Positions 1 to 64,000 of a DNA stretch of 64,000 nt are shown here, one piece after another. How positions within the stretch are numbered: position 1 is the first letter of the stretch; the number at the start of each line of letters is the position of its first letter. Source of the stretch: Blakeslea trispora (taxonomy: Eukaryota; Mucoromycota; Mucoromycetes; Mucorales; Choanephoraceae); NCBI GenBank assembly GCA_025331445.1, contig JAIWNE010000037.1:62001-126000 (forward strand). The letters run 5' to 3'. The position numbers and the translations under genes are program-made. The notes beneath the pieces are model-generated. The model made no database searches. It worked only from the letters and a program-made list of their open reading frames with translations, and was not told where the DNA came from.

Positions 1-157
1 AGGAGTCCAAAATAGTTTTGAGTACTCTATAAATTGATAATACAAGAGTAAGTATAAGCAGAATTGCTTACAATTTCGCTTGTCTTAGAATGAGGGATCG
101 CAAATGATAGGGTTATAAACAGCCTTCTCCTTTTTCTTTTAAAGAAAGAAACAGCAA

Positions 158-575
158 TCAACAAGAAACTCCAAGCACATGTTGCAAATCTAATAATTGA
201 CGGAAGATAAAAAAGTTATTTCGGCATTTTCGCGCGAGTCCAAAAGGACAGATTGTTTTGGTTTCGGCCCCTTCAATAAAAACATAGTTGTCCCCTTCCA
301 TTCTGACACTGTTACTACTTGTCTTTTCTGTTAGAATGCTTCGAAACCGAGACAACGTCTTCCAGTCGCATATTCTCTTAGGCAGACCATTTGGCAAATT
401 GTACTTCAGATTGTCTTTCCTCTTCGAGGATTCAGTCCTCAAAAACTTGTAGCAGTCCTTTAGAATTTACAGTCCTACTACTATGCACTGCTACTCTACT
501 AAAGCCATCTGGTGTACTAACTGAGCTTTTACTCACCAATCTACTCCTTTTCGTGAAACCGCAATTCTTAGTCAT
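158..575 (-). pseudogene. Broken protein-like reading frame, unknown family
   Basis: On the minus strand an ATG at 575 opens a 47-codon frame that stops at 432-434. The adjacent frame is open from about 442 to the stop at 158 for 94 codons and reads as a natural protein, with motifs such as RICDWKTLSRF and CPFGLARKC. The two pieces overlap by about 10 bases, as expected if one frame had been split by a single small insertion or deletion. I do not recognise the family. An intron joining the two was not evident. It could equally be a chance open frame in low-GC DNA. Confidence 0.22.
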
Positions 576-3500
576 ATCAGATATTTTTACCAGTTCCTTT
601 CATTTATCCTAGCATGCCTCTTATGTAGACATGTAACTATTTCCTTTATTATATAACAAGCAGTTTAACAAAAAGAAAAAGGTAAAATGCTATATGTTAA
701 TGAACAAATGCAGATAATAGAATTGCCCCTATGGCAGAATTGGTTAGCAGAGCCCAAGCACATATGAATAAGGCGCAACGATACAAGCAACAAGCTGCAT
801 GAGCTGTTTCTAATATCAAGTAAGGCAATCCCGTTTGTTTATAAGAGAGAGACACTACTTGGATCAAAAAGATTCTGTATGAAATTTTCTCTAGTTCGAC
901 CTGTCATTTGTTTGGCAAGTCATGATGCAAAATGAAGAATGGACCACAGTTGCTCTTCTGAATTTCAAAAGAAATCGAAATCTATTTTGTGACTCACAAC
1001 AGCTTAGTCAGTTTGTTGGTTATGTCTATCTCTTGTTCTTTTTCCTTCAAATACAGCGAATTACAACGTTTGAAAAAAAACAATCGATCTGTATTTTTCA
1101 AAGCGTGAAGATAGTCTCTGCCTACTAAATTATCTGCTATGGAAGGCAGAATACAGCATTTTTAATTGAGTAGAGCAAAGCTAAATATATAGATATATTC
1201 AATACTCTGGATAGAGAAAAGCAGAATTGTAAAACAAGAGCTAACAGTGCGGTTACAACGCTCTATCATCATCCTTCGTAGAACAACATCACCAAGCTTA
1301 TCTGTTGGTAGCAGCAGGAATGATTGCAAGCCTGCGATCAGCATTTGTAAATGCACATTAGTACAGCAAAAACCATCTGACTGAAGCCATCAAACCAGTT
1401 ATATGTACTTTGGCTTACAAATGCTGAACAAATACAATGGCATTACTAGTCAACAAAAAAAGTAGGCATCTGTTACAATCAGAAGCTCTCTACTAAATAT
1501 TTACCACAAACTTTCAGAAATACACTGCCTTGTCTTGTTTTGAAGCCCTTTCTGTTGTCAATCAAGTATTTCAATGTGATCACCCACTATAGAGGATGGT
1601 GATTTATTCCTCCTTTTCTCATATAGCTATTATTGTATAAAACTTGTTCTAGAAACTATATGTTCCCTTTTTTTTAAGTAATAGAACATTTCCTTTCCAC
1701 TACAACATATCTACTGCCTATTATTGACTTTGTAATAAGGAATTGAGAAAATAGAGAAAGCAAAAAGGCTTTGTTACAACGGAATGCATCAAGTCATCAT
1801 GCCAAAAAAAAACTAATATTTATTGGTTGTTTTGGTCTTTATTAGCACTAGACTCTGATTTCATCATTACTTTCACCTTCTTTATCCTTTACTAATCTAA
1901 ACTATGATACAAACAAAAAGTGTTCTGTCTAGACAAATTCCGATAGTATTGTTTAGCTATATATTTTAAAGATTGACCAATGATAACACAGTGGTATCTC
2001 GCATGATTGTTTTCACAAGTCTCTATATATTTGAATTGAGTTTAATGACACCAATCAGGACATCGCAAGGTGCCAAAGAGGTATGAATTTAAGAAAGCTA
2101 AAGACTCAAGGGAAAATAGGGTAGGCATTCCTTCTTCTTTTGTAAAAGCTTCACCTTTTTTTTTTTTCAAGACTAAGCAAGTATTATGCCGCAGTTTGGC
2201 ATTCAAAAGTTTATTGTTTTTGAAGTTCCACAGCTATGAAGAGAAGAAGAGGGGTTAATATTTTTTTGGCCAGGATCCCAGCTGTTCTAAACAGCTATGC
2301 TTATAGTTTTTGTCGAGCTATGAACTAATATTCATGTTGCTTAGGGCTTAGAACCATACGATCACTTGCTGTTAACTGACAGAAAATTGGTTAACCGTGA
2401 TGTTCTGCTCAGTCTGTCACCTATTCTGGAAAAGCTGTTAACATGCATGAAAGGGCTTCAAATAATAGTTTGTGTCAATATCCAAAGGCATGTTTCGGAC
2501 AAACACCTTTGAGTTATATTTTCTCAATTGTATTACTCCTCCTGATTTGCTTTTACATAGAAAAACCGACAAGTTGGCTTACTAAAAATCTCGTAAACAA
2601 CAATGTAACTACCAAGAACCTAATACACGCAGACAAATAATTAAAAAATAGAAAAACATTTGTGAATAAATAAGGATACAATTCACCCCTGTTTCAAAGA
2701 GTAAGATAGACTAAAAAGTATGTTTTTTTTATAACGTGTCGGCTCCGTATATGCTTTTATATGTGGTTAGATGACCTCAAAAAACTTTCTTTGTCTTTAT
2801 TACTTAGCGAAAACCACTTTCAAAAGGAAGTGGTTCTATTTATGAGGCTTAACAATCGATAGCTTTCTTTTTTAGCAACAGCATGGCTAACTTATCAGCT
2901 ATATAGTACCAGTATCTATTTAAAGTAACAACTATTGCCAACAACAGGGATTGTATGATGGTAGTATTGCACAAGATTCAAGCTATGATAACAGGACAGG
3001 TATCTTAAAGCTGCAGCAAGATGCCAGGGATAAAATGACTATAGATACAATTTCATGTGGTGTAGTAAAAAGTTTCTGTGCGGCAATGCCTCTTCAAGGA
3101 ATAAATGATTGCTTCATCCAAAGTTCAAAAGTATGCATTTTATTCAACTAGAAGTAATTCATGTGGGAAAGATAGAGGTGCAAGAAAGCTTATAACAGTA
3201 CCGTAGGACAGTCGACTGAAAATGAGTCTCAGTTTCAAGGATGAATTGACACAAAAAGATATGGATATGTATGGCTAGTATAGCTTTTGTTTTTTTAACG
3301 AAACAAACTTTATGTATTGTTTGTTTTTCGTTTGCTTTTGGGATTCAGTACGACAATATGTTTATAAATCTTGACGAGAACGCTATTGCCTACACTATTA
3401 CATGAAAACAATCCTTTTTTTTTTGGAGTGAGCGGTCACGCAGATTTAAGTTGAATCACATTTGTTTAACATCTTACATGTCTTACATTAGATTGAGCAG

Positions 3501-4153
3501 TTGATATAACCATACTTTATTTTCAAAAAGAAGAAATGAAATGAGAATGGAATGAACAGATAACAATATATTACCAAAAGCCATTCAGCACCTATATTTC
3601 TTTTTTGTCTCTTTCATTCATTTTGACAAGTTAAAGGCATCAAATACATTATGTCATGTGGTACTCAAGTCCTTAAGGATAAAACATAAACATTTCTCCA
3701 TAAGAGTCGATTAATATAGTTAAGTCTGAATCCCATAATTAGGGATTCGGTCAATCAGCATTATGTACCTTAAATCACAAGTGTCATTAGAAGCGAACAA
3801 AGGGCATCCATACTTTCTTTCTTTTATGTACAAACATACAAGAATAATAGTAGCAAAATTCTTCAACATGTGATTGCAAATGGTGGATAAGAGCTTTGGC
3901 CTTTTTTTAGGTAAAAGTTGAAACCGCATGATCCAAAGATAAAAGATAGCCTTTGTATCAGTAATGGTTTTACATGGTTTCTGAAAAGAGATATGTATGA
4001 ATGAAAAGTGCTTTCTCAGATTTTAGGATGACAAACAAAAGAAGAAACGAATATGATACATCTACAGTCAGGATATACTCAAAATGTTCCCATAAAGGCA
4101 TGGGAATATAACAGTGCAGTACTATCATTGTTTTACACATTTAATGCTCTGCA

Positions 4154-4462
4154 GAATTCTTGCCTTATTCGAGCTTTCCTATTTGGGGAAATTACGAGGC
4201 TTGTCAAAGGTGCAAGCTTAAAGAATTTGTAGAAGCTCAATGTGGTGCGTTACCAGGTTCAGTAAATTGTCAATTTGATATGTATTCAGATAATTATTTT
4301 AAAGATGGGAGTGCTGAAGTTACATATTATACTAGCATTCATTTGAATGTTAAAGGTACAGAACGAGTATCTTTTAGAAAAGCAGGAAAAATTGGATTTC
4401 ACCTACCTTCCCAAAAAAGACTCGCACACAGATCTTTTGACTTTTTTCTTTTTTACTTCTGA
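4154..4462 (+). pseudogene. Cys-containing ORF fragment, unknown
   Basis: A run of about 100 codons without a proper ATG start. It contains a CxxC pair (ACQRC) followed by two more cysteines (AQCG and VNCQF) and a stretch rich in aromatic and charged residues (FKDGSAEVTYY). The composition looks like protein rather than random AT-rich DNA up to about residue 78, then turns into low-complexity Phe-rich sequence. No start, splice partner or homologous domain could be identified. It lies about 450 bases left of the candidate transposon at 4908, so it may be debris of mobile DNA. Confidence 0.2.
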
Positions 4463-4907
4463 GAACAATTACCAACACCACCGCGGATGTGCATACAATT
4501 TTTCCAGGATGCCATTTTTAATCCTTAATTTTTTCGATTACGATGTGTTTCAATTGCCGTACAAATCAAAAGCACGTTACAAATTGATCTTGATTTGCAG
4601 AAAGATTGATGTCCTACTATTGGCTCATATGATCAAATATATGACAGGAAAAAGCTAGATCGCTGCTGACCAAAATTGAAAAGTAGCTTTGTGCAACCAA
4701 ATGGGTGAACGACAGTTTCATGTTCACCTTTCTCATCATAAAAAGATTATGGTTCTAATAAATCGCAACCAAGCACTTTGCATTTTCTTTAACCAAAAGT
4801 TCAATGAAAAGACAATATTCGAGCTTTAGAAAAGTTTCAGGCATTGAACGACGAGTTTGAATTGAGTTGCTTAACTTATCCCACAATTCCTGTGCTTAAA
4901 TTACAGA

Positions 4908-5090
4908 CACGGCGGCGCAATGAATTTGTATAGACAAATAAATTTATTTGTATTAACAAGCAGATTAGGTGTTTGTATTTCGCTCCATACAAAGCTTTTT
5001 TTTTGTAATTACAAGCACTTTTCAGTATGTATATACAAAAAAAAGTTTGTATATACAAAAATTGTCAGCTGACCCACGTATCGCCGCCTG
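4908..5090. repeat. Subterminal palindrome cluster / possible MITE
   Basis: Between the left terminal repeat at 4908 and TCGCCGCCTG at 5080-5090 there are repeated TTTGTA and TACAAA half-sites, including two TTTGTATATACAAA-like palindromes near 5027-5060 and a TTGTAATTACAA palindrome near 5002-5014. The last motif recurs at about 7516-7528 near the other end of the larger candidate element. Such clusters are typical binding sites for transposase at the ends of CACTA elements. The block alone also satisfies the shape of a short MITE with imperfect 9-10 base terminal repeats. Confidence 0.4.
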
Positions 5091-7566
5091 ATTAAGATCC
5101 AATGTTTTTGAGTGTATTTGACAGGCAGCACAAATGAATAAGGATAGTTTTTATGAATAAGCAGTTCTTAGCAAGTAGTATTTCTTTATTTTCATGTGTT
5201 ATGCGCTTTAATTGGGTAGATTTTGTAATATGAGCGAATCAAGCTTCTTTACTTTTCATACGTTACTCATCCATTGGGTTTGATTTGCGAATAATATAGC
5301 TTTAATTTTATTGATTTAAAACGAATCAATTCTATATATGGACACTTCTTTAACGTCATTGATAGCCTGGACTTCTGTTTTTGTATCTAGAATGGTGTTG
5401 CAACTGTATTTGAACGATATGGGATCATAGGTATAGCCCTGCACAACTTTGGGATTTCAACGAAAGCCATTTAGGATCTTGACTCAAGTAGAAGAATATC
5501 ATAAACGAAAGCAAGTTGACCCGAAAGAAAAGAGAAAGAGAAGTGATGGTGACATGAGACGAGCAGTGGTATACATTAATAGAGCAGATCAAAGGACAAC
5601 AGCAGCAAAGGGTCTTTGGGCATATGATAAAAGCAGGAAACAATGTATTATCAGAAAAACAGATATTCAAGACATACAAGTAACAAGAGGTTAGACTTGA
5701 TCAGAGCTAACAATATGCAGTAGGTAACCATAGGGGTGCGTTATAGAATGAGCCATAGAACCAAGGACTTTGTTTAGACTATACTGTCAGTAGATTAGAA
5801 AATAATTCATTAGAAATAGGTATGTGTACAAACAAGAGAATGAAAACAAAAGTATAAAGCAACAAGCGTTCAAGTGTTGGGCAGGCAGTATAAATAGCCA
5901 TGACTTAAATGAATGGTCAATTGGCACAATGGATAGCTTGGCAATTGAGTGTTTCATATAGCAGCTGTTAATATTGGTCAGGGTACCGAGAATAGTGGAA
6001 TAAAATGGTAGGAAAAGAGGATCGAAGCAGGTTCATTGGAAGCATATTGGATGAAAAAAGTTGATCATTTGTGATGGATCGTTTGAGATGTTGAGAAAAT
6101 AATAACAAACAGTCTCTGAAATGGTCTAGATAAAGCAAGTGCTGAAGCAAGTGCAAGACATAGTGTTCTGAAGAAAGAAAAGAATGATTATTGATGAGAA
6201 AAGACAGAAGTTATTACTATAAAGACTACTTGCTAGATAATAAAGCCTACCTTTTTGTTGTTGTTTTTTGAAAAGAAGAAAGAAAAGAAAATGGGAAATA
6301 GAAAAAAAGGCCTATATATAATAGATAATACATGGTGATGGGAATAAGAAAAAGCAATCAACCAACAAACCCATGTTAGACTATGATTGAAAAGGAAAAT
6401 GTCTTGAATTTGCATGAAATGATGGCAAGGCCTTCATACTGTATTATCTAACAGTGGTTGGAATTGAATAGGAGAAAGAGAAATGATCATATTCAGATTT
6501 AAGCACAGAATAAAGCAGACAATACATTTGAAATACTTAAGTCCTAGAGTACTAATTCAAGCAACGAAAACGGATCAAGAACACTAAGAAAAAAGTATCC
6601 AAGAGGGCCATCTAAAAAAGGATGAATATGCTAGAGACAATTGTGTTGACTAAAATATCAATTACAAGGTATAAACAATAAGCCATATACGCAACAAGGT
6701 ATACATTTCGAGTGAAATCAAAGGCAATTTGAACTCGCAATGTCGACTTCCATCGTGATGCTGTTGCAGATCTTACATGTCAACAGGGAGTATGACTTGA
6801 AAAAACATTAGTTTTGCGCTGAAGAAGATATTACGTACGAGCAGTAAGCTTATACAAACAATTCAGCTATTCTCCTTTGAAATGAAGGCAGCTTTTTGCA
6901 GAAACCTTGTTGAACCTTTGACAATCTCTTTGCTCTCTTTGCTAATGTGCTCAAACGTCATGGCAAATGGAGATGAGGAGCTGTTCATCAGAATGCAATT
7001 GAGACCATGACAACTAGTCTCAACCACAATGATAAGAATAATCAAGATGACTTCTGTTAAAAAAAAAAGACTATCTTGAAACTGTCTTTACATTTTACAA
7101 TAAATTCAAACATTTCGTTGTCACTTGTCAGCATTGTTTCACCTTGAACTAATGCACCCCCATTTTCCTTTTTAATCACATTTATTTTGCATAAATAATG
7201 AAATTATATCCCCCCAATTTGGGCCCGTTGCAATCTAACGGGAGTCTCGTTTAGACTTTTTCTATTTTTTGGCTGTCTTCGGCCAAACCAATTTTCAGCG
7301 GATTTTTACCCTCTTTTTCACCTTTTTTTGACAAGAAATCGACTTAGAAAAAAACAGCTTGAATACTTTTTTCCATGCATCGCCTTCATAATCTCACTAT
7401 ACCCTCATTCAATGTCTCTAATCATGATGCGGCTAAAAAAACCGACACTTTCTTCATTCATTTAACATAAAACTACGCATAAAGCGAAAAGTGTTTGCAT
7501 ATACAAAGAAATGTATTTGTAATTACAAAAAACCGGGGATTCAAACAAACATCTTGCGCCGCCGTG
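4908..7566. mobile_element. Candidate non-autonomous TIR transposon, CACTA-like
   Basis: A perfect 13-base inverted repeat, CACGGCGGCGCAA at 4908-4920 and TTGCGCCGCCGTG at 7554-7566, bounds 2659 bases. The flanks carry a 3-base direct repeat AGA (4905-4907 and 7567-7569). CACTA/EnSpm elements have termini beginning CAC and 3-base target duplications, so the shape fits. Both ends also contain subterminal palindromic units of the type TTTGTAnnTACAA, many in 4920-5065 and at least two in 7493-7530. No transposase is recognisable inside; an 81-codon open frame at 5449-5694 is the longest. A third GC-rich copy, TCGCCGCCTG at 5080-5090, could instead mark a 183-base MITE starting at 4908. Origin as a CACTA-type element is inference. 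Confidence 0.5.
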
Positions 7567-9947
7567 AGATTTCAAAGCATCCGTTATCCTTTTGCACATA
7601 CAAGTTCTGTGAAAATATAGTCAGCTGGATTCATAATGATGTATAAGCATATAAGTACGAAAGGCTTAAATTAAACTATTTGAGGCTCTCAATTCTTATT
7701 TTTAAATTGTTTGCCATTCATTTTGAAGGTGAAGAATAAAGAAAAGTAGTTTTTTTTTTTATTTGGAATCGCTGGGATTTTGATTGCCATGGTAATAAAA
7801 CACTATATGCGACATCATTATTGGCAAGAGGTGTATTTATCTAATCACTCCCCCGAGAAAGAAAAATCTTTTCGTTTGCCTTTAAGAAAGAATCATGCCA
7901 TCAATCAAAAACTAGTTAGAAATGATACTGCCTCAGATGCCGGAAGCCAAAAAGGTTGAGTTTAATAAATTGTCTTCCGATTATCAAGATAGTTAACATA
8001 TATGGAATACAAACTAGCCCATATGTTGTAAATAAGGGTTTTGGTGTATCAACTAGCTGTAGGAATGACGCATATGTTCTGGAAAACAATGGTTATGACA
8101 GGAGAAAGACGAAAGGGAAAACAAGAATGTGTTGGAGGTTCTCCTAAAAGAAAAAAAAGAACAAGTGCTACATAACCAAATTTGAATAGTAATGTTCTAA
8201 TTAGCATTGGCATTCACAGAGCCTCAAATTGATAAAAAGAGAAACAGCAAAGTCTCGAATGAGTGTTTGGAACAATTGAAGGAGATTCTCGGGAACGTTT
8301 AAAGCAGTTGAAGTTCCTTTTTTTTAACTGGTAATTCTCCTCAATGTTGTGTTACTTCAAATTTCAAGTATACTAATCTAATATTACATAAAATAAAGAT
8401 TGCCCTCCTCCGATACTTATGTCTATTTGGTATAACCTGGAAGAATTATTAAGTCGCAATTAAGCCTCATTAAATTAATGTGTGTGTGGCAGGGAACGAT
8501 CACAAAAAACGTCAAACTTGGTGCAGTTCAGTCCTATACTTACTACATGTGTGCTTTAACTATTTTCATAAAAAATGTGGCCATTATGGCTACTAGTAAA
8601 ACAGTGGCTGCATCAAGAGATGAAGGAAAGGTGACAAGAGGTAAGGAACCCAAAAAGAGAATTATTTAAGAGTCCAGCCTGTAGTGAAATCGTCGATGCG
8701 AAATAGTAATAATGAGCTATACTTTTTTTTTTTTTGCCCAAAGGCATATTTGATTCTATCATTATCGGCAAATATGGTCTGTATCGCAAGATCTTCGTAC
8801 ACAAACTAAGGGCTCAAGGTTACACCCATGCCTTCTTCCGTCTAATATGCTCAGAGTGTCTAGAATAAAAGGAATGGTAGTATATTTCTTTTTTTAAACT
8901 GATTATTTCATCTCTGTCAAAGCGACAAATAAGAAAAAGGCATAGTTCTTTTGATAGCAAACTTTGGTTCTATTAGTTGAATGTATTGAAGAGAATACAT
9001 GCGTAGAATTTCAACAAAAAGTAGGCTCGAAATCAAACTCATAAGAAGAGCCATGCTCGGGCGGCAACGAAGCCTCTAGGTCTGTGCACAAGCAAACTGA
9101 TCTCTTTTTGTCGAAAGTTTCTTTCAACACGAAGGGAAAGGGAAAGGCAGATAACTTTTCCTGACAAAGAGGAAGACGTTTACTAAAACCAGTGGCTATG
9201 CCTTGATAGTAGCTATAAGTAGACTTGGCCGCATACCATGCCAACAATGCATTTGAAATCAGGTAGTTGCCATGTTGCGGCTTAACACTTTCTATCATCG
9301 TTATGTCTGATTTTCCAAACTGAGAGAAAGAGAGGGAGAAGCAGCATTTGGTTGCTGTAGTCAGTGAAGAAAGAGAGTGGAAAGAGAGTAGAGAAAGAAA
9401 GGAGAATCAAAATCAAAAGGAACGAGAAAGATAAAGAAATTAGAAATCCGGTGATGGTTCCGTATAACCATCCTTTGTACACATTGTGCGTTCGAGATTC
9501 GCTCTATTTCTAATTTGTATTCATCCTCATGATAAGGCCTTTATCCATATGGCTGGATGAGGCTAATGAGATATCTAGTGCTTTAGAACAAGTGCAATTC
9601 CAAAAAAATTAGTTTTTTACTTTGTTAATTTTGACGGCTTTTTTATTTTATTTTTCTGTCTAGTAAAGCAAAGAAACGTCTTTTGCCTTTATTTAGTTGA
9701 AGCGAATTTCTTTTTTTGTTCAAAAAAGAAAGTCGGGGTCATCTGTGTAATTTTTCTTTGCGTTTTCTCAGATAAATAATACTTTATCTCAATTTAAATC
9801 ATTCTTTTCTGCTATTCTTTCTTGATTCCTTTTCTTTACTTTTTGTATTTACACTCTTTTCTTCCCTATTTTTATTTTTTTTTTATTTTTTTTTTATTTT
9901 TTTACAAATTCGCACACTCTTTTTATTACACAAATCAAAGAAATCTA
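7567..9947. other. Region without a convincing gene
   Basis: AT-rich sequence between the candidate element and the homeobox gene. The only protein-like stretch is a minus-strand frame at 9011-9298, listed separately. The last 400 bases before 9948 are strongly T-rich and then purine-rich, as expected for the promoter and 5' leader of the homeobox gene. No RNA gene or repeat of note was seen. Confidence 0.5.
9011..9298 (-). CDS. Possible small protein, family unknown
   Basis: A minus-strand frame of 95 codons starting at ATG 9298. It includes GNYLISNALLAWYAAKSTY and ends in PPEHGSSYEFDFEPTFC, a composition more protein-like than its surroundings. A pyrimidine-rich stretch ending in CTCTCAG lies about 20 bases upstream (near 9319), so the frame could be the last exon of a spliced gene whose first exon would carry the hydrophobic frame read at 9282-9482. 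The frames of those two pieces do not join cleanly. No homologue is recognised. Confidence 0.22.
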   Translation of the reverse strand: MIESVKPQHGNYLISNALLAWYAAKSTYSYYQGIATGFSKRLPLCQEKLSAFPFPFVLKETFDKKRSVCLCTDLEASLPPEHGSSYEFDFEPTFC

Positions 9948-11215
9948 ATGGAAGACTTTCCTCAGCAACAAAAAGTAAGGTAGCAAAAGAGCCAACTGCA
10001 ACTCGAGTGACGAGAAGAGAGGGGAAAGAAGAGGAGAGCAGAAAACGAGAGGGAGAAGGAATTGAGTTATTTTTTTTTGTTTTTCCTTTTTTTCTAATAG
10101 TTTAAGCCATAATTTTTTGCTTGTTTCTTTCTTTCTTTTTTCTTTTTTCCTTGTAGAAAACGTTTACGCCAATAATATTATTTAATGATTATCATTATGC
10201 CTCATCATCAGTACAAAATAAGAACAATGGAAGTTCATCAGCCCAATATCACCAATCGTTATTAGAGAAGCACCTTGAAGTAACCAAAAAGAGGCTAGAA
10301 ATCAACGCAAGGATATGGGAGGATATAGGAAGACAGCCTGCAGAGAATCAACAACTAAAAGGTAACATCCAAAAACAACGAGTGCAACCAAGGTTTTACA
10401 TAAACTTATCTTCCTTACCTTGCTCCCTTGATAATTTGACATTTGTTTTGCAAATTTCATAAGCTCACAACAACATACTGACGCAACCTGTCAGTAACAT
10501 CTGCAACGAGGCTGTATCCCATTCCCTCAACGAATCCAGTAATTATTGCGATAGCAGTATGCATACATCATCATCATCATTATGGCCAAATTCTCATGTA
10601 CCTCACACTTCTATTTCATCAAATAACAGTGGAGCAAGCGAATTCAAACCAAATACACATTGTCAGACCATCATACTTGATGTCGATAGATACAATGAGG
10701 ACAATCGACAACAACATCCATCAAGAGAGGACAATAGAACTGCATATATAACAACCAATTTTCCATTTGTTTCAGAGCATCAACATTGTACCTCATATGA
10801 AGCCTTCCTGAACACAAAGAAGCGACGGGAGAACCTACCTAAAGAAGCTACTGAGTATCTGAAGAAATGGTTGATCCTCCACAAGAAACATCCTTACCCA
10901 ACAGATACAGAAAAGAAGCAATTGGCAGACGAAACTCGCTTACATGTTAACCAGATTAGCAATTGGTTCATAAATGCTCGACGTCGCATTCTGCAGCCCA
11001 TTCTTCAATCAGAAAGTAATAGGCAAGAAAGACGGCAGCAAGAAAACCAAGAGCGACAGGAACATCAGGAGCATCATCATCAACATCAGCAGTTGCAAAG
11101 AAATACTTGTTTAAATATACAACATTACCCTCCTTCCACCAGCGATCAGCCTTCTTCTTATTCGGATAATGCAATACAAACAGATCAGTTCGCATCATCA
11201 AATAACGTTCACTGA
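9948..11215 (+). CDS. TALE-class homeodomain transcription factor
   Basis: Three exons (9948-9974, 10157-10361, 10464-11215) give 327 residues. The homeodomain spans about residues 196-257. It carries the three-residue loop extension with the HPYP motif (about 220-223) and the third helix WFINARRR (245-252), with isoleucine at the position that marks TALE proteins (Meis/PBX/Iroquois and fungal Cup9/Tos8 relatives). Upstream are Ser/Asn-rich disordered stretches. Downstream, about residues 262-300 are Gln/Glu/His-rich and probably helical, then a Ser-rich tail. Known role of the family: sequence-specific DNA binding in the nucleus, often at TGACA-like sites, in developmental or nutrient control. 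The start at 9948 is supported by a GTAAGG donor nine codons later and phases that agree throughout. An AATAAA at 11277-11282 fits the polyadenylation signal. The specific target pathway is unknown. Confidence 0.9.
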
Positions 11216-12694
11216 AACAAAACAAAAATGATACTCGCTCAGTCCCGACAGTCTAAAAACAAAAGTAAAGGTAATTGAATAAACTACTATAGCCCAAATG
11301 TTTATTTTCTTTAAAATTTCCTAAGCCTAATTCAAGTAGAAATAAATTCTAATTATCTCTCACCTTCAGCATTGATACCAAACAAGCAAACCGATAGAAA
11401 ACTTAATCCTTGGCAAACGCCTTTTTCTGTTAAGCCTGTGTAATATTCTTACTTAAATTCCTACAACCATTCTAGCCTAGTTTTTTATTCCTTTTTGTTT
11501 TATATCAAGTCAATATGTATCCCCCTCCTTATCTACCAGTCAATAAACATATGATCTTCCTTTTATCTACTTTTTTTATATATCGCCTGCCTTGTACTTG
11601 AGAAAAAACAAAAGAAAAAAAAAACTAAGTAAGCAATTAAGGTCATTTTATATCAACCCACTTTTTGTTGATATGAAGTTAGCTTAACGAAACACAATGT
11701 AATACAACAAAACCAGCAATTTTTTTCAGCTTAATAGTCACTACTGCTCAGGCTCTTGACTTTATTTGCTCTCTACTTCTGTGGGCCAATAGAACTGTTG
11801 CCTGTATGAGTCAAAATAGTATATACAAATCATGTCAATGTACTATGTAATTCAGGGCTTTTTTACCGTCCGTTCGGTTCGTACTCCAAATAGAAACGGA
11901 CTGAAAGAAAAGCACCATATTTTCTATTTTTTTTTATTTACTTTGCTTCTGTCGGATGGTATCCATATGATTTTGTTTTGGATGGACCAATGACATATGA
12001 AAATTAGAAGATTGTAAACAAACTAGCATCAATAAGGAATGCAACAGCCGACATGTTTACATATGTAAGATAATTGTTAACTTGATGTCGGGTTAAGAGA
12101 GGAAGAAACACTTGCATCCAATGACCTCGAAAAGCTAAAGTTTGCTCTGCTTAAAGAAGGCTATGCCTTCAATTGGGAGGTGTTCGCTTTCTCTAACTCA
12201 AACCGAGCTAAGCCTTCCTATCCATCTTTCAAAGAGCTGAGATGAATGTTACTGTCAAAAACTATTTTAGGCAGATACCGCTATGTTGCTACTCTGTTGC
12301 GCAGCCGAAAAGATCAAGAAAATATGGGTTGCTTAGAAACATCAGATTAAGTATTGCGATTCCACATGAACATAAGTTCATTTTTCTCCTTGGTCTTTTT
12401 TTTTTTTCTATCTCTTTTTCTCTCTTCCGCTTTATCTTTTTTTTTATAGAAAAATTCGACTTTCTCTCTTTCTCTCCTGTCTTTTAACAAAAGAAAGGAA
12501 AGGTAGATACACACGATCCTTGCAACATGATTGAGATTGAATCTAAAACTGACTTTGCACTTCGATTAGGCTTATTGTGCTCGAAAAAAAAGAAAAAAAA
12601 ACTTTTATTACTAATAAATTGAGCAGAAAAAAGAAACGATTTATACATCAATTAGGTCAGGTAAAATTCTACCTTGTAAAAGTCATTTTTATAT
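11216..12694. other. Intergenic region, 3' ends and AT-rich DNA
   Basis: This holds the 3' untranslated region of the homeobox gene and, at its right edge, the 3' end of the minus-strand gene at 12695. A short inverted repeat (GTCCGTT at about 11868 and AACGGAC at about 11895) could form a small hairpin. Long T and A runs occur near 12390-12440 and 12580-12600. No coding sequence with a recognisable domain was seen. Confidence 0.5.
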
Positions 12695-13978
12695 TTAGAC
12701 TCTAAGGTTACCCAGACATCTTTCTTTGCTTTGCCCATTGGTATGTTTTGGCTTGATCATTCTGTTCATTACTTTTTTCATATTGATAGGCTTGGCAAAT
12801 GTTGTCCCACGATTAGATTCTTCTACCACTGTCGCGTCTTCATTGTCACTCAGCACCATGTTTGACTTGAGCACGTTTTTTCGAAAATTGTCCTTGATAT
12901 GCAAGAGGGAGTGATTAAGCTTTTTGAACGGCGTCGATCTGGATTTAGCATCATATAACTCTATACGCTCTTCAGTTTGATCTCTGAAATCGACAAATTC
13001 ATCAAATGCTTCCTTGAGTTGCTGTTCTGCCCAAAAGGCTCTAGATTTATGGAACAGATACGACTTCATGAATGGATCTGCGGCTTCTGATAAATTGGGC
13101 TTAGTTGCTTCCCATAGTATTCGATAGAGGACAGGAGAAGCACAGTTCATATCTTTCTGAAGCTTGACCAGCAACTCAAAGTCTGTAAAGATAGAAATCC
13201 ATGCGTTTTCAAGTAAGTTGTCGTTAGAGGAAGGACCTTGTGTGGAATCCATGAGAGCTTGAACCCCATCTGCTTGATCCAACCAGTCAGTATGTGCCCA
13301 ATGAATTTTAGCCATTGCTCGGTCATAGTGTCTTGCTCTTGCTAATGTACTGGCTGTCTTGTCAAATGGTCGGCATTCACTATAAAAGCTATGACATGAA
13401 TACGAAGTATATGTGTCCTCATATCCTGAGTCAATGCGATACAGTGTACGCGACAGATTTTGTTTTCGCGTATGCATGTGCTGGCGATGTTTTACTTTAG
13501 CATGCTCAATGATCATTCGAGTCAGGAAATGACCTGCCTTTTCAGATAAAATAGGATCACAGTCAGCGGTACCAAGGATCACTTTGCCTAGTGCGTCACC
13601 CAATCGATAAGCACCTAATAGATTGTATTGCTTCTTACAAAGCAATTCAACTAGAAAATCTAGTATGGTTATTAAAAACCTTTCGCTTCTACTATCGATA
13701 AAGCCGGAAAGATTTGATAAAGTAGATGCTACGGACAAGATAAATTAGTTTGTGTTTTAAAAACCCAAAGTTGGCAAAAATAAACAAACAAAAAAAGAAT
13801 GTGATACGCGTTTTTCGCGACATGCAATAGAGAGAGACGAGAAAAAGGTCTTACTTTCATAATTGATCTTTCTCCAAACTTTTTTGACAAAATACGCTCG
13901 TTGCTGCACCATAAGACATCTTGCATTAGTGTAGCAACTGTATGTATATCTGCTTGCAGCATATCTTCCTTTGTGCAT
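12695..13978 (-). CDS. Conserved-looking helical protein, function unknown
   Basis: Two exons on the minus strand (13978-13855 and 13728-12695) give 385 residues. The start is the ATG at 13978, which has an in-frame stop just upstream; this frame is the one whose phase at the GTAAGA donor fits exon 2. The second exon is long, open and rich in predicted helix: a block containing LLGAYRLGDALGKVILGT and GHFLTRMII, then a Tyr/Ser-rich stretch, then a second helical block (WISIFTDFELLVKLQ, FWAEQQLKEAFDEF) and a basic C-terminus. No signal peptide or membrane segment is visible. I do not recognise the family and assign no function. It points away from DBP5, with about 1.5 kb of spacer. Confidence 0.75.
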
Positions 13979-15471
13979 TCTAATTTATCAAAAACCTTTG
14001 CAAATAAAGCGCTATTGGGTACTTTGAATTGATGAGTGTTGGTTTGTGTCGATAAAAAAATAATTAGATAACGTTAGGTATAAATCTGTTTTTCACTTAC
14101 TTGATTTGCAAAATAACTTTGGCTCTTTAAGACCTATTTTTCGGTTTAAGAATAAAGAAAATACGACAACATTGTGTTATTCTACAAGTACAAATCCATG
14201 CTTTGTGTAATACGGATTACCTCTGATTCTGATTTCATCTATACATAAGCTAGTTATATTGGATACAAAGTCAAAAGAATAATAAACCATGTAACAAATT
14301 AGTTGAATGAGAAGTAAAGAGAAAAAAAATGCAAGAGAGAAAAGCAAGAAAAATGGTAACGATAGCTAGGTACAGTTAAATCAACTGTTCAACATCTTAT
14401 TAAGCAACACTTGATGCTTTGCATGGCTAACCAACTAAAATAAACAGACAACTAACTAATTCCCCCCTCCCCCTTTATAGACATACAAAAGCAAGGGGGC
14501 AATAGGAGAACAAAGGAGGAGAGAAGAAAAGAGAAGTACACAGCCTACATACCGAAAAAAAAAGAGAGGGAATGAGGAACCTAATTTTATCTTGCTTTTG
14601 CGTCCTGAAGTAAGCTGCATATCCATAGTGCTGATGCATAAAAAGAAAAAGTACATAATTAAAGTGGATAGGCTAAACATAAGCTTATACCAACATCTTA
14701 CTTTTGTTTTTCAAATCATTTCATTATGCTTATGATGCAGATACCTTGATTCAAGCAAATTAAACTGAGGAGAGTTCCATTCTCACTAAACTATAGCATA
14801 GCACTTATGCCGTTGAAGGAGACTCTTATCGCTCATATGTCTTGTGTTTGATTGAAAAAGGCTTTTACAAACACAAATACCCACTGCATCCAAATTCCCC
14901 CACGAGCTCTTCTTGACCGGGATTGTTGTGTTTGCTGTTTATCTATCATCCTTTTATCTTGTTCTGTAAAGATTGAACTGATTGAAGTTGTTTGGCAGGA
15001 AAATCCACTTTATATTTCGTGCTAAAATCAAAACCTTGACGAGGCCAACTTTTCTCTTTTTTTTTTTTAAAAAAAAAAGATTGCCTTGTGAAATTATCAT
15101 GTTCTATCAGTATGTCGCAACAGTGCTATTTAAATGGGAAAATCACAGTAACCTGCTGCAAAGAAGTAAATTGATGCTAAATTTATAGTGCAAACCAGAA
15201 AATTGCTTGACATTTATCCAAGCAAAAGAAAAAAAAGAGCATCAACAACAAATGGCCAATGATAGTGTGTAAATCGTAACTAATACTAGTAACTAATTCA
15301 ATACGAGTATTTCCAAATCTTTACTGCTTTAAGAGCAGGAAAAAAAAAAGCGTGGCTTGAAAGTGAAGTGATACCAAACCAATTTTTTTTTCTGACACGC
15401 ACACAGTGTGTATCGTATTGGTCTTTTTTTTTTCTTTGCTAGAAAAGTTTAATAGGAAAACATATATTGGC
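13979..15471. other. Divergent spacer between unknown gene and DBP5
   Basis: About 1.5 kb that must hold the promoters of the minus-strand gene starting at 13978 and of DBP5 starting at 15472. It contains several A/T runs (for example around 15055-15080 and 15340-15360). No open frame with protein character and no RNA gene was recognised. Confidence 0.5.
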
Positions 15472-17307
15472 ATGTCTGGTAAGATGAGCAATCTATCTAA
15501 AGAAAGACAGCACAAGGCCAACAAGTAAACCTCGTACAAAAAAATAATCTCACAGTTCACTTTTTTCCCGAATAGATCCCGTCGATAACATCACTTTAAA
15601 GTTAGGCGATCTTGTTACTAGCAAACGTAAGATAATTAATGAGCATTAGCTCTATACACACACACGCTCACACACTTGATGTCAACTCAACACTAGCTCC
15701 CAGTAACAATGTGGCCACTAACGATGTCGCTTCCACCAACGGTAATTCTACACCTCAAAGTACAGCTTTAAATGTCACAGCTGATCTTATTCAATGCTCA
15801 TTGCAATCTCTTTAGATGCTTCCAAGACAGGTCTTCCACCTTCAGCACAAGAAGGCAAGTCACAAAAGAAAGAAAAAAGAAGCGCGTGTTCAGCAACATT
15901 AACTTTGCTCGTTAGATGAGAACAACTTGATTAAGAGCACTCACGTTGTTCAAGTAAAACTTGCTGATCAACAAGCTGATCCCAATTCACCTCTTTACTC
16001 TGTCAAATCTTTTGAACAATTGGGTTTAAGTCCTGAGCTTTTAAAGGGTTTATATGCCATGAAGTTTTCCAAGCCTTCTAAAATTCAAGAGCGTGCTTTA
16101 CCTTTGTTGATTGGTAACCCGTAAGTCCTTTTAGGTACTATCTATGTACAAGCTGAAATAACTCTTTTTTTTTTGACTGATAGTCCCAAGAACATGATTG
16201 GTCAGTCCCAAAGTGGTACTGGTAAAACTGCTGCCTTTGTGCTTACTATGTTGACAAGAATTAACACAGGTGTTAATGTGCCACAGGTAAAATAAAAAGA
16301 GCAGAGCGACTACAAAATGTTGATCCAGGCTAATGGACTATGTGCTGTACACAAACTAGGCTATCTGTCTTGCACCTTCTCGTGAACTTGCACGTCAAAT
16401 TATGGATGTTGTTGAAGCCATGTCCAAATTTACAAATATTACAACAAAACTGGTAGTGAAGGATTCACTTAGAAGAAACGAATCTGTTCAATCACAAGTC
16501 ATTGTGGGTACACCCGGTTCCGTAGGTGATGTGATCAAACGTAGATTGTTGCCTGTCAATGCTGTCAAGATTTTTGTATTGGACGAAGCTGATAACATGT
16601 TGGATCAAGACGGTCTTGGTGATCAAAGTATTCGAATCAAAACTCAACTCAAGAGCAACCCTCAAGTTGTTTTATTCTCTGCTACATTCCCTGAGCATGT
16701 CCGTAAATTCGCTTCTCGTTTTGCTCCTAACGCTAACGAAATCTCTTTGAAGCGCGAAGATTTAAGTGTCGATGCCATCAAGCAACTCTACATGGATTGT
16801 GATAGTGAAGAGCACAAATACCAAACACTCTGCAACATTTACGATATGTTGACCGTTAGTCAAAGTATTATTTTTTGTAAGCGACGTGATTCCGCTGATG
16901 AAATTGCCAAGCGCATGAAGGCACAAGGCCACTCTGTTGTCTCACTTCACGGTAAGATGTTGCCCGAAGAACGTGATAAGGTGATGGACGATTTCCGCCG
17001 TGGTGAATTCAAGGTTTTGATCACAACAAACGTACTTGCTAGAGGTATTGATATTTCTCAAGTCTCTCTTGTGATCAATTATGATCTTCCTTTGGATCAA
17101 CGTGGTCAAGTAGACTTTGAAGCTTACTTGCACAGAATTGGTCGTACAGGTCGTTTTGGCCGTACAGGTGTAAGTATCATTCTTGTTGACAGTAGAGAAG
17201 CATGGGAGCAAATGTCCGAGATTGAACGTCATTTCGAAAGACCTATTCACAATGTCCCTACAGACGATTGGGAAGAAGTTGAAAAGCAATTGAAAAAACT
17301 TATTTAA
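15472..17307 (+). CDS. DBP5: ATP-dependent RNA helicase Dbp5 (DDX19), mRNA export
   Basis: Seven exons (15472-15478, 15576-15626, 15697-15741, 15816-15854, 15916-16120, 16184-16286, 16360-17307) give 463 residues, close to yeast Dbp5 (482). Motifs in order: Q-motif region with [10 protein letters not shown], Walker A SQSGTGKT with Lys128, [17 protein letters not shown] at 223-226, SAT, ARGID, and [10 protein letters not shown]. The block [20 protein letters not shown] is the diagnostic Dbp5 segment before the helicase core, and the C-terminal [15 protein letters not shown] matches the family. Dbp5 acts at the cytoplasmic face of the nuclear pore, where Gle1 and inositol hexakisphosphate stimulate it to strip export factors from mRNA. 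The first exon encodes only MS plus one base (ATGTCTG before GTAAGA). Intron 4 appears to be GC-AG (donor GCAAGT at 15855). The short N-terminal exons are the least certain part. Confidence 0.93.
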
Positions 17308-17473
17308 GAAATAAAAACAAAAAAGTAACTTGTTATGCTTATTTACGTCTTGCTTTAAGTCTTAGCCTACCAATGGATAGATTGAATTTAATAGCAAAAA
17401 TAACAAAAAAAAGGGAGACTTCTTTTCTTTTTGGTTCAGAGAATCTGAATAGACTTTTATAGTTTGTAAGACA

Positions 17474-17776
17474 ATGATTGAAGAGTACATGTTGGGTACA
17501 TTTGTTGAATGGACACGTAAGGTTGCAAAGCCTTCACTCACTTTTTATTACAGTGGCACAAGAGTATTTCTCGAATACTTCTTTAAGTAATAAACTTCAC
17601 ATAAGATATGTGATTCTATAGTGATCCTTAGGAGACTACTACGAGCGTGCCGCTCTGGCGCAACATGCTGATCCAAATTGGTTTGTCAGGAATTATAGTC
17701 GTTTGTTTACAAAAGAATATGTTTATGCTTCGAATGAGAGTAATAAAAAAAAGAGCCTAGAGAAATCAGACAACTA
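17474..17776 (+). CDS. Possible small spliced protein overlapping a transposon end
   Basis: An ATG at 17474 opens a frame that can be spliced at a strong donor (GTAAGG at 17517) to the acceptor CCTTAG ending at 17631. The continuing frame runs 48 codons to TAA at about 17776, about 62 residues in all. The second part (DYYERAALAQHADPNWF, then VRNYSRLFTKEYVY) reads as a natural protein, not as noise. The unspliced first frame is also open to 17589 and protein-like. The difficulty is that the left terminal repeat of the mariner element begins at 17551, inside the proposed intron, so exon 2 would lie within the element. I do not recognise the product. Confidence 0.3.
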
Positions 17777-19136
17777 AAGACAGTAGCTGATGACTGTTGA
17801 TTTGCAATCAATAGCTTTATTTGCTTGATAGAATTACCTATTTGAATGACAGGTGATGTTTCCAAAAGGCTTTGACGTATCGGTTCTGTTTAAACGGTCC
17901 ATAGCCTTAGCATGCACTGCATTGACTATGGGCCTAAATAGACTCTATTGATGTTCTCATGTTTAGTGTTGAAAAACGATAAAGAAAAAATTACAATTAG
18001 TATTTGGTGTACTCACCTTTGGCCTTGATTACTGCTTTACAGCTGGAGAGCATGCTTTTTATTAAAGTGTCAGCGAAATCAAGCCCTATCAGTTCCCGTT
18101 CTTGTAAGATAAGGGCCTTCAGTTCTTTAGCATTTCGAACTGTATGCCTCTTGGCTGCAGGCACTTCTCCGGCTCTGACCACACTTGCTTGATAGGGTTC
18201 GAATCTAGTCTTTGAGCATGTCAGAACTCAAAGCCGCTGATCTGATGGCTTTCTTCCACCAACGAGCATAGGCGCCTGTGTGGCAGGTGGCGCCGTCTTC
18301 TTGAAAGGTGAATGCTCTGTCTTCCTTGGCTTGAAGATCCAAGAGCCATGGCTGGAAGTGATGAGTCAAAATTTGGATGTATCGCTCAGAGTCCACTGAG
18401 CCATCCACAAACACAAAATGCCCCGCTCCACCTCTCCAAAAACAACCCCTCAGTGTCACACTTACTCTACCAAACTTTTTAGTAGGAACTGTGAGTTCCT
18501 CTTTGTAGGCTTGATTTTGCTGTCGAATGACCCTGAGACCGCCCCGATGTCCTTCTATCTCATAACGAGAGTCATCAGACCAAATGACACTGGCCCATTG
18601 ATCAGTAGTCCAACTGACACGTGTTTGGGCCCATTCCACGCGTCTTTGCTTGTGCTGTGGTGTCAATGCAGGCTTCTTTTTGGCCTAGTGAGAGTTGGAC
18701 CCCATAACGCGAAGATGTTTGATAACTGTCACCCTACAGACGTTGACGCCAAACTTCTCCAATTCATGCTTGACAGCATCGAAGCTTAAGGGAGGATTTT
18801 TGGTCACAATAGACCGTAAGCGTCTCAGACCTCTTTCATCAATTTTCATAGATGCTTCAGAAGAAATACGAGCAATAATACTACTTACAGTTGAAAGAGA
18901 TAGCTTAACAAACTCAGCTATCGCACGCTGAGAATAGCCGGCACGATTGAGGTAGAAACCCCCCCCCAATATTTTTTGTCTTTGCGCTTGTTGTAAGAAC
19001 CACGCTTAGTAGTGTCTGTGGCTCTAGGCATTTTGAGATTCGAGTAGTTTTAGATGGATGACAAAAGGTTTATTAGAGTAGTGATCAAGAAAGACAATCA
19101 ATTTTTCGGGTGTTTGAAAAACTGTCTTGTGCCACT
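17551..19136 (-). mobile_element. Decayed Tc1/mariner-family element
   Basis: Perfect 13-base terminal inverted repeats, CAGTGGCACAAGA at 17551-17563 and TCTTGTGCCACTG at 19124-19136, bound about 1.59 kb, a usual size for Tc1 elements. The left repeat is preceded by TA, the expected target duplication; the right flank reads CA, probably a mutated TA. The minus strand carries a disrupted Tc1-type transposase (next entry). About 450 bases lie between the transposase stop and the left repeat, longer than usual, and this stretch holds a separate plus-strand protein-like frame. The element is non-functional as it stands. Confidence 0.85.
17997..19033 (-). pseudogene. Tc1-type transposase, three disruptions
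   Basis: The frame starts at ATG 19033 (MPRATDTTKRGSYNKRK), loses phase at a nine-G homopolymer (18959-18967), and resumes as an N-terminal helix-turn-helix region (GYSQRAIAEFVKLSLSTVSS). It then meets an in-frame TAG at 18685-18687 and continues in the same frame through the catalytic domain, with IWSDDSRYE and FQEDGATCHTG supplying the first two acidic positions. A second frame shift near 18200-18210 follows. The C-terminus then reads SNPIKQVW and ends AKGEYTKY, matching the usual Tc1 ending. The third catalytic position of the DD34E triad reads Lys in NPIKQVW, where active copies have Glu. Two frameshifts, a nonsense codon and a lost catalytic residue make this a pseudogene. Confidence 0.88.
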
Positions 19137-19586
19137 GCAATATAGATTTACAAAACATAAAGTAGAATTGTACAAGTTGTAAGCATTTGTTACATATTCC
19201 TAACTGAGGCTATGAAATTCTATACTGCATTTTCCGAAAATATTCGTGCAACTCTAGGTTTTCGTTTCGTGCAATAAGAATAAATAAATCATGCAGACTT
19301 AGAAAACAATTCAGAGCAAAAAGTTAAAAAAAATTAGTGCAAGTGTTGATGTTACAAGTGACCCAAATTGCAGTTCATGTTTCTACTTTGATTGACTTGT
19401 TTTTTTTTACTGCTAATCATCTAGGATAAGACTAGCTCTGCAAAGATAGTCTAGTAGGTATACTTCTTCTCCCTTTTTTAGCTCTCCTTCAATATCAAAA
19501 TCTCAGTTCTAAAGCTTGTCGCAAGTATGAATCTGGTATTAAATTGTCTCTTCCTGATTGGTCCTAAGGAAGCCTTTGATGTTTAC

Positions 19587-19781
19587 TACTGGCTTTTACC
19601 TTGAAAATTGCGCACTTGCACACTAATCTTCAAGGTAAAAACCAGTATACTCACATACAGATTTTAAGCCAATAAAGAAACCGTTAAAAGTTCTGACTCC
19701 AATTTTGTGATGAGTGTCGAGTTTTGTGATGGAAAACCTCTCACAAATCTAGGATCTCCATCACAATCACTTTTATTGGCT
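19587..19781. repeat. Cluster of inverted repeats (foldback)
   Basis: Three inverted repeats occur within 195 bases. The first has 19-base arms with one mismatch (19587-19605 against 19629-19647, TACTGGCTTTTACCTTGAA type) and a 23-base loop. The other two are nested: outer arms AGCCAATAAA (19667-19676) with TTTATTGGCT (19772-19781), and inner arms TTGTGATGGA (19724-19733) with TCCATCACAA (19757-19766). The motif TTTGTGATG also recurs in direct orientation nearby. This could be the remnant of a small foldback or MITE element; no target duplication was identified. Confidence 0.6.
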
Positions 19782-20525
19782 AGATTAAAACTCAATTTGT
19801 GATGGGATTTTGTGCCAATGTGAACCACCCTATTGTCTACCATTTATGGGATGTTCTCTATTAACCCAGGTGCCACCATTTGATGCTTTTTTTTTTATCA
19901 ACAAAGGTAATTTAAAAGACAATGTGTTAAGGATGCTTATTATTAGAGGCGATATAGTTCTTCTGTTCATTAGGTTTATCTAGTATCTTTTCGCTCAACC
20001 AACTTGCTGCTAATGATTGCTATATTTGAGTTCTGGAAAGCTTACCGGATAACAGCAAAAAATCCATAACTCGAAGCCTAAATACTCGATACTCTTTGTC
20101 TTGAATATAATCCGACTTCAATGACTATTTCCTTTGATTTGTTTAAATAAACTGATATACAAAACTTCATTTCTAGAAGCAATTCTTCCCATCTGATATT
20201 TCTCACGGACAAATCATAACAGATTTATGCAACATTTGTAATGAAAAATAAACCTATAAAAGAGAATCTTTAATTTTTTTCTCAATTGATCCTTACGACA
20301 AGCAAAGATTGTTCTCCCCTCTACTGCAACCTGGTAGTGGTCCCTTCCTACCCCTGAAAACTATACCCATTCAGTTGAAGCTCTGACCCTTTTGTGGCTC
20401 TGTTCGGTGGTCGCTAGATAGTTACCCACTTAATGACGATAACCATCGTTCATCCATAGAGTAGGAGTACTCACATTTTGAAAACAAGTCTTCTTGTTGC
20501 TTGTCTGTCCTTGCTCCTGGCTTGT

Positions 20526-20642
20526 CTTGTTTGTCTTGTTTGTCTTGTTTGTCTTGTTTGTCTTGTTTGTCTTGTTTGTCTTGTTTGTCTTGTTTGTCTT
20601 GTTTGTCTTGTTTGTCTTGTCTGGCTTGTCTGGCTTGTCTGG
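20526..20642. repeat. 9-base minisatellite, 10 + 3 units
   Basis: Ten perfect tandem copies of CTTGTTTGT (20526-20615) are followed by three copies of the variant CTTGTCTGG (20616-20642), both 9 bases long. A related degenerate unit precedes the array. Because the unit is three codons, most frames stay open across it, giving spurious Cys-Leu-Val, Thr-Arg-Gln or Asn-Lys-Thr repeat proteins. The homogeneous block beside a uniform variant block suggests recent slippage or unequal exchange, so the copy number is probably variable between strains. Confidence 0.92.
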
Positions 20643-21313
20643 TTTTGTCCAGTGAAAGCTTCCCGTGCGCTCCTGTCCCATGTCGTAGCTGCCTCCATAG
20701 CCTCTGCAAAACTCGCCAACAACAACACCAAAAAACACAAGTCTCTGGGTTTCTCGTCTCCTTTGCTTCCTTTTCTTTTTTCTGCTTCTTGAAACTTTTC
20801 CGCCCTAGTTACAGCTTTGGGTACAAGAATACACTTCGAGTAAGTACCAACATTCATTATTTATTGTTCATTTACTAACTTCTCTCTCTCTCTTCTATGT
20901 ATTTTCGTTCTTTCGTGTGTTCTCTTTTGCGTTATTCTATCCTGTTGTTGAATGTAAGTAACTCTACAGAATATCCTATTGGATCATATAACTCACGACT
21001 ATTTTTGAACCAATTTCTTTTAGTATTCTGATTGCTTTATGTTTCGATTTATGAACTATTCCATCTTTTATTTTTGTACTATTTAGATAATTTAATTTTC
21101 TAAAAATGACCCAATATTTTCTGAATAAAGTGTAATTTAGATGCTAAGAACCAGGTGAGCAAAAAACCGGCTGACATTAAAATATAATTTTGAGAGAACT
21201 TGTAAAGTGCGATTTGGGTAATCGTTTATTTCTGAAAACGGCATGACTTTTCTCTCTCTCTCTCTTTTCCTGCTAGTTTTTTTTTTTCCTTTTTTCTTTT
21301 TGTACTAAATAAA

Positions 21314-22576
21314 ATGACCAGCAGAATAAGAATGATTACGTTTGATGCATACAATACATTATTCAAGCCCAAAGGAAGTCTTTCTGCACAATACGTAAGC
21401 TTTTCCTTTAATTCGTATTTTATTGTATCCAAGTTTGCTTACATATCCACTCTCTTTCCTCTTACTCTTTTTTTTTCTTAGGTAGAGGAGGCTTCCAAGT
21501 TTGGTATTCGAGTCACTCGAGAGCAAATCAATCACAATTTCGGACAAGCATATAAACAACAACTGATCAAGGCGCCTTTCTATGGCCTAAATAAGGGCAT
21601 GACACCACAGAGTTGGTGGAAAGAAGTGAGTGAATTTTATTCATCTTGTTTTAACCTGATCATCCTAATGATGGCTCAGTTAGTATATTCTACTTTTATA
21701 AACGCCGGAATTAAGACAAAAGGTAAAAGGAGACTTTTGCTTTTCTGCATGTGATAATTTATATGTGGATAGATTTGGATCCATCATTTGATCAACTCTA
21801 TGATGCTTTGTATTCGAGATTTACTACAGCTGAGGCTTATTCTGTTTTTCCTGATGTACTGGACACTTTAGAGGAGCTTAAGAGATTAGGATTCAAGATG
21901 GGAGTTATCAGTAATTCGGATGAACGAGTAGGTAAAGTTTAGTCTTTTTTCTTTCTGCAAATAGAAATTAAATGATGAAATTATCAGTTAAAGTAATAGA
22001 GAGCTTGAATTTGAACAAATACTTTGACTTTGTTCTTGCAAGCGCTCTTGTCGGACATGAAAAGCCAAGTAGGATTATTTATCAAGAGGCATTAACAAGA
22101 GCAGGAAATGTAAAGGCAGAAAATGCTCTTCATGTGGGTGATGATATTGAAAAGTAAGCTAAACAGCTCTTGGACACTTTATTTTTTATTGTTAATTTTG
22201 TTATGTTTTTTTAAAATAGGGATTATTTTGGTAAGACACATCTGTCATTTATTTATGAAAAAAAAACCTTAATCATTTTATAGGAGCAACAAAGGCTGGT
22301 TGGCATGCTGTCTTATTAGAAAGAAGTAAATGCATCTAATGCGAATCAAAAAAAAAAAAAAAAAAAGAGGCAATCTACTAATAATTCTTTTTTCTTGTTT
22401 GTTGAATAGCCAAACTTTCATATGAAGATTTTTCCCCAGCTATGTTTTCTGATACCAATTCACCTGGACATCTCCCACTGCAGATAACAACCATGAATGA
22501 CCTTCACCCTTATATAGAAACAATCAATAACATGAATAGACTCAAGCAATCAAATACCTCAGAATTTGCTCAATAA
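21314..22576 (+). CDS. HAD-superfamily hydrolase, HDHD3-like
   Basis: Eight exons (21314-21394, 21482-21625, 21680-21722, 21773-21931, 21988-22153, 22220-22230, 22284-22325, 22410-22576) give 270 residues. Motif I is FDAYNTLF with the nucleophile Asp11 and Tyr at position 13, as in the haloacid dehalogenase/HDHD3 branch. Motif II is VISNSDER, motif III includes the Lys of HEKP, and motif IV is HVGDDIEKDYFGATKAGW. The cap lies between motifs I and II. These enzymes hydrolyse phosphate or C-halogen bonds through an aspartyl intermediate; the substrate of this branch is unknown. Exon 6 is only 11 bases (GGATTATTTTG) and encodes part of motif IV, so it cannot be skipped without losing the frame and the active site. 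The C-terminal 60 residues after LLER are poorly conserved in appearance. Confidence 0.9.
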
Positions 22577-23114
22577 AGACATTGCTATCACTTTTTCCTT
22601 CATTCAATAGAATTGGCTGTGTTAGTCTAATGGCAGTTAAGCTTAAAACGAAAATATAATAAACAGCTTTAAGAAACTAACTTTAAATCTCAAGATAATC
22701 AGTTGCTTACTTAGAGTGAGAAAACCTTTTGCTGATCGTGTGAATGCACGGCTCTAGATTTTATGCAAGTTTGTGTTGATTTAATAAAACGATCAACCTT
22801 CTTTTTATTCAAAGAGCGATATTATCTTTCTCTAATAACCACATATACAAAATAATTCTATACAATTATTACTGATGGTTGTAACTAGTATATCAGTTCG
22901 TTATTAATTAGAAAGAGTTCTGTCGCTTTAAGGATTTTTTTTATACAAAGCCTACGCTTTTTAAATTTCTATTTTTAACGAGTTTTGTATCACTAATGCA
23001 AGGTTAGATAATAGCGCCGACTTAAGCTTTATGCTAGTGTAACAGCCAAAGTAGGTATAAAATAATAGTTTACGCTCGTTTCTTTTTTTTTTTTTCTTCT
23101 CATCATTATAAACT
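22577..23114. other. Intergenic spacer
   Basis: 538 bases between the HAD and aldolase-like genes. It contains the HAD 3' region and an AT-rich probable promoter ending in a T run (about 23082-23096) just before the next start codon. No coding or RNA feature was seen. Confidence 0.6.
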
Positions 23115-24212
23115 ATGACCTTTTCCAAGTAAGTTGAAACCAACAAGGCATAATGCTTGGATTAATCTTTGAATCTCTATAAAAAAAAGAGATAGCGAAC
23201 TCAAGCAAGAACCTCATGTAAAGACAACCATCTTTCTTCGTTCTAAACGCAAAATTGTATTGACAGGTTCCGAGACTGAAGAAGAAGCTATCCAGGCAGA
23301 GAAACAACCAATCATTATCTATACGATGCCTACATTTAAAGATGTTCATACAGAGCGAGTCAATATGAAGCAGAAGCTTGCTGCTGGTTTTCGATTGCTT
23401 GCTAAATTTGGATGGGATGAAGGTGTTGCTGGACATATGACCTTCAGAGATCCTGAGTATCCCGATTTATTTTGGTAAGAAACAGATCCATCAAACTTGA
23501 CTGACGGTAGTTTTGGTTAATCAAATCGGATCTTAGGGTCAATCCATTTCGACACTATTTTGGGCATATCAAAGCTAGTGACTTGATTTTAGTAGATCAT
23601 GAAGGCGCCATTGTGCGTGGAAAGTACCCTGTCAACAAAGCTGCTTTTATTATTCATGCAGCCATTCATAAGGCACGTCCTGATGTTACTTGCGCGGTTC
23701 ATACGTAAGGAGTTTGTTGTCATCTTTTTTTGTTGTTGTTGCTTGAACAGGTAACTCATTTTGTTTCTTCAAGTCATTCAATTCACGGTAGAACCTTTTC
23801 TACTCTCGGTCGAAAACTGTTACCAATTTCTCAAGATGCCTGTGCTTTTCATGGCGTACATAATGTCTATGAAGATTTTGGGGGTGTAGTATTTGATGAA
23901 GAGGAAGGAAAACGCCTTACGACAGCTTTAGGACCAACCAACAAGGCACTTATCTTGCAAAACCATGGTCTCTTGACTACCGGAAAGACAGTCGATGAAG
24001 CTATTTGGGCTTTTATCTCAATGGAAAGATGTTGTCACTCGCAACTGATGGCAGAAGCAGCTCATCCAAATGGCTATAAAGACTTGAAAGTGATTGATGA
24101 TACGATAGCTGCACAAACCTGTAAGATTGTAGGTGATGCTACAGCTGGCTATATGCAATTCCAGCCCATGTATGACATGATTGTTCGTGAGCAACCTGAT
24201 TGTCTTGAATAA
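23115..24212 (+). CDS. Class II aldolase/adducin-domain protein
   Basis: Four exons (23115-23128, 23196-23474, 23537-23704, 23774-24212) give 299 residues. The first exon is 14 bases (MTFS plus two bases) before a GTAAGT donor; all later phases agree. The domain covers about residues 60-285: AGHMTFRDPE corresponds to the substrate loop of the fold, CAVHTHSIHGR holds the zinc-binding histidine pair, and LILQNHGLLTTGKTVDEA holds the third conserved histidine with the HGLL signature. The family includes fuculose- and ribulose-phosphate aldolases and the adducin head. Metal ligands look intact, so an aldolase-like activity is plausible, but the substrate cannot be told. No signal peptide is visible, so a cytosolic location is likely. 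Confidence 0.9.
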
Positions 24213-26809
24213 AGTAAAATTATGGTTCATCTCTAGTTTAGCATTTTTCATTTGTGCTGTGATACCATACTCCTACTATAATATAACGACCCAGTAAGAT
24301 AAAGAAATAAGGCTGATAACAAAACATGAGAATTCTTATAAGCTGTTTTTGTACTGTTAGACTAGTGTTTACTGTAGATTAAACTAGCTTTGCTCAATTA
24401 TGTTGTCCCATTGCCTTCAAAAGTATTGATTTATGAAGCCTCATCAACATTCACACATAAACAGTAGTAAGAGACAACTTGTCAAAAGCGATGATTTAAA
24501 TTTGTTGATGCAAGAGGCCTCTTTAATCAGGAAAAGTAGAAGGGACTAGAGAGAAAACAAAGTTCGACATTAGTAGGATTGTTGTACAGTGCGAGAGTTC
24601 AATAAGTTTTGCAGGTCGAAAAGACTTTAAAAGGAGGGAGAGTCAAGAAGATGTGCTTATTTTTCTTTATTGCAAATGATTCTAATATTCATTTTGTTAT
24701 ACTATACGTAGAAGTACTAGCCAAAGTGTTATAGAATCTAGTTTCAAAGCATTTAGTTGAACTAAGAAACTCTGTGCATTTTCTCTGTATTTTTAACTCA
24801 GGTATATGTGTTGACTTTACCATACTACCGTAAATTAATCTCAAAATAAATCAAAGAAATTTCTTTTTTTTTTTCAAGTGCTACTTTTAAAAGCTGCGCA
24901 TATAAATTCTTTGTTCTTGTAAGCTACAGCTCAGATTTCAGCAGATAGATATGCCGCAATTCTTGTTTAGCGCACAACTAACGCTTGTCATCAGTTACAA
25001 GAGATTTGTAAAGGCAGACTGACTATGAGAAAACGACGTTCTTTAATTTAGGCAAGTACAGTGTCATTCACAGAAACATTTATCTTCATAGAAGCACTTT
25101 TGTAACAAAAACAAATCAAGCTCTTTGTACTTGTGCACTGAAGTAAAGTGTTTGCTTTCTGTTGTTAAACCTAGAAGGAACTCAAGGTGAGTTCCTTTAG
25201 AAGAAGAGAAAAAGTAGAGACGGAGTTTACACGCATTGACCAGCATCTTAATGGTTGGACAAGTGTCATGATAATCAATGCTGTTTTGAAAAGGAGTTTA
25301 CAAGTCAGTAGAAAGACAAAGACATTTATAGTACTTTTATGCTTTCTTTGCTCTTCTTTTCTTGCTCTCTCTCTCTCTCTTTTCCTCCCACTTTTGCTTA
25401 CAATGTATACAAGGGTAGGAAAAGAAGTCAATGTTTGGGAACACACAAAAAACAGTCTCAAAGGATCGGCAGAAAAAAAATTCAGCAGTCCAGGCCAACA
25501 TGTGATTATGTACTGTCAAAAAGATATAAAAAGGCTTCGTTTTTCGCCTTTTTTTCTTCTTTTTTTCTTTATCCATTTAAGATGAACGGGATGGTCGTTC
25601 TCTATAGGCATGTGTCATGACACCTCTGCTGAGTTTGTTGGGCTAAGGGGAGAAGGGGGCACTTGGTGCCCTTTTCTGTTATAATCAATAAAAAAGAAAA
25701 TCTAAATTGTACCTAAACCTTCTTTAGCCCTTTGATTTAATGTTTTGTGTATGTATGTGTTTGCATGATAATAACAGAGTTTCAAGGCTTTAGTGTTTAA
25801 TAAATCGAATATTAGGCAATAACCATACTTTACTGCAGTCTTCTACAGAAAGACTTGAACAATTGAGATGTCATTAGAAGAATAGTGTCGTGGTAGTGCC
25901 ATGAATTACGATCTACCTTTAGTATTCTCCCTTCATCATCTTTCAAACAAGCTTATAAATTACTAATAGAAGGTTAGTTGTTATCAGTATGAAGTCAGTC
26001 TACGTGCTGCTTGGTTGATATGTAAGTCGCTATTATTCGCAGTTCTCTAGTTGGTACTGTGAGCAGGATTGTGACTATAAAGTAGAGGTATATAACAAAA
26101 CAGCACTTTTGTTGCTTGATGCCTCTGAGTTGCCCATGTAGCTGTGGTGATCTGAGTCCGTTTGGGTCTCAACAATGATAACAAGTTTATATTGCTTAAT
26201 AAAGACAATAACATCATACAATAGAATCAATCCCGGTAAATTGTTACTGAATAAAGCAATGAACTAAAACCAGTATGGTTCCCAATAGACGGAATCAGAC
26301 TTGACCAGTCAAATAATCTTCATATGAAAATAAGAGAATGGTGAGAATGATGTCATCATACAAAATAAACACACTAATTTAGTAAACATTTCTTTGAATC
26401 ATCACAACTACACATATTCTAGCAAAATAGCAGAATTTGCCATGCACCATACATAAGAGTAACTTGGGACCAGATCAAAGTATTGTGCTTATTACGATAC
26501 AATGAATTGAAATAAGGACAATGAGAGGGGGGGATTGTTTGAGGTGGATAGCAAGCTTAAGGTTGTTTGTAATTATTCAGACAATTGACATTTTCTCAAA
26601 TTGTTTATTCTAAAAAAGACAATATAGTTGTTGATTGCACCATGATTGAGCTCTTTAAGGAAAACATGAATAAAGAAGTGTTCTATATAAAAAAAAAGGG
26701 GAGCGGAACGACTATGTATCTGGATTGAAATTACCTAGTTAAGTAAAGAATAAGGGATTCACCCTGAAATATACTCAAACTCAGACTGAGTATTAATTAG
26801 ATGTATATA
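24213..26809. other. Gene-free stretch left of the CACTA-like element
   Basis: 2.6 kb with no convincing gene. Short open frames around 25187-25620 on both strands are dominated by CT-rich and homopolymer-coded residues. No terminal repeats, tandem arrays or tRNA-like folds were found, apart from short CT runs near 25365-25385. It may hold decayed insertions or non-coding transcripts that I cannot recognise. Confidence 0.5.
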
Positions 26810-27082
26810 CACCACGGGAAGTGAAATGTAAAAAAATTGAAAAATATGTAATACTGATGTGATTCCGATGTAAATTTGGGATTTAATGTGAATTTGATGT
26901 GAACACGAAAACTGCTTGAAATTGAAATATACATATTTTTACATGAAAAGCGAAATACAACAAATTTTCATTAGATTTTGAATTACATGTAATTTCGTGT
27001 GATTTTGATGTAAAATTGCAACCTCATGGAATTAAATAGAGCAATGATAGAATGTGATAGAATTTATAGATATTGTTATTTT

Positions 27083-30000
27083 TCAATGAGGCTTGCAAGA
27101 CACATGAAACGAATTGTTTTTCTTAATAGATGGGATGAGGATGGCATACCCGATGATATCCTTAGTGCGTATAATAGCACTCAAGCCTTCACTAGAAAGT
27201 GCGGAAATTGTAGTGCCACTACTGACATCAGCGTCAGTTGGGAGCAAGCAAGAGTCAACAACACCAGCGTAGCATATATCTTTTGTATTGCTAGCGAACA
27301 AAGCAGTTACTTTGGCAATCTTTGTGCCTTCAGTTGACTTGTACAACACTCTGGTATCTTTTCTTCGATTAAGCATCAGCTGCTGTCCAGTCACTGACAG
27401 AAAACATGAATGAACTGCATGAAATTGATCATTTTCATCTGATAAAATCTGCATAACATCTTGCTCATCACTGCCTTGACAGATCTGGGTTGCAAGCTCA
27501 GAAACAGATAGCTGCTTAAAGGTTTTGTTGATTTGTTGGTCATAGCAATGCATTGCTCTGTTGTACACATCGCTATAATGCGAAAGAACGATGTTGGCAG
27601 CATTTTCACTCGGGTGTGATTTCGAGTTAATTTGTTGCTTAAACTTGCCAATCATTCTTTCTAATGGTCTTGCACTAAAATATCTGGCCGGTCCCAGAGC
27701 TTTGATAATCATGGGGAGATGCAAAAGTAGATGTTCGTTGATGGTGAACGCCTTCACTCCAATATGAATCATCAACACTCTATGCCAGTGATCAATTAAG
27801 CTAAAGTTTGACGGTTTTCAATAGTTAATTCAAATATAATTGTAATTACACTCTTATAGTAAAAACCTACCTTTTGTATTCCTCCAAATCTTCGTTTGTT
27901 ATAGAGTACTTCTGGGTTATACGACAGGCTTTTGATACGGATTTCAGTGCAAGGCATACTTCTTGGGTTGCTTCTTCTTCAACATAATCACCAGGGCTGA
28001 CGACCTTGCCCAGTTGCCGTTTTCTGAGAATCATTTGGTCTGTATCCGCTTGTTGGTTTTCCAAGGCTTCAACATAGACTGTTGGAACAACATGTAACAG
28101 AAAGTCAATGATATCTACAGCACGAGCAAAGCCTGACTTTTGTGGCATATCTGTTAAAAAGACATTAGTTTTCCACGATTCAGGGACGAGAGAAAAAAGA
28201 AATAGCTTACCTACGAGCTCACCATCCAAACTGCTTCGAGGATTGATATCTTTGGCGTTCAAGAGAGATGCGCTCATTTGCTGACGATACTTGTTTCGAA
28301 GAAAGAATGGGTTATTCTTGCCATACTTTTGTCCATCGTCAGTTGCAAATGACCAGATTTGCTTGCCAATATTTTGCCCCCATAGATGCATTTCATCTAA
28401 ACCCCAGAATGCAGCACCATGAAAGCTATCCAGCAGTGTGAAGGGCGATACACGTTTGATGCCAGTGGATGTCTAAAATATGCTGGTAAGCAATGTTGTA
28501 CATATACATACCATAATACATGTTGTTGCAATGCTTAGATCAAACTTACCTCATTTGTATTGCTAGTATTAAGAGCTTTATATTTATCAATCTGTTTTAT
28601 GGCATGCTGGCATATCTCTCCAAACTCGTCAATGTGTGGAAAATACATTCCACGCTTATAGGTGCCAGTGATATGACAAATTCGACAACCAGTATAGCTG
28701 CTATGACTGTGGTGACCTGCAATCTCGGCAATAGCTGGTAAGTCGCCTATTACTGTCGACATAACAACCTGATATTTAAATTGTTCACCAGAAGAAGTCT
28801 CAACCACAAGCCCTTTAGACTCCAACACCATCAAGTCTTTGATCAATGGAAAAAGAAAGCTGAACAAATCATAAGGTTTCTTAGGACCCGGTAAAACTGT
28901 AACAACAAATGTATTTTCTTCTTTGAATCTACCCAATAGTCAGTCATATTGTTTAGAATAACAAATTTTAAGTACTATATTTAATGTAATTTACCTCATC
29001 TCTGGTGGAAGGTTTGTAAGAGTGAGCATAACCATTGTCATTTGAGAGCCACCGCGCTTAAATGGATTAAAACCATCGATATAAAGAGACATATATAGCT
29101 GATGTACATCTTTCGTAAAATCTTTTCTCTGTTTAAAGAATTCACCATCAAAGAAGTCTTGTATCTTATTTATAGTAGGGTTTTGCTGACGTCTGTAAAT
29201 GCTGCAGTTGTTGTTTTGAGCGTACGAAATTTTATCCCTGTTTTGCTTAGATTCCAAGAAATGCCCTAATTGGACAGCTAAAGGGAGCTGTTTGACTGGT
29301 GCTAAGTTATCAACAGTACGAGGAAGCAAACATTTGGGATTGGTACATATGGTGGAATCATCAGTATCAAAATACATCTTGCACCCATTCTTGCACATTT
29401 TATATTCTTTTAGGCTAACGGGTGTTAGCTGCTCTTTCTCAAGCTTGTCACAGCGATAGGGGCTTAGAAGCTGTATATCACCTAGAGTAAAGGTTAAGTC
29501 AACAAATTCATAAATATAAAATATAAATCATTTAAGATTGACAGTACTTTCTGTATGATCAGCAATGAAGCTATTAACCCATTTAATTATCTCCTCTTTT
29601 GCTGCTTTGGTTGTGTTGAAAGACTTGAGTAAACGATTGAATTCAATGCTCTTTTGAGAGTGAATTGGGAGCTTTTCGAAGCGACTTTTATCATTTGCTT
29701 GCAGGATTTTTACAGGAGTTTGAATTGTCTTGCGAAAATTTAACAAGTCTTCAAAAAATTTTTCGTTTACAACAAACTCATCGTTTTCTTCTTCAACTAA
29801 ATTTTCTTCGTTTTCTATTTCATCAATGTCCATAGGACTACTATCGAAATTGAAGCTGGCAATGCTCTCAATTTCATCCAGATCATCGCACTGCTGCTCT
29901 CCTCTCGAACTCATGTCCACCGATTCTGTTTCTTGCACAACAGAAGGAGTGCTGGTTCTGATAGCAGCCCTTCCAGCACTTGCGCTTAGTCTGCTTTTTG

Positions 30001-30118
30001 AAATTCTAGCTTTGATCTCACTGAGTCCTCGCTGTCGCTCAAGTAGTTCATGATCCCTAACATGCTTTCTGAATTTCTTTTCAGGTATTGTTTGATTGCA
30101 TTTAATACAAACGCGCAT
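27083..30118 (-). CDS. Tnp2-type transposase of CACTA-like element
   Basis: Six exons (30118-29548, 29481-28995, 28928-28550, 28472-28211, 28150-27871, 27800-27083) give 898 residues with all phases consistent and no internal stop. The N-terminus holds a C2H2-like finger (CIKCNQTIPEKKFRKHVRDH, residues 4-23), then an acidic disordered region, then a Cys-rich block around 219-245. The catalytic core has the family landmarks: LYIDGFNPFKRGG with Asp326, IGDLPAIAEIAG with Asp415 followed by YTGCRIC (Cys434, Cys437), and FWGLDEMHLWG (505-510) where a third acidic residue is expected. The C-terminal part (LGPARYFSARPLERMIGKF) corresponds to the conserved Phe/Glu-Arg segment found after the core in these proteins. 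It would act in the nucleus by cutting and joining the element ends. Which of several fungal CACTA relatives it belongs to is not settled. Confidence 0.88.
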
Positions 30119-30290
30119 TCTTGTAGAGTAGGTTGATAGTATGAGTAAAGGAAAGAAAAGAAAGAATCATCGAGAATGGTGTTCAAATACTTGTCCGCAG
30201 CACACGTAGATACCCATGCACTAAAAGATAAGGCATAATTTTTTTTAAAAAAAATTACTGCTTCTTTTTTTTAACTTTATTTTATTTGAT

Positions 30291-30982
30291 ATGTCTCTCA
30301 AAAGATCTAAGACAACACATTCTTCTGTTGAAAACAGTATTGAAGGTATCAAGCATATGCTGGAAGTCATCTTGACAAAGGTGAGTAGTATCGAGAGCAA
30401 ATGCGAAGGATTCGATAGAAGACTGGATGAACTTGAAGCCACTGTCGCTGCCACTGCCACTGTCGCTGCCACTGTCGCTGCCGCTGCCGCTGCCGCCCAG
30501 GTAACCTCCTCCACCCCAGCACCCAAAAACAACCTCATTCCTCTTCCAAGAGGAAACGTTGGAAAAGCCGAAGTACTTAAGTTGCTTCAAACAAGCTTGG
30601 AAGATGAGGATGAGGCGTCTGTTTTGGAGATGCTAAACTGTCTCGACAGAGAAGCTTTGCTTGTTTGTCAATCTTTTGCCAATGTTGACAACAACAGCAA
30701 AAGAACTTGGAGAGAGGTCTTGGCTGAAGACAAAAACAGCATGAAGCAGCAGGTTCTTACCTATGCTGTGGCAAGTTATCCCCAGTTGGGTTTCTTGGAG
30801 GGCTGTGTCGACCTTTGGCCCATCACAGCTCTCATTCAGCCAAAATGGAGCTCGATGAGCACACACGCTCGCAGAAAAAGGTAACTTGAATCATGTTTAT
30901 TTAAATGATAGTACCTAATATTGTTACTTGTAGAAAAATCCAAGATCTTGAAGAAGAAAATCAGAAACTGCGAGAACAATAA
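30291..30982 (+). CDS. Accessory coiled-coil protein of CACTA-like element
   Basis: Two exons (30291-30880 and 30934-30982) give 212 residues. It begins with a basic-hydroxylated segment (MSLKRSKTTHSS), then a predicted coiled coil (about residues 15-46, ending FDRRLDELEA), then an Ala/Val/Thr repeat (46-70) encoded by GCC/GCT tandem codons. A globular-looking region follows, with LKLLQTSLEDEDEASVLEML and LGFLEGCVDLWPITALIQPKW, and a short Glu/Lys/Gln coiled-coil tail (LEEENQKLREQ) encoded by exon 2. It lies inside the element, transcribed away from the transposase. By position it resembles the second gene (TnpA/TNP1 type) of plant CACTA elements, whose product binds subterminal repeats, but I see no sequence similarity that proves this. 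Confidence 0.78.
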
Positions 30983-31229
30983 AGAAATAAATATTGCTTG
31001 AACTATATAAACTTCACATATTTTGATATAAAATTTATTGTCAAATGTTTTTATTGATATTTGGTAGCTCAATGTAATTGATGCTATTTCAATTTTACAT
31101 GAAGTTCATGTAAATTTCATTGTCACATTTTTTCATGTAAATTTTATTTTTACATGAAAACGGCCATTTTTTCAATGAGATTATTGCTCCATGAAATTAC
31201 ATATTTTTACACGAAATTTTCCCGTGGTG

Positions 31230-31865
31230 TATGTGTTACTTTTCAAAGCCAATCATGTTTCATACTCTATGATGGACCTTCACTCAAACAGAGAAAGTGA
31301 CTTCCAAGTCATTTCAGCACAGACAGCTTGATTTATGCCAAGTTTCTAAACACGACTGAAATAAAGCGCGGTCTGAAAATCCTTTCTTTCCCTCTGTGCC
31401 TGAACAATGTAATTTTTGGCTTTTGTTCGTCATACCGTTTTACCTGTGATGACGAATGATGATTTTATATTCTCTCTATTTCTTAACAAAAAAGAAAAAA
31501 AAAACAACCCTTTTTATTCCAGTCATGATATTTCCAAGCATTGTTGCCTGAAGAAAAAAAAAAAAGCAGATCATTTCAACATTAGAATTCAGCTAGCCTT
31601 GTTTCGCTTTGATTTTTTTTTTTTTTTTTTTTTTTTACTTGGCAAAAAGAGACACGAAAAAACAAAAAAAAAAAAAGCTAAAACGGATTACTATTTTTCT
31701 GTAAATTAACTAATCTAATAAAATGACGTTATTTCAAGCAAAAAAAAAAAAAGTTATTTTTAGGCTAATTGAAACACCGAATTCACTTTTATTTAAAATG
31801 CAAGCAAATTCACTTTACTTTTTTTTTTTTTTTTCTTTATTCTCTAAACATAATAATTATCTAAA
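31230..31865 (+). other. PMP3 upstream region, T/A-rich
   Basis: 636 bases between the transposon end and PMP3. It is dominated by long A and T runs, including a T run of about 25 bases near 31613-31637 and A runs near 31666-31677 and 31740-31753. It presumably contains the PMP3 promoter and 5' leader. The right end of the transposon lies about 640 bases from the PMP3 start, so the insertion may have replaced more distal control sequence. Confidence 0.6.
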
Positions 31866-32148
31866 ATGGCCCTCACTTGTTCTGATATTTTCAAGATCCT
31901 TTTCGGTAAGTCAGAGTTATTTGTTGCTAAGGAACATAAGGCTGATCATTCAAATTCAGCTATCGTTCTTCCCCCTCTTGGTGTCTTTTTCGAAAGAGGT
32001 TGTGTGTGTGATTTCTGGATCAACATTGCTTTGACCTGTCTTGGTTATATTCCCGGTATTGGTAAGTGTCTTGATCTGTTTGTTAAGAAAAAGAGACAGC
32101 TAACATTGCAATCTAGTGCATGCTCTCTACATCATTCTAAAGTACTAG
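31866..32148 (+). CDS. PMP3: Plasma membrane proteolipid 3 (Pmp3)
   Basis: Three exons (31866-31905, 31960-32061, 32117-32148) give 57 residues, the typical Pmp3/UPF0057 size. The protein is almost entirely conserved: CSDIFKILF, then AIVLPPLGVFFERGC, DFWINIALTCLGYIPGI, and the end VHALYIILKY. Two membrane helices are evident. Family role: a small hydrophobic plasma-membrane protein that influences membrane potential and cation (Na+, K+) tolerance and is often stress-induced. The third exon codes only 10 residues; its acceptor (ATCTAG at 32111-32116) is fixed by the exact match of the tail to the family. The gene converges on SKI3 with only 129 bases between stop codons. Confidence 0.96.
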
Positions 32149-32277
32149 TCTTTTAAGCTACTACAACCTGTAATTATTATATAATCTGTAAAGCATATCC
32201 TGTTTCATCATATACATTAGCATCACAATAAATTCCTTCTTTTTTCATATGAAACACAGTTGACTTTAATGAATGAT

Positions 32278-35200
32278 TTACAATGCTTTCCAAGCACTTA
32301 GTCGCCATGGAGCCATAAGAATAGCTCGTTGGGCATATTTCCTGGAAACAGATTTGTCTTGTTCTTTTGTTAGAGCAGCATATTCAAACGCTTCTGACTT
32401 GGCATCTGCTGTAGTTGATTTGGCAGACATGATCAAGGCACTAGCTGCAATTGTGTTTTGACCATGGCCTATCTTGACTAAATGAGTACATAGTCTGTTC
32501 CATACAAGTGAAAGCCAAGGTGTTTGGTGTACACTCTTGACGAGAGCATGAATTGATCCAGCTTGATCTCCCTTTAGAAAAGCGTCATCAATAATATAAT
32601 CATTATCACGTGCATTGTCTGTGTTACCTTTAACTGATAATACTTGGTAAACAACCATGAAATAAGTTGTTCTTTGTCAGCATCATCTAAAAAATAAAAA
32701 AAAAAAGTTAGAAAAAAACTGAAAATGAAATGTTATACACTTGGATCATTTTACAGGCAACATGAATAGATATTTTGGCCAATTCTTGTAAAGCTGCAGC
32801 AGTCAGTGTCTCGTCTTCTTCTAACATGCCCATAACACATAACGAGAAAATAGCAGGTAAATAGTTTGGATTTTCAGATATACTAGCACACACACACACA
32901 AAAGGCTTGAGTTTGGTTTTATGTCTCTAGATAAGATGGCTGAACTTACCTTGAAAACAATTGGTCTTTAGCAACCGACCTTTGCTCTTCACCACCTAGA
33001 GCCCATAAGACTTTACTCAACAGAACAATAACATCCTGACGTAATGCAATATCCTGTTGTGTTACATTCAGAGCAGACTCAAACATCTGAAGTGATTCCG
33101 GTAATCTGTCCATAAAGTAATACGCAATACCTGCATTGAGTTGAGCATAGACCCCCGAGGCATCATGGATGGTAGAGATAGAGCCCTCAAAATCACCATG
33201 AGCACACAAGACACGACCCAGATTGGCATGAATCTTGCTTAGACGAGAGAGGCCTTCTTCCTTGTCTATCTTTTCAGCTTCCAACTGAGCTTCCACAGCC
33301 AAGATAGCAGATGCAAACGATTCAGCTGCTCTTCCGTACTGACCAATACGCTCCAACAACAAACCCTTCAAGTTGAATGCTAGAGCATCATGTATCTTCT
33401 TTTCTGTCAATTTCTCAAGTGCAAAGATAGGCGTCACAACAGCTTCCTTTTTGGCATGACCTGAGAGTAAGGCTTGATAGACAGTGTCTGCATAGCCATA
33501 ACTAGCTTCAAGTGCAGATCCATTGCTCGATTCAAAGGCATGCTCAAAGATAGCGCCTGCATCATTGCCCCAGAGTGATGTGACATGTGCCTGTCCTACC
33601 CAAGCAGAAATCCATTCAGGATCCAAAGAATGTGCCATTTCAAAGGCTTGATTGGCAAGCTCATAGTCTTTCAGTATCAGGCACAAGAAACCATAGTTTG
33701 TCCAAGGAATAGCACTACGATTGTTAAACTCCATGGCTCTAACAAATGCATGATGTGCCATCTTGAACAGATTGCCTACTGTCATGGCAATCACACCCAA
33801 CGTATTCCAATACATGTATTGTGTAGGATCCATCTTCAAGGCTAACTTGGCACATTGAATAGCTACCTTGGCTTCATGTGGCTTTTGGTGATTGTTCCAG
33901 CTCACATGATAATATATGTTGGCTAAATCATGCCAAAAAGCAGATGCAATAGATGGGTGGTTCCTGGACAATACAATGACTTGCTTATAAGCATACGAGG
34001 CACATGACAAAAGAACATCCAGAGCTGTTTGTGGTGGTAAGCTAAAGTCATTGTCATCAAGACCTTCTAGTGCCAAAAATTCAGTCATCCAATGGCTAGT
34101 GATATCCTGTTCTAAATGAAGAGAATCGTGTGCCTCGGAGGCCAGTTGCATGACAAGTTGCAAGTCCTTATAAGCACAGTTACCAAGGTAGCTAGGGATA
34201 TGTCGATAAAAGTGACAAGCATCTCCTACTAGTTTCCAAAGCATCGAAAGGGTAGGGTCTTGCTGCAAGCCTAAAAAGGCTGTCTGGATCACACGGTTAC
34301 AGCCATCGGAGGCACGACCAAAAAAGCCGGCCTGAAGATCTTCTTTTGCATGCTCAAGGTAAGTCTCTGCCAACCCAGCCAAGGCAGGTACATACTGGGG
34401 TTTGTTTTGTTCAGTGGCCAAGTCTAATGTGTGTTTGAACCCAGCAATCGCTTCGTCCAGGAGGCCAACTTTTTGTTGTACATATGCCTTTTCATGATGG
34501 GCATGAATAGAGTGAGGATCAAGCTGGGTGGCGCGATCAAAGGCTTTGAGAGCAGCTACAAATCGTCCTGCTCTAGAATAAGATTCAGCAAGACCTTCCC
34601 AACAACGGACATCGCTCGTATCTGTACGCAAAGCCTTTTGAAAGCAAATAATAGCTTCATTATAAGCATGTATTTTCTATAGTCAACATATGTATATATA
34701 TATTTTAGTATAAAAAGACAAATACGCTTCATTTTTTTTTTAAGAAAAAAAAAAAAAAGACTTACCATATTGACATAACCCATGCGTCTCCATGCCCATC
34801 CTATTTTGGGACATGATTCTGTTACTTGCCTAAAGATAGTCTCAGCTTCTTCCAAGTTATTTTCAGCTATCAGATAGTCTGACAAGCAATGAGCAGCTTC
34901 AGCATCCAAAGGATCCAGAATGTATGCTTTTTGATAACACTTTTTGGCACGACCACCATCTTTCTTCACCTGGCGATAGTAGTGGCCGAGATAAGTAAAG
35001 CCATTTGCAAAATAAGGATTCAGCTTAACAGCTTGCATAAAATAGGAGTAAGCATTGTTAGTATCTAAAAAAGAAAAACACATTAGTTTTGTATACATAT
35101 CCAAAGATGTTGATTCATTTACCTTCCATAGACCAATAGATACGGCCTAAACGATATAGGTAATGATAACGATCTGTATCAGAACCAACAATCTCCAGTG

Positions 35201-36851
35201 CTTTGTTAATATACTCAATGGCTCGCTCCACTTCTTTCTTTTCAAAATAAACCCAGCCCAATTCAGCAACTGAGGTATGATTGCTAGGATCCAATTCATG
35301 TACACGAACAAAGTGTTGCAATGCCTCATCCAGTCTCTTTTCATGCATCAAAACTAAACCCAGACCTTCTAAAGCACTGGTATGATCTGGGCGATGTTGA
35401 AGGATGGTCTTGTATAAAGCAGAGGCATCCATGTGATATTTTTCATCCAACCATCGATAACAATGAGCCATACAGAGTTCCATAGATATCAATGCACTAA
35501 AAAAACAGTTAACCTAAAAAAATAGAATCGCTTGATCAAGCTTACTTTTGCTTGTCTATGCCTGTGTCCAACTTTATCCTCCGTACTAGATCTCTTCCGC
35601 GTGTAGCGTATTCTAGTCCAGTCTCGTATTCTTTTGATTGATAATAGATCCAGCAGAGACATAGATAGCCAAATATGCTTTGAGGGCATGCCTCCAAACC
35701 TTCACTAAACAAGTCAAAGGCCTGATCTACATCACCTTCTTTGTTTAGCTTGTATCCTCTAGCTAATCTTGAAAGTCCATGTTCGGGGAATCGTGTCATC
35801 AGATCGTTTATAAAATCCCAATCGTACTCTTCAGGGGAACCCGCATCACAGGCTTCAATCAGTACTTCAAGTGGAAGTGGATCGTTTGCACTCATCAACT
35901 CATTTGCCAATGCCACAATCTTCTCATTCATCTAGAGACATGTACTCATAAATCTCTTCTGTAGAATCTTGATTTGTTCTTTACTCACCTCTGATTTCTC
36001 TCTTGTACCCAAAAGTCGCTTTGTGTAGAAATGTAATAGTTTCAACTTCCATTCATATTGCTCTTCTATGTCTTCATCAGGTATCAATGCTAATACATTT
36101 TCGTACATAACATGAAGCTTAGAGGTGCCATAGATATCTGCTTCTACACCAGCCAATATCTGAGCAGGTGTACCGGCATTGACTCTAAACCGTCTAGATG
36201 CTACTTCTTTTTCAATTTGTTGACTTTGCTCCTTTTCCATCTTAGTGATAATACGCTTCCAAATATCCATCTGTGAAGGTAAGTCTGGTTGATCTTTGAT
36301 CAAATCAAAGTGAGGGCTCATTGGCAAGAACTCCTTTAAAGTCTCTAAATACATATCATCATTGCCTTGTTTCTGATAGACTTGTAATAGCTTCTTAAGA
36401 TAATCTGCCAACTTGGCACCATCTTGACTATACATGAATAAGTCGGTCTATCACTGCTTATGCTTATTTGTTTCAATACCTAGCAATCACACGGGGGATC
36501 AATTGGTTGATCGTCTTGGCTAAAGGCTCTAGCTTCTCTCGTTTCTCATAAAAGCTAACAAGACCATGCCAACCGAGCATGTTGTCAGTGTTGATCTCAA
36601 TAGCTCTCTTGTATGCTTCTTCAGCCTCTTCATCGTCCTCAAGGCCAGTATAAGCAACGCCCAAAAACACCCAACTAAACAAGACAACAAGTCAATCTCA
36701 ACAAGCTAATACTTTTGTATATATTTTCTCCTTACGCGTTATAGTTCTCGCCTTCCCAAAGCAAAACACGCTTACAAGCTTTCACTGCTTCATTGAACTC
36801 TTTCTTCCCAATAGCTTCTCGTGCAGCTTTCAAATCTGCTTTCGAGTTCAT
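32278..36851 (-). CDS. SKI3: Superkiller complex TPR subunit Ski3 (TTC37-like)
   Basis: Ten exons on the minus strand (36851-36736, 36674-36480, 36427-35989, 35931-35546, 35496-35123, 35064-34766, 34676-32950, 32882-32755, 32686-32628, 32571-32278) give 1338 residues, near the length of yeast Ski3. The whole protein is tetratricopeptide repeats: units such as WVFLGVAYTGLEDDEEAEEAY, ALEGLGLVLMHEKRLDEALQHF, and GLAESYSRAGRFVAALKAFDRA, with the characteristic WVFLG and YHYLYRLGRIYW spacing of Ski3. Ski3 scaffolds the Ski2-Ski3-Ski8 helicase complex that feeds mRNA into the cytoplasmic exosome for 3'-5' decay and non-stop decay. The last three exons are less certain: I joined exon 8 to 9 through a GTAAAA donor because it alone keeps the frame. 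The C-terminal KYAQRAILMAPWRLSAWKAL block is typical of the family. Confidence 0.93.
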
Positions 36852-38086
36852 TATCAGTTATTGTTACAAAAAAAAAAGAGAGATGCAAAGTCTGTCTTTC
36901 TCTTGTTATTCAAACTCAAGCGATCAGGCAATTATGCTATTCAAGTCAGACAAACTTATTTCAAACAAAATCTGAGCCGTTTGTATGACACTATAGTATA
37001 AATAATGTTCGAAGCCATACACTCTACATGGCCAATTAGTCTAGATTTAACCTGAATGACACAAGTATGCCACTGTCTCCACTGCAATGATAGTATATGC
37101 CCATGGCAACACCTTGATGGCAAAAGCAATCACTAAACCGAATCTGATTCCAACAGTCTTGTGAGTCTTTCTATACATAAACCAATCTTATCAAGATGAA
37201 ATGATTGTCCTATTGCAATAATTTATGCGAATGTTCTCTTTGTTTATGAGCACAGATCACCCGAAGCTTCGAAATACAAGATACTAGCTCATTTATGCTG
37301 TGACATTTTATACCCTTCTTCTTCTTTTTCAAACATGTTGCTGAATAATTTATATGAGATTAAGAAAGAAAAAATGTGCATAGAAAGAATGGCTTCAAGA
37401 GACTAAAAAATACCATTGGGCTTTTCAAATAAAGAAGGTTTCTCTATAGCATCATGGACTGAATATCAACTGGTGCCAAGCGCTTAATGAATTGTACACC
37501 TTTGTATGCTTTTATCTGTTTATATTGAATTGCTTAGTGACATCAGCAAGGATGTTTGAGCAGAGATATTCAGATGGTTCGAGTTCAAGGCAAAAAATTG
37601 ACAAAAATTCAGTTGTTGCAGATCGAAACAGCCCAAAAATTACTTTGTGGTGTATAAAAGAACGAAAGAGAAAATAGTTCCCAACTCAGAACTAGCTTGC
37701 CCGTCTCCATGATAGATATTGCAGTGGGACAATGAAATATGTTCTCGATACATGATTACCAACAACAAACCGTAAGCTCGTTTGTTTATGACATTGCTCG
37801 ATGACAAGAAAAAGAAGTGAAAGAGAAAGTGTTGAAAGCATTTATGCTACCTACTAATTCTAGCCTTTTGTGACGTCGATTGGTCAGTTGTATTACGGAC
37901 GAAAAAGACAGCTTATTTAAACTTCATCTTTCACTCATTGATTCACTCCTCTTCCATCCCTTTGTTTGGCAATCCTCAAAACTCGCAAAGAACAAAAAAA
38001 AAGCGAAAAAAGAGGGAGGGAACCGTTAAACTTGATAGAGCTTTGAAACCCCCATTTGACTATATAGAAAGAGAAGCCTGGCAAAG
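36852..38086. other. Divergent promoter region between SKI3 and AP-1 gamma
   Basis: 1.2 kb separating two genes that point away from each other. No coding sequence recognised. It contains a CRE-like TGACGTC with a neighbouring ATTGG (reverse CCAAT) about 210 bases before the gamma-adaptin start (separate entry). A poly-A stretch lies near 36866-36875 just upstream of SKI3. Confidence 0.6.
37871..37883 (+). promoter_or_regulatory. CRE-like TGACGTC plus reverse CCAAT
   Basis: TGACGTC (37871-37877) is followed immediately by GATTGG, an inverted CCAAT box. These are consensus sites for bZIP (ATF/CREB) factors and for the CCAAT-binding complex in fungi, and they sit about 210 bases upstream of the AP-1 gamma start codon in an otherwise AT-rich spacer. 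The pairing is suggestive, but no expression data are available. Confidence 0.45.
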
Positions 38087-41000
38087 ATGATGAACCAAAT
38101 CAATAAAATCTCGCAAGAAATCCTTGCAAAACTTCCCCTCTTTCGTTTGAAAGGTATTCTTTGCTGTTCATCAACACACCAAAGAAAACAACAGGGCTTA
38201 CTCAAATCTATTGCTCCTTTTTCTTTAAATAGACCTTATTCGTGCTGTAAGAGCATGTAAGACAGCTGCAGAAGAAAGAGCTGTTATTCAAAAAGAAAGT
38301 GCCAATATCCGAACAGCCTTCAAGAACGAGAACCCAGATACGCGCCATACCAATGTAGCTAAGCTATTGTATATTCATATGCTTGGTTATCCTGCTCATT
38401 TCGGTCAAATGGAATGTTTGAAGTTAGTGGCTAGTCCTAAATACGCAGACAAGCGTCTGGGTTATTTGGGCATTATGCTGCTTATTGATGAAAAGACAGA
38501 AGTGCTTACTTTGGTGACAAACAGTTTGAAGAAGTAAACTGAAAACATACTTGGTCAAGAAGAGATCCTCAGCCTAATCTTTCTATTTCTTTCTCTCTCT
38601 CTCTCTATTTTTGTATATAGTGATTTGAACCATAGCAACATGTTTGTAGTTGGTCTGGCTCTTTGTACAATGGGTAACATTTCATCTTCAGAAATGGCCC
38701 GCGATTTGTGTTCTGAAGTCGAAAAGTTGATGGGCAGCTCAAACACATATATCCGAAAGAAGGTAAGAACCTTCTTGATCTTTTTTTTTTTTTGAGGGGA
38801 AGCATGGATATTAAAAACCCCTATGCTAGGCTGCACTTTGTGCCTTGAGAATCATCCTTCGTGTACCTGATTTGGCAGAAAATTTCGTTTCTAAATCTAA
38901 ATCCCTCTTGAACGATCGTAGTCATGGTGTCTTGATTACTGGTATCACACTAGTTACTGAAATGTGCCAGCAAAATTCTGAAAACATCCCCATCTTTAGA
39001 AAGGTAAGTCAGAGGAAAACAAAAGGAATCAAACTGGAGGATCTTTAGACTCATTCCTCATAATAGGCTGTTCCCCTTTTGGTCAGACATTTAAAGAATC
39101 TTGCTAGTGCCGGATTTTCCCCCGAGCACGATGTCACAGGCGTAACAGATCCTTTCCTTCAAGTCAAGATCCTTCGTCTTTTGCGTATACTCGCAAAGGA
39201 TGATCGGGAAGCTTCTGAAGCAATGAATGACATCCTTGCTCAAGTGGCTACCAATACTGAAAGCAACAAAAGCGTGGGCAACTCTATTTTATACGAAACT
39301 GTCTTGACCATCATGAATATTCAAAGCGAAGCTGGTTTACGAGTATTAGCTGTCAATATTCTCGGTAAATTCTTGAGTAACCGAGATAACAACATCAGGC
39401 AAGTTCATTACTTTTGCTTTGCTAGAAGATTTCTGAATATACTTACTCTTTTTTTTTCTTAGATATGTTGCTCTAGAAACTTTGAACAAGACAGTAGGTA
39501 TTGAGACTCAAGCTGTTCAAAGACACCGCAACATTATTCTTGATTGTCTTCGCGATGGCGATATTTCTATTCGACGACGTGCTCTTGAACTCAGTTTTGC
39601 TCTCATCAATGAAGGCAATGTACGCGTCTTGACTCGCGAGTTGCTTGCTTTCCTCGAGGTAGCTGATACTGAATTCAAACAAGGCATGACCACCAAAATT
39701 TCACTTGCAGCTGAACGATTCGCGCCTAACCGACGCTGGCACATTGATACCATGTTACGTATGCTTAAATTAGCAGGTGGATATGTACGCGAAGAAGTTT
39801 TGGCTGGATTTATTCGACTGGTAGCACAGACATCTGAATTGCATCAATATACCGTACAAAAGTTATACGCCGCACTCAAACAAGACATCTCCCAAGAGGG
39901 CCTTGTACTTGCTAGTGTATGGGTCATTGGTGAGTATGGTGATGTCCTAGTCAACAGTGGCAATTTCGAAGAAGAAGAGGGTGTTGTGATCGAAGTATCA
40001 GACATGCATGTCATTCGTCTTTTGGAGAGCATCTTGTTGGGTCCTTACGCCAATCAAGTGACACGCGAATATGTGATGACAGCTTTGATGAAATTATCGT
40101 CTCGTCTCTCCGATAGTTCCGCGCAATTGAAGATTAAGGAGTTGTTGCATAACCACACTGTGAGTATGGAAGTAGAGATTCAACAGCGTGCAGTGGAATA
40201 TACCAATCTGTTTTCATATGATGCCATTCGTCCTGCTGTTTTGGAACCCATGCCAGTACCTGAAGCACGTACCATCATTCAGGCAACAACAAAGTCTGAA
40301 TCAGCTCGCCAGAATAGCACCAGTGTTGCAGGTCCTAGTGATCAAGACTTACTTTTGGATTTAATGGGCGTTGGTACCAGTGGTGGATCAGGTTTAGAAC
40401 AAGAACTGGTCTCAAGCCCTGTTGCTAGCACAGCTACTGTGGCTACTGCTCCTGCTCCTGCATCTACTTCTTCAGGATCTAATGCAGATCTTTTAGCAGA
40501 TTTGTTTGGTGGCTCTAGCCAACCTTCTGTTCCTAGTACTGCTCCCGCACCTGCCCCTGCTGCCCCTGCAACAATGAGTCATGATTTAATGGATCTGTTG
40601 GGTGGAGGAGGAAACACCATGAGTTCTCCCTCTCCACAATACACTGCACCTAATAATAATAACAATACAACTACTTCTACTACTGGTTTAGATTCTTTTG
40701 CAAGCCCCACTCAAGCTCCTGGCTACGAGGCGTTCGCTAAGCATGGTCTCAATATTCGACTTGTACCCTCTCGAGACCGCAACAACCCAAATATTATTAA
40801 TATTCAAATTCTGTTTATGAACGATGGTTCTCAGGGTGTCATTAGCAATTTACAATTCCAAGCTGCTGTCCCCAAGAGTCAACGATTACAACTAAATACT
40901 GCCTCTAGTTCAACAGTGGCACCCAACACGACTGAAAAGCAATTGATGAGAATCAACAACCCACAACAGGTAAAAAAAAAAATGAAGAAGAGGGGACAAT

Positions 41001-41134
41001 CTATTGATACCAGTTTTTTTTTAAAACAAAATTAGACAACTGTCAAACTTCGTTTACGTATATCATACGATGTTGGAGGCGAAAAGATGGATGAAATTGC
41101 ACAATATGGTCCTTTCCCTGAAGGTGCATTTTAA
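38087..41134 (+). CDS. APL4: AP-1 clathrin adaptor gamma subunit (gamma-adaptin)
   Basis: Seven exons (38087-38153, 38233-38533, 38621-38762, 38830-39003, 39067-39398, 39463-40969, 41036-41134) give 873 residues. The N-terminal trunk of helical repeats begins with [20 protein letters not shown] and IRTAFK, diagnostic of large adaptins, and continues through [20 protein letters not shown]. The hinge is Ser/Thr/Pro/Ala-rich with [15 protein letters not shown] and LMDLLGGGG boxes that resemble clathrin-binding sequences. The last 110 residues form the gamma ear ([27 protein letters not shown]). The AP-1 complex sorts cargo between the trans-Golgi network and endosomes. Intron 5 begins with GC (GCAAGT at 39399), kept because the junction gives the conserved [11 protein letters not shown]. 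An AATAAA lies at 41163-41168. Confidence 0.95.
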
Positions 41135-41162
41135 GTGATGTATTTAATTTCTTTTTTTTTGG

Positions 41163-41168
41163 CAATAA
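41163..41168 (+). terminator. Polyadenylation signal of the gamma-adaptin gene
   Basis: AATAAA 29 bases after the stop codon, in a T-rich stretch before the convergent gene at 41342. The two genes end about 200 bases apart, so their 3' untranslated regions may overlap. Confidence 0.55.
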
Positions 41169-41341
41169 ACAAAACCAAAGAAACACATTGTTTTTTTAAT
41201 ATAGATATCAAGAATGATAGAAAGAAAGAGAAAAGAAAAAGACTGAAGCTATATATATTTGACATAGAAAAGAGGGGACATATACATTTACATTTGATTG
41301 CGACAAGATGAGAGATGGTTGAGGGAGGATGGGGGAATACT

Positions 41342-42262
41342 TTAGTGCTCTGTGTGGCTATTAGATGGTGGTGGTTGATTATTATTTACAAACATCATGA
41401 TAGCTTTAGCAGCTGAAGTAACAGGCGACGAAGGTGGACTGATTTCAGTTTCCTGTTCCAGTATGGTATAGTCTTCATCTTCTTCTGTCAAATGAGGCTC
41501 AACTTCACTGACATCAGGTAATGGTTGCGAAGAGGGTTGTTGTTGCTCAGTCATGGCAATTGCATAAGACAGATAGTCCAGTGAGTTTCTAAGTCGTATA
41601 GGTGGAGATGGACATCGAAAATGATCTTCTTCCATAGTTGAAGATAGAGAAGATGATGTATCAGGTGAAACAGGCGGTACTGTTGCAGGAGGTAATGTGC
41701 TAGAGAGTGTTGGAGGTGCAGGTGCATGAGGCATAGGTAGAGGATGAATAGGCTGTGAATGAGATAATGGGTAATGGTGTCGCATGATCTTTCTCTTTTC
41801 GGCAGGAAAAGAATAGGTTCTCATCAATTTCGCTTTTTTTGTTTGATGCTTCGTCCCAGAAGAGGGCACAACAACTTTTTTGTCGATGATGTCCTGTTGC
41901 GTGAACCTTGGTTTTGGTAAGTCGCTGATAAATTTTTGTTGCTTTTGTCTCCATAACTGTTCTACATCTAACAAAGTAGATGATTCCCAGCCTTGATTCA
42001 TTTTGAATTGAGCGAATCCTAATCTGGCTCGAAGTGATGTCAATAGCTATTCGAGAAAAAAAAAAGAAGTTAGTATTGTTTCATTTCTTTGAGGTACACA
42101 TGAGAATATATATATGTAAAAAAGGGGGGATAAAAAGGTACGCGCTTTGAAAATGAACTGCTTTACCTGATTGACATCATCTCTTTGTTGATGAATCTTG
42201 GATGAAGGCATGATACCTTCTCGGCTTGGGCTGGCAGGTAAAATATGGTATGGCATATCCAT
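41342..42262 (-). CDS. Whi5/Nrm1-type transcription repressor candidate
   Basis: Two exons (42262-42167 and 42046-41342) give 266 residues. At residues 33-64, directly across the splice junction, lies a segment with the look of the Whi5 (GTB) motif: SLRARLGFAQFKMNQGW followed by LDVEQLW. In Whi5 and Nrm1 this short helix binds SBF/MBF (Swi6-containing) G1/S transcription factors. The rest is disordered and Pro/Ser-rich, with several SP or TP sites (for example PVSPDTSS, CPSPPIRL, ISPPSSP) of the kind phosphorylated by cyclin-dependent kinases. The ATG chosen is the first in frame after an AG at 42279; an upstream exon is possible. Identification rests on one short motif, so it is likely but not certain. 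Confidence 0.65.
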
Positions 42263-43500
42263 ATAGGAAAGCAAATGTTTGTCTATACAAATAATAGGTA
42301 AAAAAAGGGAAAAAAAGGGAAAAGGTACAAAATCAGCAATGATGCGCGTCTTTTTATCGCGCCTTTTTTCCCCTCCTTTTTTTTTTTGTTTAATTTTTTA
42401 AGTTGCAATTAAAAAAAAAAAAAGAAAAAAAAATTCAGACGCGTTTCTCGAGCCAGGAAAAACGCGTTAATCCCGTTATTTTTTTTTTTTTTTGGGTCTT
42501 TCTTTTTTTTTTTCTTTTTTTTAAATTGCAGCCTAAAAAAACATACAGAAATGTGCAACACAGACTATTTTTTTTTTTTTTATTTCTTACAAGAAATATA
42601 AATGGCTTCAATGCTAAAGGACATTTTTTTTTCGGGTTGGTTGTTTGTAATCCATTCCAGTTTCCTTTTTTGGTAATTGAAGTCCACTTTTTCTCAGGCG
42701 CGCCCTTCTTTTTTTTTTTTTTTCTAATTGTTACTTTTTTTTTTGCTCACGGCTATTCACTTTCAATTTGCTCCTATTTTTTTTACACTTTTTTGTTTTT
42801 TGGTAATTGCAGCTTACTTTTATGCGCATAAATACATTTACCTTTACCTTTACCTTTTTTCATTTTATCAAAAACAATCCCCTTTCCAATTTCCTTTTTG
42901 TATAATTCAATGAGAAGCAGACTATTTTCATAGGCTTACAAGTATGTAAAAATAGGTCTAGATATAGTAAGCCTTTATATGACTCATGTCCTTTGGGAGG
43001 TTGTTATTAGCACGACAAGAAGCCTATCTAAAATAATTTGGAGAATAGACAGAGAGAGAGGGAAAAAGGAGTAAGGATAGATTTTACCTTTTTTGATGCC
43101 ATACCAAAGATAACCTCTTTAATAGTAAAAGCATTATCGATGATATCTTCATCATCTATAGATATATTCACGACAGCTTGATATGAGCTTCTGTTACTGT
43201 TGCTATTGCTACTGCTTGACAGCACCATTTTTCTTTTTACATTTTTTGATGACCAAATTAGTCACGGTAGTACTGTATGGATTTAGCACATCAAAACCAC
43301 TGTCAATATAATTGGATTCAGTTTCTTTCTATAAAGAAATAAGTATTGTAACAAAGAAAAAAAAAAGGCTATCCAAAAAGGCCCTTATACTAACCATTTT
43401 TTATTTCAATGTTGCAATAAATTCCAGATTTTTGACATAGTCTGCTTTCTAACAATAAAAAATACTTTTTAGTCAAAGAAGCGAGAGTAAAATGTGGAGA
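42263..43500. other. T-rich low-complexity region
   Basis: From about 42360 to 42900 the plus strand is dominated by T runs of 8-15 bases separated by short unique words, which opens long artificial Phe-rich frames. A minus-strand frame at 43228 (MVLSSSSNSNSNRSSY, then ISIDDEDIIDNAFTIKEVIFGMASKK before a GTAAAA donor) reads as a possible first exon, but I could not join it in phase to the Whi5-type gene. The region may be a promoter or a recombination-prone low-complexity tract. Confidence 0.5.
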
Positions 43501-43784
43501 TTTACTTGGTCTGTATTTCTGGCTGGAAGATAGCAAAGCAATTTGTTCTACTCTGTTCGAAGCAAAAGCCTGCAAAGTAGGTGAATTGGCTTCTGCAGCG
43601 AAATTATTCAAATCTGAAACAATAAAAAATAAGTTGACGCCAGTATTTTTTATGTCTCTTCCTTTGAGAGCTATACTTTTACCTTCGCTGCCGGGAAACA
43701 TGTACAAGGAATGGATAAAAAATATACATAAAAACCTGATGTCGCGTCTACACTTGATACTCTGACAATCCCTACTCTCTGTAA

Positions 43785-44078
43785 ATGGCTTGCTGGAGTT
43801 TGAGAATACTTTGCGGCTTCTCTTTGCTTTTAAGGCATTCTCTCCCCCCTTACCTCCAAAAAAAAAGAAACCGTTGGCTGACTGAAATTTCAAAGGATTT
43901 TGCGTTGCGAATAGGTAAGATTGCCGAGCATTCTTTGGAGGAAAGAAGAAAAGTAGATCGTTTTCGGGAAGTCATTGATGTCGCTGTTGCAGCCCCTTCA
44001 TCCATCCTTCATCATGAATTTTTCTTTGCACCAACAACACACCGTGTCAAGAGAACGAAAATAGAAGACAGTTTATGA
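43785..44078 (+). CDS. Possible C-terminal exon of a small protein
   Basis: An open frame whose second half (about 43890-44078) reads as natural protein: EISKDFALRIGKIAEHSLEE, RRKVDRFREVIDVAVAAPSS, ILHHEFFFAP, ending KIEDSL. The first half is weaker and may be intronic. Upstream, 43507-43617 is open and plausible on both strands with splice-like signals, so the strand and exon chain of this locus are unresolved. No family is recognised. It sits about 460 bases beyond the thioesterase stop. Confidence 0.35.
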   Translation: MACWSLRILCGFSLLLRHSLPPYLQKKRNRWLTEISKDFALRIGKIAEHSLEERRKVDRFREVIDVAVAAPSSILHHEFFFAPTTHRVKRTKIEDSL

Positions 44079-44542
44079 GTATACCTTTGTCCAATTTTCT
44101 TTTTCTTTTTCGTCTCCTACTGTCTTTTTGCATTGTCTTCATATATACTTCACATTTGAAAAAGCGACAGGTTGGAAACTCTTGACTTGAAACAAGCTTG
44201 TTTATAAATGAAAATTCTTAATCGTACAGAGGTTTGACTGAAGAAAAAAAAACTACGTTAACAATGATAGACGTGTATATATTCAGCAGAATATTAACAA
44301 GATCAGGCCTGGGGAAAAACTTATAAAGAGATTAAAGCTTAAATAAGCTTTCTACTAATTGACCCCATTTGTTTCACTCTCAGTTTTCTTTGAGTTTTCC
44401 TCTTGTCTATTGATCAGTTTTCTCTTTATTGATCAAAGGTTTTCTGAACCCCCCGCCCTTGAATTAAAAAGAGCCGCCTTTTGGCGTTAGAACGACTGTA
44501 GAAAAAAAACCCGCTCTCAAAGTTGGAATATTTTCAATTCTA
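44079..44542. other. Intergenic spacer
   Basis: 464 bases between the small plus-strand frame and the 3' end of the thioesterase gene. It has CT-rich and A-run sequence and contains no recognisable gene. Confidence 0.55.
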
Positions 44543-45321
44543 TCATTTCTTCAAGATATTCTCAGGATGAGCATAAGCTTGAGCAACAAACTTGTTATGT
44601 CTACCTAAAGCAACTGCATAGATGTAAAAATTTTTTTTGAGTAAGCAAACCATCACGAACATGACAAATAGACGTGTTTTTTTTGGTTTTGTTTATTACC
44701 TAGGCAGCCCTTGTTACTAAGCTCAACAGATGTAAATGCTAATGTTTTTCCCAACTTATCCACGCGTGCGTCTATGTTGATTTTTTCGCCTTGCTTGACA
44801 CCTGAGATATAACTAATGTTGATATCTGTACTAACACCTGTGGCATATAATCCTTTTGAAGCAATAGCCAAGGATCCTGCAACATCAATCACGGTAGCTA
44901 ATAGACCACCATGAACTGAGCCTAGTCTATTCTATTACATCATGAGTTCAGCTGCTTTTTGAGGGGAGAGAAAATCTATTTTTATCAATAGATTGTGCAT
45001 GTGTGCAACAATTCTTTGGCAAAAAAAAAAAGAGAATTACCAAATGCTTTTTTTCTACTTCGAGTTCGGCTCGAACACGACCTTCTTCTGTATGGAGTAT
45101 CTTGAGCTGTAAAGAAAAGCAATTAACCCAATCTATAAACTTAATCTCTCTCTCTATTTGTTTCATTATTACCCCGGGAAGAACAACTGAGTCATAGCCA
45201 CCTGCTGTCATAAAGCTCTAATATAATTTGTATAAATTGCCTGTTTCTCTCTATAGTAACGGTTTACCTTGAAGACTTTTTGAACAAGTTCAGGTGATCT
45301 CAAGACAGTTGAAGGAAGCAT
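44543..45321 (-). CDS. Hotdog-fold acyl-CoA thioesterase (ACOT13/THEM2-like)
   Basis: Five exons (45321-45268, 45217-45173, 45106-45041, 44931-44700, 44613-44543) give 155 residues, close to human ACOT13 (140). The signature of the PaaI-like hotdog family is intact: Asn56, VHGGLLATVIDVAG with His62-Gly63-Gly64 and Asp71, then TGVSTDINISYISG. The last exon ends ALGRHNKFVAQAYAHPENILKK. These tetrameric enzymes hydrolyse medium- to long-chain acyl-CoA, in mitochondria or cytosol. No clear targeting signal is seen. It lies in tandem behind EAF6, its start 89 bases after the EAF6 stop, so its promoter must be short or lie within EAF6. Confidence 0.92.
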
Positions 45322-45410
45322 GATATAAATTAAGTGTAAAAAAAAAAGAGAGAAAAAAGGACAATTTTTTTTTTTAAAAAAAAAGGGGGATTTTTAATAA
45401 TTTATGATGA

Positions 45411-46237
45411 TTATACATCCAATTCATCTTCTGTATCTCTGCCTGCAGAGGTCCTTTTTCTCTTCATGCCATTGCTGTCATGCTTTATTTTCCGCTTTTT
45501 GTCTCTTCTGGCGCTTATTGAACCACCCACAGATCGATCATCTTGACTAGAGTCTTGATCTTTTTCTTCTTTTTGAGCCAATGCCTAATTAAATTTCATG
45601 AGAACACTAAAATCAATGACAAGCTAAAGCCAGTGATTCTTTTCTAACCTTTTGATATGTAGATGATGATAAGGAAAACAATCTATCCAATTCTGTAAAT
45701 TTAGGTCTTCTTCTGTCCGGTCTATTGGTTAGATAACCATCAAAACCGCGAATAATGTTTCCATTTTGTTGTGTGTCTTCCAAATAAGATCCTTCAAAGA
45801 GGTAGATGGAGTGTTCAAGGTTGATCTTTAAAGAGGAGGCTGTTGTTAGAGAGAGAAAAAGAAGAAAAGGCAGAAACTTGAACTTACCAAGTTTGTGTCG
45901 ACTTGCTTCTTTCTTGCCAATAAGGCTTGTAATTCGTGTTTTGCTTCTTCGTATTTTTGACGGGTAACTTGAGGTGGCTCAGCTAGCGTCTCTTTGGCTG
46001 GATTGGTCTGTGTTGTAGTTACAGGTGTACTTGTTTGCGTTTTGTTGGCTGTAGGAGAAGAGCTCGTATTGGCCTATAGGAACGGTAAAAGTTATTATTT
46101 ATCTATCTTATCAACTAGCTCTCTTTTGTTTCTTATTTGTCTCTCTCTCTCTCTCTTTCTTTGTTTCTTTCAGAGAGCTTGAATTATTTGAGCACATATT
46201 ATATACTTGCCGTAGTCTCTTTTGTTGTATCAGGCAT
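45411..46237 (-). CDS. EAF6: NuA4 histone acetyltransferase subunit Eaf6
   Basis: Four exons (46237-46211, 46073-45888, 45825-45649, 45584-45411) give 187 residues. After a Thr/Pro-rich N-terminus, the Eaf6 domain runs from about residue 50 to 125: [17 protein letters not shown] (coiled coil), then [27 protein letters not shown] and the Pro-Lys-Phe motif of [14 protein letters not shown]. The tail is lysine/arginine-rich and probably disordered, suited to nuclear import. Eaf6 bridges the catalytic and reader modules of the NuA4 and NuA3/MOZ-type acetyltransferases. Intron 1 uses a GC donor (GCAAGT). The gene is divergent from the large fusion gene at 46524, with 286 bases between start codons, so the two probably share a promoter. 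Confidence 0.93.
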
Positions 46238-46523
46238 AGGGTTTTTTTTTAAAGCAAACAAAAGATTGTAATATACCTTCTTTTGTAATATAAAAAAAAA
46301 AGAGGATTTTCCACTGCCAAACTTATGTTCAAAGCCCGACAAAGATGACTTTTTCTAAAAAAAAAAAGTTGGGCTGAGGTAGACTTAATTATGAAAGTCT
46401 AAAATCTAGACATATTGGCTTCTTTCTCTCTCTCTCTCACTTTTTCTTTCTTTCTTTTTGTTTCTTGTCACTAGTGATAGTTCAACACACTTTGGCCGAG
46501 ATCAGCAACTGGCTTATTAAACT
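46238..46523. promoter_or_regulatory. Bidirectional promoter, EAF6 / FARAT-like
   Basis: 286 bases between the start codons of two divergent genes. It is rich in T and CT runs (TCTCTCTCTC near 46425-46438), typical of fungal promoters lacking a strong TATA box. No specific operator was recognised. Confidence 0.5.
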
Positions 46524-49500
46524 ATGTCTGAACCAACAGAAGAAAAACGAGTAGAAAACAAAGTACAAAGTGAAGAGGAAACACCTACTTTAACTGGAAA
46601 AGATGAGGATTATGATCAAAAAAGCAATACACATTCCTCAGACATAGAGGATGCTCATGTTGCTACTCATCTTGATAACAGCACAAATCACCATGACGAC
46701 ACTAACACTGGTCATAGCGATGATGATACGCCAACAATCATGATCAATGATCAGACAACGCCAACGACAAATGGCTCAACACATAGCCATGACGACGATG
46801 TCTCCTCGAGCAATAACTCAACCATTGCTGCTGATGATTCTGTCAACGAACAAGATTACCAGCCTACCTTGAGTGAATTTACAGGACCCATCGTTGATTT
46901 CTATAGACACAAGAATATCTTGATGACAGGTGTTACCGGGTTTGTTGGTAAGGCTGTCCTTTGGAAGCTCATAAAGGCCCTACAACAGGATATTGGATCT
47001 ATCTATATTTTGGTTAGAAGCGGAAGTATCAAAAAGAGTAAAATTGGTCGACCATCAGAACGACTAAGGAATGAGATCTTTAACAATAAGGTTAGGGTGA
47101 CACAAAAAGAGAGAGAGAGAGACGTACATCAAGCGGACTAAGCTTTTCTACAAAAAAAGGCCTTTTTGATCTTGAGACGCATGATGGGCAAAACTGCATT
47201 CGATAGTATTGTTAAGAACAAAATCATCCCTATCTCTGGAGACTTGATCTCGCCTGACTTGAGCATTTCTGAAACGGACCGAGAAAATATTATCAATAAC
47301 GTTCATATTGTCATCCATTGTGCAGCCACTTTGAATTACAATGAGCGATTAGATTTGGCTTTAGAGGTAAAATCCCCACCATTACCGCTTGTTTATTCTG
47401 ACCCTTGTTTTATCGCTCTATATGCTTTGATTTAGACAAACACACTTGGAACACTACGCATGATGGATTTGGCAGATGAATGTAAACACATGGGTAAAGT
47501 TTATGTGACACGATTAAGCCAATTGGAATAATCTGACACATTTATTAGAGGCATTTGTTCACATGTCTTTGGCTTATACCGATCAAGGTTTACCGGATGG
47601 CCATGTTCAGGAACGAGTATATCCTATGCCTTTGGGAGATCCAGAAGAACTCTTGACTGAGATTGTAGATCTTGAGCTACAAGACATTCCAAAGATGACA
47701 CAGCGTATTCTGTCCTTTTATCCACATACCTACGCTTTTACCAAATCACTTACAGAACACCTGATTATGAAACGTGTTGATTTGAATCGTATAGAAGAAG
47801 CTCAAGGGGGTAAAGCGCAATGGCCAATAGCCATTGTTCGCGCAACTCAAGTGAGTGCAGGTGCTTTTGAGCCCTTACCAGGTTGGGTGAGTTGAATCTT
47901 TTTTTTTTCTCTTTAGAAATAATTGATTCGAGTTGACATCTCTTCCTTTTTTCTTTTTTCTTTTTAGGTAGATGGTGTTACAGGTGCTAATGGTACTGTA
48001 TTTTTGATGAGTAAAGGTATTCAGGTTCTGCAACCTGATATGGGTCCAATGGCTGCGGATATTGTACCTGTGGACTATCTAGTGCGTGTCATTCTAGGCA
48101 CGGCTGCTATAATGAAACCACCTGGCTATCGATTTCTTTTACCCTACAATGAGAAACTAGAAGACGAAAACGATAGTGATAGCATTGTTATGCCTAATGT
48201 CCAATACTTTCCTTACATCTATCAAGTGTCTGCCTCTGGATTTGATGAAACAACCTGGTATCATGCCTATGACTCCATTCGATCTTACTGGCTTCGTAAT
48301 ACAAAACTAGTTCTGCCTTCAGCACAAGACTATTTTGGCGCTAATCGATCGTTGTTTAAAGCTAAATTTTTCATGAAATATAGCTTGCCTCAATCCTTAT
48401 CTTCTGTTACCAGTGCACTGAATGGTGTAAGTCAGATCAGTGGCCAGGCTACTCATGGTGGAGGTCGGTTTTCTGGTGGATCTCACCAGCAGAACTCAGA
48501 TACCAATCTGCTCAACCGCACACTTGAATTAGCCTCACGTGTAGTAGATGCTGTACAGCCCTTTTTACGTCATCGTTGGATCTTTGATCATCAAAATGTA
48601 AAGCAACTTGAACAAAACATGGCTCATGATCCTCAGTTTCATCTCCAACAATTCAAGCATATGGAATGGAACACCTATATGATTAATTTTGCTTTTGGCA
48701 CACACGCCTATCTACATCCTTCTCCGCCTATGGGCCTTCGTAACATCTCTGTACCTGATGGTTGGGCCTGTGCATTGTATCTACCACCTGGCGTAACTCA
48801 GCATTCGATCATGGACAAACAAATTGAATCTGTCGTGTTTAGTGCTTCAGATATTCAAAAACGAACTGAGCGTATGTTGGCTGAATTAGTAGCATCATTA
48901 GAGAAGCCTGGGCAAGAAACAAGAGATAAGAAGAAGATGGAAGAATGGGTGAATGATTTTGATGCTAGTCTTGATGATTGGTGTCATGACGATTCAGACA
49001 TCCTGAAAAACAAGGATAACATGCTTCATTTAGGGCATTGGATTGACCCTTCAGAATCGCATGAGGAGCATGTCCGAATTGAAGTATTAAATGACAGGAG
49101 AGTGGGACAAAGTATTAAACAGGCAAGTCGTATACCTTCTATTTATTAACAATGAAAAAAGAAAATTGTATCATCTAATATTCCAAAATAATGTTTAGAT
49201 TATTGAAACATCAGGTGTACCACAAAAGACTGTAGTAGGTGAATCACTCAAGATTCTACAGCGCATGAAAGAGCGTACTCAACTTCCTTATATTTGGTCT
49301 GCCGGTGCCTTTTTGAATGCGCTCTTCAAACGATTGTTTACAAGCCTTCGAGTCAACAAGCTTGATATTGCTCGCCTCAAGGAACAGATGCAAGACAAAA
49401 ACGTTGTCTATGTGCCCGTTTCCAAAACAATCATTGATCAACTATTGGTTTGGTACATTTGTTTGCGCTACCAACTTCCCGTTCCTGCCATTGTATGCGA

Positions 49501-51680
49501 TGAAGCACTTGCACTATTAGGCCCTATTTCAGACATCCTTCGCATTTCAGGCGCATACTTTGTACGTCGTGATCAGACCACACGATCCCCTCTGAATACA
49601 TCTGTAGCTGCAGCTTATACTGAAGTACTCTTGAAAGAACATGGCGCTCTCTCTATGGTGATTGAGCGAGCTAGATCAAGAACAGGGCGGTTACAAACAC
49701 CTTATCATGATGGTCTGATGAACATGATCATCGAAGGTACTATTGGTCATAACCAAGAGCCCAATCAACCCCACCTTCAGCCTGTCTCTCCAGCCTCCAG
49801 CATCAGTGGCGCCAGCTTCAGTCCAAAACGAGATACATTGCTTGTTCCCGTAAACATCACCTATGAAAAGATTCCTGAGCTTCGTACATTGATTGATCAA
49901 GTCTTGGATCAGAAGCCACGTAGCATTACAGTCACTTCTACCTTTTTGCGTCCAAGTGCTACTGTAGCAGATCGAGCTGCTAGCAAAGATTCTCAAGGAA
50001 GCTCAGAGAAAGGCAGATATGGTCGTGCTTTTGTTGGTTTCGGCGAGCTTATTGATGTTCGACAAGCTACACAAGAAGCCACATTGCCATCCAACCGTAG
50101 TAAGCGATCAAGGTAAATTCATGTCGCCATGTCTAATTCCTTTTTTACTCTTCAAAAAAGAAAAAAAACTACAAGCCTGTTGACATTTTATATCAATCTT
50201 ATTCTAGTACAATTCCTGTTCGTAATGAAGATGTTGTTGCCGATTATGTTGCTCGCAAAGTACAACGGGGTCAACATGAAGCTGCTGTAGTTAGTCCTGT
50301 CACATTGGTAGCTGCTACTCTTTTGTTTGGACGTGCAGCCGGTGGCATCACCATGGGGAAGATGTACAAGCACGTCTCCTGGCTTCGTCAAGAGTTGTTG
50401 GACAAGCGTATCAATGTTGATTGGCAACCTGATGAGGAAGTCAGTACGATTGTTGCCTATGCTCTTGATCTCTTGGATGCTCGAAGTAATGTGACGATGG
50501 ATGGTAAACGCATAACAGATCAGACTGTGGTGCGCATTGTGGAGCATGCTGATAATGTGATGGATCTTTCCTATATGGCTAGTCAGTTAATAGAAATTTT
50601 CCTTCCTGAGGCTTTGTTTAGTGTAGTTTATCTCTCTGGTAGTCCAAAGGAAGCATTCACCAAACAGGATCTGTTTGCTCAATTTACATTCTTGGTTCGA
50701 TTATTCAAGCATGAATTTGTCTATCCATGGAATCGTGAAGAGGTAATAATATTCTCTTAACAGTGATGTGGATGATAGTGAGAAACTAATATATTCATAT
50801 TTATTTGAAGAAATTTGATACGTTGATGGACTGGTTTGTAAAGAAAAACTTACTTGTGGTAGATCAAGACCGGTATACAAAAGTGGTAACTCTGGAAAAC
50901 AATGAGTTAGAATACACTCGCGTATGTCTGTTGGCTTCGTTTATATACCCTACTTTGGATGCTTATTGGATAACATCATGTTCATTATCTGCTTTACGTG
51001 ATCTGCCCTACATGCCTCGCAAGATTGTGCCTGTTCTTTCTCAATGGATTGCTGCACATTTAATTACAGGCCGTCGTACTATCTATCGTGAGGTTCTCTC
51101 TACTGAAGCAAGTCAAAACGCAGTGGATAATTTCCTTGCCATTGGATTCATTGAGGCTGTTCATCCTAAATCCAAATTATCACCTGATGCTCAAATCTTG
51201 TTACTTGAATTAGGAGTCACTACCAATGAAGATCTAGTTATGGTATCTAATAACAAGAATGTGGATGAAGATGATTCTGTAAGTATTTCTTCTCCCTCCC
51301 TTTTTTTTTTGTAATACTGCTTCCAAAACACACTAACAAAAAAAGCGACTTAGTCTACAACCAAAGAAATCCTTTATCAATTAGCAGACATTGCATCACT
51401 CTGTCATGAAATTGAGAAATATAGATATGTGACTGATCATGCAAATCTGCAACACAATGCTCAAGTGTTTGACAAATGTCAAAACCAAATCCGCTCCATC
51501 TTGAGAGCAGACAAGAGCTATGCCTCTCAACACGGCATGGTTTTAGATAAAGAAGAAGACCAAATGATTCAACTGGTTTATTCTCTGAAAGCAGCTTCTG
51601 CTACACCTATTCCTGCTGATGATGGTTCTACAAAACATTCTAGAAGAGTGTCTCAAGCCTACAACCTAAAGTCCTCATAA
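46524..51680 (+). CDS. Fatty acyl-CoA reductase / DHAPAT-type acyltransferase fusion (FARAT-like)
   Basis: Nine exons (46524-47090, 47160-47366, 47436-47493, 47549-47886, 47968-49122, 49199-50112, 50208-50742, 50811-51278, 51354-51680) give 1522 residues. Residues 1-120 are acidic and disordered. The reductase half (about 125-690) has the NADPH loop TGVTGFVG (135-142), the substrate-side SLAYTD, the catalytic Tyr339-xxx-Lys343 (YAFTK) and a C-terminal FAR domain ending EWNTYMINFAFGTHAYL. The acyltransferase half (about 790-1300) keeps block II GAYFVRRD, block IV LLVPVNITYEKI and the long helical tail of DHAP acyltransferases (VVSPVTLVAATLLFGR). However, block I reads VPVSKTIID, with Ser850 in place of the catalytic His and Asp855 retained, and block III reads ERARSR, not EGTRSR. 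This domain order is that of Tetrahymena FARAT, which makes the fatty alcohol and acyl-DHAP for ether lipids. The C-terminus KSS is not a clear peroxisomal signal. Intron 5 is GC-AG. Confidence 0.9.
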
Positions 51681-52112
51681 AAAAAGAAAGCTTTGCTATA
51701 GTCTTCTTACTCTTAACATGGTCATCCTTTTACTTACTTTATATTTTTCTTTCATCTTTATATGTATATTTTTTTTCTATACAATAAATATCTGTTGTAC
51801 ATTAACCAAAAGAAAACAAGGTCTTGTTGAAGGAACTACTTGTCCCCCCCCCCTCAAACTCATTCATATCTATTGATAGAATGTAATAGAATCCAGGCCT
51901 AATGATTCTAAAGATTTCCTCAAGAAAACATATACAAGCCATGTCGAGTGCAAGATACATATGTGAAACTTTTTATTTGTTTATCCTAATCATTTATTTA
52001 CAGTAATCAAATCTTGAAAGGGGGTTTATTCTTGTTCTTAAAAGTCTTCATAATAATCATCTAAATAAATAAGTAAATAAAAAAGCAGTCAGTTCATCCC
52101 AACTGGTCTCGC
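51681..52112. other. Convergent 3' regions
   Basis: 432 bases between two stop codons facing each other. A plus-strand AATAAA is at 51784-51789 for the fusion gene. A run of C residues (51845-51854) and AT-rich sequence follow. No gene seen. Confidence 0.6.
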
Positions 52113-53689
52113 CTACTCGTCTGCTTTACCTTCAATACCGTTTATAGCATGCAAAAAGAACAAGACGATATTAGATGTACATTGCATATTAAAACCATGG
52201 TACAATCCTCTTAAACTCCAATCGGTTAATATACTCTTTTTCTGAAGTGAAATTCTCTTGCCATGCTTCTTCTTTGCGCTACCGCCTTCTTCCTTGATGA
52301 TACAATAAGCAGCATTAGCCATACCTGTATAAGGCACAGGTCGAGTAGCTACCACAGGCTCGAATCGCTTCTTGCCTGGTGTTCTTGTTCTAATTTGACA
52401 TTGAAGGCGTTTACGAATGGTGTCTAGAGGCAAAGTAATCAACACTTCCAAAGTGTTTAAGCCCAATTCGGCTAAGCTGTACAAAAAGGGGGATTCATTA
52501 GCTGAAATCTTGAAGATTCTATCAATAATCAAAGGTGTTGTGTTCTGTAATAAAGGTGTGATTGTGTGGAAGAGGATGGTTGGGAGTGTGTTGTGTGAGA
52601 AATAGAGACCCCAAAGTCCACCTTCTTCTTGAACAATCGTCTTTAAAGCATGGAAAGGTCCTTTGTATTTACGCTGCAATGGAGAAGCTGATTGAACTTG
52701 TAGTCTAACATGATATTAATGAGCCCTTCTTTTTTTTTTCTTCTTCTTCTCTATATATTAGTCTGCTATTTACCTAGTACGAATCAGTTCCAAAGGACTC
52801 AAGACAAATCCAACCATCAAATGACTAGCAATGAGTGTAGCCAAGTTGGGTCCCACACGATCCAAGTGGACGAGAGGAATGGTATCATCATAAAGATCAA
52901 ACATGTCATTCAAAGATCCTTCCAATGTAGGCTGAAGAAAGAGGTGAGATATTTCGTAAAGCCAGTTGGTATACTGTCCCTTAAATAGAGAGCGCCATCC
53001 TTCATGAGGCTGCTGCATTAGCTTGCCAATACCTTGCCAAACGCCACCTTCTATAGGCTTCAACTGATGCGGTGGGCGTGTGGCATCATCGTATACACTA
53101 GCACGTACAACATAGCCGTTAGCATCCACAATCACTTTCTTCTTAAACAAAGGATCGTCTATGTCCAATGTGCCTATGTTTAAATGGTCGTTGCTATGAC
53201 GACGACGTCGAGCATGCTCCTCTGCATAAAAATCTTCCTCCTCTTCCTCTTCAGAATCGGCCTATGATAGCTTACTCAGTTTTCTCACAATAGTAACAAG
53301 AAAAACCTAAAGGTCCTCAAACTTACAAGCTCTTCCTCATCATCGGAAGTGATAGTGGTTCGAGTAATTGAAGTCACTTCGGCGTCTTCACGAGGCATAT
53401 ATTGTACTTGCAACAAAGTCTTTGATACTTCAAATGGACTACTGAGTGCTGTTGTCAAGTACTTGAGAACGATAAAATTAACGAGTTCTCGAGCAGCTGC
53501 CTTAGAGTCGATCAAATCGTCCATGTCATTAGCATAATAAGGTGAAGTGGCGATAGTTTGCGCGTCGGGTACAACAGTATAGTTGCTACTGTTGGAAAGA
53601 CCCGGTGTATAGTAGGGTCGTAGGCCATTGCCTCCTTTACCTGCAGTAGCAGGAAACGTGGCAAAAGGATGACTTTGATCGGCAGGCAT
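52113..53689 (-). CDS. UGO1: Mitochondrial carrier-like fusion protein Ugo1
   Basis: Three exons (53689-53327, 53261-52774, 52704-52113) give 480 residues, near yeast Ugo1 (502). The N-terminus has the LRPYYTPGLSN motif seen in fungal Ugo1 proteins. Three carrier-like repeats follow, with degenerate Px[DE]xx[KR] motifs: SSPFEVSKTLLQVQ, LSPLELIRTRLQVQ and TLPLDTIRKRLQCQ. A long acidic/basic insert (residues 118-160, Glu-rich then Arg-rich) separates the first two. In yeast Ugo1 is an outer-membrane carrier homologue that links the fusion GTPases Fzo1 and Mgm1. The degenerate first repeat and the insert argue against an ordinary metabolite carrier. A CRE-like TGACGTC lies about 165 bases upstream (53853-53859). 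The assignment is good but rests on motif recall, not alignment. Confidence 0.82.
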
Positions 53690-53852
53690 TACTTGTATAA
53701 GAAAGAAAAAAAAAAAAAAAAAGAACAAAGCAGGGCGGGGGGTTCTACACAAACACGCACAAAAAAAAAAGGTGTGTGAGAGCGAGAAGTAATCGTGTAA
53801 ATAATCTGTTGGTAAATTGTCAAGATATTTTTCTTTTTTGGTCAAAAAGAAA

Positions 53853-53859
53853 TGACGTC
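53853..53859. promoter_or_regulatory. CRE-like TGACGTC upstream of UGO1
   Basis: TGACGTC followed by GTGG, about 165 bases before the UGO1 start codon on the opposite strand. It matches the half-palindromic core for bZIP (ATF/CREB-type) factors. The same core occurs upstream of the gamma-adaptin gene. With only two sites, chance occurrence cannot be excluded. Confidence 0.4.
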
Positions 53860-54853
53860 GTGGTCTGGGCTTTTTGAGAATATAATAGAGAGATCTTTCT
53901 TTACTAGAATGATAGAAACAGAGTAGCTTGAATAGGAACAAAGTATAAGCACCAAATAGGAGCTTTTGTATGCCCTTCTCTATATGATTAAAAAAAAACA
54001 AGCAAGATAAGCTTTGTAATAAATTTCAAATTGACTAAAAAAGTATGAATGAGTTTGTTGTTATTTCTGCAAGAATCAAAGAGAAACATATTGCTAGGAT
54101 AAAAGATAAGTGAATTGAAAAAAAAGGAGCCCCCTCAGCCAAAATTGCTCGAAACAGCCCAAGAGTGTCTTGACCTTTAGTACAATAAGGTTGATCTGCC
54201 TCAGAGGATCAATAAGGCTATTTTAGTCTAATCACTAGCGTCTTGGAATGCTGCTATTGAAATCTCAAAGTTCATTGTCTTATGTAATGCTCATCTTGTT
54301 TATGCTTTCAGCCTATAACTGCCTTCTGTAACACAAAGGTAAACAATGCCCTTTAATAAGAAAACTCTAGTGTGATCAACAATACAGTGTTTTATTTTAA
54401 GCTGTCTTTGATCATTAAATATGGCCAGTTGAAGAAAAACAAAGACCAGCCAATTGAAAGAGTAAACTAGAATGAGTTTTGTTTTAACCCTTTTTTTTTT
54501 CTGAATAATATACCAAGCTTACCTTGACAGAAAAAGTGGGGGGAGAGCTAAGGTTGATGTCATTTAAGAAAACCTTATTTGTCAACAATGACAGAATCTC
54601 TATTTTTTCTGAATTATTTATTCTGATTTTGGTACAATCTATTTCTAGAAATGGTGTATTCTTCTGTCCCCCCCCCTCTCTCTTTCTACCTTTTTGGCTT
54701 TGAAATGATTATCGATCTGGCTAGGAATTCAGCTCTTAATCTATAGGCTTATAGACCATTGAGAAGATTCAAATAACTGCCTTGATTTAGCGATATAACT
54801 AGCTTACGATAGATCAACAGGTGGCAAGAGATGAAAGAAAAAGGAAGGAGTAT

Positions 54854-54855
54854 GA

Positions 54856-54880
<25 letters not shown>
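54854..54880. repeat. (GA)n microsatellite
   Basis: Uninterrupted GA dinucleotides for about 27 bases, in a gene-free spacer. Likely polymorphic in length. Confidence 0.9.
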
Positions 54881-54887
<7 letters not shown>

Positions 54888-56055
54888 CAAAAAAAGTCAT
54901 TGATTTGAACAGTGATGTTGCTGATTATAATATCTGTTATCTTGATAGTTTCTAGGCTTACCTATAGGCTTTCAACAAGGCGACAGCAAAAGCTTTTTCT
55001 TTAAAATCCTCTTTCACTCGTCTCTTTTGTACTCTTGTCGTCAAGCTCTATCTTAAAATAGAGCAATTGGTATCTATCGAAGAATATGGATGACTCTAAC
55101 TTCCAACACATTCTTCTGAGCTCAATCTTATTAAGCAGTTTTGGGTTATGGCTAGAGTAAGGTCGAAAGGAAAAAAAAAGAAAAGAAAGAGCCTACTGAA
55201 TGAGAGGGCTTTGATTTCAAAAACAGTGTCTATCTAGAAGATTTCTGTGATGTCTGTCAATACTCTGATAGAGAGAGAGAGCCCCTCCTTTAAAATTACC
55301 ACTTTTGTTAGTGGAGTTTGAAATGATATAAATGCGCCATATGAATTTGTTTATGCAACCTATTTCTGGAAATAGGGTATTCTGTAACTAAAAAAAATAA
55401 AAAAAGGGCATATCATTATCTTTTTGCATTTTCTGCTTTAGTGGTGATATTAATTATGTCTATAGCAACAAAATTTGCATTTCTCAGTACAAAAACTAAG
55501 CACTTGAAGTAATTGATGCCTGTCTAAATTTGATGTATGTGTTATAAAGCAAACTATCAAAGAGAGAAAAAAGACTTGATTTACGTAAACTCATAAATCA
55601 CTTTATTTTGTAACTAACAAGATTTCATCATTTATCTCTGTTGTTTGAGTGTGGGAACTTGTTGTCTTTTGGGCAATGTTACTGACTGTGGCCTTTTGTT
55701 ATCGCTCTGAATCAAATTACCTTTTCTTTAGGGGTACACTATAGACTATATGGCTAGATTTGATTTACTCTGAATTTCTCTGTATAGTTTTATATATGTT
55801 TAGTTAGCTACTAAACCTTACTAAATCATTTAATGATTTAAGCTACATTGTTCTAATATATCATTTTCAATTCCGATTTTCCTGCAAATCATCATGAATG
55901 ACACCAATAGAAAAAACCCCGCTATGCTTAACTAATACAACGTCATGATGATCTTAGTCTGTGTTAATTTGCTTACAATAGAGTGTAAAAAAAGAGAAAA
56001 TGAAAGGAGAAAATCTATTGACGTACTATATGAATCACTTTGTCAAAAAAAAACA

Positions 56056-56063
56056 TATAAATA
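56056..56063 (+). promoter_or_regulatory. TATA box
   Basis: TATAAATA 63 bases upstream of the start codon of the Thr/Gly/His-rich gene, followed by a CT-rich initiator-like stretch (near 56070-56085). A canonical TATA box fits a strongly or inducibly expressed gene, consistent with a stress-type protein. Confidence 0.6.
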
Positions 56064-56125
56064 CAAGCCAGCTTCTTTTCTTTTTTTTCATTATTATTCT
56101 TATTATTCAATTTCATATCTAAATC

Positions 56126-57169
56126 ATGTCTGCTCTTAACAACTCTCACCCTACTACTTTGGCCTCTACTGGTGTTACCAACGATGCCACTCGTCAATTG
56201 AATGAAAACCATGGTATTGCTGCTACTGGCTTGAACGATCCTTATGGTCACACTACTGGCCCTGCTGGTGGTTTGAACTCCACTTCTGGTGTTGGCCATA
56301 CTGGTACTGCTGAACACATTCGTCACAACGATGCCCAAAATGCCATTCATGATGGTCCTGGAAACCACCACCACCACCATAACCAACATCATCATACAAG
56401 CGGTCCCCTCTCTGGTCAAGATGCTATGAAGCATGATATTACTAACACTGGTGTTACTGGTGGTCGTGATGTAACTAACACAGGTGCTGGTGTAGGTCAC
56501 GATGTAACTAACACAACTACTGGTTTGGGTGGTCATGGTGCTACTGGTCGTGGCGCTGCTGGTACTGCTGTTACTGGTGGTGATGCTGCTGCTGGTATTC
56601 ATACTGGTTCTCACAACACTCCTCACACTGGTGCCCACACTGGTGCCCACACTGGTACTCACACTGGTACTCACACTGGTACTCACACTGGTACTGGTGC
56701 TACTGGTACTGCTACTACTGGTACTGCTACTACTGGTGCTACTGGTACTGGTGCTACTGGTACTTCTGCTATTCCCTCTGGTGCTGCTACAGGTGCCAGC
56801 AACTACAACGATACTTCTGCCAATGCTCATCACACCAAGCCCTCTGCTCCCTTGGGTGACCATGGTGTTTCTCAACACAGCAAGGCCAACGGTGGTGTCC
56901 CAACAAGTGGTGTTCCTAACCACCAAGACGGTCAAAGACATGCTGGTGAACCTCAAGTTGGTCCTACTTTGAAGACAAACCCCAAGAACGATGATCATTA
57001 TACTGCTGGTGCCACTACTGGTAACAACCCCACAACCACAAACGATGTTGACCACAAGCCTACTGCTGGTGAAAAGATCAAGGGTAACCTCGAAAAGATG
57101 GCTGGTAAGATCACTGGTAACGAAGCCAAGGTCATCAAGGGTGACAACATTGCTCATGGTCGTGCTTAA
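56126..57169 (+). CDS. Thr/Gly/His-rich hydrophilin-like protein
   Basis: A single-exon gene of 347 residues of very low complexity: Gly, Thr, His, Asn and Ala dominate, with no membrane segment and almost no bulky hydrophobics. A His cluster (residues 81-90, HHHHHNQHHH) could bind metal. Residues 167-230 are tandem GTHT / GAHT and GTAT-type repeats. The last 33 residues (GEKIKGNLEKMAGKITGNEA, then KVIKGDN) form an amphipathic Lys/Glu segment like the C-terminus of many fungal CsbD/hydrophilin-like stress proteins. Such proteins are intrinsically disordered and accumulate in dehydration, heat or spores. Codon use is strongly biased to ACT, GGT, GCT and CAC, with AAG for lysine, a sign of high expression. 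An antisense frame is open because of the repeats and is not a gene. An AATAAA lies near 57280. Confidence 0.85.
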   Translation: MSALNNSHPTTLASTGVTNDATRQLNENHGIAATGLNDPYGHTTGPAGGLNSTSGVGHTGTAEHIRHNDAQNAIHDGPGNHHHHHNQHHHTSGPLSGQDAMKHDITNTGVTGGRDVTNTGAGVGHDVTNTTTGLGGHGATGRGAAGTAVTGGDAAAGIHTGSHNTPHTGAHTGAHTGTHTGTHTGTHTGTGATGTATTGTATTGATGTGATGTSAIPSGAATGASNYNDTSANAHHTKPSAPLGDHGVSQHSKANGGVPTSGVPNHQDGQRHAGEPQVGPTLKTNPKNDDHYTAGATTGNNPTTTNDVDHKPTAGEKIKGNLEKMAGKITGNEAKVIKGDNIAHGRA

Positions 57170-57394
57170 ATTCTGTAAAAATTTCTTCTATCATTACTTT
57201 CTTACTTGATCAAACAAATTCCCTCTTAATCCTGTATAGTTTAATTCATCTCCTTAATCTTAGTTGTAAACAAATTGTAATAAACAAAAAAGATTGTCAT
57301 ATATATAAAAAGGGATGTTTGATATTTCTTTGGTATAAAATATGTGTAAAAAACAATAATCATAATCTATTGAGTTTTTTTTTTTTTGATATAT

Positions 57395-58225
57395 CTATTC
57401 TGTTTCTTCAGCTTCTTCATACAAGCTAAACTCTGCTTCATCCGTATAAAACATCATGTTTGACTGAAAATTAAAAGCTTTTTCTATTGTGACTCTAGGA
57501 GAAGTGGTAGGAGAAGTAGTGGTAGCAGTAGGAGAAGATGTTGTTGTTGCTGTTGCTTGTGTAGTATCTGTCAAGGATTGTGCTGCAATACCACTCAAAC
57601 CACATTCAGGACTATGACCATCACTAAGTTCAGATGGCAAAGAATTGATGGACAAAGATCGACGAAAAGCAGTCTGCACAGTCTGTCCACTACCCGAGCT
57701 ATCATTGGGTTGTTTGCTCAGCAAGGGATCTCTCACAAAAGCACTACGATCAAGAACATCAGTGAAGACACCATCAAAGTTGGTACAGTTTCGACTGAAA
57801 GCTGCATCAAGCTGTTGTTGTGCTGTTACCATTTGACTATGTGTCATCCAGGATTTAGAAGTCGTTGGCTTTGAGTTGTACATTTGATCAAAGTTGGCCT
57901 TTTTTCGTTCAGCCATACAGAGACGTAGAGACTGAGGCTGTGTGTTTTGAGGGTCTAGTCGAGAGTATGCTCCCACAATTGGCTGCGTGCTTAACAATTG
58001 GGATTCAGGTACAGGTGCGTTCAGATCCACTTTGGGTATGTTGTTTTTGCTGCGGCTTCTGAGGTTATATCTGATTTCTTCATGAGATGTCCAGGATAGA
58101 TTGGGGTTGGAGTCAGTTTGAGTCGAGTCTGACTGTTGGCTGTCTGTGCTTTTATTTGACTCTTCGCTCTCTTCACAAATCTCATTATGGCTTGATGTTT
58201 TTTTCTTTCTTAAATCTCGGGTCAT
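57395..58225 (-). CDS. Ser/Thr-rich disordered protein, unknown
   Basis: A single-exon frame of 276 residues. It has a basic N-terminus (MTRDLRKKKTSS), then Ser/Glu/Gln-rich sequence, a short basic stretch YNLRSRSKNNIPKVDL, a central part with MAERKKANFDQMYN and TNFDGVFTDVLDRSAFVRDP, a Thr/Ser/Pro/Ala-rich linker, and an acidic end (FYTDEAEFSLYEEAEETE). No membrane or catalytic motif is visible. The conserved-looking central FDGVFTDVLDRSAF block and the RRSLSINSLPSE segment (possible kinase sites) suggest a regulatory protein. Its family is unknown to me. It converges on the hydrophilin-like gene with about 225 bases between stops. Confidence 0.7.
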   Translation of the reverse strand: MTRDLRKKKTSSHNEICEESEESNKSTDSQQSDSTQTDSNPNLSWTSHEEIRYNLRSRSKNNIPKVDLNAPVPESQLLSTQPIVGAYSRLDPQNTQPQSLRLCMAERKKANFDQMYNSKPTTSKSWMTHSQMVTAQQQLDAAFSRNCTNFDGVFTDVLDRSAFVRDPLLSKQPNDSSGSGQTVQTAFRRSLSINSLPSELSDGHSPECGLSGIAAQSLTDTTQATATTTSSPTATTTSPTTSPRVTIEKAFNFQSNMMFYTDEAEFSLYEEAEETE

Positions 58226-59111
58226 AACTACAGTAAAATAAAAAATACAGTAAAAAAAAAATTTTTTTTTTTTCTCTGGACACTAATTAACATGTTCCTC
58301 CTTTTGAGTGGTCTTTTTTTTTTTTTCTTACTCGCACTTCTGACATTTAATTTGATCGTATGCATGAATTCAATGATTCAATAAGCCATTCAACCATGGC
58401 TCTACTATATGTCCATAGACGTATTGGTTGAGAAAAGCAAAATCATATTCTTATTGGACAAGAGATGGATGTTTGAACGCACACTTGGTAGAGTAATCAG
58501 TCCAATCAAAATGAAGCTTGTTTGTTTCTCTCACTTTTCGGATTTACTTGAATTCATTTGTGAAAGCAATAGAAAAAAAAAAGGATGATGTGTTTGTATG
58601 AGATATTTAAGAGGTTTGCCATCTTTCAGAATAGACACTCGCTTATGTTATCTATGACCCACTTTAAAATCAACAGAATCAGTTGCGTAGCAACAGTCTG
58701 CTTCAAAAGAAGAAAACGGGAACTTTTTTCCTTAAAAGGTAAACTTTGTCCACGCTTATACTTTTTTTTTCTTTACTTTTTGATTTATGTTGCACATACA
58801 CACTTCAAAGCTAAAAGTTATCGAGATAACATTGTCTACATGGGAAGCCTTTGTTTTCTTTTGTTTCACATAGAGATGAACCAAATTCCTTCATCACAAC
58901 AGACAAATGCCTGTTAAAAGCAGTGAAAATATAAGCAAAAGGAAGAAGAAGAAGAGAGGGGATAGAAAGTTGGAAAAAGTTGGGTTGAAACCTTAAACTG
59001 TGTTTCAAAAGCAATAAAAAATTCTTTAAACAAATCAATGGAGCTAATTTCATACTTTTTTTTTATTTCTTTTACTGCTATTATATTTCTGACATAAATA
59101 CACATAGATAA
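58226..59111. other. Divergent spacer
   Basis: 886 bases between the Ser/Thr-rich gene and the PQ-loop gene, which point away from each other. T runs occur at 58261-58275 and 58316-58327. No coding sequence with a recognised domain. Confidence 0.55.
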
Positions 59112-60175
59112 ATGCCAACATCAGAGGTGTTAGCTAGCTTCTTTGGATATCTCAGCATCTTTTGTTGGATTGTGGTATTCACTCCGTAAGTAGATAGGGC
59201 ACCTCAGACAAAGAAATGAATGAGACTGATGTTTATGACAGACAATTCAAAGAGAATTATACAAGAAAGAACACAGATGGTGTTTCCATCACTTTCTTAT
59301 CATTATGGATATTAGGTGATGTGTTGAATTTATTGGGCATCATATTAGAAAACCTATTGTTTACTATGGTAAGCAATCTTGTCATCCATTAAGAAATATA
59401 AGCTGATGGGGGATTGTATATACATTTAGTTATTGCTGGCATTGTATTATTTATTAGCCGACTGTTTGTTGATGACTCAAGTGTTCTATTACAGAACGTT
59501 ATATCCTAAACAACATGTAGAGGAGGTTGTTGTCTCTATCACAGGACCCACATCCGATACTGAAAACACACCTCTCCTTCTTCAAAGAGAACGCACTTTC
59601 CAAAGCAATGTATCGCGTCAACATCCAAGAACACGAACGATTGTACAACTGTTCTTTGTCAGTAGTATTTTACTTTGGGTAGCACTGTTAGGTGGCTCTG
59701 CTCTCTTCTTTTTCTTGCCAAGAGAGGGACATCATATTGATCTGAGTCAATGGCATCTTGTACCACAATTATTAGGTTGGGGCAGTGCCATTCTGTATTG
59801 TACAAGCCGTATACCACAAATCATGCAGAATTTCCGAAATGAAAGTGTTGAAGGTCTCTCACTTAGTATGTTTATCTTTAGTGTGGTGGGTAACATTACT
59901 TATTGCTTGGTAAGTGCTTTCAAAAAAAAATAGTAGATCATCTCTGTTGATAGTTTAAAAAAAAAGAGTATCGTATTGGATTCAACCGATCCTACTTATT
60001 TGTTGGTCAACTACCCATGGTTACTTGGTAGTGGTGGTACTTTGTTCTTTGATTTTACTGTAAGTTATGCTTTGTTAGATCATGGATACTAGTGCTAAAC
60101 AAAAAAGAAATTTCGATTTAGATTTTCTTCCAATTTTACATGTATCGTCAACACATAAATAGAGATCATAAGTGA
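59112..60175 (+). CDS. PQ-loop vacuolar/lysosomal amino-acid transporter
   Basis: Five exons (59112-59185, 59242-59368, 59430-59909, 59967-60059, 60122-60175) give 275 residues with seven predicted membrane segments. Both PQ-loop repeats are clear: TPQFKENYTRKNTDGVS near residue 25 and SRIPQIMQNFRNESVEGLS near residue 190. The spacing and the ILGDVLNLLG segment match the Ypq1-3/Laat-1/PQLC2 branch, which exports cationic amino acids from the vacuole or lysosome. A cytosolic loop of about 60 residues (residues 93-150) carries an ENTPLLLQRE stretch; its acidic dileucine-like sequence would suit AP-3 sorting to the vacuole. Exon phases agree and the start is the only in-frame ATG. Confidence 0.9.
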
Positions 60176-60551
60176 AACAAGTTAGAAATTCCCTTAATAA
60201 TAAAAAGAACACTTTCAAGTGATACATGTTACATTTTAGGGTGAAATTGAAATTTTAATTTCAAATAAAGGAGTGAAAGTTTAAATTTCAAGAAGCAGAG
60301 ATGATTTCTACTCCTTAAACTCTGAAATGGACGATGTTTCATGTTGATGCAGATGATACACATTTGGGCGTTTTTTTTGTCTAATTAACATATGCACAGA
60401 AAGTGTATCGGATCTGCAGTAAACAAATGCAACCATCGTTTGAATGCTTGATCGGCAAACAACGTCTATCTATAAAAAAAAAAAAGAAAGCGAGAATTTT
60501 GTTTCCTTGCAGGTTTTTCTTTCTTTCTTTTTTCTTTTCTACTGTCTACAA
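60176..60551. other. Short intergenic spacer
   Basis: 376 bases between the PQ-loop gene and the zinc-finger gene in the same direction. A pair of related words (AATTTCAAATAA/TTTAAATTTCAAG near 60255-60290) is present. The right part is T/CT-rich and likely the promoter of the zinc-finger gene. Confidence 0.5.
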
Positions 60552-61461
60552 ATGAATCATCAAGTTACCTTGCCTTCTATCAAACATGTGTTTGATGGTC
60601 TTTTTACGAACGAACATTGTAAGCTTTGTTTTTTCCTGACTTGAGAAACAAACATATTAATACAAAGTCTGACTTAGACAAAGGTCGCTGCCAACATCAC
60701 CATTAGGTACTGAGATAGAAGCAGCTCGTTCTTTACAGCAGTTGTCTTCTGTATGTCAGCATTGCCATTGTCATCCACCACCTGTTCACAAGTTCCAACA
60801 CCGTCGAACACAATCTGCCTCTCATGAACATCAGCCTCCATTCTTCTATCATCAACACCAACATCATCCTCCTCCTTCTCTACCACAACAGCAACATCAA
60901 CAGAGACATCAACCTATTCCTATGCGACGTGCTAGAGCTCATACAACATCAGGTTACCCCCCTACTATGGTTCATCCTACCTTATCTCCTTATCCCCAAA
61001 GCGTCTACCCTTATCCTCCAGCACCAGAACAATTCCCCCATCATCATCATCGTCCTTATCCTTTCTCACCATCAGAGCAAACATATTATCCTTTATCAGA
61101 GCCCATGTATCCAATCACACCAGTACAGCCCAAACCCAAGAAGTCAGTATCCGATCAAAACAAACTAAAGCCCTCCAATCACCGATACCATTGTCAGCAC
61201 TGTAACAAATCGTTTTCTAGGCCTTCTTCATTACGTATACATGTCTATTCACATACAGGAGAAAAGCCATTTAAATGCCATTTCCAAGGATGTGGTCGTA
61301 GTTTCAGTGTTCACAGCAATATGCGTAGACATTTGCGTGTTCATTATTGTCCATCGACTACACAGCCATCTTCTCCCTTCCCCTCTCCTCCACAAGTACA
61401 TAGCAGCATGCGTTTACCCATTGTGCCCAGCATACCCTCATACACATCTGAGGCGTTTTAA
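60552..61461 (+). CDS. C2H2 zinc-finger transcription factor (two fingers)
   Basis: Two exons (60552-60618 and 60707-61461) give 273 residues. The acceptor at 60701-60706 was chosen because earlier AGs lead to a stop. The N-terminal two-thirds is His/Pro/Gln-rich and disordered (for example HQHQHHPPPSLPQQQ). Two classical C2H2 fingers lie at about residues 174-228: CQHCNKSFSRPSSLRIHVYSH and CHFQGCGRSFSVHSNMRRHL, joined by the canonical linker TGEKPFK. The tail is Pro/Ser-rich. Proteins of this plan in fungi are DNA-binding regulators of morphology or stress; the specific target is not deducible. An early CQHCHCH cluster (residues 45-51) is not a finger. Confidence 0.88.
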
Positions 61462-62982
61462 CGTACATAAATAAATAAATATTTATATCTCTGTTCTGTC
61501 TCATTTGTCTGTCTCTTAAAAAAATGGACAACATGCAATGCTGAACATGATAAGATCGACAATGTACTACCTTCATCTTTTTTTTTTCTTTTTGGACAGT
61601 GAAAGTTCATTAGATAATTTAGTGTTTCATTAGATGATTTCAAGCATTTGCTTCTCCCTCAAAGAAAACCTCCTTTTCCCTCTTTGTCTCATTTAGAAGT
61701 GTTACGGGAGAAAGATAAATCGGAAAGCAATGCCGATGACTTTCTTGTTACGCAAGACAAGATCATGCCGATCCTACATCATTCAACACACACACATACG
61801 CACACACACACCAATCATTTAGCCTATTTCATGACTTGCTTATATCTATTGTGTATGCACCCTGATATCATTCCATTTGGGCGAGATTTACTTTCAAATA
61901 TAAACAAGATGTACCTTTATTTTATAGCTAGAAAACATAACTGCAATTTCATATACAATAAAAGTTTGAGGTTTTTTTTTTATTTAATTGTTTCAATCAG
62001 GCTAAAAAAAACAAATTGCCGCCGCCGCCCCCCCCCCCCTTATTCTTCTGTTTAAAGGCGTTGATCAAAGCCCTTTTTTAAAGCGCGTTTTTTTTTTGAA
62101 GGAGAACAAAGGCGTTCTTTTAGAGTAAAGGAATCATCTTTGTTAGGGATATTAAAGTTTTTTTTTCCGAAATGATTACTGTGTTCGTTTTATGTATCTG
62201 CCTAAGCAGTCATTTAAGAACAGAAGTACATCATAAACAATCAAGTACTCATGGTGATGTTAAGAAACGCCTTGGGCCTTCAAGGCTGAATGATCTGAAT
62301 AGAGATCGGCATAGTGTGCTTTCAGTTTCAAAAATTACCATATGTTTATTTGCAAACACTAGCAATACAGAAAGAAAGACTTTAAAACCATTTATTCTTC
62401 TTTATTGCTTGATGAAATACTCGTAATACATTTCTCCCTCTCTCTTGTTAGTTGACTTTAAACTATTCTATAACACTATCATGTCGTTCTTTGTAGCCAA
62501 AGATATAAACATCGTGTTTATTGTTGTTTGCAGATACTATAAAGCTGACTTCTTCATATACGCAGAAAACCTTGAATTCATAATCTACTCATATACCCGC
62601 ATCGCTTTAAATAAATTGCTCATTTACAGTTTCTGTATACAAGAAACACAGCCGATTGGACTTATTTTCTTTCCAAGTCTGAAAAAAAAACCAGTTTAAT
62701 ATGAGATTCAAGTAGCATGGCTGATGATGTCAGAGAAGAAAATGAATGAATATAGACTTGATCTATGAATAACTCAAAATGGTTCTGGTTAGCCATTATA
62801 CTTTGATCCATTCATTTCAACCAATCAATTTCAAAGACACCAAATTCAAAATTGTTTAAACAATTGAAACGGCGCTTTAAAAGGAAATTGTAGCCATTTT
62901 TTTTTGTTTTATCTTATATTATTCTTTTTTTCCTTATTCATACATACAAACATACATTTACTCTTTCTCCCTTCTTTTAAAA
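61462..62982. other. Spacer, no convincing gene
   Basis: 1.5 kb between the zinc-finger gene and the MAPKKK gene. It holds a CA-rich run (about 61788-61812), a GCC/C run (62020-62038), and two weak frames: one around 61648-61850 without an ATG, and an 84-codon frame at 62172-62426 beginning with a hydrophobic segment. Neither has supporting evidence. Confidence 0.5.
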
Positions 62983-64000
62983 ATGTCTTTACCCCCTTCT
63001 TCGCCTTCTTCAAGGCATTTTATGCCACAGTCACCAACATCGCCTTCATATACAGATCATCAATTCAAAAGAACATTATTGGACGATGTAAAGAATTGGT
63101 CTGAAACAAGAGTAGCTGAATGGCTATCAAGTCAAATGCTCAGTCGCTTCAGTAACAAATTGATAGGTAAAAAAGAAAGAAATAGACGAAAATTACAGTC
63201 TATCGTAAGCTCATCTTGCCCAATATTCACCACAAGTCTTTAGAACACAACATCTCGGGTGCAGTCTTACTAGATCTCGACTATGAATCCTTAAAAGCCA
63301 TGGACATAAAGACAGTAGGAGAGCGAGTACGTTTATTGACAGCTATTAAAGCATTACGGCAAGAATGTTATTTGGCTGCCTCATTAGCTGCCAGAACACC
63401 TCTCCGAGTAAGTCAGATAGAAACCTTTAAGCTCCAATATAACTTACTTGTTTCCTTTGTTTTCTCTCTCTCTCTCTTTTTTTTTTGGGTGGGGGCTTTT
63501 AGAATAATGTATTTAGTAACACAGAAAAGCATGAAGGATACAACACAACAGAAGCTAAACCATCTAAATCTTCAGAGACAAATGGTGCTAAAGGCTTACT
63601 GAGTCGATCCAATTCATTCTCGCGATTCTTAGGCAGGTCCGAATCAAAGCGATCTCAACGTCAGAACAATACACAATTGACTATTCAACCACCCCCTGGA
63701 GCATTACCTCCTCCACCTACTCCTTTAACCAGCACCAGTACATCCACAAAGGACACCAAAATGTCATCTGATCAATCCTCTATCTTGCCCATTCCACCAC
63801 CACCTCTATCACCTTCCTCCATTCAGCCCTCAATAGATGCCTTACCTGACACATCCTTACAGAAGGGTGGTATCATGTCCATGGAAAAGGTCAAACAGAC
63901 CTGTGTCAAAGTGTTTGGCGAAGATGGTCAAACGCGTATTGTAAATGTACATACAGCCAACGAGGCCAAGCAAGTGATGGCCAAGGTCCTTCATAAGTTT
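62983..64000 (+). CDS. MAPKKK N-terminus, Ste11/Byr2-like (partial)
   Basis: Three exons visible (62983-63166, 63244-63407, 63503 to the window edge) give the first 282 residues; the frame is open at the end. A SAM domain occupies about residues 33-110: NWSETRVAEWLSS, then HNISGAVLLDLDYESLKAMD and GERVRLLTAIKALRQE. A Ser/Pro-rich linker follows, with the poly-proline segments PPPGALPPPPTP and IPPPPLSPSS. At about residue 257 begins TCVKVFGEDGQTRIVNVHTA, which resembles the Ras-binding domain of fission-yeast Byr2. SAM plus Ras-binding domain is the N-terminal plan of Ste11/Byr2 kinases in the pheromone and filamentation MAPK pathways; the kinase domain would lie beyond the edge and is not seen. 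An alternative is a Ste50-type adaptor, which has SAM and RA domains but no kinase. Confidence 0.82.

What the first reader, a model, noticed from the sequence alone, without database searches (positions are those of the whole stretch)
46524..51680. FARAT-type fusion (acyl-CoA reductase + DHAP/GPAT acyltransferase) in a fungus
The spliced gene joins an intact-looking fatty acyl-CoA reductase to a DHAPAT/GPAT-like acyltransferase in one 1522-residue protein. This is the domain order of the ciliate bifunctional enzyme TtFARAT, which supplies fatty alcohol and acyl-DHAP for ether lipids (established knowledge from Tetrahymena). Ether-lipid synthesis is not a known trait of most fungi. If the fusion is genuine and widespread in this lineage, it points to an unrecognised lipid pathway or an independently evolved fusion.
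Basis: partly seen in the sequence, partly recalled or inferred. Interest (0 to 1): 0.75.

Follow-up and report, generated by a model that had tools for sequence, protein, structure and literature searches.

The report
Fungal reductase fused to dead acyltransferase
A mould gene joins a likely fatty-alcohol-making enzyme to an acyltransferase half that keeps its shape but lacks its catalytic residue, so it looks like a re-purposed relative of a protist ether-lipid enzyme and is not by itself a sign that the mould makes ether lipids.

Summary
The fusion is real. Nine exons at 46524-51680(+) encode 1523 aa: fatty acyl-CoA reductase (FAR), then a PlsB/GPAT-type acyltransferase (AT). The genome holds three such fusions, and two searches gave 84 relatives; the 81 with names are Mucorales or Umbelopsidales.

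The ether-lipid reading is not supported. The catalytic His of the AT's HX4D motif is Ser here and His in 0 of 84; the motif III Gly is Arg here and Gly in 0 of 84. Oomycete fusions and a separate GPAT of the same genome keep both. A PTS1-like tail, seen in 4 of 4 oomycete-type fusions, is found in 0 of 84. No alkyl-DHAP synthase was found, without a positive control.

The parts
46524..47090 (+). exon 1: acidic N-terminus, poorly conserved, and start of the FAR Rossmann fold (residues 1-189)
46929..46949 (+). GxxGxxG cofactor-binding motif (GVTGFVG)
   Evidence: sequence; aligned
47160..47366 (+). exon 2 (FAR)
47436..47498 (+). exon 3 (FAR)
47551..47886 (+). exon 4 (FAR)
47731..47745 (+). FAR active-site motif YxxxK (Y340-K344, YAFTK)
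47968..49122 (+). exon 5: end of the FAR fold, Sterile domain, linker (residues 392-776); followed by the GC-AG intron
48511..48717 (+). Sterile domain PF03015 (residues 573-641)
49199..50112 (+). exon 6: acyltransferase half (from residue 777)
49379..49768 (+). Acyltransferase domain PF01553 (residues 837-966)
49421..49438 (+). degenerate motif I SKTIID: Ser851 where HX4D has the catalytic His; Asp856 kept
49664..49681 (+). degenerate motif III E932-R933-A-R935-S-R: Arg933 where others have Gly
50208..50742 (+). exon 7 (GPAT_C region)
50811..51278 (+). exon 8 (GPAT_C region)
51354..51680 (+). exon 9: C-terminal tail and stop codon
51642..51668 (+). conserved C-terminal motif RRVSQAYNL (RRxS resembles a PKA site, recalled); no PTS1-like end

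Best explanation
A FARAT-type fusion protein, found in Mucorales and Umbelopsidales, in which the N-terminal fatty acyl-CoA reductase is probably still an enzyme making fatty aldehyde or alcohol (inferred from intact motifs), while the C-terminal DHAPAT/GPAT-type half keeps its fold but has lost acyltransferase catalysis (inferred from loss of the HX4D histidine and the motif III glycine). The AT half is kept under constraint for another job, most likely binding acyl-CoA or a membrane and steering the reductase; that job is a guess. There is no peroxisomal tail; most relatives carry a conserved RRxSxAYNL tail. The fatty alcohol more likely feeds wax-ester-type products than ether lipids; this is the weakest step.
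Against: Yeast Loa1 has Cys for the HX4D His and is described as an active lysophosphatidate acyltransferase (PMC7613133 passages), so loss of His does not prove inactivity; three relatives carry Cys. Asp856, Arg935 and Pro993 are kept in 84 of 84, which could mean retained chemistry. The alkyl-DHAP synthase search reads exon by exon, was not run on a genome known to have the gene, and the motif pattern would miss a split or variant motif. FAR's Tyr is changed in 11 and its Lys in 3 of 80 relatives with a residue there, so the reductase is not intact in all members. MBOAT_2 and WS/DGAT genes may serve other lipids. There are no expression, enzyme or lipid data.
Confidence: 0.72

Rival explanations
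1. An active FARAT: the AT half still acylates DHAP with an altered site, FAR supplies the alcohol, and the fungus makes ether lipids with an undetected or unrelated alkyl-DHAP synthase.
For: Same domain order as the FARATs of Tetrahymena and Dictyostelium; fold kept; Asp856, Arg935 and Pro993 in 84 of 84; precedent of Loa1 with CX4D.
Against: His and motif III Gly lost in 84 of 84, His replaced by S, A, C, T or Y; no PTS1-like tail; no alkyl-DHAP synthase found; ether lipids described as largely absent from fungi (PMC13256971 abstract and passages).
Confidence: 0.08
2. The AT half is active on another acceptor (for example a fatty alcohol, giving wax esters, or a lysolipid), so the protein is bifunctional but not a DHAPAT.
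For: Asp, Arg and Pro of the site kept and the AT half well conserved; Loa1 precedent.
Against: Loss of the general-base His without one consistent replacement and a bulky residue in motif III; bulky residues there inactivate yeast GPATs.
Confidence: 0.1
3. The fusion arose independently in fungi and does not descend from the fusion seen in oomycetes, ciliates and amoebae. (This is about origin and can hold together with the best explanation.)
For: The fusion is patchy across eukaryotes, so multiple gains or losses are needed (PMC3143110 section 7). In the unrooted FAR tree fungal fusions fall on one side, oomycete and bacterial FARs on the other (97/97).
Against: Rooted on the bacterial rows, the same FAR tree would keep oomycete and fungal FARs together (89/82). 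AT halves of fungal and oomycete fusions share one side of a branch against standalone GPATs (100/93, with a long-branch flag and C231 filled in under half of the columns; 97/91). Same domain order.
Confidence: 0.35
4. The whole protein is a pseudoenzyme or scaffold, reductase included.
For: YxxxK Tyr is His in 9, Ile in 1 and Leu in 1 of 80 relatives; the nine are five of clade C, two Umbelopsis and two others.
Against: The window's own FAR keeps GxxGxxG, Tyr340 and Lys344; Tyr in 69 and Lys in 77 of 80.
Confidence: 0.1

Closest known systems
FARAT of Tetrahymena (ART1/TtFARAT) and Dictyostelium (fatA)
   Same: N-terminal FAR followed by a DHAPAT/GPAT-type half in one chain (PMC7375469 passages; PMC3143110 section 7)
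   Different: Dictyostelium FARAT ends in SKL, is peroxisomal and is needed for the ether storage lipid. The window protein has no PTS1, no HX4D His and no motif III Gly. Their sequences were not at hand, so residues were not compared with them directly.
Oomycete FARATs (P0090 Thraustotheca, P0091 and P0092 Phytophthora) and the unnamed P0093
   Same: FAR, Sterile, Acyltransferase and GPAT_C families in one chain
   Different: They keep HRSYxD, EG(S/T)RSRSG and PTS1-like ends (AKL, SRM, SRM, ARL). P0093 groups with the oomycetes only weakly (93/71; 76/65).
Massospora cicadina P0087 and the unnamed P0089
   Same: FAR plus a degenerate AT half; their FAR halves fall with the Mucoromycota fusions (97/97, unrooted)
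   Different: They keep the HX4D His but have lost motif III (LDSPTLQRG, LDPSPTNGQ)
Human GPAT1 (8e4y) and the standalone GPAT at C231 of this genome
   Different: No FAR part was found at C231; it has intact SHKSHID and EGTRSRLG. GPAT1 has HRSHID.

Membership tests
FARAT (bifunctional FAR + DHAPAT) | N-terminal fatty acyl-CoA reductase domain with GxxGxxG and YxxxK | tested here: met
FARAT (bifunctional FAR + DHAPAT) | C-terminal PlsB/DHAPAT-type acyltransferase domain in the same chain | tested here: met
   fold of a relative
FARAT (bifunctional FAR + DHAPAT) | intact acyltransferase motif I HX4D | tested here: not met
   Ser at the His position; His in 0 of 84 relatives
FARAT (bifunctional FAR + DHAPAT) | intact motif III EGxRSR | tested here: not met
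   Arg for Gly; Gly in 0 of 84
FARAT (bifunctional FAR + DHAPAT) | PTS1 C-terminus (known for Dictyostelium FARAT; perhaps not defining) | tested here: not met
   window protein ends YNLKSS; PTS1-like end in 0 of 84 relatives (five look cut short) and 4 of 4 oomycete-type
FARAT (bifunctional FAR + DHAPAT) | alkyl-DHAP synthase in the same genome | tested here: inconclusive
   none found, no positive-control genome searched
FARAT (bifunctional FAR + DHAPAT) | acyl-DHAP and fatty alcohol formation in vitro | not testable with these tools
   needs enzyme assay
Fatty acyl-CoA reductase (FAR) | NAD_binding_4 plus Sterile domain, Tyr-Lys pair | tested here: met
GPAT/DHAPAT enzyme | catalytic His-Asp pair | tested here: not met
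   Asp kept, His lost

The most novel reading that the evidence does not exclude
In Mucoromycota a FARAT was turned into a fatty aldehyde/alcohol enzyme with a built-in pseudo-acyltransferase that senses acyl-CoA or lipid and controls the reductase, with a phosphorylatable RRxSxAYNL tail and no peroxisomal signal. The family spread into three paralog clades, while the Massospora-type lineage disabled the same half by another route, both after ether-lipid synthesis was given up.
Probability: 0.35. Interest if true: 0.65.

Novelty: new variant of a known kind. Interest (0 to 1): 0.5.

Why it matters
It corrects a tempting inference: domain order alone would credit a large group of moulds with ether-lipid synthesis, whereas the residues say that the acyltransferase was switched off but kept. 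If right, it is a clean natural case of a metabolic fusion enzyme turned into a reductase plus pseudoenzyme, and it predicts fatty alcohols or wax esters in moulds studied for their oils. A survey of Mucoromycota lipid genes (PMC10629195) holds neither 'ether lipid' nor 'fatty acyl-CoA reductase' in its main text but notes WS/DGAT-type homologues that presumably form storage lipids (section 13).

Tried and rejected
Splicing artefact or two genes: rejected (single ORF across the junction in paralog C2; relatives). Recent pseudogene: rejected (conserved across 84 proteins). Alkyl-DHAP synthase: PF02913 gave C251 (best PDB match D-lactate dehydrogenase), C242 (D-2-hydroxyglutarate dehydrogenase) and C35 (judged alike by eye); PF01565 added C220, judged ALO-like by eye; the HHHG[VI]G DNA pattern (motif recalled) gave 0 hits. 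Plasmanyl desaturase PF10520: 0 hits, but no control genome rang, so it says nothing. No hit bore a ciliate or amoebozoan name in the three protein searches; each scored only about 8000 candidates within a length range, so fusions elsewhere are not excluded. In the fold comparison no family is excluded by absence. Paper searches whose listings (12 to 20 titles shown of up to 1019) showed no report of the fungal fusion; PMC8778642 and PMC10406608 were searched for terms and gave nothing relevant; PMC4463594 passages irrelevant. A result against a tidy story: in the FAR tree the two Umbelopsis proteins P0038 and P0039 do not group firmly with clade A (one clade in 38% of bootstrap trees), while in the AT tree clade A is supported (96/97) and clade B less (77/92). 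Rows left out: P0094-P0110 (17 of the 24 hits) from the motif alignment; trees used subsets of 44, 35 and 27 rows; the structure alignment used 59 proteins. Of the 84, P0075 and P0082 hold no FAR family and some others are fragments; they stay in the AT counts. The 84 are cluster representatives, several per species, so they are not 84 species.
Full report
What is there. The gene at 46524-51680(+) splices into nine exons and a 1523-residue protein. Pfam finds NAD_binding_4, Sterile, Acyltransferase and GPAT_C in that order, each above its cut-off.

The fusion is not a gene-model error. The same genome (37.2 Mb, 285 contigs) has two further loci with FAR and AT matches side by side, at C2 and C216. 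At C2 one uninterrupted ORF aligns with window residues 392-1154, across the FAR/AT junction. A protein search gave 64 related proteins (P0001-P0064), the best from Choanephora cucurbitarum at 94% identity, plus two standalone GPATs. A second search added 20 (P0067-P0086), a fusion of Massospora cicadina and a Lysobacter GPAT. Of the 84, 81 bear names, all of genera of Mucorales or Umbelopsidales (taxonomy recalled); P0003, P0075 and P0082 bear none. 82 of 84 carry the reductase family together with GPAT_C or Acyltransferase by the precomputed Pfam columns.

The acyltransferase half has lost catalytic residues. Across the 84 proteins the HX4D histidine is Ser in 71, Ala in 5, Cys in 3, Thr in 3, Tyr in 2 and His in none, while the Asp is kept in 84. 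The motif III glycine is Arg in 49, Lys in 32, and His, Gln or Pro in one each; Gly in none. The paralogs C2 and C216 read SKSLLD and SKTALD. In contrast, four oomycete-type fusions (three named oomycetes and the unnamed P0093), three standalone GPATs from the searches (P0065, P0066, P0088) and the standalone GPAT at C231 of the same genome keep both residues. The PDB sequence alignment shows HRSHID of human GPAT1 against SKTIID directly. The Pfam Acyltransferase score is also weak here (29.8 bits) against 84 bits in the oomycete P0090.

What this means for activity. In PMC7613133 (passages) the His-Asp pair is the charge relay, and replacing either motif III glycine by a bulky residue inactivates the yeast GPATs. 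In PMC5213128 (passages) changing His or Asp of HX4D removed complementation by a Plasmodium GPAT, though the His mutant protein could not be detected. The same yeast review describes Loa1, with Cys in place of His, as an active lysophosphatidate acyltransferase. So inactivity is likely, not proven.

The reductase half looks active in the window protein: GxxGxxG, Tyr340 and Lys344 are present. Among 80 relatives with a residue at the place, Tyr is kept in 69 and Lys in 77; nine have His for Tyr (five of clade C, two Umbelopsis, P0021 and P0077), one Ile, one Leu. Reductase activity is inferred for the window protein and doubtful for the C216-type paralog, which reads HLFTK.

Targeting. A PTS1-like end ([SAC][KRH][LM], pattern recalled) is found in 4 of 4 oomycete-type fusions, in 0 of 84 Mucoromycota proteins and in 0 of 2 Massospora-type ones. 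74 of 84 carry RR[VI]S[EQ][AV]Y[NH]L near the end; the ten without it are five of clade C and five that look cut short, for which the missing PTS1 says nothing either. RRxS resembles a PKA site (recalled). Dictyostelium FARAT ends in SKL and is peroxisomal (PMC7375469 passages).

Pathway. No alkyl-DHAP synthase was found: PF02913 and PF01565 hits are accounted for by D-lactate dehydrogenase, two D-2-hydroxyglutarate dehydrogenase-like genes and an ALO-like gene, and a DNA pattern for the HHHG motif had no match. That these families include alkyl-DHAP synthase is recalled; the PDB comparison of the C251 ORF does list the synthase as a remote relative. No genome known to have the gene was searched, so this is not proof of absence. 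Candidate takers of fatty alcohol exist: MBOAT_2 hits at C253, C57, C260 and C219 and a WS/DGAT-like gene at C168. PMC10629195 section 13 notes such WS/DGAT homologues in Mucoromycota.

Evolution. In the AT tree clades A (96/97) and C (99/100) are supported, clade B less (77/92) (44 rows); in the FAR tree B and C are supported but the Umbelopsis pair P0038/P0039 does not sit firmly in A. Fungal and oomycete fusions lie on one side of a branch supported 100/93 and 97/91 (27 rows, without the longest branches), against standalone GPATs; one search carries a long-branch warning for it. The FAR tree puts the Massospora-type pair with the Mucoromycota fusions (97/97, unrooted). That pair keeps the His but lost motif III, so the AT half appears to have been disabled by a different route there. 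Missing animal, ciliate and amoebozoan sequences limit these trees.

Known and new. The fusion was described in Tetrahymena, Paramecium, Dictyostelium, Polysphondylium, Phytophthora and Naegleria (PMC3143110 section 7); fungi are not named there. Listings of the paper searches showed no report of the fungal fusion; most subscription papers are not held. The Tetrahymena enzyme paper of 2014 was not read, only its citation in PMC7375469. Hence: a new variant of a known kind, and no evidence of fungal ether-lipid synthesis.

Noticed in passing
window 44653-44931 (-): An ORF with a 4HBT thioesterase match (PF03061) lies upstream of the FAR-AT gene on the opposite strand; whether the pair is conserved elsewhere was not checked.
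   Followed up: partly
L034 (G000 C231 ~248.2-250.4 kb, minus): A standalone PlsB-type GPAT with intact HX4D and EGTRSR in the same genome; an apparent frame change inside its GPAT_C region is unexplained.
   Followed up: partly
several rows (P0002, P0016, P0021, P0037, P0040, P0046, P0054, P0086): Some of these fusions are deposited as 'cyclin-dependent kinase inhibitor far1', probably a name-based misannotation of FAR.
   Followed up: no
L022 (C216 paralog) and clade C relatives: The third paralog also has His for Tyr in YxxxK (HLFTK; clade C relatives), so both halves may be catalytically changed.
   Followed up: partly
window 52113-52715 (-): Mitochondrial carrier-like ORF (PF00153) downstream of the FAR-AT gene on the opposite strand.
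   Followed up: no
window 49123-49198: Intron 5 has a GC donor (GCAAGT) and an AG acceptor.
   Followed up: no
P0094-P0096, P0098-P0100, P0102-P0104, P0106-P0110: Fourteen proteins, two with bacterial names (Candidatus Binataceae, Polyangiaceae), combine AMP-binding, NAD_binding_4 and Acyltransferase families by precomputed Pfam: another kind of reductase-acyltransferase fusion.
   Followed up: no
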